Source: Tsuneonella rigui (GTDB lineage: Bacteria; Pseudomonadota; Alphaproteobacteria; Sphingomonadales; Sphingomonadaceae). Taken from it: 64,000 nt of DNA. Positions 1-64,000 of the stretch are shown piece by piece. How positions within the stretch are numbered: position 1 is the first letter of the stretch; each line of letters opens with the position of its first letter. Below the pieces are notes generated by a model. That model did no database searches. It saw only the letters and a program-made list of their open reading frames with translations, and was not told the origin of the DNA. Both the position numbers and the translations under genes were made by a program. The stretch spans positions 186,001-250,000 of the forward strand of contig NZ_RSEL01000013.1 of the NCBI RefSeq assembly GCF_003958625.1, in the 5' to 3' direction.

Positions 1-1350
1 TCCGCGTGATTGCTTCTCCGGTCCGACGATCCAGCGCCTGAGCTCGATCGCCTCGGCCCCCGTCAGTGCGGCGGCGAAAGTCGAATCCGCCGCCTCGAAC
101 ACATGATGCCCTTCGTCGAACACGATCCGCGTCGGCCGCTGCGCATGGTCGCGCCCGCGCGCGGCGTTGACCATCACCAGCGCGTGGTTGGCGATGACGA
201 GATCGGCCTGCGCGGAGGCGCGCGCGGCGTGCTCGATGAAGCATTTCCGGTAGTGCGGGCAGCCGGCATAGACGCACTCGCCGCGCTGGTCGGTCAACGC
301 CGCGATCCCGCGCTTCCTGAACAGCGTGCCGAGCCAGCCGGGCAGGTCGCCGCCGATCATGTCGCCGTCCTGGCTGAACGCCGCCCACCGCGCGACCAGT
401 TGCGCGAGGATCGCTGCACGCCCGCCGAACCCGCCCTGCAGCGCATCTTCCAGGTTGAGCAGGCACAGGTAGTTCTCGCGCCCCTTGCGCACCACCACGG
501 GGCGCGTGCCGTCCTGCCGGGTATGCGGCCACGCGCGCGCGCTCTCGCGGCGGAGCTGGCGCTGGAGGTTCTTGGTGAAGGTACTGACCCACACGGTGCC
601 GCCCGACCGCTCGCTCCACAAGTGCGCGGGGGCGAGATAGCCGAGCGTCTTGCCGATCCCGGTGCCCGCCTGGGCCAGCAATACGTGCGGCACCCCGCGC
701 TTGGTCCGCGGCGCGAACACCGCGCCGGCCTCCCGCGCGTAGCGGCGCTGGCCCTCGCGCACCTCCGCGCCTTCGCCGGTCAGGCGGGCGAGGCGGCCTT
801 CGACTTCCTCCTCCTCGATCAGCACGTGGCCCGGGGCGGGGCGCTCGGGCGCTTCCTCCCATTCGGGCAGGCGGGCGAATAGCCAGCGCTCGGCTTTCTC
901 GGGCTTGCGAACGTGTGGCAGCAGCACCTGCGCCCACGGCCAGCGCATGCGGGTGAGGGATTGCAGAGTGGACCACGCGCCTTCGCGCTCGGGCCAGTCG
1001 TCGCTTTCGCAAGTCTCGATCAGCTTGCCGGCTGCGGCTTGAAGGAACGGCGGCACCGCGTCGTCGCCGGCGGGCTCGTCCATTCCCAGCGCGTGCGCCA
1101 GTCCCTTGGGCGTCGGCACTGCGAACCGCGCGGGATGCACGAAGGCGAACAACTCGAGCAGGTCGAGCCCGGAGAGATCGGGATAGCCAAGCCGCGTCGC
1201 CACCAGCGGCGCGTTGAGCAGCAGCAGCGGGGTATCCGCCGCCGCCATGACGGCATCGCCCTTGCCGCATCCGCGCGTCGCTTCACGATCGCGCAGCCAG
1301 GTGCCGGCGTGGCTCGCATGCAGGGCAGGGAGGAGAAGCGGAGCGCTCAC
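1..1350 (-). CDS. DinG/XPD-type Fe-S ATP-dependent DNA helicase (3' end beyond window)
   Basis: This is the N-terminal 450 codons of a superfamily 2 helicase on the minus strand; the C-terminal helicase domain lies to the left of the window. Walker A is AGTGIGKT (Lys about residue 234) and the DEAH-box variant is DEGHH (Asp about 412). Between them are four cysteines in the arrangement of the XPD/DinG iron-sulfur domain: one in NYLC, then C-x4-C-x5-C in ECVYAGCPHYRKC. The GTG start at 1350 is the first start after an in-frame TAG two codons upstream, and its N-terminus (APLLLPALHASHAGTWL) resembles what I recall of sphingomonad homologues. A downstream ATG at 1248 is the alternative. E. coli DinG unwinds R-loops and repair intermediates and is SOS-regulated. 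I see no LexA box upstream here. The family assignment is solid; DinG orthology is less certain because the proteobacterial family has several paralogues. Confidence 0.86.
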   Translation of the reverse strand, partial: MSAPLLLPALHASHAGTWLRDREATRGCGKGDAVMAAADTPLLLLNAPLVATRLGYPDLSGLDLLELFAFVHPARFAVPTPKGLAHALGMDEPAGDDAVPPFLQAAAGKLIETCESDDWPEREGAWSTLQSLTRMRWPWAQVLLPHVRKPEKAERWLFARLPEWEEAPERPAPGHVLIEEEEVEGRLARLTGEGAEVREGQRRYAREAGAVFAPRTKRGVPHVLLAQAGTGIGKTLGYLAPAHLWSERSGGTVWVSTFTKNLQRQLRRESARAWPHTRQDGTRPVVVRKGRENYLCLLNLEDALQGGFGGRAAILAQLVARWAAFSQDGDMIGGDLPGWLGTLFRKRGIAALTDQRGECVYAGCPHYRKCFIEHAARASAQADLVIANHALVMVNAARGRDHAQRPTRIVFDEGHHVFEAADSTFAAALTGAEAIELRRWIVGPEKQSRG

Positions 1351-1456
1351 TACCTACCCATGCGAAGCGCGGAACGAAAAGTAAACATCCTGCCTGTCCT
1401 ACAGGCGGGGAAACGGGTTAGGCGGGACGCATGACGGTCTCGCCAAAGCCAAATAG

Positions 1457-1577
1457 CCCTCTCTCCTTGAGGGAGAGGGTTGGGAGAGGGGGCCGCCGCG
1501 CAGCGGCGGCTGCGCCGCCGACCCCTCTCCCTCCGCCGCTAACGCGGCTCCTCCCTCTCCCTCAAGGGGAGAGGGGA
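1457..1577. repeat. REP-like palindromic intergenic element
   Basis: A 120-bp intergenic block is built from CCCTCTCC / GGGAGAGGG words in both orientations. The left part (about 1457-1492) is self-complementary around TTGA. The centre (about 1491-1521) is a GCCGCC/GGCGGC hairpin. The right part (about 1547-1577) repeats the self-complementary CCCTC...GAGGGG unit, so the whole element can fold as a large cruciform. Such CCCTCTCC-type palindromes are widespread in high-GC proteobacterial intergenic DNA. No coding frame fits it, and no second copy was noticed in the window. Confidence 0.7.
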
Positions 1578-1692
1578 AGGTGACAATGTGGACACCTCAG
1601 ATCGGCGCGAAGCATTTGGAAATGCAAAGGAATATCAGTCCATCTGAGTTTCGAAAAAAGGGGTACTTCAGTGTGACACGGAAGGTCACACT
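1575..1692. repeat. GTGACA-family intergenic module upstream of lysK
   Basis: The gap between the helicase and lysK (1351-1740) holds the palindromic element and this module. It begins with GGAAGGTGACAA followed by a GACACC, and about 93 bp later has TCAGTGTGACACGG. The second part also forms a perfect 8-bp inverted repeat, AGTGTGAC (1670-1677) and GTCACACT (1685-1692), with a 7-nt loop. The same two words, in the same order and about 81 bp apart, precede hrpB at 49111-49205. It may be a regulatory or transcript-end structure; the function is unknown. Confidence 0.5.
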
Positions 1693-1740
1693 CCCTGCCG
1701 ACTTGCCTCTCCCGCCCTCATGCGCGAAGGCGCGCACGCA

Positions 1741-3348
1741 ATGACTGACGATGCCCTGATCGAAGCCGCCCGCGTGTCCAAGGCTTGGCCGTTCGAGGAG
1801 GCGCGCAAGCTCTTGAAGCGCTATCCCGACGGCCGCCGGCCCGACGGGCAGCCGGTGGTGTTCGAAACCGGATATGGTCCCAGCGGCCTGCCGCACATCG
1901 GCACGTTCCAGGAAGTGCTGCGCACCACGCTGGTCCGCCGCGCGTTCGAGGCGCTGACCGGCGGTGCGCCCACGCGGCTGGTCGCTTTCAGCGACGACAT
2001 GGACGGGCTGCGCAAGGTGCCCGACAACGTGCCCAACCAGGCGCTGCTGGCGCAGCATCTCGGCAAGCCGCTCTCGCGCATTCCCGATCCGTTCGAAGCC
2101 GGTTTCCCCAGCTTCGCGGCGCACAATAACGCGAAGCTGCGTGCCTTCCTCGACCGCTTTGGGTTCGACTATGAGTTTGTTTCCTCGAGTGAGATGTACA
2201 ACGCGGGCGCGTTCGACGAGGCGCTGCGCGGCGTGCTGCGCACCAATCAAGCGATCCTCGACATCATGCTGCCGACGCTGCGGGCCGAGCGGGCGGCGAC
2301 TTATTCGCCGATCCTGCCGGTCAGTCCGACCACCGGCGCGGTGCTGCAGGTGCCGGTCGAGGTGGTCGATGCCGAGTCGGGCACGATCCGCTTTACCGAC
2401 GAGAATGGTGAAGCGGTCGAACAATCGGCCCTCGGCGGGATGTCGAAACTGCAGTGGAAGGTCGACTGGGCGATGCGCTGGGTCGCGCTCGGCGTCGACT
2501 ACGAGATGTACGGCAAGGACCTCACCGACAGCGGCGTGCAATCGGGCAAGATCGCCCAGGTGCTCGGCGGGCGGAAGCCGGAGGGGCTGATCTACGAACT
2601 GTTCCTCGACGCCAACGGCGAGAAGATCTCCAAGTCCAAGGGCAACGGCCTGACGATCGAGGAATGGCTCACCTACGGCAGCGAGGAGAGCCTGGGGTTC
2701 TACATCTTCCCCAATCCCAAGAGCGCCAAGAGCCTGCACGCCGGGGTGATCCCGCGCGCGGTGGACGACTACTGGCAGTTCCGCGGGCAGCTCGCCGAGC
2801 AGCCGCTCGACAAGCAGCTCGGCAATCCGGTGTGGCACCTGCTCCGCACGACCGACAAGGCCGGTGAGGGCGCGGGCGACACGCTGCCGGTGACCTACGC
2901 CCTGCTGCTTAACCTCGTCGGCGTGCTCGGCGCGGGCGCCACGCGCGAGCAAGTGTGGTCGTACCTCGGCAACTACGTGGGCGATGCCGATCCGGCCGCG
3001 CACCCGGAGCTCGACAAGCTGGTCGGCACCGCGCTCGCCTATAACCGCGATTTCATTGCCCCTGGCTTGGTGCGGCAGGCGCCCACTGCCAACGAGGCCG
3101 CGGCTTTGCGCGAGCTCGACCAACAATTGTCAGGGCTGGAACCCGACACGTCGGCCGAGACTCTGCAGACGATGGTCTATGAAATCGGCAAGCGCGAGGA
3201 GTTTGGTTTTGCCTCTTTGCGCGACTGGTTCCAGGGGCTCTACCGCACCCTGCTCGGGAGCGACCAGGGGCCGCGCATGGGCAGCTTCATCGCGCTCTAC
3301 GGCATCGCCAACACCCGCCAGCTGATCGCCGAGGCGCTTGCTCGGTGA
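1741..3348 (+). CDS. lysK: Lysyl-tRNA synthetase, class I
   Basis: The enzyme charges tRNA-Lys with lysine in the cytoplasm. It is the class I form, unrelated in fold to the class II LysRS of most bacteria and characteristic of many archaea and alphaproteobacteria. The signature HIGH-like motif is PSGLPHIG (HIG at residues 52-54), and the KMSKS loop is KISKS (residues 295-299). The length of 535 aa fits the family. I chose ATG 1741 (MTDDALIE) over the in-frame ATG at 1720, because a GAAGG ribosome-binding site lies 10 nt before 1741 and homologues begin near this point. The stop overlaps the GTG of the next gene by 4 nt (GTGA), so the two are probably co-translated. No second lysyl-tRNA synthetase is visible in the window. 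Confidence 0.95.
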   Translation: MTDDALIEAARVSKAWPFEEARKLLKRYPDGRRPDGQPVVFETGYGPSGLPHIGTFQEVLRTTLVRRAFEALTGGAPTRLVAFSDDMDGLRKVPDNVPNQALLAQHLGKPLSRIPDPFEAGFPSFAAHNNAKLRAFLDRFGFDYEFVSSSEMYNAGAFDEALRGVLRTNQAILDIMLPTLRAERAATYSPILPVSPTTGAVLQVPVEVVDAESGTIRFTDENGEAVEQSALGGMSKLQWKVDWAMRWVALGVDYEMYGKDLTDSGVQSGKIAQVLGGRKPEGLIYELFLDANGEKISKSKGNGLTIEEWLTYGSEESLGFYIFPNPKSAKSLHAGVIPRAVDDYWQFRGQLAEQPLDKQLGNPVWHLLRTTDKAGEGAGDTLPVTYALLLNLVGVLGAGATREQVWSYLGNYVGDADPAAHPELDKLVGTALAYNRDFIAPGLVRQAPTANEAAALRELDQQLSGLEPDTSAETLQTMVYEIGKREEFGFASLRDWFQGLYRTLLGSDQGPRMGSFIALYGIANTRQLIAEALAR

Positions 3349-3920
3349 GCGACGACCCGCTGGAGATAGACTGCGACGACGAAGCGCTCGATCGGCTCGC
3401 GATCGAGTTGCTCGGGCGGCGCTGCAGCGATCTCGATGCGGACGAGCAGCTGGTCCTGAAACGCGTGCTCGCCGGCACCTTCGTCGGCTGCGATGCCGAC
3501 GAGACCGCGCAGCTCAATTCGACCTGGGGCGACCGTCTGGCCGACAAGGTTGCGGCGGTTGGCGGTAGCTGGGGCTTCATCGTTGCGTTCATGCTGGTGA
3601 TGGCCGGGTGGATGGCGATCAACGTCGCGCACTTCGGTGGCGCGAATTTCGATCCCTATCCGTTCATCCTGCTCAACCTGACCCTATCGACGCTCGCCGC
3701 GCTGCAGGCGCCGGTGATCATGATGAGCCAGAACCGGCAATCGAAGAAGGACCGCATCACCGCCCGGCACGACTACGAGGTCAACTTGCGCACCCAGCTC
3801 GAGATCGTCCGCCTGTCGCGCAAGCTCGACAAGATGATGCACCTCGCAATCCGCGAGGCGAAGAAGACCGGCGAGGAAATCGAAGAGGTGATCGAGGAGA
3901 TCAAAAACCCCTCGAAGTAA
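3345..3920 (+). CDS. DUF1003 membrane protein
   Basis: A 191-aa protein matches the DUF1003 pattern: an N-terminal soluble segment with a zinc-ribbon-free acidic region, the conserved GDRLADKVA...GSWGFI block, two transmembrane helices (about residues 77-98 and 107-128) separated by a short loop containing DPYPFILLNL, and a C-terminal basic and acidic helical tail beginning NRQSKKDRI with long coiled-coil propensity (LDKMMHLAIREAKK). The GTG start overlaps the lysK stop by 4 nt, implying translational coupling. The biochemical role of DUF1003 proteins is not established. The gene ends 3 nt from the end of the convergent dioxygenase gene. Confidence 0.85.
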   Translation: MSDDPLEIDCDDEALDRLAIELLGRRCSDLDADEQLVLKRVLAGTFVGCDADETAQLNSTWGDRLADKVAAVGGSWGFIVAFMLVMAGWMAINVAHFGGANFDPYPFILLNLTLSTLAALQAPVIMMSQNRQSKKDRITARHDYEVNLRTQLEIVRLSRKLDKMMHLAIREAKKTGEEIEEVIEEIKNPSK

Positions 3921-3923
3921 GGC

Positions 3924-4592
3924 TCACTTCCATTTACGGGTGCGGTACCACTTGGTCAGGACGTATTTCACGCCCGCCACCACCGGCGTGCCGGCGTGGA
4001 GCGTGTTCTCGTTAGGCGAGCCGTCCGGCAGCGCATTGTTCCACACCAGCAGTACGCCCGGCTTGGGCTCGATCTTGGCGCCCACCTCCACGAAGTGCGT
4101 CTCGCCGCCCGCCTCGACCTTGTTGAGGAACGCCATAGCCGTCCAGCTCCGCTGCCCGCCGCGCTTGCGTTCGCCCTTCCAGTAGTTTTCGCTAGTGTAG
4201 AACCAGTCGTTGTGGGGCTTGAATTCCTGGCCCGGGAAGTAGCGCTGGCCCTGGATGGTCTCGCCGCAGATGCCGTTGATGCCCATCAGGTCGTCGATCC
4301 GCCGGCTGACCGCCTTGATCAACGGGTCATAGGCATCGAGATCGCCAGAATAGGAGGTGCGGAAGCCGCTCGAATAGTCAGTGTCGTACAGCGAGCTCGG
4401 CCGCGCGACGGTGTCGATCATCCGCATCAGCCGCTCGCATTCGGAGGGCGTAAGGAAATTGCCCACCGCGAAAATCTCGGCCTTGTCGGTCGGCACTTTG
4501 TACACCCGCGGGTCGGCGGCCATCCGCTGGCGCACGGTTTCGCCCACGCGGCGCAGCGCATCCTTGTCGGGAATCATCTCGGTCGTTGGCAT
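3924..4592 (-). CDS. 2-oxoglutarate / Fe(II)-dependent dioxygenase, prolyl 4-hydroxylase-like
   Basis: A 222-aa protein has the P4H-alpha-type double-stranded beta-helix. The iron ligands are readable as His127-x-Asp129 (FKPHNDWF) and distal His199 (ENTLHAGTPV). Lys209 in GVKYVLTKW is placed to bind the 2-oxoglutarate carboxylate. The segment RYFPGQEFKPHND is typical of bacterial prolyl-hydroxylase-like proteins, which use O2 and 2-oxoglutarate to hydroxylate a substrate, usually a protein. The substrate here is unknown. I use ATG 4592 (MPTTEMIP), with AGGA about 8 nt upstream, rather than an in-frame start further up at 4676. It is divergent from the cytochrome b561 gene with about 100 bp between the starts. 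Confidence 0.88.
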   Translation of the reverse strand: MPTTEMIPDKDALRRVGETVRQRMAADPRVYKVPTDKAEIFAVGNFLTPSECERLMRMIDTVARPSSLYDTDYSSGFRTSYSGDLDAYDPLIKAVSRRIDDLMGINGICGETIQGQRYFPGQEFKPHNDWFYTSENYWKGERKRGGQRSWTAMAFLNKVEAGGETHFVEVGAKIEPKPGVLLVWNNALPDGSPNENTLHAGTPVVAGVKYVLTKWYRTRKWK

Positions 4593-4690
4593 AGGCGAAG
4601 TCCTAGCAAGCTCGCCGGGGTGCGCAAAGCGGGCGCTTGTGAGGCCGCCGGGCGCTGCTAGAAGATCAGCAAACAATATGGGGAGCTGGT

Positions 4691-5245
4691 ATGCAAACGG
4701 AACGCGGCGCGCGCTATTCGGGGGCGGCGATGCTGCTTCACTGGCTCATCGCGATTGCGGTGATCGTCAACTGGCGGCTGGCCGAAGGCGCGGAGCACGG
4801 ATCGCGCGAGGATGCCGCCGCATTGATGGCGACGCACAAGGCGATCGGCATGACCATCCTCGCGCTGACGCTGGTGCGGCTGGCTTGGCGGCTGGCGCAT
4901 CCGGTGATCGTGCGGACGCGCGACCTCAAGGTGTGGGAGCGGGTGCTCGCCAAGACGGTGCACGTGACGTTCTATGTGCTGCTGATCGGGTTGCCGATGC
5001 TCGGCTGGATCGCCTCGTCCTCGTTCGGCAAGCCGGTCGACTGGTTCGGCGTGTTCCAGATCCCCGCGCTGCCGGTGGGGCGGAGCGAGGATACCGGTGA
5101 GACCTTGTTCGATATCCACCACACGCTGGGCGGGATCATGGTTTGGCTGATCGCGCTGCATGTCGCCGGGGCGCTCAAGCACACCTTCTGGGACCGCGAC
5201 GGGACGCTGTGGCGGATGCTGCCGTTCGGGACCCCGAGGGCCTGA
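4691..5245 (+). CDS. Cytochrome b561
   Basis: A 184-aa inner-membrane di-heme cytochrome of the bacterial b561 (YodB/YceJ) family. It opens with the diagnostic RYSGAAMLLHWLIA motif, where His is a heme b ligand. It has four transmembrane helices (about residues 14-32, 52-70, 88-112 and 145-170) and further candidate heme histidines in MATHKAIG, TVHVTFY and DIHHTLG plus ALHVAGALKH. Such proteins pass electrons between the quinone pool and periplasmic acceptors, or oxidise superoxide. GGGGAG lies just before ATG 4691. It appears monocistronic. Confidence 0.92.
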   Translation: MQTERGARYSGAAMLLHWLIAIAVIVNWRLAEGAEHGSREDAAALMATHKAIGMTILALTLVRLAWRLAHPVIVRTRDLKVWERVLAKTVHVTFYVLLIGLPMLGWIASSSFGKPVDWFGVFQIPALPVGRSEDTGETLFDIHHTLGGIMVWLIALHVAGALKHTFWDRDGTLWRMLPFGTPRA

Positions 5246-5280
5246 GGAAAAGAACCCCCGCCGGCGCGTGCCGACGGGGG
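5246..5280 (-). terminator. Rho-independent terminator for the RcnB-like gene
   Basis: On the minus strand, CCCCCGTCGGC and GCCGGCGGGGG (5270-5280 and 5255-5265) form an 11-bp stem with one G-T pair and a 4-nt loop. A TTCTTTT tract follows. It lies 54 bp beyond the stop of the minus-strand RcnB-like gene and just after the stop of cytochrome b561, so it could also stop plus-strand transcription. Confidence 0.85.
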
Positions 5281-5333
5281 CTCAGTTATCCCGGGCAGGC
5301 CACTCAATCCCGACCGGGAAGAGCGTCTGCCGC

Positions 5334-6290
5334 TTACCAGAAGAAGTCGTAGATCACGTCGACCACTTCGCCGGTGTAGGTATCCACCAGCAGCGCGTCG
5401 TCGTAGTAGCGGACCCAGCGATACGGGCCGTAAGCTTCCGGCAGGCGGTACTGCCACGGATCGTTGATCCAGTAGCGGCTGCCGAAGAACAGGCTGCCGA
5501 GACGGAAGCCGATGCTCAGCCGGCTGTAGCTGTAGTTGCTGTACGGCGCGTAGTAGCGGCCCAGCCGATACCGGTCGCGGTACTGGTTGCGATAGCTGTA
5601 CCAGTTGTACCGGTTGTTCGAGCGCCAGTCGCGGTTCCACGAGGTGTAGCGGCTGCCGTCGCGGTAGCCGGTACGGTTCCCGTCGCGATACCCGCTGCGG
5701 TAGGCGTTCTGCGTCTGCTGGCGGTCCTGCCGCGAATCGACGCGCCGGCCGTCACGGTAGCCATCGCGGTAGGTCTGGTTGCGCGAGGTGTCGGTGTAAG
5801 TCCGATTGCGCTGCCAGTTGTTGTCGCCGGTCCGGTTGCGCTGCCAGTTGTTGTCGCCGCTGCGGGTGGTCGAACGGCCGCCCCAGCTTTGCGAACGATC
5901 GCGCGTGGTAGCCTGAGCGCGGGCAGCGGCTTGCGCCTGGGCCTGAGCACTCTGGTTCCAGGTGCGGGTCGAGCGCGTCGCGCCAGTGTCGCTGCGGCGG
6001 TCACCCCGGTTCCAGTCGCGGCCGCTCCGCTCTTGCGCGGCGGGGGCCTGGTACGTGCGCTGTTGCTGCGGCGCCTGATAGGTGCGCTGCGGAGCCTGCG
6101 CGCGCGCCTGCTGGCGAGCTTGCGCTGCTTGGGCCCGCGCCTGGCCCGACGGCCGGTCGCCGCCGCGGGTTTCCCGATCGTGGCCGCGGCCGTGATCTTG
6201 CGCCTGGACGGCGGAGGGAAGTGCACCGAGCGCGAGAACCGCGGCCACTGCCGCGGCGCTTCCGGTGCGCAGGAAGGTTTTCAAAGTCAT
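5334..6290 (-). CDS. RcnB-family periplasmic protein with Gln/Arg/Tyr-rich repeats
   Basis: A 318-aa exported protein. The signal peptide is residues 1-30 (MTLKTFLRTG...SAVQA), and ATG 6290 is the start that gives it. The mature protein is low complexity and very basic or aromatic. It has Ala/Gln-rich coiled segments, an exact tandem GDNNWQRNRT GDNNWQRNRT, and many YRDG(Y/R)/NRTYRDG units. The C-terminal about 30 residues (GPYRWVRYYDDALLVDTYTG then VVDVIYDFFW) match the RcnB (PF11776) fold. E. coli RcnB is a small periplasmic protein modulating Ni/Co efflux. This protein is three times longer, so a metal role is only inferred from the domain. It is flanked by its own terminator. Confidence 0.72.
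   Translation of the reverse strand: MTLKTFLRTGSAAAVAAVLALGALPSAVQAQDHGRGHDRETRGGDRPSGQARAQAAQARQQARAQAPQRTYQAPQQQRTYQAPAAQERSGRDWNRGDRRSDTGATRSTRTWNQSAQAQAQAAARAQATTRDRSQSWGGRSTTRSGDNNWQRNRTGDNNWQRNRTYTDTSRNQTYRDGYRDGRRVDSRQDRQQTQNAYRSGYRDGNRTGYRDGSRYTSWNRDWRSNNRYNWYSYRNQYRDRYRLGRYYAPYSNYSYSRLSIGFRLGSLFFGSRYWINDPWQYRLPEAYGPYRWVRYYDDALLVDTYTGEVVDVIYDFFW
5801..5860 (-). repeat. 30-bp tandem duplication inside the RcnB-like gene
   Basis: Two adjacent 30-bp copies (5801-5830 and 5831-5860) differ at only two positions and encode two consecutive copies of a 10-residue unit ending NNWQRNRT. The repeat preserves the frame, so it can expand or contract by unequal exchange without breaking the gene. 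Confidence 0.9.
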
Positions 6291-6422
6291 GGGCGTTCTC
6301 CGTGTTCGAGAAGGCCGCCCCACCACCTGCGGCTGTATCGATGCGAGTCGTCTAGTTAATGTTGGCTGTCGCGAAACTGAACCGCAAACAGCGCTTGGCG
6401 TTAAGCATGATGCCGGCGCGGG

Positions 6423-6449
6423 TAGGACTTGTCACACTTGTCACACTGT
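6423..6449. repeat. 27-bp dispersed repeat, copy 1 (double TTGTCACAC)
   Basis: The 27 bp are TAGGACTTG followed by TCACACTTGTCACACTGT and contain two direct TTGTCACAC units. An identical 27-bp copy lies at 32488-32514. Here it lies in the 379-bp gap (6291-6669) between the RcnB-like gene and azoR, just before the 21-bp tandem array. It is related to the CAGTGTGACA words upstream of lysK and hrpB. Confidence 0.85.
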
Positions 6450-6463
6450 CCTGGAGACTTTTC

Positions 6464-6590
6464 GTCGCCTTATGCCGAAAGGTGTCGCCTTGATGCGAGG
6501 CGGCGTCGCCTTGTGGGGTGACAGTGTCGCCTTGCATGCCGACGCTGTCGCCTTGTCGACACCGAGTGTCGCCTTGCTCCAAGGGATCAG
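6464..6590. repeat. Tandem array of six GTCGCCTT units at 21-bp period
   Basis: GTCGCCTT starts at 6464, 6484, 6505, 6526, 6547 and 6568: one 20-bp step and then four exact 21-bp steps. The 13 bp between the conserved octamers vary. On the minus strand it can be read as a heptapeptide repeat (QGDTxxx, or KATxxxx in another frame), but neither frame has a convincing start and ribosome-binding site, so I do not call a gene. The units are too short and have no spacer architecture to be CRISPR. Confidence 0.85.
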
Positions 6591-6620
6591 CACGATACGA
6601 TTGATGAGAGTGGGATACAT

Positions 6621-6647
6621 GGGTGCCGCCATAGCGAAGCGGCACCC
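6621..6647 (-). terminator. Hairpin downstream of azoR, possible terminator
   Basis: GGGTGCCGC (6621-6629) and GCGGCACCC (6639-6647) form a 9-bp stem with a 9-nt loop, 22 nt beyond the azoR stop. No T-rich tail follows on the minus strand, so it may only stabilise the 3' end. Confidence 0.45.
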
Positions 6648-6661
6648 GTGTAGGAAAATGC
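6647..6661 (-). promoter_or_regulatory. GCATTTTCCTACACG motif, copy 1
   Basis: On the minus strand this reads GCATTTTCCTACACG. The identical 15-mer precedes the holin gene at 32990-33004. Here it follows the azoR stop and overlaps the edge of the hairpin. No confident gene lies just downstream on the minus strand, so its role at this site is unclear. Confidence 0.5.
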
Positions 6662-6669
6662 GAAAAGGC

Positions 6670-7248
6670 TCAGGCGACCGGGCAGGCCGCCCCGATCTCG
6701 CGCACCGTGCCGAGCGCGGCCTCGAGCGCGGCGGCGCGCGCTTCGTCGCCCAGCGCCAGGCCCTCGGCGATCACGAACTTCGGTTCGGTGATGCCGATGA
6801 AGGCGAGCACGTCGGTGATGTAGCGCTCGGCATGCTCGATGCTGCGCTGCTCGGTGCCTTCGCCGTAGTGGCCGCCGCGGGCGAGGGCGACGATTACCTG
6901 CTTGTCGCCGGCGAGGCCGACCGGGCCGGTCTCGGTGTACTTGAAGGTCTGGCCGGTGATCAGCACGCGGTCGAACCACGCCTTGAGCTGGGTCGGCACC
7001 GTGAAGTTGTACATCGGCGCACCGATCACGATCACGTCGGCGGCCTGGAACTCGGCGAGCGCCGCCTGCGAAGCGTCGGTGCCGAAGCCGGGCAAAGTCA
7101 GGTGGTCGAGCGGATCGGCTACCAGATCGCGGTAGGTGACCGCGGCGGTCGGATCGGCATCGGTCAATTCCTGGACGATCGCGGCCGAGAGCTGGCGGCT
7201 CGCCGAATTGTCGCCGGTGATGCTCGAATCGAGGTGGAGGATGTTCAT
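6670..7248 (-). CDS. azoR: FMN-dependent NADH-azoreductase (quinone reductase)
   Basis: A 192-aa flavodoxin-fold enzyme of the AzoR family, a two-electron NADH-dependent reductase of quinones and azo compounds that protects against electrophile or quinone stress. The FMN-binding motifs are visible: HLDSSITGDNSASRQLS (phosphate loop), GAPMYNFTVPTQLKAWFDRV, and the ARGG(H)YGEG loop near residue 135. AAGGAG sits 8 nt before ATG 7248. It is divergent from an HxlR-type regulator with 103 bp between the starts. In Bacillus subtilis the equivalent pair (YodB and AzoR1) is a repressor-target pair, so repression by the neighbour is likely. Confidence 0.93.
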   Translation of the reverse strand: MNILHLDSSITGDNSASRQLSAAIVQELTDADPTAAVTYRDLVADPLDHLTLPGFGTDASQAALAEFQAADVIVIGAPMYNFTVPTQLKAWFDRVLITGQTFKYTETGPVGLAGDKQVIVALARGGHYGEGTEQRSIEHAERYITDVLAFIGITEPKFVIAEGLALGDEARAAALEAALGTVREIGAACPVA

Positions 7249-7266
7249 GGTTGGCTCCTTGAGTGG

Positions 7267-7344
7267 GTAGTCACTAATCTTGACCAGCACCACATAAGTG
7301 ACCACATAGGACCCGCAAGAACGCAAATTTTCCTGACCAGGTCA
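7267..7344. promoter_or_regulatory. azoR/hxlR intergenic operator region
   Basis: The divergent promoter region contains an interrupted inverted repeat, GTAGTCACT (7267-7275) and AGTGACCAC (7297-7305), a TGACCAG half-site (7281-7287) and a perfect palindrome TGACCAGGTCA (7334-7344) ending 7 nt before the hxlR start. The same palindrome, extended to GGTGACCAGGTCACC, recurs upstream of the BLUF gene at 8271-8285. These are probable binding sites for the HxlR regulator; the assignment is inferred from position and symmetry. Confidence 0.6.
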
Positions 7345-7351
7345 CACCGAT

Positions 7352-7759
7352 ATGACTGCCTCCAAAGTCGCCGGCACGATCGCGCCGCACCCGCATTCCA
7401 ACCCCGACTGCCGCGCCGTGAGCGAGTTGCTCAGCCGCGTCGGTGACAAATGGACCGTGCTGATCGTCAAGTCGCTGGAGGGCAAATCCTGCCGCTTCAA
7501 CGAACTGAAGCGCGAGATCGGTGGCATCAGCCAGCAGATGCTCACCCGCACCCTGCGCACGCTGGAACGCGACGGCATGGTCGAGCGGATCGTCCATCCC
7601 ACGGTGCCACCGTCGGTCGAATACCGGCTAACCGAGCTCGGGCAATCACTCGCCGTGCCGGTGATGGCGCTGGCCGAATGGACCTTCGCGCATCTGCCGC
7701 AAATTCACGCTAATCGAGCCGCCTACGACCACGCCGAGCGCGAACTGCGCGTCGCCTAG
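7352..7759 (+). CDS. HxlR-family (DUF24) winged-helix regulator
   Basis: A 135-aa MarR-like regulator of the HxlR/DUF24 family. The core is AVSELLSRVGDKWTVLIV, the recognition helix region is RFNELKREIGGISQQMLTRTLR, and the wing is RDGMVERIVHPTVPPSVEYRLTELG. A single N-terminal cysteine, Cys20 in NPDCRAV, matches the conserved redox-sensing cysteine of B. subtilis YodB and HypR, which are inactivated by thiol oxidation or quinones. It is divergently paired with azoR, the classical YodB target. Probable role: electrophile-responsive repressor of azoR and itself, and, by shared palindrome, perhaps of the BLUF gene. Confidence 0.9.
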   Translation: MTASKVAGTIAPHPHSNPDCRAVSELLSRVGDKWTVLIVKSLEGKSCRFNELKREIGGISQQMLTRTLRTLERDGMVERIVHPTVPPSVEYRLTELGQSLAVPVMALAEWTFAHLPQIHANRAAYDHAERELRVA

Positions 7760-7761
7760 CG

Positions 7762-8202
7762 TCAGGTCGAGCGCGAAGGATCGGCGTTGAACTGAGCCTC
7801 GGCGAGCTCGCTCATCAGCTTCCACAACGCAGAGACGTCGCCAGGCAGAGGTGGACGGCTGGACGCGTCGGACAGCTTCGCCATCGCATCGTCCAATTGC
7901 GCGCACATCCCGATATGCGCCAAGCTCCAGCGCGGGAAGGACCGCTGCGGGATCATCTCGCTGGCGACGATCGCAATGTCGCGGTGCCGGGGATCGGCCT
8001 CGATCCGCTGCATGACCGCCATCACCGCACCTCGTGGGCCTTCGAGCACCTGCGCAAAGCGGGTCGGCGTGCTCACCAGCGCGCCGGTGATCGCGTTCGC
8101 CTTGTTATACGTCAGCGACACCTCAAGGACTTTCGCCAGCTCCTCGTCGAGCGCGGCGGGCGGGATCTGGTTGTGGCTGGTATAGAGCAGGGCGAACGGC
8201 AC
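7762..8202 (-). CDS. BLUF-domain blue-light receptor
   Basis: A 146-aa short BLUF protein (sensor of blue light using FAD) with no fused output domain. Photocycle residues are present: Tyr7 in LLYTSHN, Asn33 in YNKANAITGAL, Gln51 in FAQVLEGP, and a Trp in the FPRWSLAHIG segment. The RIEADPRHRDIAI stretch is also typical of the family. The start is GTG 8202 (valine codon read as Met-Pro-Phe-Ala), without a strong ribosome-binding site. Short BLUF proteins signal by protein contact, for example PixD and YcgF-like partners. A GGTGACCAGGTCACC palindrome about 70 bp upstream of the start matches the azoR/hxlR operator. Confidence 0.88.
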   Translation of the reverse strand: MPFALLYTSHNQIPPAALDEELAKVLEVSLTYNKANAITGALVSTPTRFAQVLEGPRGAVMAVMQRIEADPRHRDIAIVASEMIPQRSFPRWSLAHIGMCAQLDDAMAKLSDASSRPPLPGDVSALWKLMSELAEAQFNADPSRST

Positions 8203-8270
8203 GCGCTTTGACTAATATGTCGATGCGCCCGCTGTCGAGGACGAGATGAGCGATTGGGATCGAAGTTGCT

Positions 8271-8285
8271 GGTGACCAGGTCACC
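8271..8285 (-). promoter_or_regulatory. Perfect 15-bp palindrome upstream of the BLUF gene
   Basis: GGTGACC-A-GGTCACC is a perfect odd palindrome 69 bp before the BLUF start and 37 bp beyond the stop of the autotransporter gene. Its central 11 bp equal the palindrome next to hxlR at 7334-7344, so it is a candidate HxlR operator. Confidence 0.6.
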
Positions 8286-8321
8286 CCAACTCGACAGATC
8301 GAAGCGCGAAGGGCCGCGCGT

Positions 8322-10283
8322 TCAAAAGCTCACCCCGGCACCCATCGCGACCGAGCCCTTGCCATTCATGTCGATCGTGCCGCTCGCTTTGAAGGCGACG
8401 GTTTCGCCCGCGGTCGATACGCCGAAGCCGAACGCCGTTTGCCCACGGTAGTGGCCGACCGCCCCGCCGATCATCGATTTGCCCGCTTCCATCGATTGCG
8501 GGACCGTCGCCAGGGCGATCGCCGCAGCCGTGCCGGCAAACGCGCTCTCCTTGAGATCGCGGAGATCGAAGTCGAGCTGGGCAAAGCGCGTGTCGGTATA
8601 GGCGTTGGCGTCCGAGAGCACCTGGGTCATCCCGCCCTGGAACTGCGCGAGCGAAGCCTGCAGCTGCCGGAGATTGACCGCGTCGGTGCCCGCGGTTGCG
8701 TCCGCGACGTTGGATACGCGGACCGCGCCGCCGGTTGCGCCGGTGAAGGCCACGGTATCGGTCGGGCCGACCGTCGGCAGGCCGTCGGCATCGCCGACAT
8801 ACTTCACCGGTACGTTGTTCACCTGCGCCTGCACTGCGGCGATCTGGGTCGTGTTGTTGGTCACCCGGGCATCGATCGCCGTCACGCTCGTCGAGAGCTG
8901 ACCGATCGAGATGCTGTTGTTCGTCACCCGGCCGTCGAGCGCGGCGATGTCACCCGCATTCTGCGTCACCTGCGTCGAGATCGACGAGATGTCGCTCGTA
9001 TTCTGCGCGACCTGCGCGCCGATCGTGGAAATATCGGCGCTGTTCTGCGTCACGCGGGCATCGACCGCTGCGATATCGGCGCTGTTCTGCGTGGTCCTGG
9101 CGTCGAGCCCGCCGATCGCAGCGGTATTCGCCGCGACTTGCTGATTGGTGGCGTAAAGCTGCGCGCCGTTAACCGCTTGCATCGAGCCAGGGGCCAAGGT
9201 CCCCGGCGCAACATTGTTCAGCGTCGTTCCCGCTGCGCCGGCGAAGGTCACGCTGTCGAACGTGGGACTGTCATACTTCACCGCATCGAACGAAAGCGCG
9301 GACAGGTCCGCCTGAAGCGTCACGATGGCGCCGGTATTCGCGGCGACCTGCTGGTTGGTCGCGAACAGCTGGCCACCATTGACCGCATCGGTTGAGTTTG
9401 CGGCGACCGTTCCGGCGGCGAGGTTCGTCAGCCCGGTCCCGTCCGCTCCGTCGAGTGCAATCACCGTGTGGCTGCCGTCGGCATAGCGCACGGTGTCGGC
9501 GGTCGCGGCGCTGACCGCGCCTTGCACCTGGCCGACCGTCGCCGCATCGCTGGGCGCCGTGCCGGGCGCTATATTAGTGAGTTGGCGCTCCATTCCCGGT
9601 GCGCCGAACGATACCGTTCCGGCCGAGCTGGCAGGGCCCGCCACACCGTACGCCGAATAGCCGGCCAGCGCCGCACGATCGTTGACCGATCCCGCGCCGA
9701 TGGAGACGCCATTGGTCGCCGTGACCGAAGCGCCGCTGCCGATGGCCACCGCGCCACTTGCGCCCACGGCCGTCGCGGCGCCGTTGCCGATCGCGATCGC
9801 GTCGAGCTCCGCGGCGCTCGCCGGCGTCCCCGAGCCCAGGCCGGTCAATTGGTTCCCGCCCAAGGCGACGCCTGCCGGGGTGTTGAGCGTGTATCCGTCG
9901 GTCGTCACGTTACAGGTGCCCGAACCGACCACGTTCCCGTCGGTATCGAGGACCTGCAGCGAAACCGTGTTGCCCGCGGCGATATCGGACACGGTGTCCG
10001 CTAATCCCAGGTTGACGTCCGGAAGCGAGAGAAGAGGCACTCCGAGGATGTTGACCGTCAGGAGCTCGTCGAACAGGTTCTCGACACCCTGAGCGGTCGG
10101 CACCAGCGTCCGTTGAAGCAGTGTGCGGAGCGCGGAATCGTCGATGCCCACTCCGGTGCAGACATCGACGACGGGTCGCAGGGCCTGTGCACTAGCGGGC
10201 GATGCCAGCGGTAGCGGAACGGCCGCAGTTAAAAAGAAGAGTCCGGTAGACGACGAGCGAACGTAACGCGCAACACGAGACAT
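8322..10283 (-). CDS. Trimeric autotransporter adhesin (YadA-like anchor)
   Basis: A 653-aa surface protein. It has an N-terminal signal peptide ending near SPASAQA, then a region of about 110 residues unlike known heads, then YadA-head-type repeats (AIAIGNGAATAVG, AVAIGSGASVTA, GVSIGAGS). Two or three neck modules follow (TNIAPGTAPSDAATVGQV, TNLAAGTVAANSTDAVNGGQ), then a long stalk of 14-residue coiled-coil repeats of the (V/I)TQNSADIAALDAR type at about residues 385-490. The C-terminal anchor (about residues 565-653) is the four-strand YadA beta-barrel ending in Phe (MGAGVSF). The protein trimerises and is exported through its own anchor, mediating adhesion or biofilm formation. GAGGAG precedes ATG 10283. 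It is preceded by an AT-rich hairpin region. Confidence 0.9.
   Translation of the reverse strand: MSRVARYVRSSSTGLFFLTAAVPLPLASPASAQALRPVVDVCTGVGIDDSALRTLLQRTLVPTAQGVENLFDELLTVNILGVPLLSLPDVNLGLADTVSDIAAGNTVSLQVLDTDGNVVGSGTCNVTTDGYTLNTPAGVALGGNQLTGLGSGTPASAAELDAIAIGNGAATAVGASGAVAIGSGASVTATNGVSIGAGSVNDRAALAGYSAYGVAGPASSAGTVSFGAPGMERQLTNIAPGTAPSDAATVGQVQGAVSAATADTVRYADGSHTVIALDGADGTGLTNLAAGTVAANSTDAVNGGQLFATNQQVAANTGAIVTLQADLSALSFDAVKYDSPTFDSVTFAGAAGTTLNNVAPGTLAPGSMQAVNGAQLYATNQQVAANTAAIGGLDARTTQNSADIAAVDARVTQNSADISTIGAQVAQNTSDISSISTQVTQNAGDIAALDGRVTNNSISIGQLSTSVTAIDARVTNNTTQIAAVQAQVNNVPVKYVGDADGLPTVGPTDTVAFTGATGGAVRVSNVADATAGTDAVNLRQLQASLAQFQGGMTQVLSDANAYTDTRFAQLDFDLRDLKESAFAGTAAAIALATVPQSMEAGKSMIGGAVGHYRGQTAFGFGVSTAGETVAFKASGTIDMNGKGSVAMGAGVSF
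8828..9135 (-). repeat. 42-bp coiled-coil repeats in the autotransporter stalk
   Basis: The stalk region encodes successive 14-residue units with a consensus close to (V/T)TQNSADIAAxDARV. The DNA units are imperfect 42-bp repeats. They set the stalk length and are likely to vary in number among strains. Confidence 0.75.
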
Positions 10284-10346
10284 AGCTGTCTCTCCTCGGT
10301 ACGACCCAAGGTGATGCGATCGCTGCCAGATTACGGCTAGAATTCT

Positions 10347-10385
10347 AAATACTTAGTTTAATCAGGTCGAGAACGCTAAGTATTT
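10347..10385. promoter_or_regulatory. AT-rich 10-bp inverted repeat between ettA and the adhesin
   Basis: AAATACTTAG (10347-10356) and CTAAGTATTT (10376-10385) form a perfect inverted repeat with a 19-nt spacer, in a conspicuously AT-rich stretch (about 10330-10435) for this GC-rich chromosome. It lies 64 bp upstream of the adhesin start, so it could be an operator for the adhesin gene or a transcript-end hairpin of ettA. There is no clear T-tract. Confidence 0.5.
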
Positions 10386-10434
10386 GAGAAAACTCTATTG
10401 TATCGTTTTCGCCGTAACTTTAGTTAGGCAGAGT

Positions 10435-12108
<1,674 letters not shown>

Positions 12109-12220
12109 CGTGGGTCCTTGGAAAGCTTGGGATTGTCTGGAGTTGGCGCGCAGATAGGGGCTGGCGGGGAGTCGGGCAAGCCGCTTGGCAGAGGGGCGGC
12201 GAGCGGTTAGCAAGCGCGCC

Positions 12221-13597
12221 ATGAGGTCGCTCAAGATCGCGCTCGCCGCGCTGCCGCTATTCGCCGCCACCGCCGTTTCCGCCATGCCGCCGCCGCTGCC
12301 GCTCGAATGGCTGGCCGACGATGCCGCCAAGAACGACCAGCTCGCATGGGACTTCACCGAAGGCGTGACGACCGAGGTCGGTCCGCGCCTCGCGGGGTCC
12401 GAGGCCGAGGCGCGCGCGCGTACTTTCGCGGTCGCCTGGCTCAAGCAGCACGGTTTCGCCAACGTGCATGTCGAGGACTTCACAATCCCCGGTTGGGAAC
12501 GCGGTGAGGCGCGGGCGGAGATCGTCTCGCCGTTCGCGCAGCCCCTGACGCTCGCCGCGCTCGGCCGCAGCGGCGCGACCCCGGCGGAGGGCATCACGGC
12601 CGAAGTGGTACGCTTCGCCAGCTTCGCTGACTTGCAGGCCGCCCCGGCGGGGAGCCTCGAGGGCAAGATCGCCTACATCTCGAACGCAATGGAGAAGACG
12701 CAGGACGGCTCGGGTTATGGCTTTGCCGGGCCGGCACGCTGGGTCGGTCCTGCCATCGCCGCGGGAAAGGGGGCGGTCGCCACGGTGATCAAGTCGATCG
12801 GCACCGACCACCATCGCAATCCGCACACCGGCGGCACCACCTTCCGCGACGTGGAGCCGATCCCGGCCGCGGCGCTGGCGGTGCCCGACGCCGAGCAGCT
12901 CGACCGCGTGTTCGCCCGCGCCAAGGGCAAGCCGGTCACGCTGCACCTCACGCTCACCCCGCGCAGCGTCGGGCCGCTGCCCTCGGGTAACGTGATCGCT
13001 GACATCGTCGGCACCGATCCCTCGCTGCCGCCGGTTATCCTAGCCTGCCACCTCGATAGCTGGGACCTCGGCACCGGCGCGATCGACGACGGTGCGGGGT
13101 GCGGCATCATCGCCGCGGCCGCCAAGCAGGCGACCAAGAGCGATCGCCCGCTGCGCACCATTCGCTTGCTGCTGGCCGGTTCGGAGGAGCCCGGCGGCCT
13201 CGGCGGCGATGCCTTCGCCAAGGCGCATGGCGACAAGCCGGTCGCGGTCGCGCTGGAGAGCGATTTCGGCGCCGACCGGGTGTGGCGCTTCAAGTCCAAT
13301 TTCGCGACCTCGAACGCCGATCTGCACAACCGGATCGCCCGCGCCGTGTCCCGCTTCGGCGTCTCGACCGTTACCACTCCCGCCGGCGGCGGCGAGGACA
13401 TCGACATCGCGCGCGAGCAGAAAGCGGGGGTGATCGACCTCGACCAGGACGGCCTGCGCTATTTCGACCTGCACCACACCCCGGACGACACGCTCGACAA
13501 GGTCGATCCGGCGCAACTGCGCCAGAATGTCGCGGTGTGGACCCAGGTGGTCGGCATCCTCGCCAACGAGCGCGGAACGATCAACCCGGGGGAGTAA
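12221..13597 (+). CDS. Secreted M28-family zinc aminopeptidase
   Basis: A 458-aa peptidase with a signal peptide (residues 1-20, MRSLKIALAALPLFAATAVS). The PA-like insert domain occupies about residues 110-250. The M28 dimetal site is readable: His in ACHLDSWD, bridging Asp in AIDDGAGCG, catalytic and ligand Glu pair in GSEEPGG, Asp/Glu in LESDFGAD, and the last His in DLHHTPDD. It probably hydrolyses N-terminal residues or dipeptides in the periplasm. ATG 12221 is preferred over an upstream in-frame TTG at 12185, because only the former yields a signal peptide. The ribosome-binding site is weak. The 3' end overlaps the convergent channel gene by 17 nt. Confidence 0.9.
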   Translation: MRSLKIALAALPLFAATAVSAMPPPLPLEWLADDAAKNDQLAWDFTEGVTTEVGPRLAGSEAEARARTFAVAWLKQHGFANVHVEDFTIPGWERGEARAEIVSPFAQPLTLAALGRSGATPAEGITAEVVRFASFADLQAAPAGSLEGKIAYISNAMEKTQDGSGYGFAGPARWVGPAIAAGKGAVATVIKSIGTDHHRNPHTGGTTFRDVEPIPAAALAVPDAEQLDRVFARAKGKPVTLHLTLTPRSVGPLPSGNVIADIVGTDPSLPPVILACHLDSWDLGTGAIDDGAGCGIIAAAAKQATKSDRPLRTIRLLLAGSEEPGGLGGDAFAKAHGDKPVAVALESDFGADRVWRFKSNFATSNADLHNRIARAVSRFGVSTVTTPAGGGEDIDIAREQKAGVIDLDQDGLRYFDLHHTPDDTLDKVDPAQLRQNVAVWTQVVGILANERGTINPGE

Positions 13598-14348
13598 CCC
13601 GCGAAGATTCGATCGCCCTCCGCAGCGCGGCGACTTCGGCCTGGAGCGCGCGCAGCTCGGCTGCGCCCGCAACCGGCCCGCTCTCTTCCTCGGCGTCGCG
13701 GCCGATGAAGAAGCTGGCGAAGGTTGCGGTCAGATAGCCGAGCACCGCGAGGCCGTAGAGCGAGAGCAGGAACGCCAGCACGCGGCCCTCAGTCGTCGCC
13801 GGCCAGAACTGGCTGCCGATCGTCGTCAGGAGCATGCCGGTCCACCATAGCGCATCCCAGTAATCGACGAACCCGCCCTTGACCTCGCTCGCCGGCTCGA
13901 AGCTGAGCATGCCCGCCGATCCCAGCGCGATCACCAGCATGGTCAGCATGGTGACATAGCCGAATTGCCGCCGCCGCAGCGTCGCTTGCAGCGCGCGCAT
14001 GCTGCGGTTGGCGGTGCCGACGATGCGGATCAGGCGAATGCCGCGCGCCGCGCGCAGGATCGCAAGCGCGCGGAACAGCCGCAAGGCGGGCACGATCAGC
14101 GCGATCAGGGTCAGCCAGTTACGCTTCAGGAAGCGTCGCTTGTCGGGTGCGATCAAGAAGCGGACCACGAACTCGGCGATGAAGACGATCCAGATGATCG
14201 TCGCGAACACGCCGAGCAGCGGGCTGGTCCCGACTGTCAGGTCGATCACGATCAGCGCCAGCCAGATCAGGCTGAGAATCATCATCGGCGTGCGCAGCCA
14301 CTCGTCCATGTGCCTGAGCGCGCGCCACCGTTCGAGCTGCAACGTCAT
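13581..14348 (-). CDS. Voltage-gated-type (VIC superfamily) cation channel with atypical filter
   Basis: A 255-aa six-transmembrane protein. The S1-S4 region has an S4-like run of basic residues (LRLFRALAILRAARGIRLIRIVG), S5 is MLTMLVIALGSAGML, the re-entrant pore is DYWDALWWTGMLLTTIGSQ, S6 is VLAFLLSLYGLAVLGYLTATFASFF, and a short C-terminal coiled coil follows (AELRALQAEVAALRRAI). The usual K+ filter TVGYG is replaced by TTIGSQFWP, so potassium selectivity cannot be assumed. The start is ATG 14348 or ATG 14363 (five residues more); neither has a clear ribosome-binding site. The 3' end overlaps the M28 peptidase gene by 17 nt. Confidence 0.85.
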   Translation of the reverse strand: MTLQLERWRALRHMDEWLRTPMMILSLIWLALIVIDLTVGTSPLLGVFATIIWIVFIAEFVVRFLIAPDKRRFLKRNWLTLIALIVPALRLFRALAILRAARGIRLIRIVGTANRSMRALQATLRRRQFGYVTMLTMLVIALGSAGMLSFEPASEVKGGFVDYWDALWWTGMLLTTIGSQFWPATTEGRVLAFLLSLYGLAVLGYLTATFASFFIGRDAEEESGPVAGAAELRALQAEVAALRRAIESSRVTPPG

Positions 14349-14451
14349 GGTGGATAGACGCATGGACGTGGCGAGGGGTCCGGGGCAGGGGAAACCGCCG
14401 GTGGCCGGGGCGTTGTCCGAACGCGGGGCTCAAAGCGCAGGAGACGATGAA

Positions 14452-15036
14452 ATGGCGGAACAGTTCAAGGTCGCGGTCGTGGTCGGCAGCCTGCGCAAGG
14501 AATCGATCAACCGCAAAGCGGCCAACGCGCTCGCCAAGCTCGCGCCCGACAATTTGGACCTCGAGATCGTCGAGATCGGCGACCTGCCGCTCTACGACGA
14601 GGATGTCGAAGCCGCCGGCGCCCCCGACGCGTGGACGCGCTTCCGCCAGGCGATCAAGGCCGCCGACGCGGTGCTGTTCGTCACCCCCGAATACAACCGC
14701 TCGGTGCCCGGCGGCCTCAAGAACGCGATCGACGTCGGCTCGCGCCCGTACGGCAGCAGCGCGTGGGCCGGAAAGCCCGCCGCGATCATGAGCGTGTCAC
14801 CCGGCGCGATCGGTGGGTTCGGCGCGAACCACCACCTGCGCCAGTCGCTGGTGTTCCTCGACATGCCGATTTTGCAGCAGCCCGAAGCCTACGTCGGCGA
14901 CGGCTTCCACCTGTTCGGCGAGGACGGTTCGATCGTGAAGGAAGGGACCGAGAAGTTCTTCCGCACCTTCATCGACGCGTTCGCCCGCTGGATCGAACGG
15001 ACGGTTGCCGCGGAGAAACAAGACGGGGTGAGCTAG
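14452..15036 (+). CDS. NAD(P)H-dependent FMN reductase
   Basis: A 194-aa flavodoxin-like reductase of the NADPH-dependent FMN reductase / ChrR family. The phosphate loop is VVGSLRKESINRK, the flavin-contact motif is TPEYNRSVPGGLKNAIDVGSRPYG, and KPAAIMSVSPGAIGG is the third loop. Relatives reduce quinones and chromate, or supply FMNH2. CAGGAG lies 7-8 nt before ATG 14452. Its stop TAG shares the palindromic CTAG with the stop of the convergent hydrolase gene. Confidence 0.92.
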   Translation: MAEQFKVAVVVGSLRKESINRKAANALAKLAPDNLDLEIVEIGDLPLYDEDVEAAGAPDAWTRFRQAIKAADAVLFVTPEYNRSVPGGLKNAIDVGSRPYGSSAWAGKPAAIMSVSPGAIGGFGANHHLRQSLVFLDMPILQQPEAYVGDGFHLFGEDGSIVKEGTEKFFRTFIDAFARWIERTVAAEKQDGVS

Positions 15037-16337
15037 GGCGCGGCGGCGGGATCGATCAGGGTGCACTTCTGCGCCAACGATCCCTCCAGCGCCCTGCACC
15101 GGGCGATTACGCTAGCGGGCGCCGGCTTCGCTCCCCCTTGGACCCAGCTGACGAGCGCTTCGAGCGGCGCGAGATAGTCGGGCGCCGATAGCCGGCTGTG
15201 CGTGCCCTCGGCGGTCAGGAATTGCGTCAGCAGGTGGCTCTTGCCGGCAGCGGCGACCTTGGCCGCATACTCCGCGTCGGCGGTGGAGGAGACTGTCGGA
15301 TCGTCGCGATAGTGCACCGTCAGCGTCGGCACCGCGATCAGGCCGGTGAGGTCGGCGTCGTAGGCAAGCCTGTCGATAGCGCGCTGATCGGCGGTGAAGC
15401 GCACGACTCCGCGATTGAGCGCCGCGTCGTCCGGCGAGCCGCGGTACACGGTCTTTCTGTTGTCGAACGGATTGAGGCCGCCGAGCCGCTTCTGCACCAA
15501 GTCCGCGAACGTGAAGGTCGCCCACTCGAGGTGGCTCTCGAGGTTCTCCGCCGCGATGCCGGTAACCCCGGTGATCGCCGCGAGCCGCTGGGCCTGTTCC
15601 GGCGAGCGCCTGCCGGCGGGTAGGCTCGCGCCGGTGCATTCGTCGAGCCGGCGGCCGACTTCGGCGCGCGTCCAGGTCGAGCCCTTGGCGGTGCCCTGCC
15701 ACAGCGGGAACTGCGCCTCGTCGGGACGCGGCAGGTTGTTGCAATAGTACTGGTAAACCGCCCGCAGGTCCGCGCGGAAACCGTATGCGCCGGTGCCGCC
15801 GAAGAGCACGCCGTTGGTGATCAGCACGCCGTCGAAGTGGGTCTCGCCAGCGGGCGAGATGGCGTAGAGCTCGCTGGTCTTGGTCGCGACGTTGCCGCCC
15901 CAGGATTGCCCGTGGAGAATGGTCAGTCGCGGCTGGCCGAATTGCTTCCAGAATACCTTGCGGCTCTGGTCGACGTCTTCCGCCGCCATCCGCACGCCGT
16001 AACCGCCGCGGCGATAAGTCGAGCCGATCCACGCATAGCCCGCGCCGACCATCGCCCGGAAGCGGACCAGGTCTTCGTCGGAATCGTCCGCCTTAGGCTT
16101 GCCGAGCCGTGGGCCGCCGTGCGCGTGGACCACCAGCGCCCGGTTCCAGTCCTTGGGAACCGCCGCAAGCAGCCAGGCCCCGTGCCGGTCCTGCCCTCCG
16201 TAGCAAGTCGCCGCCACCGCCAACTCGGCCGGGCAGGCACGTTCCTTTAGCGTCTCGGCGGGCTCGCCCGCCACCGCGCCGCTCGCCCCGGCAAGCATCG
16301 CGGCGGCGATCGCGGCGCGGAAGGGCAGCACGGACAT
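15033..16337 (-). CDS. Secreted alpha/beta hydrolase
   Basis: A 434-aa exported hydrolase with a signal peptide (residues 1-23, to GAVAG). The nucleophile elbow is HGQSWGGN (Ser145), preceded by the oxyanion-loop region VVHAHGGPRLG. Asp in HYRDDPTV and His in AEGTHSRL near the C-terminus complete a plausible triad. The substrate is not recognisable. The ATG overlaps the TGA of the upstream TonB receptor by one base (TGATG), so translation is almost certainly coupled and the enzyme probably acts on the receptor's ligand. Secreted esterases beside TonB receptors commonly process plant or siderophore esters; that is inference here. Confidence 0.82.
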   Translation of the reverse strand: MSVLPFRAAIAAAMLAGASGAVAGEPAETLKERACPAELAVAATCYGGQDRHGAWLLAAVPKDWNRALVVHAHGGPRLGKPKADDSDEDLVRFRAMVGAGYAWIGSTYRRGGYGVRMAAEDVDQSRKVFWKQFGQPRLTILHGQSWGGNVATKTSELYAISPAGETHFDGVLITNGVLFGGTGAYGFRADLRAVYQYYCNNLPRPDEAQFPLWQGTAKGSTWTRAEVGRRLDECTGASLPAGRRSPEQAQRLAAITGVTGIAAENLESHLEWATFTFADLVQKRLGGLNPFDNRKTVYRGSPDDAALNRGVVRFTADQRAIDRLAYDADLTGLIAVPTLTVHYRDDPTVSSTADAEYAAKVAAAGKSHLLTQFLTAEGTHSRLSAPDYLAPLEALVSWVQGGAKPAPASVIARCRALEGSLAQKCTLIDPAAAP

Positions 16338-19300
16338 CAGAACTCTGTGGTGACCGAGGTGTACCAGTAACGACCGTACGGCAGATACAGCGCGCCGACG
16401 TAGCCTTCGGAATTGAGCGGCGGCGCCTTGTCCTCGATGTTCCGCACGCCCACTCGCCAGCGGTACGTGCCGATCCGGTCGTCCTTGATCCGCACCTGCG
16501 CGTAGAGATTGGTCGTGATCTGCGATTCCACTCGGTACGGAGTGCCGTCGAGGCCGATGAAGTTGAGATCGTTCACCCCGCCGGTGTAGCGCGAGAAGGC
16601 GCCGATCTGGAACTGGCCGAGCGACCAGGTGAGCGAAGCGGTGCCGCGCCACTTGGGCCGGCTGTTCGCTTCGATCAGGTCCTGGGTCTCGGGCAGCGGG
16701 GTCTGGATATTGATCTCTCCCGCATCGCGCGCGGCGACGAGGTCGGCCACCAGCGGGCCCGGATCGCGCGAGAACTTGAGCAGGCGGCTGGCATTCACCG
16801 CCAGGTCGAAGGTGCCGATCGCGGTCTTGGGCGTCTTCCAGTAGAACCCGAAGTCGAGCCCGCGGACGGTCTGCGGCTGCAGGTTGATGAACTGGTCGCG
16901 CAGTACCGTGATCCGGCCCGCCGGAGCGATGCCCGATCCCGCGAAGAACGCGATATCGTCGGCGTTCGCCGGATCGCGGATAACGTTCGGGTTCGACGAG
17001 CCGTTGAGCCGCGCGAGGTAGTCGAGCGCGATCGCGGTGTCTGCGCCGAGGATGCCCACGATGTCGGTCTGCTTGATCGACCAGTAATCGACCGTGAAGG
17101 TGATCCGTCCAAGGCTGTCGAGGAAGCGCGGCTCGATCACCGCGCCGAGGTTGTAGTTGGTGCTCTTCTCCGGCTTGAGGTCGGGGTTGCCCGAGACCCG
17201 GCGCGAGACGCCGAAGCCGGCGCCGCAGTCGGCGAACGGCTCGCTCCGGACCCGCAGGTCGGCCTCGCAGCGGATCAGGTCCTGCACGGTAGCGAGACGG
17301 GCGTATTCGACCGCGTTGACCTGCTCCAGGTTCGGCGCGCGGAAGCCCTTGGAATAGGACCCCCGCAGGCGCAGCCCGTCGAACACGTCCCACGCTGCGG
17401 CGACCTTGGGCCGGGCGACGCTGCCGAAATCGCTGTAGTGCTCATAGCGGCCCGCCAGCTGCAGGTCGAAGCTGCGCATCAGCGGGACGTTCATGTCGGG
17501 CGAGATGACCGGGACGGCGAGTTCGGCATAAGCGGCGGCGACGGTGCGCTTGCCGTAGGTGTCGGGATTGTCGCTGACCGCGATCGCGTCGCTGATGGTG
17601 ACCGCGCCGGTGACCGCGTCGGTGAAGGGGCTCGACCCGTCGACCGCCTCGTCGCGGTCGTCGCGCTGCGCTTCGCGGCGGATCTCGCCGCCGATGGCGA
17701 TCCCGACGGGGCCGGCGGGCAGGTTGAACAGGTCGTTCCGCGAGGCGCGGAAGTCGCCCATGATCAGCTCGGTCGAGGAATAACGGTCGAGAATAAAGCC
17801 GATCGCGTCGATCGCGGTCTGCGAGCTGGGCGTGCAATCGCCGTAGCTGGTGTTGTCGAGACAGCCACCGTTGAACGGGTTGTAGGCGTCGGGCGTCGAC
17901 AGCGCGAGCTGGTTCTGCAGCAGCGAGCTGCGCACCGCGTAGGACGCATCGTGCGCGGTGGCGCGCGAGTAGGTGAAGGCGCTGTCCCACTTGAAGCCCG
18001 CGGTCTCGCCCTTGAGGCCGAGCAGCGCGCGCAGCTGGCTGCCGGTGACATCGACCGACTGCGGACCGGTATCGGCGTAGCGATAGGTCGTCAGCGTCAC
18101 CGGAAGCCCCGCGGCGGGCACGTTGGTGAGACCCGGGATGCGGTTGGGGTTGGGCTGGCCGTTGATCGTCGTCGGGCCGAACGGGTTGAAGTAGTTGCTC
18201 GCCGGAATGGTGATCGTGTTGAGGTTGATCACCGCCGGCTGCACGCGGTGCGTGTCGGAATAGTAGTACCCGAACTCGCCGAACAAGGTGAGCGTGTCGG
18301 TCAGGTCGTAGTGGCCGTTGGCGAAGGCGTTGTAGCGCTTGACCTCGGGCCACACCGTCGTGCCGACCGCAGTATCGTAGCGCAGGTTGCGGAAGGCGTT
18401 GTTCGACGCGAACGCGGTGTTGACCAGGCACAGGTCCTGGGTGAGCGCGTAAGTGCAGCCGCCGAAGCTCACCGGGCGGATCGTGAAGCTGCCCGCGCTG
18501 GTGGTGAGGTTGGTCGAGCCGCGGCGCGGACGGCCGCCGGTCACCGGCACCTGCAGCGCAGGCCAGGGTCCGCGGGTGGCGCGGCCGTCGGGCGTGAAGC
18601 CGGCGTAGTTGGGGTCGTCGGCGAAGAACGGACGCAAGTCGGCCGAGGCGGTGAAGTCCTGGTCCTCGGCGCGCAGTGCGGTGCGGTTGGTGTATTCGAA
18701 CGAGACGGTCAGGTTGCCGCGGTCAAAGTTCTTGCCGGCGAGGATGTTGCCCTGGAATTCGCGCAAGTGCGTGCCTTCGGCGCCGCCGTACTGCGCCTGC
18801 ATGCGTAGGCCATCGTAATCGTCCTTGAGCACGGTGTTGACCACGCCCGCCACGGCATCCGAGCCGTAGAGCGCGGCCGCGCCGTCGAGCAGGACCTCGA
18901 ACCGTTCGAGCCCGGTGGTGGGGATGGCGTTCGAGTTATAGCTCAGCACCGGCACGGTTCCGGTGTCCGACAGGCCCTGGCTGGCGGGGTGGGTCACCAC
19001 GCGGCGGCCGTTGATCAGCACCAGCGTGTTGCCGACGCCGAGCGAGCGCAAGTTGACCGAGCCGACATCGCCGCGCGCCGCATTGCTCGTCTGCGCGTTG
19101 TTGCCCGGGTTGAAGGTCACGTCGCCCATCTGCGGGATGCTGCGGATCAGCTCGTCGCCGCTCACTGCGCCCACCGAATCGAGCCGGTTCTGGTCGAGCA
19201 CCACGACCGGCAGTGCCTCGGTCACCTTGGCGCCCTCGATCCGGGTGCCGACGACCACGATACCCTCGGCCGCCGCCTGATCGGTCGGCTGGCCGGTGGG

Positions 19301-19411
19301 ATCGACCTCCTCGGTCGCCTGCTCGGGCGCGGCATCCTGCGCCCAGGCGGCCGCCGGGCACAGCCCGATCGCGGTCCCTGCGAGCAGCAGCTGAATGGTG
19401 GTCTTGCTCAT
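16337..19411 (-). CDS. TonB-dependent outer-membrane receptor
   Basis: A 1024-aa receptor with a signal peptide (MSKTTIQLLLAGTAIGLCPAAAWAQ), an acidic spacer, a TonB-box-like EGIVVVGTRI, a plug domain (LPVVVLDQNRLDSVG to SDAVAGVVNTVLKD, including the conserved LRSLGVGNTLVLINGRR) and a 22-strand barrel ending in aromatic SVTTEF. This subfamily (NPGNNAQTSNAARG plug) is abundant in sphingomonads and imports large carbohydrates, polyphenols or peptides with TonB energy. The ligand is not identifiable. ATG 19411 gives the signal peptide. It follows dctA by 44 bp on the same strand and is translationally coupled to the downstream hydrolase. Confidence 0.93.
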   Translation of the reverse strand: MSKTTIQLLLAGTAIGLCPAAAWAQDAAPEQATEEVDPTGQPTDQAAAEGIVVVGTRIEGAKVTEALPVVVLDQNRLDSVGAVSGDELIRSIPQMGDVTFNPGNNAQTSNAARGDVGSVNLRSLGVGNTLVLINGRRVVTHPASQGLSDTGTVPVLSYNSNAIPTTGLERFEVLLDGAAALYGSDAVAGVVNTVLKDDYDGLRMQAQYGGAEGTHLREFQGNILAGKNFDRGNLTVSFEYTNRTALRAEDQDFTASADLRPFFADDPNYAGFTPDGRATRGPWPALQVPVTGGRPRRGSTNLTTSAGSFTIRPVSFGGCTYALTQDLCLVNTAFASNNAFRNLRYDTAVGTTVWPEVKRYNAFANGHYDLTDTLTLFGEFGYYYSDTHRVQPAVINLNTITIPASNYFNPFGPTTINGQPNPNRIPGLTNVPAAGLPVTLTTYRYADTGPQSVDVTGSQLRALLGLKGETAGFKWDSAFTYSRATAHDASYAVRSSLLQNQLALSTPDAYNPFNGGCLDNTSYGDCTPSSQTAIDAIGFILDRYSSTELIMGDFRASRNDLFNLPAGPVGIAIGGEIRREAQRDDRDEAVDGSSPFTDAVTGAVTISDAIAVSDNPDTYGKRTVAAAYAELAVPVISPDMNVPLMRSFDLQLAGRYEHYSDFGSVARPKVAAAWDVFDGLRLRGSYSKGFRAPNLEQVNAVEYARLATVQDLIRCEADLRVRSEPFADCGAGFGVSRRVSGNPDLKPEKSTNYNLGAVIEPRFLDSLGRITFTVDYWSIKQTDIVGILGADTAIALDYLARLNGSSNPNVIRDPANADDIAFFAGSGIAPAGRITVLRDQFINLQPQTVRGLDFGFYWKTPKTAIGTFDLAVNASRLLKFSRDPGPLVADLVAARDAGEINIQTPLPETQDLIEANSRPKWRGTASLTWSLGQFQIGAFSRYTGGVNDLNFIGLDGTPYRVESQITTNLYAQVRIKDDRIGTYRWRVGVRNIEDKAPPLNSEGYVGALYLPYGRYWYTSVTTEF

Positions 19412-19455
19412 GGTAACTCTCCCGAAATTCCGTTCGTCCGCCGCGTGGTCACGGC

Positions 19456-20835
19456 TCAATCTTCGTCTGCTTCACCGAGCTGCACCCCGGCCGGGGGCGT
19501 CACCGCGAAAGCCGGCGTTCCGGCGAGGGGGCGCGGCGCGCCGTGCAGCGCGGCGTCGAGCGCGCCGCGGTCGAGCTGGCCCTCCCAGCGCGAGATGACG
19601 ATCGTCGCGACCGCGTTGCCGGTGAAGTTGGTGAGCGCGCGGCACTCGCTCATGAAGCGGTCGATGCCGAGGATCAGCGCCATGCCGGCGAGCGGGATCG
19701 AGGGAACGATCGACAGCGTCGCGGCGAGGGTGATGAAGCCCGCGCCGGTCACCCCGGCGGCGCCCTTCGAGCTGATCATCGCCACCAGCAGCAGCGCGAT
19801 CTGCTGGCCGATCGACAGCTCCACGCCTGTCGCCTGCGCGATGAACAGCGCGGCAAGGGTCATGTAGATGTTCGTCCCGTCGAGGTTGAACGAATAGCCG
19901 GTCGGCACCACCAGCCCGACGATCGCCTTGGGGCAGCCGGCGGCCTCCATCTTCTGCAGCAGGCGCGGCAGCGCCGCCTCCGATGAGGAGGTGCCGAGGA
20001 CGAGCAGCAGCTCTTCTTTGAGGTACGCGATCAGGCGGAAAACCGAGAAACCATTGTAGCGCGCGACCAGCCCGAGCACGAAGACCACGAACAGCAGCGA
20101 GGTGATGTAGAAGGTCGCGATCAGCGCGGCGAGGTCTGCGAGGGCGCTCAGGCCGTACTTGCCGATGGTGAAGGCCATCGCGCCGAACGCGCCGATCGGC
20201 GCCGCGCGCATCAGGATGCCGACCAGGCGGAATACCACTTCGGCCAGGCTCTCCAGCGCGCCGGTGATCCGCGCGCCCGCCTCGCCCGCGCCCATCAGCG
20301 CGATGCCGAACAGGACGGCGACGAACAGCGCCTGGAGGATCGAGCCCTCGGTCAGCGCCGAGACGGCGGTGGTCGGGATGATGTCGAGCAGGAACTTGGT
20401 GACCGAGGCTTCCTCGGCCTTGGTGTGATACTCCGCGATCGCGCCGCTATCGAGCGTCGCGGGATCGATGTGCATCCCCGCGCCCGGTTGCACCACGTTG
20501 GCGACGATGAGCCCGATGATCAGCGCGAGGGTGGAGAAGGTGAGGAAATAGGCAAAGGTCTTGCCGACCACCCGGCCGAGCGTGCCCGCGCCGCGCGCGT
20601 TGCCGATGCCGGTCACCACGGTGAGGAAGATCACCGGGGCGATGATCATCTTCACCAGCTTGATGAAGCCTTCGCCGATCGGCTGGAGAGCTTCGCCCGT
20701 TGCGGGCCAGATCGCACCGACTGCAACTCCGACCACGATGGCGATCACCACCTGCAGGTAAAGCGAGCCCATCGCCCGGCGGAGGATGCCGGGGCGGGTG
20801 CCGGTCGGGATGGTCGATGCGGCGCTGGCCGCCAT
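19456..20835 (-). CDS. dctA: C4-dicarboxylate/proton symporter DctA
   Basis: A 459-aa member of the dicarboxylate/amino acid:cation symporter (DAACS) family, importing succinate, fumarate and malate across the inner membrane. Family hallmarks are readable: the serine-rich re-entrant loop [17 protein letters not shown], the TM7 motif [17 protein letters not shown], and the TM8 substrate-binding [18 protein letters not shown]. About eight transmembrane helices plus two hairpins are evident. CAGGAG precedes ATG 20835. The gene lies divergent from dctB, the standard arrangement for DctBD control, and is followed by a TonB receptor in the same direction. Confidence 0.96.
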
Positions 20836-20979
20836 GGTCGCTCTCCTGTGACGCCTCAACGGGCGCTTGGCCTTGTCTGTGAAGAGAGTTATCGTGACCT
20901 GTCAACGCTATGTGCTGATTTATTAAAGCGCTGATTAAACGTCATTTTCATCGATACCGGGAGTCCAGCGCGGCCAATT
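20836..20979. promoter_or_regulatory. dctA/dctB divergent promoter region
   Basis: The 144-bp gap should carry the DctD-controlled dctA promoter. I searched the dctA strand for a sigma54 element (TGGCAC-N5-TTGC) and found none. A sigma70-like TTGACA is present on the minus strand (complement of 20900-20905). A direct repeat, GCTGATT-TATTAAA then GCTGATTAAA, spans about 20914-20938 and is a possible DctD-binding site. The lack of a sigma54 promoter agrees with the missing GAFTGA loop in DctD. Confidence 0.4.
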
Positions 20980-22796
20980 ATGTCAGGGTTTCCGGACAGC
21001 AAATCTGACGATTGTACGGAGATGGCGACAGCGCCTGGCTTAGTCCGCTCGCGATTCTGGCGCGAATCGCGGCTCGCGTTGATCGCTGTCGGGCTTTTCG
21101 CGTTGGTACTGGCCGGCTGGGCGAGCGAGCAATGGGCGCACGCTTCGGCGCGAGCGATTGCCGATGCCGACGCCCGGCAGTTGGCACGCTCGAACGCCTC
21201 GCTGTTCGACAGCGAATTGCAAAAATTCCGCCTCCTGCCTGCGGTGCTGACCGAGTATCCCAACGTGTCGGAGCTGCTCCGCGCACCCAATTCCGATCCC
21301 GGCCTGCTCAACCGGCGGCTGGAGGTGCTTGCCGCGCGAACCGGCGCGGCGGTCATCTACGTGATCGCGCCCGACGGCCGGACTCTCGCTGCGAGCAACT
21401 ATCGCCTGCCGACCAGCTTCGTCGGCCAGAACTACGGCTTTCGGCCCTATTTCACCGACGCGCTGGCCAAGGGCACCTCGGAGCTGTTCGCGCAAGGCAC
21501 GGTGAGCGGCCGCCCCGGCCTGTACATCGCCCGCCGTATCGGGCCAGCTGGCGCGCCGCTGGGTGTGATCGTGGCCAAGATTGAGTTCGACCGGCTCGAA
21601 CGGGCATGGCGCGCGCAACAGGGCGTGACGTTCGTCGCCGACCGACACCAGGTGATCATTGTCAGCTCGCGGCCCGACTGGCAGTTCGATCGCCTGCGCG
21701 ACCTGCGCCCGGACGAGGTGGCCGAGATCGGCCGGACACGCCAGTTCAGCGGCCTGCCGCTCGCGCCGGTGCCGATCGCGATCGAGGGCAAGGACGCGCG
21801 GTTCGATGGCGCGAAGCACCGCATGGCGTCGGTGCCCGTTTCGCTCGAAGGCGCGCAGTTGACCGCGATCAGCTCGCTCCAGCCCGCGCTGCAGGGGACG
21901 CGTGCGCGGGCGCGGCTGGTGCTGCTGGGACTCGCGGCGCTCGTCGCGGGCATCGCGATCTGGCTGGTCCGGCAGAGCGAGCGGCTCGCGCTGCAACGCG
22001 CCGCGCAGCGCGAGCTGGAAGCCAAGGTCGAAGAGCGCACCGCGGCGCTGCGCGATGCCAACGCGCAGCTCGTGCGCGAGGGCGCCAAGCGCCAGCGGTC
22101 CGAGGAACGCTACCGCCGCTCACGCGAGGAACTGGCGCAGGCCAACCGCCTCGCTACCTTGGGCCAGGTCGCGGCGGGCGTGGCGCACGAGATCAACCAG
22201 CCGGTTGCCGCGATCCGCACGTTTTCGGAAAACGCCGCTGCCTTCATCGAGCGCGGACAGGTCGACCGGGCCGAGGCCAACCTGTCGCAAGTCGTCGGTC
22301 TGACCGAGCGGATCGCGCAAATTACCGGCGAACTGCGCACCTTCGCCCGCCGCAAGACGCGCAAGATCGGTCCCATTCCGCTCGACCAGACGCTGGAGGG
22401 CGCGCTGCTGCTCGTACACCACCGAGTGACCTCCCAAGGGGCCGAGGTGGTGTGGGATGCCGCTAGTGCCGGCCGAGAGGTGGCGGCGGACCGCGTGCGC
22501 CTGGAACAAGTATTTGTGAATCTGATCCAGAACGCGGTCGACGCCGGCGCGGCCAGGATTGAAATTCGCATCAGCGCGGACGGTGAGAAGGTCTCGGTGG
22601 ACTTTGCCGACGACGGCGGCGGGGTCGCGGCCGATGTTCGCCGCCGGTTGTTCACCCCCTTCGCCACCGGGCGCGAGGACGGCCTCGGGCTTGGCCTTGC
22701 AATCGCACGCGACATCTTGCGCGAATTCGGCGGTGATCTCGAACTGGCCGAGACCGGCCCCGCCGGCAGTGTGTTCCGCGCGACGCTGGTGTCGGC

Positions 22797-22800
<4 letters not shown>
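20980..22800 (+). CDS. dctB: DctB-type sensor histidine kinase
   Basis: A 606-aa membrane kinase. TM1 is about residues 30-50. A periplasmic double-Cache/PDC sensor of about 250 residues follows (RTGAAVIYVIAPDGRTLAASNY, GQNYGFRPYF), with SGRPGLYIARRI and GVIVAKIEF as in known C4-dicarboxylate sensors. TM2 is about 308-326, then a coiled linker (ELEAKVEERTAALRDAN). HisKA carries His403 in GVAHEINQP. The HATPase domain has N-box NLIQNAVDAG, G1 ADDGGGV and G2 GLGLGLAI. It phosphorylates DctD in response to dicarboxylates. An ATG at 21022 is an alternative start. The stop overlaps the dctD GTG by 4 nt. Confidence 0.93.
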
Positions 22801-24104
<1,304 letters not shown>

Positions 24105-24152
24105 GAGGGTGGCCCTCATGCGCCCTTCGCTATCGCTCGGGAATTTCGATGC

Positions 24153-24180
24153 AAAACCGTCCCCCGGACGGTTTTGTCTT
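24153..24180. terminator. Terminator between dctD and the tRNA genes
   Basis: AAAACCGTCC (24153-24162) and GGACGGTTTT (24166-24175) form a perfect 10-bp stem with a CCC loop, followed by GTCTT. The A/T ends of the stem make it usable in both directions: for dctBD on the plus strand and for the two tRNAs on the minus strand. Confidence 0.85.
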
Positions 24181-24188
24181 ATCGAAAT

Positions 24189-24265
<77 letters not shown>

Positions 24266-24284
24266 ACCTATCGTTGCCATCCGG

Positions 24285-24357
24285 TGGGCCCGGCAGGATT
24301 CGAACCCGCGACCTAGCCGTTATGAGCGGCCAGCTCTAACCGCTGAGCTACAGGCCC
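24285..24357 (-). tRNA. tRNA-Ile (CAT anticodon, lysidine type)
   Basis: A 73-nt cloverleaf without encoded CCA. Acceptor GGGCCTG/CGGGCCC, D-arm AGCTCAGCGGTTAGAGC, anticodon loop CTCATAA (CAT), T-arm GGTTCGAATCC. The body resembles E. coli ileX (GGTTAGAGC, ACTCATAA-like loop, GGTCGC) rather than initiator or elongator Met, so I call it the C34-modified isoleucine tRNA that TilS would convert to read ATA. Confidence 0.85.
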
Positions 24358-24425
24358 CCGAAAGCCGGACCGGCGGTGGCCGGTGCGCGGGGCGGTAGAC
24401 GCGGGGGCGCACGCTGGCAAGCGGC

Positions 24426-25424
24426 TCAATGCGTCGCTGCGGCGAGGATCTCGGCGACGGTGGTCGGCGCTACCCCGCGCATCTCTAGATAGAGGTACAC
24501 GCGCCGGAACCAGTCATAGAGCCGGTCGAGGTCGCCCTCGGTGCGCACATACGGGGTATGCCCCGGAGCCAGAGACGGGCTGTGGAAGCTGAGCACCAGC
24601 AGCGGCAGCCGGTCGTCGAGCGCCATGTCGATCCCCCGCAGAGCTTCTTCGGCAGTCACGCCTTCGGGGGTCAGCGCGATCCGTTCGAGCAGGCCGACGC
24701 GCGAGAACAGCCCGGTCATCTTAGGCAGCTTGCCGAGCAGCGGGTGGACCCAGCGGCCCTGACGCCGCAGCATGCCCCAGTAGACGGTGGTCAGCGGGAG
24801 CTCGAGCAGGCGCTTTTCGCCGTCGACCCAATAGGGCGCGAGCGGGTGAGCGCGATAATCGGGTCCGTGGCCGGCGCGATAGTCGAAGTTCGCGCGGACC
24901 GAGCTGTCGATCGGCACCCCCGTGTCGCGGAGTAGCCCGGCAGTCTCGGGACCAAGCCCGTAGCGGCCGGCGCGATAGATCAGCGGGGTGGTGTCGAAGG
25001 CTTCGGCGATCGTGTCGCGCAGGCGGGTAAACTTCTCGCGTTCGAGGGCGGGCGGCAGGTTGCCGGCGTAGCTGGTGAAGGGGCCGACCTCTTCCTCGAA
25101 CGGCGGATTGACCCATGGATGGAGCTGGATGCCGACTTCCGCGCGACCCGCATTCACCGCGCTCCCGATGATATCGACCGCGGCCGGTGAGGTCGCGATC
25201 GGCCAGTCGACCAGGTAGACCGGCACCACGCCCAGCTCTTCGCAAAACTCCTGGAAGCGGGCGATGTGCGCGACATGGGAAAGGCCGTGCTCGGTGCGGG
25301 TGAACGGGCCGGACCAGTCGAACTCTTCTTCGGTGTCGACGGTCAGCAGCGAGCGGGTGCCAAACTCGGGGCCGAAGCGCGCGGCCGAGCCGGATGCGGG
25401 CGGATCGGTGATCGGTCTGTCCAT
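24426..25424 (-). CDS. Polysaccharide deacetylase family protein
   Basis: A 332-aa protein with the NodB-like barrel. Metal and catalytic motifs are visible: LLTVDTEEEFDW (catalytic and ligand Asp region), VGIQLHPWVNPPF (ligand His; only one His of the usual HxxxH pair is evident), and RAGRYGLGPET. The late motif is VLSFHSPSLAPGHTPYV. Related sphingomonad and alphaproteobacterial proteins are annotated as WalW or polysaccharide deacetylase and sit in exopolysaccharide loci, but no such cluster is present here. It has no signal peptide. Substrate unknown. Confidence 0.8.
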   Translation of the reverse strand: MDRPITDPPASGSAARFGPEFGTRSLLTVDTEEEFDWSGPFTRTEHGLSHVAHIARFQEFCEELGVVPVYLVDWPIATSPAAVDIIGSAVNAGRAEVGIQLHPWVNPPFEEEVGPFTSYAGNLPPALEREKFTRLRDTIAEAFDTTPLIYRAGRYGLGPETAGLLRDTGVPIDSSVRANFDYRAGHGPDYRAHPLAPYWVDGEKRLLELPLTTVYWGMLRRQGRWVHPLLGKLPKMTGLFSRVGLLERIALTPEGVTAEEALRGIDMALDDRLPLLVLSFHSPSLAPGHTPYVRTEGDLDRLYDWFRRVYLYLEMRGVAPTTVAEILAAATH

Positions 25425-25474
25425 GCGCCCCTCACTGCAACGGCAGCGTCCTCGGCCCTGTGGCTAGGAGCGGC

Positions 25475-27088
25475 CTAGGCGGCGGTCAAGCGCGGCAGGG
25501 TGAGGACGAGAGTGTCGCCCTCGCTCAGCAGATCGCCACCCGCCGCGCGCGCCTCGGCTCTCGCCAGCCGGAGCGCAAAACCGGCGCCGAACATCCCCGC
25601 GCTGACCGCACCGCCGCCCGCGCGGCTTTCTGCGGCGAATACGTCGTCCTGCGCCCGCAGCGACGCCGGAATGCTGCAAACTAGGCGAACCGTCGCAGTG
25701 TCGCAGGTGAGACGAAGAGCAATGTCTTCGTTTGCGCCGGTAGCGCCGGTGATAGTGGCGAGCAGCCGCCAGCCGAGCGCCTCGGCTTCGTGCAGCGACA
25801 GCGGAACCGGGCAAGGCGTGCCATCGGTTTCAATGCGGAAACCGGCGCCGCGCGATTGCAGCACCTCGTCGAGCTGGCGGGCCAGGCCGGTCACGATCGT
25901 CGCGAAGTCCGCCTGTCCGCCGTCGAGCGCCAGCGCGCCGCTTTCGAGGCGGGCGAGCCGGTCGAGCTCCTCGAAGCCCGCGAGCATGCGCGCCGCGTCA
26001 CCGGCGATCGTCGCCGCCAGCGCGCGGTATTCGTGCGGGGTCGGGCCGAACAGTTGCTGCTGGATCACCTCGGCGAAGCCCTGGATCGCGTTGACTGGAG
26101 TCTTCAGCTCGTGGAGCAACTGGCGCATCCGGTCGGCACCAGGGTCAGCCCTCGCCGCTGCCGCGCTCGGCGGAGGGGGACGGCGGAAGCGGCCAGCGTA
26201 GCCGACGAAGCGCCCGCCCGGATCGGAGAAGCGCGGCGCGGCATCGATCGCCCAGTCGCCCTCGACCGCCGGCGCGCCCGACCAGGCGACCGCCAAGCGG
26301 CGCAGGGGTTGGTGCTGGCTCCGCGCCCCTTCGGCCGCTGCCGGCAATACGGCGCCCACGACCATCGGTGCGACCGGCGCATCGGCCCAGTCGATCCGGC
26401 CTTCCGCGTCGGTGGAGAACGCGAAGCCTGAGCTGCGGGCGCGTGCTGCGCCGTCAGCTCGCTCGCCGAGTGGAAGCTGCGGCGCTTCCTCGGCAGGGCG
26501 CGCGGCGCGCGTCTTGCGGAAGGATTCGATGCGGCGGACCAGCGCGCCAATCTCGCTGTCCTTGTCGTCGTCCGCGCCGGCTAGGTCGTTCGCCGCGACC
26601 GGTCTGGCACGCGGGGGGGAAGGCATCGGCTCATCTACGAGCACGTCGGGGCGGGGCAGCGCACGATCGCGAATGCCGAGCCGCTCGAGCAGCTCTTGCG
26701 TTGCCGCCGGCATGTCGCGGCGCAGGCGCAAGAAGCCGCGCGCGCGGATCGGCAGGCGCGGGATCAGCGCTTCCCAGTCGTCGCTCGATAACTGGGCGAC
26801 CGAGAGCGCAGCGGCGGCCACCTCCGGCTCGTCCTCTGCGAGGTGGAGCGCGAGTTCGGGATTGCGGAAGCGCAGGCCCGGCTCGCGGATCATCTCCGCG
26901 CGGTCCTCGGGGGCGATCGCTTCGCCGAGCGCCGCCAGCCGCAACCACGCCGCCGCCAGCATCGATTCGTCTCGCGCGGCGCGGCGGTTGCCGAGTAGGT
27001 CGAGCAGCTGGCGAAACTGCGTCTTCGCCGCGCGCTCGCTGCCCGCGCGGTGGCGCAGAACCGTGGCAAGGCGATCGTCGAAGTGCAT
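25475..27088 (-). CDS. Histidine kinase with degenerate ATPase domain
   Basis: A 537-aa soluble protein. Residues 1 to about 170 are helical, Ala/Arg/Leu-rich and without a recognised sensor family. A low-complexity linker and a PAS-like segment follow (GFAFSTDAEGRIDWADAP, then RFSDPGGRFVGYAGRFRRP, which also resembles PAS edges). HisKA is clear, with His326 in LLHELKTPVNAIQGF. The C-terminal ATPase-like region lacks a readable N-box and DxGxG; only MFGAGFALRLARAEARAAGG resembles the G2 region. It may be a phosphotransfer or ligand-sensing pseudokinase rather than an active kinase. Neighbours give no cognate regulator. Confidence 0.75.
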   Translation of the reverse strand: MHFDDRLATVLRHRAGSERAAKTQFRQLLDLLGNRRAARDESMLAAAWLRLAALGEAIAPEDRAEMIREPGLRFRNPELALHLAEDEPEVAAAALSVAQLSSDDWEALIPRLPIRARGFLRLRRDMPAATQELLERLGIRDRALPRPDVLVDEPMPSPPRARPVAANDLAGADDDKDSEIGALVRRIESFRKTRAARPAEEAPQLPLGERADGAARARSSGFAFSTDAEGRIDWADAPVAPMVVGAVLPAAAEGARSQHQPLRRLAVAWSGAPAVEGDWAIDAAPRFSDPGGRFVGYAGRFRRPPPPSAAAARADPGADRMRQLLHELKTPVNAIQGFAEVIQQQLFGPTPHEYRALAATIAGDAARMLAGFEELDRLARLESGALALDGGQADFATIVTGLARQLDEVLQSRGAGFRIETDGTPCPVPLSLHEAEALGWRLLATITGATGANEDIALRLTCDTATVRLVCSIPASLRAQDDVFAAESRAGGGAVSAGMFGAGFALRLARAEARAAGGDLLSEGDTLVLTLPRLTAA

Positions 27089-27299
27089 TGTGCTCCCACT
27101 GTGCGCGCGGCGCTATGAATGCGGGCCGTCCGCGGGGCGCTCGCTAACATGCTTGGCTGCGACTGACATGGGACCCGGTCCGTGCGTTGCAAAGCGGGAC
27201 AATTGCTGGCAGAAACAATAAAATTAGCCGGTGGCACGCTATCGTGCCGCCTTTGTTGCCCGGCGTCCTAGCTGGGTACCATCTCGCGGGGGCGCGGCA

Positions 27300-27767
27300 A
27301 TGGCCAACCTGGATGATATCGACCGGAAATTGCTCGCCGAGCTGCAGAACGAAGGACGCGTGACCAACGTCGAACTCGCGAGCAGGGTCGGACTGACCGC
27401 ACCGCCGTGCCTGCGCCGGGTGCGCAGCCTGGAGGAAGAGGGCGTCATCCGCGGCTACCACGCCGATCTCGATCCGTCGAAGCTCGGATTCGCGATTACC
27501 GTGTTCGCGATGGTCAGCCTGAAGAGCCAGGCGGAGAGCTCACTGCGCGAGTTCGAGGATCATATGAAGTCGCTGCCCGAAGTGCGCGAGTGCCACATGC
27601 TCAACGGTGAGATCGACTTCATCCTTAAGATCGTGAGCCCCGATCTGCAAAGCTTTCAGGAGTTCCTGACCAGCAAGCTGACGCCCGCGCCGAACGTCGA
27701 CAGCGTGAAGACCTCGCTGACGATCAGGACCGCCAAACAAGAGCCGGGAGTTCCGCTCGGCGACTGA
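27300..27767 (+). CDS. Lrp/AsnC-family transcriptional regulator
   Basis: A 155-aa regulator: N-terminal HTH (LDDIDRKLLAELQNEGRVTN, recognition helix VELASRVGLTAPPCLRRVRSLE) and a C-terminal RAM ligand-binding domain (FAITVFAMVSLKSQAESSL ... VRECHMLNGEIDFILKIVS). The VRECHMLNGEIDFILKI block is the Lrp effector/oligomer signature. It probably senses an amino acid. ATG 27300 is chosen because it starts the conserved NLDDIDRKLL. It is divergent from the degenerate kinase gene, with about 210 bp between them in which I see nothing beyond an AT-rich promoter-like stretch near 27205-27230. Confidence 0.93.
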   Translation: MANLDDIDRKLLAELQNEGRVTNVELASRVGLTAPPCLRRVRSLEEEGVIRGYHADLDPSKLGFAITVFAMVSLKSQAESSLREFEDHMKSLPEVRECHMLNGEIDFILKIVSPDLQSFQEFLTSKLTPAPNVDSVKTSLTIRTAKQEPGVPLGD

Positions 27768-27853
27768 ATCCATCGCTCTGGCCCGTTACCCTGGCGGGCC
27801 GGAACGCATTTGATTCTCGTGATTTAGGTGTGCGACCAACCAAGGAGAGTCGC

Positions 27854-28384
27854 ATGCCAACTCACGCCATTTTCGATAGCCACGAACACGCCAACCGCGC
27901 GGTCAACGATCTCCGCTCGGCCGGCGTGCGTGACGATTCGATCTCGCTCGTCGCTCACCACGGCCGCACGACCACGACGACCGACGCTGACGGCAACGTG
28001 ACCGATGAGGATCACACCAACCTTGTGCGCGGCATTCTCGGCGGCGGGGCACTCGGTGCCGGCTTGGGCGTCGCGGCGCTCGCCATTCCGGGCGTCGGCC
28101 CACTCGTCGCGGCGGGCGCGATCGCGTCGTCGGCCGTACCTGGTGCGATGGGCATCGGTGCGCTCGCCGGGGCCGCGTTCGGCTCGGTCAACGAAGTGCT
28201 CAAGGGGCACGGCGTCAGCGACGAGGACGCCGAGTACTACAGCCCGCGCATGAAGGACGGCGCGGTGTTCATGTCAGTCGACGACGAGACTTCGGGCTAT
28301 GACCGCGATCGCACTGCCGAGGCGATGTACAACGCCGGCGGCCACAACCGCGCCCGGCCGCGTGAGGTCGAAACGGCCTACTGA
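27854..28384 (+). CDS. YflT/general stress protein-like protein with glycine-rich hydrophobic core
   Basis: A 176-aa protein. Residues 1-40 (THAIFDSHEHANRAVNDLRS then AGVRDDSISLVAHH) match the heat-induced stress protein YflT/GsiB-like fold that begins many bacterial stress proteins. A Gly/Ala-rich hydrophobic segment follows (ILGGGALGAGLGVAALAIPG, then VGPLVAAGAIASSAVPGAMG), probably membrane-interacting, then GVSDEDAEYYSPRMKDGAVFMSV, which is typical of the family. AAGGAGAG is perfectly placed before ATG 27854. A GGAAC at 27801 resembles the -35 of EcfG (general stress) promoters, but no good CGTT -10 lies at the right distance. Function unknown. Confidence 0.75.
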   Translation: MPTHAIFDSHEHANRAVNDLRSAGVRDDSISLVAHHGRTTTTTDADGNVTDEDHTNLVRGILGGGALGAGLGVAALAIPGVGPLVAAGAIASSAVPGAMGIGALAGAAFGSVNEVLKGHGVSDEDAEYYSPRMKDGAVFMSVDDETSGYDRDRTAEAMYNAGGHNRARPREVETAY

Positions 28385-28390
28385 TATTTA

Positions 28391-28421
28391 GAGAGGCGGG
28401 CCTCGGTGAGGTTCGCCTCTC
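28391..28421. terminator. Hairpin between convergent stress gene and accC
   Basis: GAGAGGCG (28391-28398) and CGCCTCTC (28414-28421), with an inner CCTC/GAGG pairing, form a strong stem between the two convergent 3' ends. There is no T-run. Confidence 0.55.
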
Positions 28422-28424
28422 CAG

Positions 28425-29768
28425 TCAGCGCTCCTTGAGCCACTCCTCGAGCCACTTGATCGAGTAGTCGCCGCTCAGCACGTCGTCCTGCCGGATCAGT
28501 TCCTGGTGCAGCGGTATGCTGGTCTTGACCCCCTCGACCACCATCTCCTCCAGCGCGCGGCGCAGGCGCATGATGCAGCGTTCGCGGTTTCGCCCGTAGA
28601 CGATCAGCTTGGCGATCATCGAATCGTAATACGGCGGGATGCGGTAGCCGGCGTAGAGACCGCTATCGACCCGCACGTGCATGCCGCCTGCGGCGTGATA
28701 GGCGGTGACGGTGCCGGGCGAGGGCGCGAAGGTGAACGGGTCTTCCGCGTTGATGCGGCACTCGATCGCGTGGCCCTTGAACTCGATCTCGTCCTGCGTG
28801 ACCGACAAATCCTTGCCGTCGGCGACGCGGATCTGTTCGCGGACCAGGTCGATGCCGGTGATCATCTCGGTCACGGGGTGCTCGACCTGCAGCCGGGTGT
28901 TCATCTCGATGAAGTAGAACTCGCCGTTCTCCCACAGGAACTCGATCGTCCCGGCGCCGCGATAGCCCATGTCGGCCATCGCCTTCGAACAGATCGCGCC
29001 CATCCGGTCGCGTTCTTCGGATGAAAGGATCGGCGAGGGCGCTTCTTCCAGCACTTTTTGGTGCCGGCGCTGGAGCGAGCAGTCGCGCTCGCCAAGGTGG
29101 ATCGCCCCGCCACGTCCGTCGCCGAACACCTGGAATTCGATGTGGCGCGGGTTGCCAAGATACTTCTCGATATAGACGGTGGCGTCGCCAAACGCGGCCT
29201 TCGCTTCGCTGCCCGCCTGGCGCATCAGGGTTTCGAGCGTGTCTTCGCTCTCGCACACCTTCATGCCGCGCCCGCCGCCGCCCGACGCAGCCTTGATAAT
29301 GACCGGGTAGCCGATCTCCGCGGCGATCTGGCGCGCCTCGCTGAAGTCGCTGACCGCGCCGTCGCTGCCCGGCACCAGCGGCAGGCCGAGCGCGCCGGCG
29401 GTGCGCTTGGCTTCAACCTTGTCGCCCATCGTGCGGATATGCTCGGGCTTGGGGCCGATCCAGGTGATCCCGTGGGCCTCGACGATCTCGGCGAACTGGG
29501 CGTTCTCGGACAGGAAGCCGTAGCCGGGATGGATCGCGTCGGCGTGCGCGATCTCCGCCGCCGAGATGATCGCCGCAACGTTGAGGTAGCTATCGGCCGC
29601 CGGCGGCGGGCCGATGCACACCGCGTGGTCAGCCAGGCGCACGTGCATCGCGTCGGCATCGGCGGTCGAGTGCACCGCGACCGTCTCAATGCCCATTTCG
29701 TGCGCGGCGCGGTGGATGCGCAGCGCGATCTCGCCGCGGTTGGCGATCAGGATGCGGGAAATGCCCAT
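28425..29768 (-). CDS. accC: Acetyl-CoA carboxylase, biotin carboxylase subunit
   Basis: A 447-aa ATP-grasp enzyme that carboxylates biotin on AccB using bicarbonate and ATP, the first half of malonyl-CoA synthesis. Recognisable motifs: [35 protein letters not shown], the glycine-rich ATP loop [33 protein letters not shown], and the active-site [18 protein letters not shown]. Length equals that of E. coli AccC (449 aa). It starts 6 nt after the accB stop, in the order aroQ-accB-accC. Confidence 0.97.
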
Positions 29769-29774
29769 CGCTGC

Positions 29775-30266
29775 TTAGCCGATCACGACCAGCGGCTGGT
29801 CGAACTCCACCGGCTGGGCGTTCTCGACCAGGATCGACTTGATCGTACCGGCCTTGTCGGCGGCGATCGGATTCATGACCTTCATCGCCTCGATGATCAG
29901 CAGGGTCTGGCCCTGGCTGACGGTGTCGCCGACCTTGACGAACGGCGCCGAGCCGGGTTCGGCGGACAGGTAAGCCGTACCGACCATCGGCGACTTCAGT
30001 GCGCCTTCGATCGCAGCGGGCGCTTCCGCCGCGGGGGCAGTGGCGGGCGCGGCTGTGGGCGCCGCAGCCGGGGCCGGCGCCATCGCTTGCGGCGCGGCGG
30101 CCATCATCACGCCGCCGCCGCGGGCGACGCGGACCTTGCGGTCGCCGTCCTCGACTTCGATCTCGGTGAGGCCCGTCTCGGCGAGCAACTCGGCGAGCTC
30201 GCGGACCAGCTTTGTGTCGACGTTCATTCCCGAGCTACGCCCGGCGGCGCCCTTGGTTTCGGCCAT
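29775..30266 (-). CDS. accB: Biotin carboxyl carrier protein of acetyl-CoA carboxylase
   Basis: A 163-aa protein. The N-terminal helical domain ([20 protein letters not shown]) is followed by an Ala/Pro-rich hinge and the C-terminal biotinyl domain with EAMKVMNPI (biotin on Lys129). It carries carboxybiotin from AccC to the carboxyltransferase. An internal ATG ([11 protein letters not shown]) 14 codons in is an alternative start. Upstream aroQ is separated by 62 bp and is presumably in the same operon. Confidence 0.96.
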
Positions 30267-30328
30267 TGCCTGCCCCTTGTTATCTCAAGCGGGTGCCTAT
30301 GCGCGGCTCGGCCCGCAAGGGCAAGTCG

Positions 30329-30766
30329 CTAGAGCTTCGCCGCCTTTTCGAGCGCGACGACATAGCTCTGCGCGCCGAGCCCTTTGACTTCGCCCACCGC
30401 GCCCATGCCGACGTAGGAGACATGCCGGAACGGCTCGCGGGTCATGGGATCGGACAAGTGCACCTCGATCACCGGCACCTTGATCGACTTGATCGCATCG
30501 AGCAGCGCGATCGAGGTGTGAGTATAGGCGCCTGCATTGAGCAGCACGGCCTTGGCGCCCTCCGCGTTCGCCTCGTGCAGCCAGTCGACGAGATGGCCCT
30601 CATGGTTCGACTGGCGCACTTCGACCTCCAGCCCGAGTTCCTGGGCCCGGTCTTCGAGCATCCCGGCGATATCGTCGAGCGTGTCCGAGCCGTAGATCTC
30701 CGGCTCGCGCATGCCGAGCAGGTTGAGATTGGGGCCATTGAGCACATAGACGAGGTTCGCTGACAT
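30329..30766 (-). CDS. aroQ: 3-dehydroquinate dehydratase, type II
   Basis: A 145-aa dodecameric shikimate-pathway enzyme. Motifs: VLNGPNLNLLGMREPEIYG (catalytic Tyr and Arg loop), QSNHEGHLVDWLHEA, LNAGAYTHTSIALLDAI and VIEVHLSDPMTREPFRHVSYV (catalytic His). ATG 30766 (MSANLVYVLNGPN) is the conserved start; the open frame runs further upstream without similarity. It heads the aroQ-accB-accC operon common in alphaproteobacteria. Confidence 0.97.
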   Translation of the reverse strand: MSANLVYVLNGPNLNLLGMREPEIYGSDTLDDIAGMLEDRAQELGLEVEVRQSNHEGHLVDWLHEANAEGAKAVLLNAGAYTHTSIALLDAIKSIKVPVIEVHLSDPMTREPFRHVSYVGMGAVGEVKGLGAQSYVVALEKAAKL

Positions 30767-30915
30767 GCGCGCGCCATAGCGAGGCGCAGGGTCGCGGGAA
30801 AGCTTGCCGGACGGCGTGTTGCGCCCTAGTTCGCAGGCCGCAGCAAGGAGACGCGCGATGGACGACCGGAACAGCACAATCACCTGTCCCCGTCCTTCGA
30901 ACCGTGCGAGTTCCC

Positions 30916-32490
30916 ATGTCTGCCCTTCTCACTCTCGACTCCGTCGCCGCGCACACTCCTGAGCAGCGGCTCCTTTTTTCCGGTCTCTCGCTCGCCCTCA
31001 ATGCGGAGCGCGTCGGGCTGGTAGGCCGCAACGGCTCGGGCAAATCGACGCTGCTGCGGATTGTTGCTGGTGAGCTTGCCCCGGCGGCGGGCGCAGTCGG
31101 CCTGTCGGGCACCGTCGGCACCTTGCAGCAGGGCTTTCCGCCCGAGATCACCGTGGCCGATGCGCTCGGCGTCAGCGAACCGCTGACGTTGCTGGCGCGC
31201 GTGGTTGCGGGCGAGGGCAACGCGGACGACTTCGCCGCGGCCGACTGGACTCTGGAGCCGCGGCTCGAAGCGGCTCTGGCCGAAGTGGGCCTGACAGGCA
31301 TCGGCTTCGACCGCGCGATCGGTTCGCTCTCGGGCGGCGAGCGGACGCGCGTCGGGATCGCCCGGCTACTGGTCGAGAAGCCCGATCTGCTGCTGCTCGA
31401 CGAGCCGACCAACAACCTCGACGCCGATGGGCGCGCGGCAATCCACGATCTGATCGCGCGGTGGAGCCGCGGCGTGCTGGTCGCCAGCCACGACCGCGAG
31501 GTGCTCGAACTGATGGACCGCATCGTCGAGCTAACGCCGGTCGGCGTGCGGATCGTCGGCGGCGGCTGGACCGCGTTCGCCGAGCAGCGCGAGCGTGAGC
31601 GGCAGGCCGCGGCGGACCAGCTCGAACGCAGTGAGGGCGCGCTGCGCGACGCCAAGCGCACCGCGCAGCGCCGGCAGGAAGCGCAAGCGCGCCGCGACAA
31701 GGCCGGACGGGCGTTCGCGGCCAAGGGCTCCGAGCCGAAGATCTTCCTCGGCGCGCAGGCGCGGCGGGCCGAGGAGACCAGCGGCCGGACCAAGCGTCTC
31801 GGAGAGCGCGAGGTCAGCGAGGCCGAGGCCGAGGCCGCCGAATCGCGGGCCAAGGTCGAGGTCCTTACCCCCATCGCAATCGATCTTCCCAAGAGTGGCA
31901 CGCCCTCGAATGCGCGACTGCTGTCGCTCGACGAGGTCACGGTCGAGCTCGGCGGACGCAAACTCGGGCCGTGGTCCCTCGAAATCCGCGGGACGGAGCG
32001 GGTCGCCGTCGAGGGGCCGAATGGCTCGGGCAAGACCACGCTGCTCAAGGTCGCGACCGGCGCCCTGACACCCTCTAATGGGACGGTCGTTCGAGCGGAG
32101 CAGCGCATCGTGCTGCTCGACCAGCATGTCGACCTCCTCGACCCGAGCACTAGCATTGTCGCCAACTACCGCCGCCTCAACCCCTCGCTCGGCGAGCGGG
32201 AGGCCTATGCCGCCTGCGCCCGCTTCGGGTTCCGCAACCGCAACGCCGAGCAACTGGTCGGCACGCTCTCGGGCGGGGAGCGGCTGAGGGCGGGGCTCGC
32301 CTGCACGCTGGCTGGCGAGCGCCCGCCCTGGCTGCTCATTCTCGACGAACCGACCAATCACCTCGATCTCGAATCAATCGAGCTATTGGAAGGCGCGCTG
32401 CGCGAATTCGACGGCGCACTGCTGGTGGTCAGCCATGACCGCGCGTTCCTGGATGCGATCGGCATCGAGCGAGCCGTGAGCGTCGTGTAG
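30916..32490 (+). CDS. ABC-F family ATPase, third paralogue
   Basis: A 524-aa double-ATPase soluble protein. Walker A: GRNGSGKST and GPNGSGKTT. Signatures: SGGERTRVGIARLL and SGGERLRAGLACTL. Walker B: DEPTNNLD and DEPTNHLD. The linker between cassettes (about residues 220-330) is a long basic coiled coil (AEQRERERQAAADQLERSEG then QARRDKAGRAFAAKG) that would reach the ribosomal P site in ABC-F factors. It is shorter than Uup and lacks EttA-specific features. It may be a housekeeping factor or a ribosome-protection (antibiotic) type; the sequence alone does not decide. ATG 30916; a GTG 12 nt upstream is in frame. The stop codon is the first three bases of a 27-bp repeat. Confidence 0.88.
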   Translation: MSALLTLDSVAAHTPEQRLLFSGLSLALNAERVGLVGRNGSGKSTLLRIVAGELAPAAGAVGLSGTVGTLQQGFPPEITVADALGVSEPLTLLARVVAGEGNADDFAAADWTLEPRLEAALAEVGLTGIGFDRAIGSLSGGERTRVGIARLLVEKPDLLLLDEPTNNLDADGRAAIHDLIARWSRGVLVASHDREVLELMDRIVELTPVGVRIVGGGWTAFAEQRERERQAAADQLERSEGALRDAKRTAQRRQEAQARRDKAGRAFAAKGSEPKIFLGAQARRAEETSGRTKRLGEREVSEAEAEAAESRAKVEVLTPIAIDLPKSGTPSNARLLSLDEVTVELGGRKLGPWSLEIRGTERVAVEGPNGSGKTTLLKVATGALTPSNGTVVRAEQRIVLLDQHVDLLDPSTSIVANYRRLNPSLGEREAYAACARFGFRNRNAEQLVGTLSGGERLRAGLACTLAGERPPWLLILDEPTNHLDLESIELLEGALREFDGALLVVSHDRAFLDAIGIERAVSVV

Positions 32491-32514
32491 GACTTGTCAC
32501 ACTTGTCACACTGT
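32488..32514. repeat. 27-bp dispersed repeat, copy 2
   Basis: Identical over 27 bp to 6423-6449 (double TTGTCACAC preceded by TAGGAC). It starts exactly on the TAG stop of the ABC-F gene and lies between this stop and the convergent holin stop at 32529. A copy placed at a 3' junction suggests a transcript-end or mobile-repeat role. Confidence 0.85.
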
Positions 32515-32528
32515 TCTGGACAAGAAAG

Positions 32529-32942
32529 TCAGCTCTCGACGCCCTTGATCTTCCCCCATTGGCGGGCAGCGGTGTAGCCGAGGTAGCCGGTGCCGAAGAG
32601 CGCGTAGAGCTCCTCCGGCAGTCCGCGCAGGTAGGCGGTCATCGCGCCGGCGATCGTCTCGGCGGTGCCAGGCGCGAACAGCGAAAGGATGCCGATCGGC
32701 AGCGCGGCGAGCAGCATTACGTACATCACGTAAAGGAAGCTCGGCCGCGCGCGGCTGGTCCACGGGTCGCTCGAGTTCGCCTCCGCGACGATAGCCGAGA
32801 GCTGGGTCTCGATCAGCTTCAGTTCCTGCGTGCCCTCGAGTTGGAGCAATTCGAGCTTGGCCTTGGCGCGCGCTTCCTTGTCGGGGATCACCTTGTCGAT
32901 GATCGAGGTGATCGGGCCGATGAGAACGTCGAGAACGGACAT
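32529..32942 (-). CDS. 3TM phage/GTA-type holin family protein
   Basis: A 137-aa protein matching the 3TM holin family described for gene-transfer-agent release (PF11351): SVLDVLIGPITSIIDKVIPD, a coiled segment rich in KLELLQLEGTQELKLIETQ, then SSDPWTSRARPSFLYVMYVMLLAALPIGILSLF (TM) and TAYLRGLPEELYALFGTGYL (re-entrant or TM), ending in ARQWGKIKG. ATG 32942 is chosen because GGAGGAA lies 8 nt before it; the ATG at 32948 would leave one nucleotide. In Rhodobacter capsulatus the GTA holin likewise lies outside the structural cluster. No endolysin or phage structural gene is nearby. Confidence 0.85.
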   Translation of the reverse strand: MSVLDVLIGPITSIIDKVIPDKEARAKAKLELLQLEGTQELKLIETQLSAIVAEANSSDPWTSRARPSFLYVMYVMLLAALPIGILSLFAPGTAETIAGAMTAYLRGLPEELYALFGTGYLGYTAARQWGKIKGVES

Positions 32943-32989
32943 GTGCATTTCCTCCGGTTGAAACGGACCAGCGTGTAACCAAACAGGTT

Positions 32990-33004
32990 CGTGTAGGAAA
33001 ATGC
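32990..33004 (-). promoter_or_regulatory. GCATTTTCCTACACG motif, copy 2, upstream of holin
   Basis: The minus-strand 15-mer is identical to the one at 6647-6661 and sits 48-62 bp before the holin ATG, followed by GAACCTGTTTGGTTACACG. TTTCCTACA also occurs 45-53 bp before the DUF6456 gene and, as TTTCCTAC, 44-51 bp before yajC. Promoter or activator site by position. Confidence 0.5.
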
Positions 33005-33072
33005 ATTCACCAATGTGCGCCGCTCCAGAGCCGCGTTTGACTCGCCACAAACGGCAAAGCAGGAAGCTCCGC

Positions 33073-34821
33073 ATGAAATCGCTCCTGCTCGCCGCCGCCC
33101 TCTTCGTTTCCGCTCCCGCCCTCGCACAAGCTCCGCCGAGCAAAGCCGACCAGACCCTACAGGCGCTCTACGGCGAATACTGGGACTGGCAGGTGCGCGA
33201 ATACGGGATGATCGAGCGCGCCGACGGCTCGACCGACGAAGGTCCGACGATCGCGTCCGCCACCCCCGCCGCGCAGAAGGCGCGCGCCGCCGCCGCCGCC
33301 GAATTCCGCGCGCGGCTCGACCAGATCGACACCGCCGCGCTCTCGCCGACCGAGAAGGTCAACGCCGCGGTCCTGCGCGCCGCGCTGACCGAGACGATCG
33401 AGGACGCGCGTTTTTCCGAATGGGAAATGCCGTTCGACAGCGACTCCAATTTTTGGAGCTACTGGGACGCGCCGAGCGGGTTCCAGACGGTCGAGGAGTA
33501 CGACAACTACCTTGCCCGCCTGCGCGCGCTGCCGCGCTATTTCGACGAACAGATCGCTAACGCGCGCGCCGGCTTGAAGCGCGGGTTCAGCGTGCCGCGG
33601 GTGACGCTCACAGGCCGCGATGCCAGCCTTGCTGCCTACACCGTCGATGCGCCCGAGAAGAGCCCATTCTGGCGCGCCTTCGCCGAGATTCCGGCGCGCT
33701 TCTCCGATGCCGACAAGGCGCGCCTGACCGCCGAAGGCCGCGCGGCCATCACCGACAGCGTCACGCCGGCGTATGGCAAGCTGCTGACCTTCCTGCGCGA
33801 CGAGTACATGCCCCGGGCGCGCACTACGCTCGCGGCCGAGGCGATGCCAAACGGCAAGGCGTATTACCAGCAGCAGATCCGCCAATACACCACGCTCGAT
33901 CTGACGCCCGAGCAGATCCACCAGATCGGCCTCACCGAAGTGGCCCGGATCGAGGGCGAGATGCGCGGGATCATGCAGGAGGTCGGCTTCACCGGGACGA
34001 TCGCCGAGTTCACCGAGAAGCTGCGCACCGATCCCGCGCAGATCGCCGCCAAGCCCGACGAGCTGATGGGGGTTTCGTCCTACGTGGTGAAACGGGTCGA
34101 CGGGAAGATCGCAGACTACTTCGGGTCTCTGCCCCGCGCGCGTTTCACCATCCGCCCCGTCGCCGACTCTATCGCACCGTTCTACACCGCCGGGCGCGGC
34201 GGCCTCGATGCGTGCCAGATGAACACCTACAACCTCGCCTCGCGGCCGCTCTACAACATCCCCGCGCTGACGCTGCACGAGTGCGAGCCTGGCCACAGCT
34301 TCCAGATGGCGTTCCAGCAGGAGCAGGGCGAGCAGCCCAAGTTCCGCCGCAACATCTACTTCTCCGGCATGGGGGAGGGGTGGGGCCTCTACAGCGAATT
34401 CCTCGGCGAGGAGATGGGCATCTACCGCACGCCGGAGGAGCGCTTCGGCCGCCTCAGCTACGAGATGTGGCGCGCGGTGCGGCTGGTGATCGATACCGGC
34501 ATCCACCACTACGGCTGGGATCGCGACAAGGCGATCGCCTACCTCGCCGACCGCACCGCCCTGTCGCGGCACGAGGTCGAGACCGAGGTCGACCGGTACA
34601 TTTCGTGGCCCGGCCAGGCGCTCGCCTACAAGCTCGGCGAAATGACCATCCGCCGCATGCGCACCAAGGCGGAAGGCGCACTCGGCGATAAGTTCGACAT
34701 CCGCAAGTTCCACGACGTGGTGCTCGCGCTCGGCTCAGTCCCGCTGCCCGAGCTGGAAGCGCGGATCGACGCGTTCATCGCCGACGGCGGCCAGGGGCTG
34801 CCCGGCGTGACATACAAGTAG
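33073..34821 (+). CDS. Secreted DUF885-family metallohydrolase
   Basis: A 582-aa exported protein with a signal peptide (MKSLLLAAALFVSAPALAQA). The DUF885 family carries a metallopeptidase-like motif. Here it is ALTLHECEPGHSFQMAFQ (variant of HExxxGH, the Cys replacing the usual small residue), with the downstream Glu ligand in GMGEGWGLYSEFL and the terminal region VDRYISWPGQALAYKLGEMTI highly typical. It is probably a zinc peptidase or amidase of the periplasm; the substrate is unproven for the family. AGGAAG precedes ATG 33073. It is divergent from the holin, sharing a 130-bp upstream region. Confidence 0.88.
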   Translation: MKSLLLAAALFVSAPALAQAPPSKADQTLQALYGEYWDWQVREYGMIERADGSTDEGPTIASATPAAQKARAAAAAEFRARLDQIDTAALSPTEKVNAAVLRAALTETIEDARFSEWEMPFDSDSNFWSYWDAPSGFQTVEEYDNYLARLRALPRYFDEQIANARAGLKRGFSVPRVTLTGRDASLAAYTVDAPEKSPFWRAFAEIPARFSDADKARLTAEGRAAITDSVTPAYGKLLTFLRDEYMPRARTTLAAEAMPNGKAYYQQQIRQYTTLDLTPEQIHQIGLTEVARIEGEMRGIMQEVGFTGTIAEFTEKLRTDPAQIAAKPDELMGVSSYVVKRVDGKIADYFGSLPRARFTIRPVADSIAPFYTAGRGGLDACQMNTYNLASRPLYNIPALTLHECEPGHSFQMAFQQEQGEQPKFRRNIYFSGMGEGWGLYSEFLGEEMGIYRTPEERFGRLSYEMWRAVRLVIDTGIHHYGWDRDKAIAYLADRTALSRHEVETEVDRYISWPGQALAYKLGEMTIRRMRTKAEGALGDKFDIRKFHDVVLALGSVPLPELEARIDAFIADGGQGLPGVTYK

Positions 34822-34822
34822 C

Positions 34823-35863
34823 TCAACGGGTCCTGAGGATCGCCTCGAGCTGCTCCGGCCGCAGCTCGGCGGAGAGCTGATCGAAGGTGCATTGGGCCGG
34901 CTTCTTGTCGGGCCGCCAGCGCTTGAATGTGGTGCCGTGGCGGAAGCGGTCGCCGGTGACTTGGTCGTAGGCGACCTCGGCAATGAGCGATGGTTCGAGC
35001 GCTACCCATTCGCTACTCGCGCCGGGCTTCGCCCAGCGACTGGCGCCGCCGGGAGCGCTGCCGGTGAAGGCAGACTTGCCCATCAATGGCGCGAGGAGCT
35101 TGGCGAGCTCGCCGCGCTCCGCCTCGGAGAAGGACGAGGTGAAGCCGACGTGGTGCAGCAAGCCGTCGGCATCGTATAGTCCGAGCAGCAACGACGCCAC
35201 CCCGGTCCCGCTCTTGTCGTAGCGGAAGCCGCCCACCACGCAGTCCGCGGTGCGCTCGACCTTGTGCTTGAACATGGCACGCTCGCCGGGCCGGTAGGGT
35301 TCGTCGCGCCGCTTTGCGATCACACCGTCGAGCGCGCCGCCGGTCTGGTCGAGCCACGCCTGCGCGTCCCCCACGCTGTAGGTGAAGGGTGAGATGAGGA
35401 CCTCGTCCGGCAGGGTACCGGCAAACGCGTCGACCGCCGCGCGGCGCTTGTCGAGCGGCGCTTCGAGCAGGACCTTCGCGCCGACCTGCAGGCAATCGAA
35501 CAGCATGAGCTGCGCCGGCGTCTCCTGCGACAGCTTGGCGATCCGCGATGCCGCCGGATGCAAGCGAGCCTGCAGGGCAGAGAACGACAGCTCTCCCCCG
35601 ATCGGCAGAACGATCTCGCCGTCGACGACGAAGCGCTTCTCCTTGATGCCGCGCAGCATCATCGCAACTTCGGGGAAATAGCGTTCCAGCGGCTTGCCGG
35701 ACTTCGACATCAGCGCGACCTCGTCGCCATCGCGGTAGGCGATGCAGCGGAAGCCGTCCCACTTCGGCTCGAACTGCCAGCCGTCGTCATCGGGGATGCG
35801 ATCGATCAGCCGCGCTTCCATCGGCGGGGTCGTCAGGGGAATCTTCAGGCGTTCAAATGGCAT
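34823..35863 (-). CDS. ligC: ATP-dependent DNA ligase (LigC type)
   Basis: A 346-aa minimal ligase: adenylation domain with nucleophile Lys34 in FEPKWDGFR, motif III FVVDGEIVLPIGGELSF, motif IV DGVIAKRRDEPYRPGER and motif V FKHKVERTADCVVGG, followed by an OB domain (LLGLYDADGLLHHVGFTSSF) ending RHGTTFKRWRPDK. No polymerase or nuclease (LigD) domains are attached. LigC proteins act in NHEJ or base-excision-type short-gap repair. No Ku gene is nearby. It is convergent with the DUF885 gene, with a one-base gap. Confidence 0.92.
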   Translation of the reverse strand: MPFERLKIPLTTPPMEARLIDRIPDDDGWQFEPKWDGFRCIAYRDGDEVALMSKSGKPLERYFPEVAMMLRGIKEKRFVVDGEIVLPIGGELSFSALQARLHPAASRIAKLSQETPAQLMLFDCLQVGAKVLLEAPLDKRRAAVDAFAGTLPDEVLISPFTYSVGDAQAWLDQTGGALDGVIAKRRDEPYRPGERAMFKHKVERTADCVVGGFRYDKSGTGVASLLLGLYDADGLLHHVGFTSSFSEAERGELAKLLAPLMGKSAFTGSAPGGASRWAKPGASSEWVALEPSLIAEVAYDQVTGDRFRHGTTFKRWRPDKKPAQCTFDQLSAELRPEQLEAILRTR

Positions 35864-35948
35864 GCCGCTTCACAACGCCGCCGCGCGGTGAGCTTTCCCG
35901 ATCGATTTGCGAAGGAGTGGCCGCGTAGCGACAGGCCACTGAAACCAC

Positions 35949-36025
35949 TGGTCGGGACGAGAGGATTCGAACCTCCGACCCCCACACCCCCAGTGTGATG
36001 CGCTACCAGGCTGCGCTACGTCCCG
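35949..36025 (-). tRNA. tRNA-Pro (anticodon GGG)
   Basis: A 77-nt cloverleaf: acceptor CGGGACG/CGTCCCG, D-arm GCGCAGCCTGGTAGCGC, anticodon loop CTGGGGG (GGG), T-arm GGTTCGAATCC, and CCA encoded at 35949-35951. It is the second proline isoacceptor in the window. Confidence 0.95.
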
Positions 36026-36155
36026 AGCCAGTGGAGGCGCGCCTATAGGTCCGAGCCAGCGGCATGGCAAGGCGTGTCGATCCGGCCACAGGGCGCGCGA
36101 ATTGCTCTCGCGATGTGATGCTGCTAGGCGCGCCGCCATTGCCGCCGGGCACGGG

Positions 36156-36163
36156 TTTCCTAC
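36156..36163 (+). promoter_or_regulatory. TTTCCTAC element upstream of yajC
   Basis: TTTCCTAC 44-51 bp before the yajC ATG, at the same relative position as TTTCCTACA before the holin and DUF6456 genes. Low-complexity motif; supported only by position. Confidence 0.35.
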
Positions 36164-36206
36164 CTGTCCGGCCATCATTCATTCGTGCGAACGGACCGAC
36201 TAGACG

Positions 36207-36527
36207 ATGCTCGATATTCTCGCCGCCGGAACGGCCGGCGTTGCGCCGCCGGTGTGGATCAGCTGGCTGCCGATCATCGGCATGATCGCGATCTTCTGGT
36301 TCCTGCTGATCCGTCCGCAGATGCGCCAGCAGAAGGCTCACCGCGAGAAGATCGGCGGCCTCAAGAAGGGCGACCAGGTAGTCACCGCGGGCGGTCTGGT
36401 CGGCAAGGTGCTGCGGGTGGACGAGAACTACGTCGACCTCGAGCTCGGCAAGGGCGTGCAGGTCAAGGCCGTCAAGCACACGATCGGCGAGGTGATCCCC
36501 CCCGCCGGCTCCGCCGCGAACGACTGA
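36207..36527 (+). CDS. yajC: Sec translocon accessory protein YajC
   Basis: A 106-aa protein with one N-terminal transmembrane helix (residues 15-37, WISWLPIIGMIAIFWFLLIR) and the diagnostic RPQMRQQKAHREKI and LKKGDQVVTAGGLVGKV motifs. It forms the SecDF-YajC complex that helps SecYEG use the proton gradient for late-stage export. It is 12 bp before secD in the yajC-secD-secF operon. Confidence 0.96.
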   Translation: MLDILAAGTAGVAPPVWISWLPIIGMIAIFWFLLIRPQMRQQKAHREKIGGLKKGDQVVTAGGLVGKVLRVDENYVDLELGKGVQVKAVKHTIGEVIPPAGSAAND

Positions 36528-36539
36528 GGACGCGCGCAC

Positions 36540-38138
36540 ATGCTCGATTTCCCGCGCTGGAAACGGATTTGGTTGTGGTCGATCATCATCCTAGTGTCGC
36601 TCGCCTCGCTGCCCTCGCTTGCCTCGCTCGGCGGGATGAAGTGGCCGGAGAACCTGCCCGATCCCTCGATCAACCTGGGCCTCGACCTCGCCGGCGGTAG
36701 CCACATCCTGCTCGAAGCCGATGCCGACCAGATCGCCAGCCAGCGGCTGGAATCGATGGAGGAATCGGTGCGCAGCGCGATGCGCCAGGCGACCCCGGCG
36801 ATCCGCATCGGCGACGTCTCGACCCAGGGCAAGCGGCTGAGCTTCCTCGTCGAGAGCGCGAGCGACGTCGACCGGGCGCGCGAGTTGCTGCTGCCGCTGG
36901 TCAACGGCCAGGGCCTGCGCCGTGAGTGGTCGCTCGACGTGATCGACGAGACCCGCTTCGTGCTCACCCCCACGCAGGAAGGGCTCGACGCCGCGCTCGA
37001 CCAGGCGATGGACAGCGCGAAGGACGTGATCGACCGCCGCATCAACGCGATCGGCACGCTGGAGCCGACCATCATCCGTCAGGGCGCGGACCGCATCGTG
37101 GTCCAGGCGCCGGGCCAGGAAGACCCCGAAGCGTTGAAGGCCCTGATCGGCCAGACTGCCAAGCTCGAATTTAAGCTGGTCGACCAGAACGCGCTGCCGA
37201 GCGACGTGCAGGCGGGCAATGCGCCTCCGGGCAGCGAGATCTTCCCCTACGCGGAAGGCACGCCGTTCGCCGGTGGCAAGGTCGCGGTGCGGCGGCTGGG
37301 CGGGATCAAGGGCGACAGCCTCACCAACGCGCAAGCGAGCGTCAATCCGCAGACCAACGAGAACATCGTCAACATCCAGTTCGATCAGCAGGGCGCCGCC
37401 AAGTTCGCCCGGCTGACGACGCAGAACGTCAACAAGCCGTTCGCCATCATTCTCGACAACAAGGTGCTGTCGGCGCCCAACATCAACGAGCCGATCCGCG
37501 GCGGCAGCGCGCAGATTTCGGGTAGCTTCACCTCCGAAAGCGCGAACCAGCTCGCGATCGCACTGCGCTCAGGCGCACTGCCGGTCGATTTGAAGGTGAT
37601 CGAGGAGCGCACCGTCGGGCCCGATCTCGGCGCGGATTCGATCCGCAGTGGCATGATCGCGATGGGCATCGGCACCGGGCTGGTGCTGCTCTTGATGCTG
37701 ATCACTTACGGCCGGTTCGGCGTCTATGCCGACGCGGCGCTGGTACTCAACGTGCTGATGATCCTCGGCATCATGGCGGTGCTCAATACCACCTTGACGC
37801 TGCCCGGTATCGCCGGCTTCGTGCTCACCATCGGTGCCGCGGTCGACGCCAACGTGCTGATCAACGAACGCATCCGTGAGGAACGGCATCGAGGGCGGCG
37901 CGTGGTCCAGGCGGTCGAGGTCGGCTACACCGAGGCAAGCCGCGCGATCTTCGACGCGAACATCACCAACGTGATCGCGGCGGTGCTGCTGTTCCTGTTC
38001 GGCCAGGGCCCCGTGAAGGGCTTCGCGGTCGTCCTCGTCATCGGCGTGATCACCTCGGTGTTCACCGCCGTCACCATCACCCGCATGTGGGTCGCCGGCT
38101 GGCTGCGCAGGGCGCGCCCGGCGGACCTGCACATCTGA
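36540..38138 (+). CDS. secD: Protein translocase subunit SecD
   Basis: A 532-aa RND-fold protein: TM1 near the N-terminus (IWLWSIIILVSLASLPSLASL), the PINLGLDLAGGSHILLE-type motif, a large periplasmic P1 domain, and five C-terminal TMs with GVYADAALVLNVLMILGIMA and the conserved GFVLTIGAAVDANVLINERIREE. It drives protein release at the periplasmic face with SecF. Confidence 0.98.
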   Translation: MLDFPRWKRIWLWSIIILVSLASLPSLASLGGMKWPENLPDPSINLGLDLAGGSHILLEADADQIASQRLESMEESVRSAMRQATPAIRIGDVSTQGKRLSFLVESASDVDRARELLLPLVNGQGLRREWSLDVIDETRFVLTPTQEGLDAALDQAMDSAKDVIDRRINAIGTLEPTIIRQGADRIVVQAPGQEDPEALKALIGQTAKLEFKLVDQNALPSDVQAGNAPPGSEIFPYAEGTPFAGGKVAVRRLGGIKGDSLTNAQASVNPQTNENIVNIQFDQQGAAKFARLTTQNVNKPFAIILDNKVLSAPNINEPIRGGSAQISGSFTSESANQLAIALRSGALPVDLKVIEERTVGPDLGADSIRSGMIAMGIGTGLVLLLMLITYGRFGVYADAALVLNVLMILGIMAVLNTTLTLPGIAGFVLTIGAAVDANVLINERIREERHRGRRVVQAVEVGYTEASRAIFDANITNVIAAVLLFLFGQGPVKGFAVVLVIGVITSVFTAVTITRMWVAGWLRRARPADLHI

Positions 38139-38154
38139 CCCGAGGACCGCAGCC

Positions 38155-39132
38155 ATGAAACTCCTCAAGCTCGTCCCCGACCACACCAACATCCACTTCC
38201 TGAAGTGGCGCGTGCCCTTCTACGTCATCTCGATCCTGCTGATCGCGGCGAGCTGGGCGCTGGTGCTGACGAAGGGCCTCAACCTCGGCGTCGACTTCGT
38301 CGGCGGGCAGATGATCCGGGTGACGTTCGTCGGTAAGCCCGACGCGCCGGTCGCCTCGATGCGCGACGAGATCGCCAACCTCGGTTACGGCGATCCGATC
38401 ATCCAGCGCTTCGGCAAGCCCAACGAAGCTTCGATCCGGATGAAGCTGCCCGAGGGATCGGAGCAGCACCCCGACCTCGCCAACACGATGGCGGAGCGGA
38501 TCACCAAGGCGCTCAAGACCGCGCACCCTGAAGTGCGCATCGACGGCGTCGATTCGGTGTCGGGCAAGGTGTCGGGTGAGTTGTTCCGCACCGGCCTGAT
38601 GAGCCTCGCCTTCGCGATGATCGCGATCTCGATCTACATCTGGGTGCGGTTCGAATGGCAATTCGGGGTGGGCGGCCTGTTCGCGCTGTTCCACGACGTG
38701 TCGCTGACACTGGGGATGTTCGCGCTCACCGGCCTCGAGTTCGACCTCAACATCGTGGCGGCGATCCTGACCATCATCGGTTATTCGCTTAACGACACGA
38801 TCGTCATCTACGACCGCATCCGTGAGAACCTGAAGAAGTTCCGCAAGATGCCGCTGCCGGAGCTGCTCGACCTGTCGGTCAACGAGACGCTCGCGCGCAC
38901 GGTGATGACTTCACTGACGGTGCTGATCGCGCTCGTGCCGCTGCTGCTGTTCGGCCCGGCGAGCCTGTTCGGCCTGACCGCGGCGATCACGCTCGGCATC
39001 TTCGTCGGCACCTACAGCTCGATCTACATGGCCGCGCCCCTGCTGATCTGGTTCGGGGTCAAGTCGGACAGCTTCGTGCCGACCGAGGGCGGCCCCAACA
39101 AGGCCGAGCGAGCCGCGCGCGGCGAAGCCTAA
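38155..39132 (+). CDS. secF: Protein translocase subunit SecF
   Basis: A 325-aa partner of SecD: TM1 FYVISILLIAASWALVLT, LGVDFVGGQMIRV, a small periplasmic domain, then IAISIYIWVRFEWQFGVGG, the ALFHDVSLTLGMF motif and GYSLNDTIVIYDRIREN, the RND proton-path helix. It begins 16 bp after secD. Its stop TAA shares CTAA with the TAG of the convergent glycosyltransferase gene. Confidence 0.98.
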   Translation: MKLLKLVPDHTNIHFLKWRVPFYVISILLIAASWALVLTKGLNLGVDFVGGQMIRVTFVGKPDAPVASMRDEIANLGYGDPIIQRFGKPNEASIRMKLPEGSEQHPDLANTMAERITKALKTAHPEVRIDGVDSVSGKVSGELFRTGLMSLAFAMIAISIYIWVRFEWQFGVGGLFALFHDVSLTLGMFALTGLEFDLNIVAAILTIIGYSLNDTIVIYDRIRENLKKFRKMPLPELLDLSVNETLARTVMTSLTVLIALVPLLLFGPASLFGLTAAITLGIFVGTYSSIYMAAPLLIWFGVKSDSFVPTEGGPNKAERAARGEA

Positions 39133-40310
39133 GCCAGTAGGCTCTCATAGTATTGGGCCAGCGCCGCGGCGTTGGCCTGCCAGCTGAAGCGCTCGGCGAG
39201 CGCGGCGGTGGCTTCGCGCATTGGCGGGTCCTCGAGCAGCTCGCGCACGCCGTCGGCAATCGCCAGCGGGTCGCGCGCGACGATGCGGCCCGCCTCAGGC
39301 GCGGTGACGACTTCGCGTGCGCCGCCCGCGTCGGTGATCACCAGCGGCGTGCCGCAGGCGAGCGCCTCGACCCAGGCATTGGCGAGGCCCTCACTCGACG
39401 ACGGCAGCACCATCGCGTCGGCTGCCGAGAGCACGAGCGGGACGAGATCGTGGTCGAGGCTGCCGAGGAAGTGCACGCGGTCCGCCACGCCGCGCGTGCG
39501 GGCGAGTGAGCGGAGGGCAGCCTCGTCCTCCCCGCGACCCACCAGCAACAGCACGGTATCGCCGGGCAAGTGGCTCAGCGCCTCGATCACCAACGCCTGG
39601 CCCTTGCGGCGGATCAGCGCTCCGACCGTGGCGAGGACCGGCGCGCCGTCGGGTAGGGCGATCTTAAGCTCGCGGCCAAGCCGGCGGCGCAGTTGGGCGT
39701 GCTGCAGCGGGCGGAAGCGGTTGCGGTCGAGGCCGGTGTAGTGGAGCGCGATCTTCTCGCGTGGAAGACCGATCGTTGCCATGTCGTCAGCGAGCGCGCC
39801 GCATACCGCGAGCAGGCCGGCGGCTTGGCGTCCGGCGGTGATCATCTGCTCGTGCGCCTGCGGCTGTGCGCCCCAATAGTGAATGTCTGCGCCGCGCGCC
39901 TTGATGGAGAGCGGTAGGCCGAGTTCCGTAGCCACGCGCGCGGCGGCGGGACCATCGGGGTAGAAGAACTGGGCGTCGATCAGGTCGAACGGTGCCCCGG
40001 CATGCAGGCGCCGGGCCAGCTGCAGCACCGCACGCGCGATCAGGCCCGGATTGATTCTCCCGCCGATCTTGGGGATGAGCGGGAAGGTCGGGCGATAGAC
40101 TTCCACGCCATGCTCGACCCCGTCGATGGCGGCCGCCTTGAGGGCACGGTAGCGACCGAACGCTACGGGCGGAACGCCGATCGGATTGATCACCGTCACT
40201 TGCCAATCGCCGCGCGCCGCGAGCGCTTCGAGGCTGCGCGCGACAAACGTGCCGAAGCGCGGCGCGGCCGCGTTCGGATAGAGCGTCGCGAGCGACAGGA
40301 CGCGCTTCAT
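39129..40310 (-). CDS. GT4-family glycosyltransferase
   Basis: A 393-aa GT-B enzyme. The N-terminal acceptor domain starts RVLSLATLYPNAAAPRFGTFVARSLEALA. The donor domain has GALIRRKGQALVIEAL and LLLVGRGEDEAALRSLA. The EX7E motif is in SSSEGLANAWVEALACGTP. Retaining transferases of this group add sugars to lipid-linked or exported glycans. It is 10 bp downstream of the XRE regulator on the same strand, so it is probably co-transcribed with it. Donor and acceptor are not predictable. Confidence 0.9.
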   Translation of the reverse strand: MKRVLSLATLYPNAAAPRFGTFVARSLEALAARGDWQVTVINPIGVPPVAFGRYRALKAAAIDGVEHGVEVYRPTFPLIPKIGGRINPGLIARAVLQLARRLHAGAPFDLIDAQFFYPDGPAAARVATELGLPLSIKARGADIHYWGAQPQAHEQMITAGRQAAGLLAVCGALADDMATIGLPREKIALHYTGLDRNRFRPLQHAQLRRRLGRELKIALPDGAPVLATVGALIRRKGQALVIEALSHLPGDTVLLLVGRGEDEAALRSLARTRGVADRVHFLGSLDHDLVPLVLSAADAMVLPSSSEGLANAWVEALACGTPLVITDAGGAREVVTAPEAGRIVARDPLAIADGVRELLEDPPMREATAALAERFSWQANAAALAQYYESLLA

Positions 40311-40320
40311 CGCGGGCGCC

Positions 40321-40893
40321 TCAGAGACGACGGACGAGCATCTCGGCGACCGCGATCCACGCTGGATCGTCGACCACCAGTTGCTTCTGGCCCGCGCCGG
40401 TCGGCAGCACGCCCACGCGCGCGCCCTGACGGTCGATCAGGCGGCCGAAGGCAAACCGCCCGCCCTTGCGCGGGACAAGCACGTCGCGGTTGATCGCGCG
40501 CGCCGCATCCTCGGGCGCGATCTGGCGTAGCCACAGCTGGTCGCCCGCGCGGTATTCGCCCGCGCTGTCCTCGATCGTCAGCACGACGCGCACTGCATCG
40601 CCGGACAATTCGCTCGGCAGCAGCGCGTCGCGGGGCGACGAGAGCGCCTCTGCACCAGTCGCTGACAGCTGCGCCACGACTTGGGCGCGCGCGTTGCCTT
40701 CCGACCGCACCAGCATTTCCGGATCGACGCCGAGCGCCCCCGCGATCCGGTCCATCCATTTGATCGACAAGTTGCGCATGCCCGTCTCGAGCCGGCCGAT
40801 CGTCTGCGCAGTGGTCGGCGGAACGCATGCCTCGGCGAGATCGGCGAGTGTCATGCCCTTCTCGCGGCGGATGTCGCGGATGCGGTTGATCAT
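40321..40893 (-). CDS. XRE-family transcriptional regulator with C-terminal LexA-like domain
   Basis: A 190-aa protein with an N-terminal HTH (IRDIRREKGMTLADLAEACV, recognition helix TTAQTIGRLETGMRNLS) and a C-terminal domain of about 110 residues with strand-rich character (LSGDAVRVVLTIEDSAGEYR, AGDQLWLRQIAPEDAARAIN, RDVLVPRKGGRFAFGRLI) resembling the S24/LexA-like sensor of phage CI-type repressors. I see no clear Ser-Lys dyad, so it may be non-cleaving. GAGGAA is well placed before ATG 40893. It sits between a small membrane ORF and a glycosyltransferase in a likely operon. Confidence 0.82.
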   Translation of the reverse strand: MINRIRDIRREKGMTLADLAEACVPPTTAQTIGRLETGMRNLSIKWMDRIAGALGVDPEMLVRSEGNARAQVVAQLSATGAEALSSPRDALLPSELSGDAVRVVLTIEDSAGEYRAGDQLWLRQIAPEDAARAINRDVLVPRKGGRFAFGRLIDRQGARVGVLPTGAGQKQLVVDDPAWIAVAEMLVRRL

Positions 40894-40936
40894 GCCAGTT
40901 CCTCGGCGGTTGCGCAGTTTAAGGGTCTCACTAGAA

Positions 40937-41113
40937 CTAACCCATTGATTGCCAGATAAAATTGAAGAAGCGCGCAGGAGCCTTGGAAAGCCAGTCCCAC
41001 AAACCAAAATGGACGGCGAGCACCAGACTTCCGAAGAAGATAATCGCCCCGACAGGGTCGGCCATCGCGCTAAGGGATAGAGGCGTCCAATCTTCGTCCC
41101 GCTTCCACCACAA
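40937..41113 (-). CDS. Small single-pass membrane protein (TTG start)
   Basis: A 58-codon frame starting TTG 41113 with a consensus AGGAG 8 nt upstream and ending TAG at 40937. The peptide starts WWKRDEDWTPLSLSAMADPV and continues GAIIFFGSLVLAVHFGLWDW as one TM helix, with the tail LSKAPARFFNFIWQSMG. An ATG 15 codons in would give a 43-aa version. It lies 43 bp upstream of the XRE gene on the same strand. Composition (Trp/Phe-rich, one TM, basic cytoplasmic end) argues for a real protein; no family is recognised. Confidence 0.6.
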   Translation of the reverse strand: MWWKRDEDWTPLSLSAMADPVGAIIFFGSLVLAVHFGLWDWLSKAPARFFNFIWQSMG

Positions 41114-41144
41114 ATCGCCAACTCCTAACCAAATCGGTTTTCAC

Positions 41145-41153
41145 TTTCCTACA
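41145..41153 (+). promoter_or_regulatory. TTTCCTACA element upstream of the DUF6456 gene
   Basis: TTTCCTACA 45-53 bp before the ATG, followed about 10 bp later by GGTTTGGC. The holin promoter has TTTCCTACA then GTTTGG at similar spacing. Confidence 0.4.
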
Positions 41154-41197
41154 AGCCATCCGGTTTGGCAAGCGCAGATTCACAACAGGAGACCCGC

Positions 41198-41671
41198 ATG
41201 AATCGCCAACTCGCCGAGCGTGAACTGACTTCCGAAGGACCGCGCCGGACGGGAGGCGCGAAGGGCAGGCGGCGCACGGTGACGGTCAACCTCGCCGAAT
41301 CGCCGATCGCCTGGCTCTATGCGCGTGGTCACCTCGACGATCGGCTATTCGACGCCGGCGAACGCCTGCGCGCAGACTACGAACGCGCGCAGCTGGCACC
41401 GAGCGTGACGATGCGGTGGGACCCGGTGCGCATCAAAGGCACCAGCGACGGCGGCCTAACCGCGGGCGAGCGCCAGATCGCGGCCAAGGCGCGCTTCGAC
41501 GGCGCGCTCAGGGAAGCTGGGCCCGGCCTGTCCGACGTATTGTGGCGTGTGGTCTGCGCCGGCGAGACACTGCCCGATGCCGAACGCGCGCTCGCGTGGC
41601 CAGCGCGCAGCGGGAAGGTGGTGCTGCGCCTCGCGCTCGACCGGGTGGCGAACTTCTACCGGATCGTCTGA
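41198..41671 (+). CDS. DUF6456-domain protein
   Basis: A 157-aa basic, soluble protein. The N-terminus is disordered and basic (GPRRTGGAKGRRRTVTVNLA). The core has AESPIAWLYARGHLDDRLFD, AGERLRADYERAQLAPSVTM, RWDP and AAKARFDGALREAGPGLSDV, LWRVVCAGETLPDAERALAW, PARSGKVVLRLALDRVANFY. This is the DUF6456 pattern common in alphaproteobacteria, also found in phage-related regulators. I recall that the C-terminal part of GafA-type gene-transfer-agent activators carries it, but cannot confirm that here. ACAGGAG precedes ATG 41198. The 3' end overlaps the convergent phosphotransferase gene by 16 nt. Confidence 0.75.
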   Translation: MNRQLAERELTSEGPRRTGGAKGRRRTVTVNLAESPIAWLYARGHLDDRLFDAGERLRADYERAQLAPSVTMRWDPVRIKGTSDGGLTAGERQIAAKARFDGALREAGPGLSDVLWRVVCAGETLPDAERALAWPARSGKVVLRLALDRVANFYRIV

Positions 41672-42345
41672 TTGCCGCGGTCGATCGCCGCGAGCGTACG
41701 CCCTTCGCGGACCGTTTGGATGATGAACAGCGCGACCAGCAGCGTGGCGACGGCGCCAAACAGGATGTCGAACGCATTGAAGCCCGCGACGCGGCCCACG
41801 TCAGGACCGAGGAAGCCCATGATCACCGTCAGCACGACGAGGATGATCCGCAGTTCGGTCGGTCCCGCGCCCATGTGCGACAGGGGAAATTCGCCCGCGA
41901 CCTTCGCAAGCAGGAAGGTGTGCACCGACATCAGCAGGTACGCGACGACGGTGTAGAGCGCGACCTCCACCTGCAGATACGGGCTCGCGCCGAGCCCGCC
42001 GAGGATCAGCAGCGTAGCGAGGCCATCGCAGCTATGGTCGATGAAATAGCCGTAGCGTGGCCGCTCGACGCGTCGGAACCGGGCGATCGTGCCGTCCAGC
42101 GAATCGCCGAACCAGTGCACGAAGTAACCGACCACCGAGAGCGCGAGCCACGCGGGGCTCCAGTTGCTCATCAGGTAACCGAAACCGATCGCGAACGCGG
42201 CGATCAGCGCGCCGCCGGTGAGCAGGTCAGGGGTCACCCATGCCGGCATACGCGGGCACAGCCACTGCAACAGGCGCTGCTCGCTCCGGGCCAGGATGTT
42301 GCGCTGGATGCGCCGCGGCGGAGCCGGGGGCGGGGGCGGTGTCAT
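41656..42345 (-). CDS. CDP-alcohol phosphatidyltransferase family protein
   Basis: A 229-aa integral membrane enzyme with the family motif D-x2-DG-x2-AR-x8-G-x3-D-x3-D visible as GDSLDGTIARFRR...YGYFIDHSCD. About six TM helices follow the proline-rich N-terminus (TPPPPPAPPRR). It transfers a phosphoalcohol from a CDP-activated donor; the products of such enzymes include phosphatidylglycerophosphate and phosphatidylinositol-type lipids. It is not the pssA orthologue, which lies at 61939. Substrate unassigned. Confidence 0.88.
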   Translation of the reverse strand: MTPPPPPAPPRRIQRNILARSEQRLLQWLCPRMPAWVTPDLLTGGALIAAFAIGFGYLMSNWSPAWLALSVVGYFVHWFGDSLDGTIARFRRVERPRYGYFIDHSCDGLATLLILGGLGASPYLQVEVALYTVVAYLLMSVHTFLLAKVAGEFPLSHMGAGPTELRIILVVLTVIMGFLGPDVGRVAGFNAFDILFGAVATLLVALFIIQTVREGRTLAAIDRGNQTIR

Positions 42346-42392
42346 AAATCCGCATTGCGCGCGGAGGCAGGGCGCGCAAGCACTTTCACCGC

Positions 42393-44207
42393 TCAGCCCT
42401 CGACCAGTTCGGCGAGCGCCAGCCAACGCTCTTCCGCGGCGTCCTTCTCGGCACGCGCATTGGCGAGGCCCTGGTTGATCGTCGCGAAGCGCTGCGGATC
42501 GCGCGTGAACAGGTCCGCGTCGCCGAGGATTTCCTCACCGCGCGCGATTGCCTTGTCGAGTTCTTCGATGCGCGCCGGCAGCAGTTCATAGTCGCGCTGG
42601 TCCTTGTACGACAGCTTGGCGGATTTTGCCGGTGCCTGCGCGGTGGGCTTGGCCGGCGAGGTTTGCGCTGCCGGAGTCGAGCGGGCTTTGGCCGGCGCGC
42701 TGCGCTCCTTGCGCTTGGCGATCCAGTCCTCGTAGCCGCCCGCGACCACGTCGACCATGCCGCTTCCGTCGAGCCCGAGCGTGAGCGTCACCGTCCGGTC
42801 GAGGAAGTCGCGGTCGTGGCTGACGATCAGCACGGTGCCTTCGTAATCGGCGATGACTTCCTGCAGCAGGTCGAGCGTCTCGAGGTCGAGATCGTTGGTC
42901 GGCTCGTCCAGCACCAGCAAGTTGGACAGCCGCGCAAACTCGCGCGCCAGCAGCAGCCGGCTGCGCTCGCCGCCCGACAGCATGCCGACCTTGCTGTCCA
43001 CGATTCCCGGATCGAACAGGAATTCCTTGAGATAGCCCTGCACGTGCTTGCGCACCCCGCGCACGTCGATCCAGTCGCCGCCCTCGGCGAGCACCTGGCG
43101 CACGGTCTTGTCGGCCGCCATCACGCTGCGCTGCTGGTCGATCATCACGCCCGACAGCTTTTTCGAGATCGTCACCGTGCCGGAATCGGGCGCCAGCTCG
43201 CCGGTCAGCAGCTTGAGCAGCGTCGTCTTGCCGGTGCCGTTGGCGCCGACCACGCCGATCCGGTCGCCGCGCTGGATGCGCAGGTTGAAGTCGCGGATGA
43301 TCCGGCGCTCGCCGAAGTTTTTGGAGACGTGCTCGGCAACGATCACCGACTTCGACTTGAAGTCCTCGGCGGTCGCCAGCTTGAGCTTGGCCGCGCCCTG
43401 CGGGTCGATCATCGCGGCGCGCTGAGCGCGCATCTGCCAGAGTTTCTCCAGCCGGCCCTGGTTGCGTTTGCGCCGCGCGGTGACCCCGCGCTCGAGCCAG
43501 TGCGCTTCGATCTTGAGCCGCGCGTCGAGCCGCTCGGCGGCGCGCGCTTCCTCGGCGTAGACCTGCTCTTCCCACGCCTCGTAACCGCCGAAGCCGACTT
43601 CCTTGCGCCGCAGCGCGCCGCGGTCGAGCCACAGGGTCGCGCTGGTCAGGCGCTTCAGGAAGGTGCGGTCGTGGCTGATGACCACGAACGCTCCGGTGTA
43701 GCGGCCGAGCCAATCCTCCAGCCAGTCGATCGCGGCGAGATCGAGGTGGTTGGTCGGCTCGTCCATCAGCAGCAGGTCGGGGTCCTGCGCCAGCGCGCGG
43801 GCGATCGCCGCGCGGCGCTTCTCGCCCCCGCTCGCGCCCGCCGCCGGGGTCGCCATGTCGATGCCGAGCTGGCCAGCGATCGCTTCCACTTCGTGTTCGG
43901 CCGGCGGGTGCTCGCCCGACAGCGCCCAATCCATCAGCGTCGCACAGCCGGTGAAGTCGGGCTCCTGCTCCAGCAGCACGATGCGCGTGCCGGGCTTGAC
44001 CTTGCGCAGGCCGCGGTCGGCTTCGATCTGCTGGTCGATCAGGCGGAACAGCGTGGTCTTGCCCGCGCCGTTGCGGCCGATCAGCGCGAGCCGGTCGCGC
44101 GGGCCGATGTGCAGGTTGAGGCCGTCGGTCTCGGGCCCGCCGAACAGCCAACGCCCGCCTTGTTGCAGGCCAAGGCCTTCCCAGCTCAAGATCGGAGGTT
44201 GCGCCAT
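42393..44207 (-). CDS. uup: ABC-F ATPase Uup
   Basis: A 604-aa double-ATPase. Walker A: GRNGAGKTT and GANGTGKTT. Signatures: ASGGEKRRAAI and LSGGERSRLLL. Walker B: DEPTNHLD and DEPTNDLD. A tRNA-arm linker with RRKRNQGRLEKLWQMRAQRA is present. The C-terminal Ala/Pro/Lys tail and coiled coil (LSYKDQRDYELLPARIEELD ... EERWLALAELVE) is the Uup-specific DNA-binding C-terminal domain. Uup affects precise excision of transposons and binds ribosomes. ATG 44207 is the conserved start (MAQPPILSWEGLGL). Confidence 0.93.
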   Translation of the reverse strand: MAQPPILSWEGLGLQQGGRWLFGGPETDGLNLHIGPRDRLALIGRNGAGKTTLFRLIDQQIEADRGLRKVKPGTRIVLLEQEPDFTGCATLMDWALSGEHPPAEHEVEAIAGQLGIDMATPAAGASGGEKRRAAIARALAQDPDLLLMDEPTNHLDLAAIDWLEDWLGRYTGAFVVISHDRTFLKRLTSATLWLDRGALRRKEVGFGGYEAWEEQVYAEEARAAERLDARLKIEAHWLERGVTARRKRNQGRLEKLWQMRAQRAAMIDPQGAAKLKLATAEDFKSKSVIVAEHVSKNFGERRIIRDFNLRIQRGDRIGVVGANGTGKTTLLKLLTGELAPDSGTVTISKKLSGVMIDQQRSVMAADKTVRQVLAEGGDWIDVRGVRKHVQGYLKEFLFDPGIVDSKVGMLSGGERSRLLLAREFARLSNLLVLDEPTNDLDLETLDLLQEVIADYEGTVLIVSHDRDFLDRTVTLTLGLDGSGMVDVVAGGYEDWIAKRKERSAPAKARSTPAAQTSPAKPTAQAPAKSAKLSYKDQRDYELLPARIEELDKAIARGEEILGDADLFTRDPQRFATINQGLANARAEKDAAEERWLALAELVEG

Positions 44208-44310
44208 AGGGGCGCGCACCTAGCGGCGAGGGCGGGGCGGAACAAGCCGGTTCACCGGCGCGTAATCGGGTGAGCGCCAGCAAGACTTCAGAATTGATAA
44301 GGAGAACACC

Positions 44311-45021
44311 ATGATCCGCACTACGCTTGCCTTGGCTGCCGCCGCGATTGCCGTCCCGGCCGCCGCCGCCGACGTGCAGGTCACCTCGCAAGGGCCGCTG
44401 GTCGAGCTGTCTGTGACCGAGACGGTCAAGGCCAAGCCCGACCTTGCCGAAGTCAGCGCCGGGGTGACCACGCAGGCGCCGACCGCGGTCGCGGCTATGC
44501 AGGCTAATGCCAAGGCGATGGACGCGGTGATTCAGCGCATCAAGGCGCTCGGCATCGCGCCCGAAGACATCCAGACCACCGGCATCAACCTCGGCGCGCA
44601 GTACGATTACGACCAGTCGGCGCAGCGCCAGGTGTTTCGCGGCTACCAGGCGTCCAACCGAGTGAGCGTAACGCTGCGCAAGATCGACCGGACCGGCGCG
44701 GTGCTCGATGCGCTGGTCGCCGCCGGCGCGACCGATATCGGCGGACCGAGCTTCTCGATCGACGACGACTCCGCCTCGCGCGCACAAGCCCGCAAGGCGG
44801 CGTTCGACAAAGCGCAGGCGCAAGCGAGCGAATACGCGCGATGGGCGGGCTATTCGGGCGTGCGGCTGCTCTCGATCAGCGAGGCGGTCAATCCGGGCCG
44901 GCCGATGCCCTATGCTGAAGCGCGCGTTGCGATGGCGGCGGACATGAAGCAGACCCCGGTCGAACCGGGCCTGGTCGGCACCGCGGTCACTATTTCGGTC
45001 ACCTTCGAAATGACCCGCTGA
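44311..45021 (+). CDS. SIMPL-domain (DUF541) periplasmic protein
   Basis: A 236-aa exported protein with a signal peptide (MIRTTLALAAAAIAVPAAAA) and the SIMPL/DUF541 fold: VELSVTETVKAKPDLAEVSA, QANAKAMDAVIQRIKALGIA, IQTTGINLGAQYDYDQS and QASEYARWAGYSGVRLLSIS. Bacterial members (for example E. coli YggE) lie in the periplasm and lower oxidative stress by an unknown mechanism. AAGGAG precedes ATG 44311. It is on the same strand as the PepSY/two-component genes downstream. Confidence 0.9.
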   Translation: MIRTTLALAAAAIAVPAAAADVQVTSQGPLVELSVTETVKAKPDLAEVSAGVTTQAPTAVAAMQANAKAMDAVIQRIKALGIAPEDIQTTGINLGAQYDYDQSAQRQVFRGYQASNRVSVTLRKIDRTGAVLDALVAAGATDIGGPSFSIDDDSASRAQARKAAFDKAQAQASEYARWAGYSGVRLLSISEAVNPGRPMPYAEARVAMAADMKQTPVEPGLVGTAVTISVTFEMTR

Positions 45022-45091
45022 TCGCCTGAACACCGCGCGGCGGCAGCATTCACGGGTTGTTCAAAGCCCCCGATGCATAGATTGAGGCGTC

Positions 45092-45388
45092 ATGAAACGC
45101 TTTCTCGCCTCGATCGCTGCCGCCGCGCTGTTGGTGCCCGCCACGCCGGCGCTGGCGCAGGACAACGACCAGGGCAAGGCGCGCAAGGAAATGCGTGCGG
45201 GCAACGTGCTGCCGCTGCGCGAGATCGAAGGGCGTATCCTGCCCCGGATGCGCGGTTTCCAGTACCTCGGTCCGGCCTACGATTCGACCGCGATGGCCTA
45301 TCGCCTGAAGTTCCTGCGCGGATCGCAGGTGGTCTACGTCGATGTCGACGCGCGCACTGGCGCGGTTATCGGCAAGAGCGGTTTCTGA
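45092..45388 (+). CDS. PepSY-like periplasmic protein
   Basis: A 98-aa exported protein: signal peptide residues 1-23 (MKRFLASIAAAALLVPATPALA) and a short PepSY-type beta-alpha domain (LPLREIEGRILPRMRGFQYL, AYRLKFLRGSQVVYVDVDAR, TGAVIG). PepSY proteins inhibit proteases or act in periplasmic sensing, and small ones are often encoded beside OmpR-type two-component systems, as here. It is a plausible sensory cofactor for the kinase at 46210. Confidence 0.8.
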   Translation: MKRFLASIAAAALLVPATPALAQDNDQGKARKEMRAGNVLPLREIEGRILPRMRGFQYLGPAYDSTAMAYRLKFLRGSQVVYVDVDARTGAVIGKSGF

Positions 45389-45485
45389 AGCCGCGCCCGG
45401 CGTCCACGGAAACCGGGCGCTCGGTTGACGCGTTCATGTTCAGCGCCCACATCCGCGGGCAAGCAAGAACAGGGACCACTCGCCC

Positions 45486-46166
45486 ATGCGCATCCTGATC
45501 GTCGAGGACGAGCCGACCCTCGGCAAACAGCTCAAATCGACCCTCGAGCAGACCGGTTACGCGGTCGACCTGTCGACCGACGGCGAGGACGGGCACTTCC
45601 TCGGCTCGACCGAGGAATACGACGCCGTGATCCTCGACCTCGGCCTGCCCGAGATCGACGGCCTCACCGTGCTCGGCATGTGGCGCAAGGAAGGCCGCAA
45701 GTTCCCGGTGCTGGTGCTGACCGCGCGCGATAGCTGGTCGGACAAGGTCGCCGGCCTCGACGCCGGCGCCGACGATTACCTCGCCAAACCGTTCCAGACC
45801 GAGGAGCTGATCGCACGCCTGCGCGCGCTGATCCGACGCGCCTCGGGCAACACTTCCAGCGAGCTCACCGCCGGCCCTGTTCGGCTCGACACCCGCTCGG
45901 GCCGAGTCACGCTGGCGGGCGAGCCGGTCAAGCTGACCGCGCAGGAGTACAAACTGCTCAGCTACCTGATGCACCACAAGGGCAAGGTGGTTAGCCGCAC
46001 CGAACTGATCGAGCACATCTACGACCAGGATTTCGACCGCGATTCGAACACGATCGAGGTCTTCGTCACCCGCATCCGAAAGAAGCTGGGCGCGGACGTC
46101 ATCACCACCATCCGTGGCCTCGGCTACAGCCTCGACGACCCCGACGAGCAACCCCGCGCGAACTGA
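45486..46166 (+). CDS. OmpR/PhoP-family response regulator
   Basis: A 226-aa regulator with a receiver domain (phospho-acceptor Asp51 in AVILDLGLPEIDGL; Thr/Lys switch LTARDSWSDKVAG and YLAKPF) and an OmpR-type winged helix (LTAQEYKLLSYLMHHKGKVV, DRDSNTIEVFVTRIRKKLGA, TIRGLGYSL). It resembles the PhoP/QseB/BasR group. The kinase follows on the same strand. Confidence 0.95.
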   Translation: MRILIVEDEPTLGKQLKSTLEQTGYAVDLSTDGEDGHFLGSTEEYDAVILDLGLPEIDGLTVLGMWRKEGRKFPVLVLTARDSWSDKVAGLDAGADDYLAKPFQTEELIARLRALIRRASGNTSSELTAGPVRLDTRSGRVTLAGEPVKLTAQEYKLLSYLMHHKGKVVSRTELIEHIYDQDFDRDSNTIEVFVTRIRKKLGADVITTIRGLGYSLDDPDEQPRAN

Positions 46167-46209
46167 TCCTGCGCCATCGGGCGGCCGCGAGGCCGCAGCC
46201 GATGCGCCG

Positions 46210-47613
46210 GTGACGGACGGCCGGGACTCGTCGGGAGAAGGCTTGTCCCCGGACCGGCCGCAGCACACCGGCAGCCTATCGCGCCGGATGATGCTGATCG
46301 CGTTCGGGTGGATCACCATCCTGTTGCTGGCCGGCGGCTTCGCGCTCGACCGCACCCTGACCAGCCAGGTCGAGAACAGCTTTGATGAGCAGCTCGAATA
46401 CCTGCTCAACTCGATGCTTGTCTCGGCCGAGATCGACGACGGCGGCGAGGTCTATTTCAACCGCACGATCGGCGAGCCGCGCTTCCTCGAACCGAACAGC
46501 GGGCTTTATTTCCAGATCAGCGCGCCGGGGCACGAGGGCTATCCTTCGCGCTCGCTGTGGGACAAGACTCTCAAGGTGCGCGCCGACCGGTCGGATTCGA
46601 GCCCGCACTTCTACGACAGCGACCAGTTCCCGGACGAGCCGCTGCGGATCGTCGAACGGACCGTTTCGCTGCCCTACAGCAAGGCGCACTGGACCTTCGC
46701 CGTCGCCTCGGCACGCGACCAGCTCGACGAGCAGCTCAGTCGCATCCGCTCGATCCTGGTGTGGAGCTTCCTCGTCCTCGGGCTGGGCCTGTTCGCGATG
46801 GCGATGCTGCAGACCTGGTACGGCCTCAGTCCCTTGCGGCGCGTGCGGCTGGCGATCCAGCACATGCGGGCAGGCGGCGCCAATCGGGTGACCGATCCGC
46901 TACCGCTCGAGGTCCAGCCGCTGGTGCAGGAATTGAACGCCCTGCTCGATCATTCGGAGAAGCAGGCGGAGGAGGCGCGCACCCACGCAGGCAACTTAGC
47001 GCACGCGCTCAAGACCCCGCTCACCGTGATCAACAACGCCGCGACCGCGCATGCCACCGATCTGCCGGCGACGGTGATCCGCGAGGCGGGCACCATGCGC
47101 CGCCACGTCGATCACCACCTCGCGCGGGCCCGCGCAGTCGGCCGCCGCGCGGTCGGCCACGCCAAGACGCCGGTTTGCGAAAGCGCCGAGGCCGTGCGCC
47201 GTGCGGTCGAGCGGCTCTATCCCAACGTTCGCTTCGATCTCGACGGCAACCGCCAGGCGCGCGTCGCGATCGAGCGGCAGGATCTCGACGAAATCCTCGG
47301 CAACCTGATCGAGAACGCCGCCAAGTACGGCGGGGGCAGCGTCTTCGTCACGGTCGATGCCGAGCCCGCCGACAAGAACTGCGTCGTGTGGGTCGAGGAC
47401 GACGGCATGGGCATCCCGGAGGAAGAACGCGTCCGCATCTTCGACCGCGGCGCACGGCTCGACACCGGCAAGCCCGGCACCGGCCTCGGCCTCGCGATCG
47501 TGCGCGACGTGGCAGAAATCTACGGCGGGGGCGTGACGCTGGGCGAGAGCGAGGACCTGGGCGGGTTGCTGGTGCGGCTGATCCTGCCGCGGGCAGGTCA
47601 GGCAGCGCTCTAA
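46210..47613 (+). CDS. PhoQ-like sensor histidine kinase
   Basis: A 467-aa inner-membrane kinase. TM1 is RRMMLIAFGWITILLLAGGFAL. A periplasmic sensor of about 150 residues follows (EYLLNSMLVSAEIDDGGEVY ... SSPHFYDSDQFPD), then TM2 ILVWSFLVLGLGLFAMAML and HAMP. HisKA has His265 in NLAHALKTPLTV. ATPase motifs: NLIENAAKYG, EDDGMGIPEE, GTGLGLAIV. The GTG start at 46210 is a choice: the open frame continues to 46114, where it would overlap the regulator's conserved C-terminus by 53 nt. Probable stimuli are cations, antimicrobial peptides or envelope state, by analogy. Its stop shares CTAA with the convergent chorismate mutase gene. Confidence 0.9.
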   Translation: MTDGRDSSGEGLSPDRPQHTGSLSRRMMLIAFGWITILLLAGGFALDRTLTSQVENSFDEQLEYLLNSMLVSAEIDDGGEVYFNRTIGEPRFLEPNSGLYFQISAPGHEGYPSRSLWDKTLKVRADRSDSSPHFYDSDQFPDEPLRIVERTVSLPYSKAHWTFAVASARDQLDEQLSRIRSILVWSFLVLGLGLFAMAMLQTWYGLSPLRRVRLAIQHMRAGGANRVTDPLPLEVQPLVQELNALLDHSEKQAEEARTHAGNLAHALKTPLTVINNAATAHATDLPATVIREAGTMRRHVDHHLARARAVGRRAVGHAKTPVCESAEAVRRAVERLYPNVRFDLDGNRQARVAIERQDLDEILGNLIENAAKYGGGSVFVTVDAEPADKNCVVWVEDDGMGIPEEERVRIFDRGARLDTGKPGTGLGLAIVRDVAEIYGGGVTLGESEDLGGLLVRLILPRAGQAAL

Positions 47614-47900
47614 AGCGCGCGCGCCTTCTCGTGGTGGCGGATGACCTCGTCGATCACGAAGCGGATGAACTTCTCGCTGAACTCGGGGTCGAGTTGGGCT
47701 TCTTCCGCCAGCGAGCGCAGGCGCTGGATCTGCGCCGCCTCGCGGCCCGGGTCGGCGGGGGGCAGGTTCGCCTCCGCCTTGTAGGCGCCGACCGCCTGGG
47801 TGATGCGAAACCGTTCGGCCAGGATGTGGATCAGCGCGGCGTCGAAGTTGTCGATGCTCTTGCGGTAGGCGGCGAGAACGGGATCGGACGGCTGGGTCAT
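47610..47900 (-). CDS. Chorismate mutase (AroQ class)
   Basis: A 96-aa all-helical monofunctional enzyme converting chorismate to prephenate. Helix 1 is VLAAYRKSIDNFDAALIHIL, followed by AERFRITQAVGAYKAEANLP (active-site Arg and Lys) and DPGREAAQIQRLRSLAEEAQ, with FIRFVIDEVIRHHEKARAL at the end. Length fits the AroQ family. It is cytoplasmic and without a signal peptide. Confidence 0.93.
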   Translation of the reverse strand: MTQPSDPVLAAYRKSIDNFDAALIHILAERFRITQAVGAYKAEANLPPADPGREAAQIQRLRSLAEEAQLDPEFSEKFIRFVIDEVIRHHEKARAL

Positions 47901-47956
47901 CGTGAGGCCGCACGATAGCGGCGATTCCCTGCTTGCCAAGCGCGGTGCACCCGCCC

Positions 47957-48988
47957 ATGTCGCCGCCGATGACTGCCGAGATCGTCCCGCTGAAGCGCGC
48001 CGGCCAGCCTGCCCCGTCGCTCGATCCCATTCTCGCGCTCACCGCGCCGGGGATGAACGCGGTCAATGCGGTGATCCTCGACCGGATGCAGTCGAAGATC
48101 CCGCTGATCCCCGCACTCGCGGGGCACTTGATCTCGGGCGGCGGCAAGCGGCTGCGGCCGATGCTGACGCTCGCGGGGGCGGAACTGGTGGGGTACAACG
48201 GCACCCGCCATCACAAGCTCGCCGCCGCGGTCGAGTTCATTCACACCGCGACCTTGCTGCACGACGACGTGGTTGACGGCAGCGACCTCAGGCGCGGCAA
48301 GGCGGCTGCCAACATCATCTTCGGCAACCCCGCGACCGTGCTCGTGGGCGACTTCCTGTTCAGCCGCAGCTTCGAGCTGATGGTCGAGGACGGCAGCCTC
48401 AAGGTGCTCAAGATCCTGTCCAACGCCAGCGCGGTGATCGCCGAAGGCGAGGTCGACCAACTCACCGCGCAGCGCCAGATCGAGACCAGCGAGGAACGCT
48501 ACCTCGCGATCATCGGCGCGAAGACCGCCGCGCTGTTCGCCGCCGCCAGCCGGATCGCCGCGGTGGTCGCCGAATGCGACGACCGGCGCGAGCAGGCATT
48601 GGACGATTACGGCCGCAACCTCGGCATCGCGTTCCAGTTGGTCGACGATGCGATCGACTACGATTCGGATGCGAGCACCATGGGCAAGGCGCGCGGCGAC
48701 GATTTCCGCGAGGGCAAGATGACCCTGCCGGTGATCCTCGCCTACGCCCGCGGAGACGAGGCCGAGCGCAAGTTCTGGCAGGCGGCGATCGCCGGCCATC
48801 GCGAAGGCGACGAGGCGCTGGCCGAGGCGACCCGGCTGATCGCCAGGCACGACGCGCTCGAGGCGACCCGCGAGCGCGCGCGCCACTTCGCCCAGCGCGC
48901 AATCGATGCGCTGTCGATCTTCCCCGACGGCGCCGCCCGCCGCGCGATGACTGAGGCGGCCGAGTTCGCCGTGGCGCGCGGGTACTGA
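47957..48988 (+). CDS. ispB: Trans-polyprenyl diphosphate synthase (ubiquinone side chain)
   Basis: A 343-aa prenyl elongase. It carries FARM DDxxD as LLHDDVVDGSDLRRG, the GGGKRLRPMLTL motif, LVGDFLFSRSFELM and the second aspartate motif FQLVDDAIDYDSDASTMGK, then GDDFREGKMTLPVI. Sequence and length match the octaprenyl/decaprenyl synthases making the quinone tail. ATG 47957 is used; MTAEIVP at 47969 is an alternative. The chain length cannot be read. Confidence 0.9.
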   Translation: MSPPMTAEIVPLKRAGQPAPSLDPILALTAPGMNAVNAVILDRMQSKIPLIPALAGHLISGGGKRLRPMLTLAGAELVGYNGTRHHKLAAAVEFIHTATLLHDDVVDGSDLRRGKAAANIIFGNPATVLVGDFLFSRSFELMVEDGSLKVLKILSNASAVIAEGEVDQLTAQRQIETSEERYLAIIGAKTAALFAAASRIAAVVAECDDRREQALDDYGRNLGIAFQLVDDAIDYDSDASTMGKARGDDFREGKMTLPVILAYARGDEAERKFWQAAIAGHREGDEALAEATRLIARHDALEATRERARHFAQRAIDALSIFPDGAARRAMTEAAEFAVARGY

Positions 48989-49206
48989 GCAGAGCCAACC
49001 CGCTTTCCTACAGGTCGCGGACTGTGGCAGGCAGTCCCGATGTTTCCTCGTGATTTCGTTTTCGTCGCCGCTATCCGGAAAGCGGATTTTCGCTGCAAGG
49101 GCACGCAAACGGAAGGTGACAACTGCGACACCCGATTTCGGCGATTTACGGATATGCGCCGCGCCGCAACAGTATTGAAAAACACCCCACATCAGTGTGA
49201 CACGGC
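48989..49206. other. Intergenic region before hrpB with GTGACA module
   Basis: 218 bp without a confident gene. It contains TTTCCTACA (49004-49012), a small hairpin ATCCG...CGGAT (about 49074-49088), GGAAGGTGACAA (49111-49122) and TCAGTGTGACACGG (49192-49205); the last two also precede lysK. A 56-codon frame from ATG 49040 ends in the TGA overlapping the hrpB GTG (GTGA). It has no convincing ribosome-binding site, so I leave it as a possible leader peptide rather than a called gene. Confidence 0.5.
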
Positions 49207-51627
49207 GTGACCTACCTTCCGATCCATGCCGTCCTGCCCGACCTGCTCACCGCGTTGCGTGAGCAGAGCGGTGCGGTGCTGATCGCGCCGCCGGGGGCAG
49301 GCAAGACGACCGCGGTCGCGCCCGCACTGATCGCGGAGCCATGGTGCACGGGGCAGGTGATTGTCACCTCACCCCGCCGAGTGGCCGCGCGCGCTGCCGC
49401 CGAGCGGATGGCCGAGCTGATGGGCGAGAAAGCCGGCGAGACTGTGGGTTACCTGACCCGCCTCGACAGCCGCCAGTCGGCGCGCACGCGCATCCTCGTC
49501 GTGACCGAGGCGATCCTGGTCAACCGGCTGTTGGAAGATCCCGAGCTGGCGGGGGTTTCGGCGGTGCTGTTCGACGAGGCGCACGAGCGGCATCTCGATG
49601 GCGACCTCGGCCTCGCGCTGGCGCTCGAAAGTCGCGCGGTGCTGCGCGAGGATCTGCGCGTGGTGGTCATGTCGGCGACGATCGACGGCGCGCGCTTTGC
49701 CCGGCTGCTGGGGGAAAACACGCCAGTCGTCGAAAGCGCGGGCAAGGCGTTCCCGCTCGAAATCAGATGGTTGGGGTCGTCTCCTGACAAGCGGCTGGAA
49801 GACGCGATGACCGGTGCGGTCCTGACCGCGTGGCGCGAGACCGATGGCGACCTGCTCGCTTTCCTTCCTGGCGTGGGCGAGATCGAGCGTGTCCGCGAGC
49901 GGCTGGAGGCGCGGCTCCCCGACACACCGATCCTGCCGCTCCACGGCCAGGTCGAGCCCGCGGGCCAGCGCGCGGCGATCCGCCGCGATCCGCGGGGCCG
50001 GCGGCGGATCGTGCTCGCGACGGGCATCGCGGAAACCTCGCTCACCCTTGATGGCGTGGCGGTGGTGGTCGACAGCGGCCTCGCCCGCCGCGCCGAGTTC
50101 GACAAGGCGGCGGGCACCACGCACCTCGTCACCGGCCGCGCGAGCCAGGCCTCGGCAGCGCAGCGCGCCGGCCGGGCGGCGCGGCAGGGACCGGGGGTGG
50201 CGTACCGGCTGTGGGAAGCCGCGGCGCACCCCGGCCGCCCTCCGTTTGATCCGCCCGAGATGCTCACCGCCGACCTTGCCCCGCTGGTGCTGTCGCTGGC
50301 GCAGTGGGGAGCAGGCGACCCGGCCGCGATGCCGTGGCTCGATCCGCCAACGGCGGCCGCACTGGCAGCGGCGCGGGAGAGGCTGACAGCGCTCGGCGCG
50401 CTCGACGGGGATGGGCGGATCACTGCACGCGGCCGCATGCTTGCCGCCTTGCCGCTCGACCCTGCGCACGCGGCGATGCTGCTTGCGGGAGCGGAGCACG
50501 ACGCGGCGATTCCGGCAGCGCAAATCGCGCTGCTGCTACAGGAGCGCGGGCTGGGCGGGCGCGGCGAGGACTTGGCAGCGCGCCTGCAGCGATGGAACGC
50601 CGACCGCAGCCCGCGCGCGGAGGCGAGCCGCAAGCTCGCCGCAAACTGGGCGCGCAAGGCCGGCGCGCTCGTCGAGCGGACCGGCGAAGGGATGCCGCCC
50701 GCAATCGCCTTGCTCGCTGGCCTACCGGACAACCTCGCGCGGAGGCGCGATGCATCGGGCGAGCATTGGCTCTCCGCCGGTGGGCGCGGTTACGTACTCG
50801 ATCCGACGAGCCCACTGGCGCGCGCTGAATGGCTGGCGATCGGCGATGCCCAAGGCTCGGCCAAGGGTGCCCGGATCACCGCCGCGCTGCCTTTGGAAGC
50901 CGCCGAGGTCGAACGCTGGCTGGGCGAACGGATTGAGCGGCGCAGCACGCTGGCGTGGGTCGGGGAGCGGGTGGAAGCGCGGCTTGAGCGACGGATCGGA
51001 GCGATCACCTTGGCGAGCGGCCCCGATCCGGCACCGGACAAGGACACAGTGACAGACTTGCTGCTCCAGACCGCGCTCGGTCGTCTGGACGCGATCGTGC
51101 CGCGCGATCTGATGGCCCGCGCCCGCTTTGCCGGTGTAGACGCACTGTCCAACGACGCCATGCGGGCAGCGGCCGAGGCCTGGCTGCGGCCGCTACTCGA
51201 CGGCAGACGCGATCTCGACGTGCCACGTGGTAAGGTGACGGATGCCTTGCTGGGGCTGTTGGATTGGGATGCGCGCCAGCGGCTTGACCGGCTGGCTCCG
51301 CGAGAGTTCGCCAGTCCTGCCGGCACCAGCCACCCGATCGATTACGCGAGCGATGATGCGCCCAGCGTCGAGGTGCGGGTGCAGGCGCTGTTCGGGCTCG
51401 ACGGGCAGCCGATGGTCGGCACCACGCCGCTTCTGCTCAAGCTCACCAGCCCCGCGGGCCGCCCAATCCAGTCGACCCGCGACCTGCCCGGTTTCTGGCG
51501 CGGTAGCTGGGCCGAGGTGAAGAAGGAGATGAAGGGCCGCTACCCCAAGCACCGTTGGCCCGACGCGCCGTGGACGGAAAAGCCCAGCCTCAAGACCAAG
51601 AACGCCTTTGCCCGCGGCGAAAGCTGA
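49207..51627 (+). CDS. hrpB: ATP-dependent RNA helicase HrpB
   Basis: An 806-aa DEAH-box helicase. Walker A GAGKTT (GKT at 32-34), DEAH (123-126, LFDEAHERHLDGDLGLAL), SAT in VVMSATIDG, motif VI QRAGRAARQGPG, and the HrpB C-terminal domain starting near residue 670 (DAPSVEVRVQALFGLDGQPM, PGFWRGSWAEVKKEMKGRYP, KHRWPDAPW). The function of HrpB in bacteria is unclear. The GTG start at 49207 gives the conserved TYLPIHAVLPDLL. No ribosome-binding site is visible; the conserved GTGTGACACGG abuts the start. Confidence 0.95.
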   Translation: MTYLPIHAVLPDLLTALREQSGAVLIAPPGAGKTTAVAPALIAEPWCTGQVIVTSPRRVAARAAAERMAELMGEKAGETVGYLTRLDSRQSARTRILVVTEAILVNRLLEDPELAGVSAVLFDEAHERHLDGDLGLALALESRAVLREDLRVVVMSATIDGARFARLLGENTPVVESAGKAFPLEIRWLGSSPDKRLEDAMTGAVLTAWRETDGDLLAFLPGVGEIERVRERLEARLPDTPILPLHGQVEPAGQRAAIRRDPRGRRRIVLATGIAETSLTLDGVAVVVDSGLARRAEFDKAAGTTHLVTGRASQASAAQRAGRAARQGPGVAYRLWEAAAHPGRPPFDPPEMLTADLAPLVLSLAQWGAGDPAAMPWLDPPTAAALAAARERLTALGALDGDGRITARGRMLAALPLDPAHAAMLLAGAEHDAAIPAAQIALLLQERGLGGRGEDLAARLQRWNADRSPRAEASRKLAANWARKAGALVERTGEGMPPAIALLAGLPDNLARRRDASGEHWLSAGGRGYVLDPTSPLARAEWLAIGDAQGSAKGARITAALPLEAAEVERWLGERIERRSTLAWVGERVEARLERRIGAITLASGPDPAPDKDTVTDLLLQTALGRLDAIVPRDLMARARFAGVDALSNDAMRAAAEAWLRPLLDGRRDLDVPRGKVTDALLGLLDWDARQRLDRLAPREFASPAGTSHPIDYASDDAPSVEVRVQALFGLDGQPMVGTTPLLLKLTSPAGRPIQSTRDLPGFWRGSWAEVKKEMKGRYPKHRWPDAPWTEKPSLKTKNAFARGES

Positions 51628-51642
51628 ATTAAGGACTTCTCC

Positions 51643-51921
51643 ATGGCCGCACGCATCTTCCAACGCCCCAAGAACGCCATGCAGTCCGGCAAGGCCCGGA
51701 CCGACGAGTGGGTTCTCGAATTCGAACAGTCCCAAGCGCGGGTACCCGACCCGTTGATGGGCTGGACCGGCAGCGGCGACACACAGGCGCAGATCGTGCT
51801 GACGTTCCCAAGCGTGGCCGAAGCGACTGCGTACGCCGACAAGTACGGCATTCCCGCGCGCGTCCAGCCGACGCCGCCCAGGCGGCTCAAGCTGCAGGCC
51901 TACGCGGATAATTTTCGCTGA
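51643..51921 (+). CDS. NDUFS4-like complex I accessory subunit
   Basis: A 92-aa protein of the 'ETC complex I subunit conserved region' family (NDUFS4/AQDQ), an alphaproteobacterial trait shared with mitochondria: ARIFQRPKNAMQSGKARTDE, WVLEFEQS, PDPLMGWTGSGDTQAQIVLT and YADKYGIPARVQPTPPRRL. It attaches to the peripheral arm of NADH:ubiquinone oxidoreductase. It lies 15 bp after hrpB with GGACTTC before ATG 51643. It is encoded away from any nuo operon in this window. Confidence 0.93.
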   Translation: MAARIFQRPKNAMQSGKARTDEWVLEFEQSQARVPDPLMGWTGSGDTQAQIVLTFPSVAEATAYADKYGIPARVQPTPPRRLKLQAYADNFR

Positions 51922-51952
51922 GTTGATTTCTTATCCCGACGCCGCCATATGC

Positions 51953-52050
51953 GCCGCCGGGAGTCGGTCGGACGCTTGCGTCCGCCAACCTGGTCAGGTC
52001 CGGAAGGAAGCAGCCACAACGGGTTGCGGCGGGTCGGCCGGCTCCTTTTT
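51953..52050 (+). ncRNA. ffs: Signal recognition particle RNA (small bacterial type)
   Basis: Diagnostic apical loop GGTCAGGTCCGGAAGGAAGC at 51992-52011, flanked by a closing stem GGAGTCGGTCG / CGGCCGGCTCC that pairs fully with G-T wobbles. A TTTTT terminator is at 52046-52050. The RNA binds Ffh for co-translational targeting. The position just upstream of dnaX is conserved in alphaproteobacteria. Confidence 0.95.
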
Positions 52051-52091
52051 ACCCACATGACTTTCGCCGCCCCAACCCCTAGCTTCGACCG

Positions 52092-53858
52092 ATGATCGAT
52101 TCCGGGGACATGTTCGGCGAGACCCCGCCCGAAGACGACAGCGGCGACGCTCCGACTGCGGCCGAGTTGGAGGCTGCCGGACAGAACTCGATGTTCGGCG
52201 ATCCGGCGCCGGCCTCCCCGCCGCCCGCGCCTCCTCCTGCTGCCAACGCGAGCCAACCGTACCGAGTCCTGGCGCGAAAGTACCGGCCGCAGACCTTCAG
52301 CGAACTGATCGGCCAGGAGCCGATGGTCCGCACGCTCGCCAACGCGATCAAGCGCGATCGGCTCGCGCATGCGTTCCTGATGACCGGCGTGCGCGGAGTG
52401 GGCAAAACATCGACCGCGCGGCTGATAGCCAAGGCGCTCAATTGCATCGGGCCCGACGGGAAAGGCGGCCCGACCATCGACCCGTGCGGCGAGTGCGAAC
52501 CCTGCCGCGCCATCGCCGAAGGCCGCCACATCGACGTGATTGAGATGGACGCCGCCTCCAACACCGGCGTCGACGACGTGCGCGAGATAATCGAGGCTGT
52601 TCGCTATGCCGCGGTGAGCGCGCGCTACAAGATCTACATCGTCGACGAAGTCCACATGCTGTCGCGCAATGCTTTCAATGCCTTGCTCAAGACACTTGAG
52701 GAACCGCCGAGCCACGTGAAGTTCCTCTTCGCGACCACCGAGGTCGAGAAGCTGCCTGTCACCGTGCTCAGCCGCACCCAGCGGTTCGACCTGCGTCGTA
52801 TCCCTGCCGAACTGCTCCAGCAGCACTTCGCCAGTATCTGTCGCCAGGAAGGCGTCGAGGCGGAGGACGAGGCGCTCCACCTGATCGCCGGCGCGGCCGA
52901 AGGATCGGTGCGCGATGGGCTGTCGATCCTCGACCAGGCGATCGCGCACGCCGATCTTGATACGGAGGGCATGGTCACCGCGGCGCGCGTGCGTGATATG
53001 CTCGGACTCGCCGACAAGGGCGCGCAGCGGCGGCTGTTCGCGCACCTGCTCGAAGGCGACTCCAAGGCGCTGATGGCCGCGCTCGCCGACCAGTACGCGC
53101 TCGGGGTCGAGCCGATGGCGCTGATGCGCAGCCTGATGGAGCTGACCAACAAGATCACCGTCTGCCAGGTCGGCGGCAGCGGCGCCGACGCGCCGACCGC
53201 CGAAGAACGCGCGGTGATTGAGGAGTGGGCGGGGCGCCTGTCGCCGGGGCAGCTCCACCGGCTGTGGCAGCTCCTGCTCAAAGGCTACGACGAGGTGCGC
53301 AGCGCGCCCGACCAGCTGGTCGCCGCGCAGATGGCCTTGCTCCGCGCGCTCCACGCAAGCGAGATGCCCGATCCGGGCACGCTGGCGAAGACGCTCGAAG
53401 ACATGGCCGCCCGCGCCGCTGCCATGCCGAGCGCTGCGCCCGCCGCAAACGCCGCTTCTGCAGCCCCCGCGGCGATCGACTGGTCGCGGCTGGTCGACGA
53501 CATCGAGAACAAGATCGGCCGACTTCAACTTGCTTCGCAGCTCAAGATGCAGGTCCGCCCGGTCGAGGTGACCGAGGGCCAGCTGACCTATGCCATGGCG
53601 CCCGGCTTCACCGACGATCTCGGGCCGGAGCTCCGCCAGGCACTGCTCGACCTCACCGGCCAGCGCTGGCAGGTCGATCGCGTAGCCGAAGGCGGTGTCC
53701 TGACGCTGTACGAGCGCGAGCAGGCTGAGCGCGATGCCGCGGCCGAGCAACTGCGCGCGCATCCGCTGGTCGAAGCCGCCTTCGCCGCATTCCCCGACGC
53801 CGAGCTGGTCACCGAAGATGACCGCTCCGGCGCACCGCCATGGAGAAACCGCGCATGA
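52092..53858 (+). CDS. dnaX: DNA polymerase III subunit gamma/tau
   Basis: A 588-aa clamp-loader ATPase. RKYRPQTFSELIGQEPMVRT, Walker A GVRGVGKTST, a zinc module (CGECEPC and an upstream Cys in ALNCIGP), Walker B VDEVHMLS, and sensor FATTEVEKLPVTVLSRTQRFD. The C-terminal tau domain continues to residue 588 with an Ala/Pro linker. The first 55 residues are acidic and not conserved, so the true start may be further in (ATG 52110 or later). It overlaps ybaB by 4 nt. Confidence 0.95.
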   Translation: MIDSGDMFGETPPEDDSGDAPTAAELEAAGQNSMFGDPAPASPPPAPPPAANASQPYRVLARKYRPQTFSELIGQEPMVRTLANAIKRDRLAHAFLMTGVRGVGKTSTARLIAKALNCIGPDGKGGPTIDPCGECEPCRAIAEGRHIDVIEMDAASNTGVDDVREIIEAVRYAAVSARYKIYIVDEVHMLSRNAFNALLKTLEEPPSHVKFLFATTEVEKLPVTVLSRTQRFDLRRIPAELLQQHFASICRQEGVEAEDEALHLIAGAAEGSVRDGLSILDQAIAHADLDTEGMVTAARVRDMLGLADKGAQRRLFAHLLEGDSKALMAALADQYALGVEPMALMRSLMELTNKITVCQVGGSGADAPTAEERAVIEEWAGRLSPGQLHRLWQLLLKGYDEVRSAPDQLVAAQMALLRALHASEMPDPGTLAKTLEDMAARAAAMPSAAPAANAASAAPAAIDWSRLVDDIENKIGRLQLASQLKMQVRPVEVTEGQLTYAMAPGFTDDLGPELRQALLDLTGQRWQVDRVAEGGVLTLYEREQAERDAAAEQLRAHPLVEAAFAAFPDAELVTEDDRSGAPPWRNRA

Positions 53859-54196
53859 AATCGATGGAAGAGATGCTCGCCGCCGCGCAGAAGGCGGCCG
53901 AGACGATCCAGCAGCAGATGGGCGATGCCCAGGCCAAGCTCGACAGTCTCGAGGTCGAAGGCGTGTCCGGCGGCGGTCTCGTGAAGATCCGCTGCACCGC
54001 CAAGGGCCGGATCCTCGGCGTGTCGATTGACGACAGCCTGATGGTGCCCGAGGACAAGGCCATGCTCGAAGATCTGATTACCGCAGCGTTCAACGACGCG
54101 CGCGGCAAGGCCGACCGAGTCGCCAACGACGAAATGCAGAAGATCCAGTCGGGCATGGGCCTGCCGCCGGGATTGAACATTCCTGGCTTTAGCTAA
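53855..54196 (+). CDS. ybaB: YbaB/EbfC family nucleoid-associated protein
   Basis: A 113-aa DNA-binding protein with the conserved KSMEEMLAAAQKAAETIQQQ, VEGVSGGGLVKIRCTAKGRI and VPEDKAMLEDLITAAFNDAR motifs. It forms tweezer-like dimers on the nucleoid. The ATG overlaps the dnaX TGA as ATGA, and GGAGA precedes it; the pair dnaX-ybaB is widely conserved (often with recR, not seen here). Confidence 0.95.
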   Translation: MKSMEEMLAAAQKAAETIQQQMGDAQAKLDSLEVEGVSGGGLVKIRCTAKGRILGVSIDDSLMVPEDKAMLEDLITAAFNDARGKADRVANDEMQKIQSGMGLPPGLNIPGFS

Positions 54197-54281
54197 GCAC
54201 GCGTCCCGAAAGGGGATAAGTGTTTCTACTGTAAGGTTACCGACATTTTCATAACCGTCGCCGCCGCTATCGTCGGCGGTG

Positions 54282-54755
54282 ATGGTTCGTCCGATGCTTT
54301 TCGCGGTGCTGTGTGGAGTAGCCTTGGGCTGTTCCGCTTCGGCGTCGGCGGGCACCGCCTCGGGCACCCTCGACGTTTCGCTGAAGATCCTTCCCGGCTG
54401 CAGCGTGACCGCCGCTCCGCTGGCGTTCGTTGCGGAAGCCGGGGCGACCGCCCAGGCGGAAGCGCCGATCGATGTGCGGTGCGCCGGCAACACCAGCGTG
54501 GCGCTATCGCTGGATAGCGGGATGAACGCAGTCGGCGGCCAGCGCCAACTGATAAGTGAAGGCGGGACCGCCGTCCCCTACGCGATCTACTCCGATCCCG
54601 CGCGGACCCGTAGCTGGCAGGGCGAGCCGGTCCGCACCGATACGGGTGACGACGGTGTCCTGCGGCTGGTCGCCTATGGCCGGGTTGAAGCGCGCGACAC
54701 GGCGGTGGCCACCGGCGATTGCCGCGACACTGTGACGGTGACGCTCGCTTTCTAG
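54282..54755 (+). CDS. Spore coat U (SCPU) domain protein, solitary
   Basis: A 157-aa exported protein (signal peptide MVRPMLFAVLCGVALGCSASASA) with an SCPU domain: GTASGTLDVSLKILPGCSVT, an internal cysteine pair (GCSVT and DVRCAGNTSV), AVPYAIYSDPARTRSW and the C-terminal donor-like strand DTVTVTLAF. SCPU proteins are usually subunits of chaperone-usher fimbria-like surfaces and come in clusters with chaperone and usher genes. None are near this copy, so its assembly route is unclear. A GTG one codon earlier is also possible. Confidence 0.75.
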   Translation: MVRPMLFAVLCGVALGCSASASAGTASGTLDVSLKILPGCSVTAAPLAFVAEAGATAQAEAPIDVRCAGNTSVALSLDSGMNAVGGQRQLISEGGTAVPYAIYSDPARTRSWQGEPVRTDTGDDGVLRLVAYGRVEARDTAVATGDCRDTVTVTLAF

Positions 54756-54764
54756 GATTGGTGG

Positions 54765-54785
54765 GGCGAAAGTTCGTCTTTCGCC
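54765..54785 (+). terminator. Stem-loop after the SCPU gene
   Basis: GGCGAAAG (54765-54772) and CTTTCGCC (54778-54785) form an 8-bp stem with a 5-nt loop, 10 bp beyond the stop. There is no T-run. Confidence 0.55.
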
Positions 54786-54814
54786 ATGGATGGGGGACGG
54801 CGCGGCACGGGCCG

Positions 54815-54842
54815 TTGCACGGGCCGCCTGCGCGCACCATAT
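54815..54842 (+). promoter_or_regulatory. Candidate lon promoter
   Basis: TTGCAC (54815-54820), 16 bp, then CCATAT (54837-54842), 45 bp before the lon start. The CCATAT box resembles the -10 of alphaproteobacterial heat-shock (RpoH) promoters, and the -35 TTG is shared by both sigma types. Low certainty. Confidence 0.35.
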
Positions 54843-54887
54843 CCTTATCAATCAGGCGCAGCGCGAGCGCGCCAGCTAGACGGTAAC

Positions 54888-57278
54888 ATGATGAACCAGC
54901 TTTTCCCCCTCCTCCCCTTGCGCGACATCGTGGTCTTTCCCGGCCAGGTCGTGTCGATTTTCGTCGGCCGCGAGAAATCGGTCGCGGCGCTCGAATCGGC
55001 GATGGAAGGCGACAAGGACATCTTCCTCGTCGCCCAACTCGATCCGGGCTGCGACGATCCGTCGGACGACGATCTCTACGATACCGGCGTGGTCGCGCAG
55101 GTTCTCCAGCTGCTCAAGATGCCCGACGGCACTGTGCGGCTCCTGGTCGAGGGCGGGCAGCGCGGTGCACTCGTGGCGATGCGGCAGGAAGGCGCGTTTA
55201 TCGTCGCCGAGGTCGAGACGACCGAAGGTGTGACGGCTTCGGGCAGCGAAGTCGTGGCGATGATGCGCCAGGTGGTCGAGCAGTTCGGCGAGTACGCCAA
55301 GCTCAACAAGAAGATCGGCGAAGGCGCCGGGAGCGAACTCGGCGACATCGACGATGCCGGCGAGCTGGCCGACACGATCGCCGCCGCGCTGGCGGGCAAG
55401 GTCGCCGACAAGCAGGCGCTGCTGACCGAACGCGATCCCTTGAAGCGGCTCGAGATGGTCATGTCGATCATGGAGGGCGAGCTCTCGGTCCTGCAGGTCG
55501 AGCGCAAGATCCGCGGCCGCGTGAAGCGGCAGATGGAGAAGACCCAGCGCGAATATTATTTGAACGAACAGCTCAAGGCGATCCAGAACGAGCTGGGCGG
55601 CGAGGGTGAGGACGGCGACGAGATCGCCGAGCTCACCGAGAAGATCGCCAAGCTCAAGCTGTCGAAGGAAGCGCGCACCAAGGCCGAAAGCGAGCTCAAG
55701 AAGCTCAAGACCATGCAGCCGATGAGCGCCGAGGCGACCGTCATCCGCAACTATCTCGACGTGCTGCTCGGGCTGCCGTGGGGTAAGAAATCGAAGGTCA
55801 AGAAGGACATCGCGCGCGCGCAGGCGGTGCTCGACGAGGACCACTACGCGCTGGAAAAGGTCAAGGACCGGATCGTCGAGTATCTCGCGGTGCAGGCGCG
55901 GACCAACAAGCTGAAGGGGCCGATCCTGTGCCTCGTCGGCCCTCCGGGGGTCGGCAAGACTTCGCTCGGCAAGTCGATCGCCAAGGCGACAGGGCGCGAA
56001 TTCGTGCGCCAGTCGCTGGGCGGCGTGCGCGACGAGGCCGAAATCCGCGGCCACCGGCGCACTTACATCGGCTCGCTGCCGGGCAAAATCGTCTCCAACC
56101 TCAAGAAGGCAGGGACTTCCAACCCGCTGTTCCTGCTCGACGAGATCGACAAGCTCGGCCAGGATTTCCGCGGCGATCCCGCCTCGGCTTTGCTGGAAGT
56201 GCTCGACCCTGAGCAGAACTCGAAGTTCCAGGATCATTACCTCGAACTCGACCTCGACCTCAGCGACATCATGTTCGTGACCACCGCGAACAGCCTCAAC
56301 CTGCCGCAGCCGCTGCTCGACCGGATGGAGATCATCCGCCTCGAAGGGTACACCGAGGACGAGAAGGTCGAGATCGCCGAGCGGCACCTTATCGCCAAGC
56401 AAGTCGAAGCGCACGGGCTGAAGGCGGGCGAGTTCACCCTCACCACCGAGGGCCTGCGCGACCTCATCCGCTATTACACCCGCGAGGCGGGCGTACGCAC
56501 GCTGGAGCGCGAGATCGCGCGGCTGGCACGGAAGAGCTTGCGCCAGATTCTCGAAGGCAAGGCGACCAGCGTCACCATCACGCCGGAGAACCTCGGCGAC
56601 TACGCCGGGGTGCGCAAGTTCAAGCACGGGGTGTCGGAAGATGAGCCGCAGGTTGGCGCGGTTACTGGTCTTGCGTGGACCGAGGTTGGCGGCGAGCTGC
56701 TGACGATCGAAAGCGTCACCACCCCGGGCAAGGGCGAGGTGAAGACTACCGGAAAACTCGGCGACGTCATGAACGAAAGCGTCGCGGCGGCCTTCAGCTT
56801 CGTGAAGGCGCGCGCGCCGGCTTACGGCATCCGCCCCTCGCTATTCGGCAAGCGCAACATCCACATTCACCTGCCCGAAGGCGCGGTCCCCAAGGACGGC
56901 CCGAGCGCGGGCGTGGGCATGGTCACTTCGATCGTCTCGACGCTGTCGGGTGTCGCCGTTCGCGCTGATGTGGCGATGACTGGCGAGGTCACGCTACGCG
57001 GACGGGTGCTGGCGATCGGCGGGCTCAAGGAAAAGCTGCTCGCCGCTCTTCGTGGAGGGATCAAGACGGTCCTGATCCCCGAGGAGAACGTCAAGGACCT
57101 CGCCGAGATACCGCAGAACATCAAGGACGGGCTCGAGATCGTGCCGGTCAGCCATGTCGACCAGGTACTCGAACGCGCGCTGGTGGCGCCGCTCGACCCG
57201 ATCGACTGGAGCGATGCGGATGATCTTGCGAGCCAACCATTGCCGCAAGGTCCGGGCGAGGGCGCGACCGCGCACTGA
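54888..57278 (+). CDS. lon: ATP-dependent protease Lon
   Basis: A 796-aa LonA protease. The N-terminal substrate domain begins [18 protein letters not shown]+ Walker A is GPPGVGKT (351-358), with the sensor region [20 protein letters not shown]. The Ser-Lys dyad is Ser673 ([10 protein letters not shown]) and Lys716 ([10 protein letters not shown]), 43 residues apart as in E. coli. It degrades misfolded and regulatory proteins, DNA-bound regulators among them. It is followed by hupB, the conserved lon-hup order. Confidence 0.98.
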
Positions 57279-57473
57279 GCCCGCGCCGACGCTACGGCAC
57301 GCGCGCTCGACCCGTTTCGGGACAAATCCCGCTCAACTCGCCGTGATCGCGGCGTGCGCGGCGGGATTTGGCTTTGACTTGGGGGGCAAAAGCCTTTCAA
57401 AACCCGCGTTTCGCGAAGGCGATTCCTTCACGGAGTCGCCGCTCGACGCATGTCCATCGGAACGGGGGAAGGA

Positions 57474-57746
57474 ATGAACAAGAACGACCTTATCGGCGCC
57501 GTCGCCGAAGCCGCGGGTCTCTCGAAGAGCGACGCCGCGAGCGCGGTCGAAGGCGTGTTCGACGCGATCACGAGCTCGCTCAAGAAGGGCGACGAGGTCC
57601 GTCTGGTGGGATTTGGTACGTTCACCGTCGCGCGGCGCAAGGCGTCGACCGGCCGCAACCCCCGCACCGGCGAGCCGATGAAGATCAAGGCGTCCAACCA
57701 GCCCAAGTTCAAGGCCGGCAAAGTCCTGAAGGACTCGGTCAACTGA
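57474..57746 (+). CDS. hupB: DNA-binding protein HU
   Basis: A 90-aa histone-like protein: MNKNDLIGAVAEAAGLSKSD, EGVFDAITSSLKKGDEVRLV, GFGTFTVARRKASTGRNPRT (arm with conserved Arg/Pro) and FKAGKVLKDSVN. It bends and constrains DNA as a dimer. GGGGGAAGGA precedes ATG 57474. In the 195-bp gap after lon, a TTGACT at 57374-57379 is the only sigma70-like -35 visible. Confidence 0.97.
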   Translation: MNKNDLIGAVAEAAGLSKSDAASAVEGVFDAITSSLKKGDEVRLVGFGTFTVARRKASTGRNPRTGEPMKIKASNQPKFKAGKVLKDSVN

Positions 57747-57752
57747 CCTAGC

Positions 57753-57785
57753 CGGCGCCCGCGCGGTAACGCGGGCGCCGTTTTA
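57753..57785 (+). terminator. hupB terminator
   Basis: CGGCGCCCGC (57753-57762) and GCGGGCGCCG (57771-57780) form a perfect 10-bp stem with an 8-nt loop, followed by TTTTA. Confidence 0.92.
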
Positions 57786-57790
57786 CTTCC

Positions 57791-58738
57791 CTAATCGATC
57801 TTGATCAGCGCCGTCGGCGCCTGCTTGGTCCGCACGTTGATCGCCCACACCAGCGTCTTGCCGTTCGCGCCGACGCTCGCCCCTTCATCGGTGTTGTTGG
57901 CGAGGATTTCGCCGTCGGTGGTGAGGGTAAAGGTGCCTTCGACCGTCGGCAGGTTCGGCATCGTCTCGGCCATGCCCGCGGTATCGTCGGCATCCTCGTC
58001 GGCGCCTTCCGCCGCTGCGTCGGCGGCCGCTTCGGCCGCTTCGGCAGCGGCCACGTCGGAAGCACCGCTCATCATCCCGGCCATCATCATGCTCTGGAAC
58101 GGATTGCCGCCTGCTTGCGGGCCGAACCCGGGCGCATCGACCCGCACGGTCCCGCCCACCCGGCGCGTGGCGGTGACGAAGACGTTCGCCATCGGGAAGC
58201 CCTCGAAGGTCGGGAACAGGAAATCGTGGTCGAGCTTGCCGGTGAGCGAGAAGCTGACGTCGAACAGCCCGTCGCCCTTGTAGTCCACACGCGTCCAGCC
58301 AACCTGGCGACGCAGCCGCGCGGCCAGCTCTTCGGCCGCCTTGGGGTCGGCCGGATCGATGCCGCCGAGCATCGCGCGCATCGCGGCGGCGTCCTGTTCC
58401 TTCTTGGCCTTGCGGGCGGCCGCGCCCTCGTCCCACGCCTTGCGGTGCTCGGCTTTTTCCTCCGCGGTGCAATCGCGCTCTTCAAAGGTCTCATCGTCAT
58501 AGCACGCCTCTTCGACGTACTCGTCGCTGCCGGCCGCCTGGCCCATCTGGGCGAGCTTGCTCAGCGCCAGTAGGTGGATTTCTCCATCGTACTTGTAGGT
58601 GAAGGCGCCGCCCTTGCGCAGGTCGAGGCTGGACGTGAACTTGCCCGGTGTCAGCAGGCAGCCGGTCAGCAGCACCGCGAGGCCGGCGGCGAGCGCCGCG
58701 GCGGCGAACCGGCGCGGACGAGTGGTCCAATGCATCAT
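57791..58738 (-). CDS. Hypothetical lipoprotein
   Basis: A 315-aa exported lipoprotein: signal peptide with lipobox LLTGC (Cys about residue 27), then a beta-type N-terminal part (GKFTSSLDLRKGGAFTYKYD, GEIHLLALSKLAQM), a charged helical segment (CYDDETFEERDCTAEEKAEH), and AMLGGIDPADPKAAEELAAR. The C-terminal part holds a Met-rich MMMAGMM and an acidic Ala/Asp linker (VAAAEAAEAAADAAAEGADE). No family is recognised; homologues appear limited to sphingomonads in my memory. It probably sits in the inner or outer membrane facing the periplasm. Confidence 0.7.
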   Translation of the reverse strand: MMHWTTRPRRFAAAALAAGLAVLLTGCLLTPGKFTSSLDLRKGGAFTYKYDGEIHLLALSKLAQMGQAAGSDEYVEEACYDDETFEERDCTAEEKAEHRKAWDEGAAARKAKKEQDAAAMRAMLGGIDPADPKAAEELAARLRRQVGWTRVDYKGDGLFDVSFSLTGKLDHDFLFPTFEGFPMANVFVTATRRVGGTVRVDAPGFGPQAGGNPFQSMMMAGMMSGASDVAAAEAAEAAADAAAEGADEDADDTAGMAETMPNLPTVEGTFTLTTDGEILANNTDEGASVGANGKTLVWAINVRTKQAPTALIKID

Positions 58739-58768
58739 CGTCGATTCCCCCCTTGGAATGTGCGGCCG

Positions 58769-59611
58769 TTATGGCCCGCGCGTCGCGGCCGCGTAAAGAG
58801 CGATCGCCGCGGCGTTCGACACGTTGAGGCTCTCCATCGCGTCGCTGATCGGCAGCCGCGCGAGCGCATCGCAGTGCGCGGCGATGTTGTGGCGCATGCC
58901 TTCACCCTCCGCACCGAGCACCAGCGCCACGGGGCCGGTCGGCAGGGCTTCGGCAAGCGTGGCCTCCGCCTCGCCAGCCAACCCAATGCGCCAGTATCCC
59001 GCTTCCGCCAGTTCCTCGAGCGCGCGGGCGAGGTTCACCACGCGCACCCACGGCACGATTTCCAAGGCGCCGCTTGCCGATTTAGCCACCGTGCCCGATT
59101 CCGGCGGGGCGTGACGGTCCTGCGTGACGATCGCCGCCGCTCCGAATGCCGCCGCGGAGCGCAAAATCGCGCCGACGTTGTGCGGATCGGTAACCTGGTC
59201 GAGCACCAGCACCGGACCGCTGTCTTCGCCGATCACATCGCCCAGGAACACGTCCTCCAGCGGCGCGCATTCGAGCACCAGCCCCTGATGCGGCGCATCG
59301 CGCGCGACCAGCCGCGCGAGATCGTGCGCATCGGCATACTCGACTGGAAAATCGGGCGGCAGCTCGCCGTCGAGGGAATCGATGCCTTCGCGGGTCGCCC
59401 ACAGCTTGCGGTGCTGGCGCTCGGGGTTCTTGAGCGCCGCTTCGACCGCGTGCCGCCCCCACAGGCGTACCTGTCCGGCGCCGGCGCGCCCGCTGCCGCG
59501 TCCGCCCTGCATCCGCCCGGCGCGCCCGCGCATCGCCCGTTTCTTTTCGCCCTTGGCCATGGCGCGCGCCCTGCCAGTGCCGCCATTGACAGGCAAGCGC
59601 TGCTTCGCCAT
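58769..59611 (-). CDS. rlmB: SpoU-family rRNA 2'-O-methyltransferase (RlmB-like)
   Basis: A 280-aa TrmH/SpoU enzyme. An N-terminal basic Gly/Arg tail precedes the L30e-like RNA-binding domain (RLWGRHAVEAALKNPERQHR, LDGELPPDFPVEYADAHDLA). The SPOUT catalytic knot has DQVTDPHNVGAILRSAAAFG (motif 1), LVLGAEGEGMRHN (motif 2) and DAMESLNVSNAAAIALY (motif 3). E. coli RlmB methylates G2251 of 23S rRNA. The Arg-rich N-terminus is longer than in E. coli. The gene is divergent from tRNA-Tyr. Confidence 0.92.
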   Translation of the reverse strand: MAKQRLPVNGGTGRARAMAKGEKKRAMRGRAGRMQGGRGSGRAGAGQVRLWGRHAVEAALKNPERQHRKLWATREGIDSLDGELPPDFPVEYADAHDLARLVARDAPHQGLVLECAPLEDVFLGDVIGEDSGPVLVLDQVTDPHNVGAILRSAAAFGAAAIVTQDRHAPPESGTVAKSASGALEIVPWVRVVNLARALEELAEAGYWRIGLAGEAEATLAEALPTGPVALVLGAEGEGMRHNIAAHCDALARLPISDAMESLNVSNAAAIALYAAATRGP

Positions 59612-59678
59612 GGGGCGCTCCTCTCGGCCCGCGGGCCCCGGCGACGGGGCAATTTGATGCGGTGTCGCAGCCCTGTGT

Positions 59679-59764
59679 GGACAGGTGGCCGAGTGGTTAA
59701 AGGCAGCAGACTGTAAATCTGCCCGTGCAAGCGTACGCTGGTTCGAATCCAGCCCTGTCCACCA
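59679..59764 (+). tRNA. tRNA-Tyr (anticodon GTA)
   Basis: An 86-nt long-variable-arm tRNA: acceptor GGACAGG/CCTGTCC, anticodon loop CTGTAAA (GTA), variable arm CCGTGCAAGCGTACG, T-arm GGTTCGAATCC, encoded CCA and a TTTTT tail at 59765-59769. Confidence 0.95.
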
Positions 59765-59823
59765 TTTTTGCGGAGCTAGGGCGGGCTCCGAGGGGCCGCG
59801 AAGTTCGGCTGGGTGTGGGGACG

Positions 59824-59967
59824 ATGAAGCGAATTCCGATGGGCCAGGAGGCCCGTCTCAAGGCTGCGGAAAAGAAGCGCAAGCTGGCGCGTGCCGGCAA
59901 GGCGGCGGTGATCGCGATGGCCACTGTAACGGCGGCGCTGTGGAGCTACGTCTTCCTGCAGGGCTGA
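59824..59967 (+). CDS. Small basic single-pass membrane protein
   Basis: A 47-aa protein: a basic, helical N-terminus (MKRIPMGQEARLKAAEKKRK) and one C-terminal TM helix (AAVIAMATVTAALWSYVFLQ). GGGGACG precedes ATG 59824. It is unrelated to the tRNA that ends 59 bp upstream. It resembles other small sphingomonad proteins of the KKRKLARAGKAA type; no function known. Confidence 0.65.
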   Translation: MKRIPMGQEARLKAAEKKRKLARAGKAAVIAMATVTAALWSYVFLQG

Positions 59968-60008
59968 GGCGCTTGCCGTGTTCGGCGCCCCAGCGTAATT
60001 CGCACCCA

Positions 60009-61139
60009 ATGAGCCAGACCCCTTGCCCGGTCATTTCCGCGACCGGGCTTTTCACTCCCCCGCATTCGATCAGCAACGCGGAGCTGGTCGAGAGCTTCAA
60101 CGCCTACGTCGAGCGGCACAACGCCGCGCATGCCGACGCGATTGCCGCCGGCGAGGTCGCCGCGCTTGAGCCGAGCTCGGTCGAGTTCATCGAGAAGGCG
60201 AGCGGGATCAAGGCGCGCCACGTGGTCGATAAGGCGAGCGTGCTCGATCCCGACACGATGTGCCCGCGCATTCCCGAGCGTGGCAACGACGAGCTGTCGA
60301 TCATGGCCGAGATTGGCGTCGCCGCCGCGCGCCAGGCGCTGGAGCGGGCGGGGCGCGAGCCGGGCGATGTCGACGCGGTGCTGTGCGCGGCGTCCAATAT
60401 GCAACGCGCCTATCCGGCGATGGCGATCGAGATCCAGCACGCGCTCGGGATCGAAGGGTTCGGGTTCGACATGAACGTTGCGTGCTCCTCGGCCACCTTC
60501 GGCATCCAGACCGCGGCGGACTATGTGCGCGCGGGCAATGCGAAGAGCGTGCTGGTGGTGAGCCCGGAGATCACCAGCGGCCATCTCAACTGGCGCGACC
60601 GCGACAGTCACTTCATCTTCGGCGATGTCGCCACCGCGGTGCTGGTGGAGGATGCCAGTATCGCTCCGGCGGCGCACTGGGACATCCTCGGCACCAAGCT
60701 GAAGACGGTGTTTTCCAACAACATCCGCAACAACTTCGGCTTTCTCAACCGCGCCGCGCCCGAAGGCCAGGGGCAGGCGGACAAGCTGTTCGTCCAGGAA
60801 GGGCGCAAGGTGTTCAAGGAAGTGGTGCCGATGGTCGCCACGATGATCGTCGAGGAAGCCGAGCGGCTGGGGATCGATCCGCACTCGCTGCGGCGGCTGT
60901 GGCTGCACCAGGCGAATTCCGGGATGAACCGCCTGATCGCGCAGAAGGTGTTGGGACACGAGGCGAACGAGGACGAGAGCCCGACGGTGCTGGATACGTA
61001 CGCCAACACCTCCAGCGCGGGGTCGATCATCGCCTTCCACAAGCATTCCGACGACCTCGCGGCGGGCGATACCGGGATCATCTGCAGCTTCGGCGCGGGC
61101 TATTCGGCGGGGACGGTGTTCGTCCGCAAGGCGGCCTGA
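60009..61139 (+). CDS. 3-oxoacyl-ACP synthase III-type enzyme
   Basis: A 376-aa thiolase-fold condensing enzyme. Triad: Cys159 (MNVACSSATFG), His300 (LWLHQANSG) and Asn333 (YANTSSAGS). The length and the insertion around residues 225-260 exceed classical FabH (about 320 aa), and the N-terminal SNAELVESFNAYVERHNAAH is unlike it. This suggests the FabH-like/DarB-type branch rather than the primary initiator, but a FabH role is not excluded. Cytoplasmic. It begins 42 bp after a small membrane gene. Confidence 0.9.
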   Translation: MSQTPCPVISATGLFTPPHSISNAELVESFNAYVERHNAAHADAIAAGEVAALEPSSVEFIEKASGIKARHVVDKASVLDPDTMCPRIPERGNDELSIMAEIGVAAARQALERAGREPGDVDAVLCAASNMQRAYPAMAIEIQHALGIEGFGFDMNVACSSATFGIQTAADYVRAGNAKSVLVVSPEITSGHLNWRDRDSHFIFGDVATAVLVEDASIAPAAHWDILGTKLKTVFSNNIRNNFGFLNRAAPEGQGQADKLFVQEGRKVFKEVVPMVATMIVEEAERLGIDPHSLRRLWLHQANSGMNRLIAQKVLGHEANEDESPTVLDTYANTSSAGSIIAFHKHSDDLAAGDTGIICSFGAGYSAGTVFVRKAA

Positions 61140-61192
61140 GGACGGCGCGGTTTTGCTTGTGAGCGCTGCTGCCAGCACCTAAGCCCAAGCGC

Positions 61193-61942
61193 ATGGCCGG
61201 AGAAATACTCGACAACAAGGGTCGCGGCGATGCGCATTGGTCGTGGCCCACGGTCCATCCCGAAGGGCGCAAGTATGCGCTGATCACCGCGGCCGCGAGC
61301 CTGGTCTGCGCGTTCCTGGCATGGGAAACGATCGCCTGGCCGCTCGCTTTCCTAACCCTCGGAGTGCTCGCCTTCTTCCGCGACCCCGAACGGGTGGTGC
61401 CGCAGGACGAGCGGATGATCGTCTCCCCTGCCGACGGGATGGTCTCGCTCATCTCGCAGGTCGAGCCCCCGGCCGAGCTGAAGATCGATGACGGCAGCGG
61501 ATCGCGCGGGCTGGCCGCCGGGCCGGTCACCCGAGTGTCGATTTTCATGTCGGTGTTCGACGTGCACATCAACCGCGCCCCGATCGGCGGCACGGTGCGC
61601 CGGGTGGTCTATATCCCGGGCAAGTTCGTCAACGCCGATCTCGACAAGGCGAGCGATGAGAACGAACGCCAGCACATCCTGATCGAGCGGGCCGACGGTA
61701 CCGCGATCGGGTTCACCCAGATCGCCGGTCTGGTCGCGCGGCGGATCGTGCCGTTCGTCAAGCCGGGCGACACCATCGCGGTCGGTCAGCGGGTCGGCCT
61801 GATCCGGTTCGGCAGCCGAGTCGATGTCTACCTGCCGGCGGGGACCGATCCGAAGGTGGTGCTCGGCCAGACGGTCGTGGCGGGCGAGACAGTGCTCGCA
61901 GAACTCGGCACCCAGAAGCTGATCGAAGGGGTCAACCAGTGA
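61193..61942 (+). CDS. psd: Phosphatidylserine decarboxylase (short type)
   Basis: A 249-aa proenzyme converting phosphatidylserine to phosphatidylethanolamine. One or two N-terminal TMs ([20 protein letters not shown]), [39 protein letters not shown] and the self-cleavage Gly207-Ser208 in [11 protein letters not shown], which yields the pyruvoyl group. This is the short (archaetidylserine-type) Psd found in alphaproteobacteria. It overlaps pssA by 4 nt (GTGA). Confidence 0.95.
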
Positions 61943-62793
61943 TCGAAGAACGCCCGCGCATCGGGCCGATGGCGGCTGAGGACGAGGTTCCGCTCGCCAA
62001 CCGCAAGGGCAATCGCGGCCTCGCCATGCGGGCGGTGGTGCCGAACGCGATCACGGCGGCAGCGATGTGCTCGGGCCTCACCGGCATCCGCTTCGCGATG
62101 GCGGGCATGTGGCGCGAGGCGGTGATCGCGGTGATCCTGGCAGGCGTGCTCGACGGGATCGACGGACGCATCGCGCGCCTGCTGCGCGCGCAGTCGCGCT
62201 TCGGGGCGGAGCTCGACAGCCTCGCCGATTCGCTGAGCTTCGGGACCGCGCCGGCGCTAATCCTGTTCCTGTGGTCGCTCAACGACCTCACTCGGCTTGG
62301 CTGGTTCGCGGCGCTCGCGTTCGCGGTGTGCGGCGCGCTGCGACTGGCGCGCTTCAACGCGCAGATCGATGTCAAGGAGCAGCCGCACAAATCGGCCGGC
62401 TTCCTCACCGGCGTGCCCGCGCCAGTCGGGGCGGGCCTCGCGTTCCTGCCGGTCTATCTGTGGCTGGCGACGGGCGAGCCGATCTTCCGCGATTCGCTGC
62501 TGGTCGCGCCGTGGACCGCGCTGATCGCGTTCCTGATGATCTCCAACGTCGCGACGCTGAGCTGGACGCTCATGCGCCCGCGCCGCGACGTGCGGCTGGG
62601 CGTGATCCTGGTGGTGGGGATGGTGTTCGCGGCGCTGTTGCTGGAGCCGTGGTGGACGCTGGTGGCGATCTGCCTCGGGTACCTGGCGCTGCTACCCTAT
62701 GCCTGGACCCGCTATGCGCGGATCAAGCGGCAGCGCGCAGCCGTTCCGGCGCTCGCACCCGCGACGGCCGAGCGACCGACCGTGCTGCTTTGA
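61939..62793 (+). CDS. pssA: CDP-diacylglycerol-serine O-phosphatidyltransferase
   Basis: A 284-aa integral membrane enzyme making phosphatidylserine, substrate of psd just upstream. The CDP-OH-P motif is [27 protein letters not shown]. Six to eight TMs; a C-terminal basic tail. GTG start coupled to psd. The 3' end overlaps the opposite-strand small membrane gene by 71 nt. Confidence 0.95.
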
Positions 62794-62998
62794 CTGGAGC
62801 CGCCCGCAGCGCCGGCATGCGCTGGGCGGTTTCGATATCGGCGAACTCGACCGTCACGCGGCGCACGGCGTCGATCCGCGCCAGATCGCCCCGCAGCAGC
62901 CGGAACGCGTTCCGGCCGCGAACGGCAGCATCGGCGAGGGTGACTGCACTGGCCAGCGCGATGGTGGCGAACAGTGCGACAAGCAGCGTGGCGATCAT
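62723..62998 (-). CDS. Small membrane protein with upstream LexA box
   Basis: A 91-aa protein with one N-terminal TM helix (residues 1-23, MIATLLVALFATIALASAVT) and a basic C-terminal domain ([56 protein letters not shown]). No family recognised. A canonical alphaproteobacterial SOS box (GAAC-N7-GAAC on this strand, 63096-63110) lies 98 bp upstream, and no other gene start is closer on this strand. It may be DNA-damage induced, like the small membrane division inhibitors SidA and DidA of Caulobacter; that is inference only. The 3' 71 nt overlap pssA. Confidence 0.7.
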   Translation of the reverse strand: MIATLLVALFATIALASAVTLADAAVRGRNAFRLLRGDLARIDAVRRVTVEFADIETAQRMPALRAAPVKAARSVARPSRVRAPERLRAAA

Positions 62999-63095
62999 TT
63001 CTCGAGACCCTCATTGGCCGGCACAACCGCGTGGAGCGACTGTGGACAGCTAGTGGAAAACTCCGAATCGGTTCTTGTTCCCGATACGAGACAAT

Positions 63096-63110
63096 GTTCT
63101 CTGTTTGTTC
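63096..63110. promoter_or_regulatory. LexA (SOS) box GTTC-N7-GTTC
   Basis: GTTCTCTGTTTGTTC is a perfect match to the alphaproteobacterial LexA operator GTTC-N7-GTTC. A related GTTC-N2-GTTC lies 25 bp to its left (63071-63080). The box is 98 bp upstream of the minus-strand small membrane gene and 223 bp before rpsB. In the 334-bp gap (62999-63332) it is the clearest regulatory site; a CCGCGG...CCGCGG hairpin (63274-63290) also precedes rpsB. Confidence 0.8.
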
Positions 63111-63332
63111 CACCGTGTCAAACGGTTTTCGCGACCGCCCGAATCTCACGCGCGACGAATTGATGGTGGATTTCCCGCATGCACCACGCTAAGGGGCCGC
63201 CCGTTCGCCGGACATCCAGCCGGGTGCCAGCGGGCAAATCCACATGGAGAGCGCCACATACCGGTGCCGTCTTCCGCGGGATCTCCGCGGCGGTTCCTGC
63301 TCTCCAGAGGCTCAACCGGAAAGGAATTACCT

Positions 63333-64000
63333 ATGGCGGCTCCTGTCGTCACCATGCAGCAATTGATCGAGGCCGGCGCGCACTTCGGCCACCAGACCCA
63401 CCGCTGGAACCCGCGGATGAAGCCGTACATCTTCGGCGCCCGCAACGGTGTGCACATCATCGATCTGTCGCAGACCGTGCCGCTGATGGCGCGCGCGCTC
63501 GATTTCATCCAGGACACCGTGCGTTCGGGCGGCAAGGTGCTGTTCGTCGGCACCAAGCGCCAGGCGCAGGAGCCGATCGCCGAGGCCGCGCGCCGTTCGG
63601 GCCAGCACTTCGTCAACCACCGCTGGCTGGGCGGCATGCTCACCAACTGGAAGACCATCTCGGGCTCGATCAAGCGCCTCAAGAGCCTCGAAGAGCAGCT
63701 CTCGGGCGACACTTCGGGCCTGACCAAGAAGGAAGTCCTCCAGCTCACCCGTGAGCGTGACAAGCTCGAGCTGTCGCTCGGCGGCATCCGCGACATGGGC
63801 GGCATCCCAGCGGTGATGTTCGTGATCGACGCCAACAAGGAAGACCTCGCGATCAAGGAAGCCGGCGTGCTCGGCATCCCGGTCGTCGCGGTGCTCGATT
63901 CGAACGTCGACCCCAGCGGCATCGCCTTCCCGATCCCGGGCAACGACGACGCCGCGCGCGCCGTCCGCCTGTATTGCGACGCGGTGGCCGAAGCCGCCTC
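63333..64000 (+). CDS. rpsB: Ribosomal protein uS2 (3' end beyond window)
   Basis: The first 222 codons of 30S protein S2: [73 protein letters not shown] and [28 protein letters not shown] precedes ATG 63333. tsf, usually next, lies outside the window. Confidence 0.98.

Follow-up and report, generated by a model that had tools for sequence, protein, structure and literature searches.

Close to the right-hand end of the window (the whole stretch of DNA analyzed, 64,000 nucleotides of Tsuneonella rigui), a 91-aa open reading frame (ORF) is flanked by two genes that served as synteny markers: a pssA-like gene, which overlaps its 3' end by 71 bp, and rpsB, which lies outside the unit described here (Table 1). 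The ORF starts with ATG and is preceded by a leader containing three repeats that resemble DnaA boxes and by a promoter that encloses a GTTC-N7-GTTC motif. Among 10 same-genus copies (its own included), the first 40 codon columns contained 598, 486, and 955 differences at codon positions 1, 2, and 3, respectively, and from this distribution the ORF looks coding.

Table 1. Features of the 91-aa ORF and its surroundings (positions within the window)
Feature	Position	Strand	Remarks
pssA-like phosphatidylserine synthase gene	61939..62793	+	Named by eye; convergent neighbor of the 91-aa ORF
91-aa ORF	62723..62998	-	Hydrophobic helix at the N terminus; contains the motif D-x3-R-G-R-N-A-x-R; basic tail with -RAAA as its end
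Shine-Dalgarno-like GAGGG	63008..63012	-	9 nt before the ATG; read from the sequence
Third, degenerate repeat CGCTCCACG	63030..63038	-	Part of an array with an 11-bp period; 4 mismatches to TTWTCCACA
Second DnaA-box-like repeat CTGTCCACA	63041..63049	-	2 mismatches
First DnaA-box-like repeat TTTTCCACT	63052..63060	-	1 mismatch; 2 bp from the second repeat
Extra GAAC half-sites GGGAACAAGAAC	63071..63082	-	Downstream of the operator
-10 element AACATT	63093..63098	-	17-bp spacing from TTGACA
LexA operator	63096..63110	-	GAACAAACAGAGAAC on the coding strand; GTTCTCTGTTTGTTC (GTTC-N7-GTTC) on the + strand
-35 element TTGACA	63116..63121	-	17-bp spacing to AACATT
Match to Rfam RF01815 (rpsB leader RNA)	63241..63330	+	30.6 bits, under the gathering threshold of 40; immediately upstream of rpsB
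rpsB	63333..64000	+	Divergent neighbor of the 91-aa ORF; runs off the window

The LexA operator and its conservation

The perfect GTTC-N7-GTTC on which the original prediction was built was confirmed in the sequence. It is placed in the spacer that separates the -35 and -10 elements and extends into the latter, and the sigma70 promoter that encloses it (TTGACA-17-AACATT) is directed toward the 91-aa ORF, with 97 bases between operator and ATG. By itself, the bare motif is no evidence for a LexA site, given that its count is at the chance level: it occurs once in the window (1.5 expected) and 71 times in the 2.86-Mb genome (37 plus 34 by strand), exactly the total of the backward control. What makes this operator more than a chance match is its conservation, together with the promoter, across homologous loci.

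A first protein search with the 91-aa ORF in 60 genomes gave matches in 15, its own included, with identities of 27 to 61%, indicating a fast-evolving protein. The alignment of 14 homologues was then used as the query against 397 genomes of the family and recovered homologues in 97 of them, belonging to 30 of 96 genera (own genome included), so that the orthologues on which the original prediction depended do exist. These 97 loci were picked by protein match alone and not by promoter. All of them nevertheless carried TTGAC-N4-7-GAAC-N7-GAAC upstream of the ORF, a pattern whose chance of occurring on one strand of a 390-bp stretch was estimated at ca. 0.5% from the genome motif count, and in 86 the spacer to AACANN was 17 bp. 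The neighborhood was conserved as well (pssA or psd, plus rpsB), with rpsB beside the ORF in 97/97 cases. Promoter orientation and conservation thus agree with the assignment of the operator to the 91-aa minus-strand ORF. The rpsB start lies 222 bp from the operator, and either a role in rpsB expression or a mere coincidence could be argued from this distance and from the chance frequency of the bare motif, but the promoter points away from rpsB and has been kept at every one of the 97 loci, which already contradicts both readings; we rejected the former and regard the pair as extremely improbable.

We also sampled 30 genomes without a protein match, one per genus. The box was still found upstream of rpsB in 21 of them (with TTGAC in 17), namely, in 20 of the 22 genomes with pssA adjacent versus 1 of the 8 without it. 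In all 21, the box precedes a small ORF whose start is hydrophobic, and 16 of these ORFs end in -AA; the ORFs were chosen by hydrophobicity, and the one in the genome lacking an adjacent pssA (G034) is doubtful. The remaining nine genomes had no box before rpsB, which shows that not every member of the family has the gene. A wider set of 119 nonidentical leader/ORF sets was derived from 146 rpsB/pssA loci after removal of three without a promoter match, one without an acceptable ORF (L135), and, for the rest, identical proteins. Many of the 146 owed their selection to the promoter pattern, and start codons were assigned with a hydrophobicity score; for the operator, the unbiased set is therefore that of the 97 protein-selected loci, which also served as the main set for counts of the -AA end.

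Searching with the promoter pattern alone (≤1 mismatch) gave matches in 211 of the 397 genomes, versus 7 hits for the reversed control. Of 30 loci returned, 20 were at the 91-aa gene; among the other 10, 8 were read, and 6 of these are immediately upstream of uvrA (identified by eye through its N terminus), one (L045) lies before a small hydrophobic ORF, and one (L063) gave no ORF. In the genome of the window, lexA has a box (GTTCCGCGTTCGTTC) 31 bp before its ATG. We fetched 20 of the 71 genomic box regions, chosen for promising spacers, and named five nearby proteins with NCBIfam: recA, radA, rmuC (below the cut-off), and two radical-SAM genes (PA0069 and TIGR03916). Most of the 71 boxes are probably chance matches. 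In Sphingopyxis granuli, lexA, recA, radA, dinG, and imuAB-dnaE2 are described as induced together, and the passages of Table 1 of that source covered here do not name the 91-aa gene (PMC6472365). With an operator at the promoter and with the genome's own lexA and recA carrying boxes, LexA control of the 91-aa gene is near certain, as judged from sequence and conservation.

Several side observations were made on LexA sites. Beyond the operator, the leader contains extra GAAC half-sites (Table 1); a GGAAC ca. 20 nt after the operator was almost unchanged across 12 aligned leaders, and in several relatives the locus has a second complete LexA box. The half-sites are possibly further LexA contacts. 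Elsewhere, a gene for a second LexA-like protein of ca. 217 aa (G000:C24:9244-10154; loci L075 and L212), matching TIGR00498 at 28 bits, below the cut-off, has a GTTC-N7-GTTC ca. 245 bp upstream and possibly encodes a prophage or accessory repressor. In Hyphomicrobiales/Bradyrhizobium, the promoter recurred before two groups of small ORFs, one of ca. 85 aa with an AWLRKLD-ECP-QVVLPR-like start (L095, L100, L119, L164, and L168) and the other of ca. 70 to 80 aa with an ALIVAND-like core (L093, L097, L099, and L141), both of which are candidate unnamed SOS genes.

DnaA-like repeats downstream of the operator

The three leader repeats, arranged as TTTTCCACT-AG-CTGTCCACA-GT-CGCTCCACG, have the order and spacing of a DnaA box array and a weak sequence. 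They fall inside the transcribed leader, ca. 27 to 57 bp beyond the predicted transcription start. We examined the leaders of the 97 protein-selected loci, each limited to the first 90 bases past the operator. Exact TTWTCCACA was present in 37 of them (opposite strand, 0; shuffles, 0.3), a site with ≤1 mismatch in 78 (0 and 4.15, respectively), and one with ≤2 mismatches in 86 (16 and 27); these shuffles leave the relatedness among the 97 uncorrected, and 19 leaders had no site at ≤1 mismatch. The median position of the box was 47 bp after the operator (range, 2 to 73). Spacings between TC(C/A)AC cores were concentrated at 11 bp (68 pairs) and 22 bp (37 pairs), versus single counts in shuffles, with two cores at the 11-bp spacing in 45 leaders and three in 23. 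At an 11-bp period, consecutive 9-mers are separated by 2 bp, and Escherichia coli DnaA prefers separations of 2 or 3 bp (PMC11317965).

The strict double box TTWTCCACA-N5-TCCACA was found at 32 sites in 30 of 199 family genomes, with 0 for the reversed control. The leader of the 91-aa gene accounted for 11 of the 32 (9 of the 30 sites read as loci plus 2 coinciding with protein matches). Six sites, in six genera, lie just upstream of dnaB (L213, L221, L227, L231, L239, and L240, confirmed by NCBIfam), and two more are probably at dnaB as well (L237 and L242, by eye), making a DnaA-dnaB control loop in sphingomonads possible. Three sites lie between hemE and ppsR, the position of the alphaproteobacterial origin, one at gyrB, and one at rpoN. 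Another four are in an iscS-like/parC region (checked with NCBIfam for L222 and L229 and by eye for L220 and L223), at least the L222 copy falling within an iscS-like reading frame, and the last four were matched to no named locus. Nine of 11 same-genus genomes had a double box with ≤1 mismatch, eight of them at this leader and the other one, G004, only elsewhere; none was found in G007 and G008. In the genome of the window, the first and second repeats are the sole match at ≤1 mismatch. At the family level, the double box has a spacing expected of members of the DnaA regulon; the window's copy is degenerate, with one mismatch to the double pattern. A chromosomal origin at the locus itself was rejected, as the GC skew of the window, which covers almost only its left side, showed no clear turn.

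The repeats are transcribed and fixed in strand, and the second and third of them overlap a local hairpin, as might be expected of an RNA element; the four double boxes without a named locus and the four in the iscS-like/parC region would also fit the site of a factor other than DnaA. Against an RNA element, the leader folds no better than its shuffles (z, 0.02), and across 12 sequences the RNAalifold covariation term was 0.04; of 10 pairs, one was compensated. An Rfam search of positions 62600 to 63500 (E ≤ 1) matched only the leader of rpsB itself, on the opposite strand. In addition, the same double box at dnaB, gyrB, and hemE/ppsR speaks for DnaA. An RNA element, rejected on fold and covariation, or a site for another factor is therefore improbable as an explanation of the repeats. 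Many of the other double boxes in the family are at replication loci, which could instead mean that the leader boxes mainly titrate or reactivate DnaA, in the manner of datA or DARS1, next to an SOS promoter and with little effect on the gene; DARS1, upstream of uvrB in E. coli, provides a precedent (PMC11317965, PMC6015884). Yet a fixed orientation and position within the transcribed leader suggests gene control, and the boxes are degenerate in the window's own genus, so that we consider such a titration site distinctly unlikely. From motif, spacing, and company, DnaA is likely to bind the leader boxes.

The protein and a proposed mechanism

Positional homologues are 65 to 111 aa long. All 119 of the wider set have a hydrophobic N-terminal stretch; in 108, the first 20 residues have a net charge of 0, and the remainder has a mean charge of +6.9 (range, -1 to +13). 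According to the positive-inside rule, a positively charged segment stays cytoplasmic, so the predicted topology is a single helix, uncharged at its outer end, with the basic tail in the cytoplasm. An AlphaFold model built from 25 sequences also predicted one helix (residues 2 to 60, confident to ca. 45 to 50) followed by a loose tail, so that the N-terminal helix and basic tail of the original prediction held over the homologues and in the model. D23, R27, A31, and the last A were invariant among 14 aligned homologues, in which the sequence of the tail was poorly conserved. The C terminus is -AA in 94 of the 97 protein-selected homologues and in 110 of the 119, compared with a background of 12/432 mechanically called ORFs of ≥200 aa (from 80 named loci) and 2/48 in the window. 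A C-terminal Ala-Ala is a ClpXP signal in CtrA, and the homologues share this feature of C-terminal ClpXP degron substrates; judging from sequence, the chances that it acts as a degron here are about equal either way. Over 14 members, searches against Pfam and NCBIfam gave scattered weak matches (best E values of 0.099 and 0.0092, respectively, each in one member), and those against PHROGs and PADLOC gave no match at E ≤ 0.01. The family fits no curated model of these collections convincingly and no named inhibitor; it is a new family, with an unusual putative double control, and a candidate member of a known functional class, the SOS-induced membrane division inhibitors, with which it shares an SOS operator and a single membrane helix.

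The mechanism that we propose would begin with LexA bound to the operator and keeping the promoter shut, until RecA-driven cleavage of LexA after DNA damage opened it. Operator and promoter are established by sequence and conservation, and we infer LexA binding from them. DnaA on the tandem leader boxes would act as a further regulator and, most likely, restrain output according to the state of replication initiation; both its binding and the sign of its effect are drawn by analogy from the E. coli genes uvrB, recN, and dinJ. Once made, the protein would insert into the inner membrane as one helix with a basic cytoplasmic tail and, by analogy with SidA, might block cytokinesis at a late stage, the FtsW/FtsI/FtsN step being the probable point of action. 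Its -AA end could then mark it for proteolysis by ClpXP or FtsH, allowing division to resume after repair.

That the protein inhibits division is an evenly balanced proposition, based on its likeness to known inhibitors. A LexA-controlled membrane protein with another action, such as a TisB-like growth-slowing peptide or a modulator of the envelope or of lipids acting beside pssA/psd, would also have a single hydrophobic helix and a basic tail and would suit the conserved pssA or psd plus rpsB neighborhood; moreover, the poorly conserved tail makes a specific protein partner not obvious. Fast evolution likewise counts against one tight partner contact being kept, for which it would be unusual. 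TisB, however, has 29 aa, and a protein of 65 to 111 aa with a helix to about residue 45 to 60 is larger; besides, a leader with neither an Rfam match nor a fold better than shuffles gives no sign of the structured leader of a type I toxin. We therefore hold an action away from division to be unlikely, if worth keeping in mind. An SOS-induced small membrane division inhibitor under LexA and DnaA control and turned over through its -AA end is our best explanation, and all of its parts together fall slightly short of an even chance.

This single gene of Erythrobacter-like bacteria, which occupies the same position in about 30 genera and probably in others, is a strong candidate for the division brake after damage. 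Should DnaA indeed gate it, the sensing of damage, the initiation of replication, and cytokinesis would be linked at a single promoter. Searching an open-licence library of papers, we found no account of a division stop after DNA damage in sphingomonads or Erythrobacteraceae and no description of the 91-aa gene. It is rather doubtful, although conceivable, that the SOS checkpoint of the Sphingomonadaceae as a whole consists of this unnamed membrane protein, gated by LexA and DnaA as two inputs, short-lived via -AA, and having taken over the role of SidA. As for the original prediction, its core, a real LexA operator of the 91-aa gene, stands, and the tandem DnaA-like boxes, the -AA end, and the chance frequency of the bare motif are additions to it.

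Comparison with known SOS and division systems

In Caulobacter, the sidA gene lies beside dnaE. The 91-aa protein resembles SidA in being small, alphaproteobacterial, LexA controlled (GTTC-N7-GTTC), and predicted to have a single inner-membrane helix. SidA is a 29-aa inner-membrane division inhibitor that acts on FtsW (PMC4211646), whereas the homologues described here are 65 to 111 aa and lie next to rpsB, the window's own protein being ca. 3 times longer than SidA, at rpsB/pssA, with a basic tail, an -AA end, and DnaA-like boxes in its leader. On the present evidence, the likeness is one of analogy. Before dnaE1 of the window's genome, we found neither a LexA box nor a SidA-like mini-ORF. 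At four loci of other alphaproteobacteria (L089, L096, L116, and L147), the same LexA promoter precedes a hydrophobic mini-ORF of 26 to 33 aa (by eye), sharing with the 91-aa gene this promoter architecture and a single hydrophobic helix. A DNA polymerase III alpha gene follows within ca. 300 bp in L089, L096, and L116 (by eye), and none was found within that distance in L147. These four are probable SidA-like genes outside Caulobacter. A dnaE1 without a SidA-like ORF here, and three other loci with one, is consistent with replacement of SidA by the 91-aa family.

DidA, the other Caulobacter inhibitor invoked in the original prediction, is also a small, damage-induced membrane division inhibitor, features that are here proposed for the 91-aa protein. 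Its listing as LexA controlled was wrong, since DidA is SOS independent and driven by DriD (PMC4211646), unlike the 91-aa gene with its LexA operator.

Outside the alphaproteobacteria, close parallels are Staphylococcus SosA and Bacillus YneA, which are SOS induced (as predicted here) and have one N-terminal membrane helix and a C-terminal tail linked to turnover; SosA, in addition, is fast evolving at a fixed locus. The SosA tail is extracellular and has been proposed to be cut by CtpA (PMC6851548), in contrast to the basic tail with an -AA end that is here predicted to be cytoplasmic. The LexA box also differs, being CGAACN4GTTCG for SosA/YneA (PMC9578287) and GTTC-N7-GTTC here.

With regard to the double control, the E. 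coli genes uvrB, recN, and dinJ, like the 91-aa gene with its putative DnaA sites, combine LexA and DnaA sites at one promoter. There, the two proteins repress together, and loss of both leads to elongated cells (PMC6015884). In those genes, the boxes for the two proteins overlap one another or are situated around the start sites, unlike the double DnaA-like box found here within a leader. The E. coli cases described in the same source are repair or toxin-antitoxin genes, whereas the gene with the putative double control here encodes a membrane protein.
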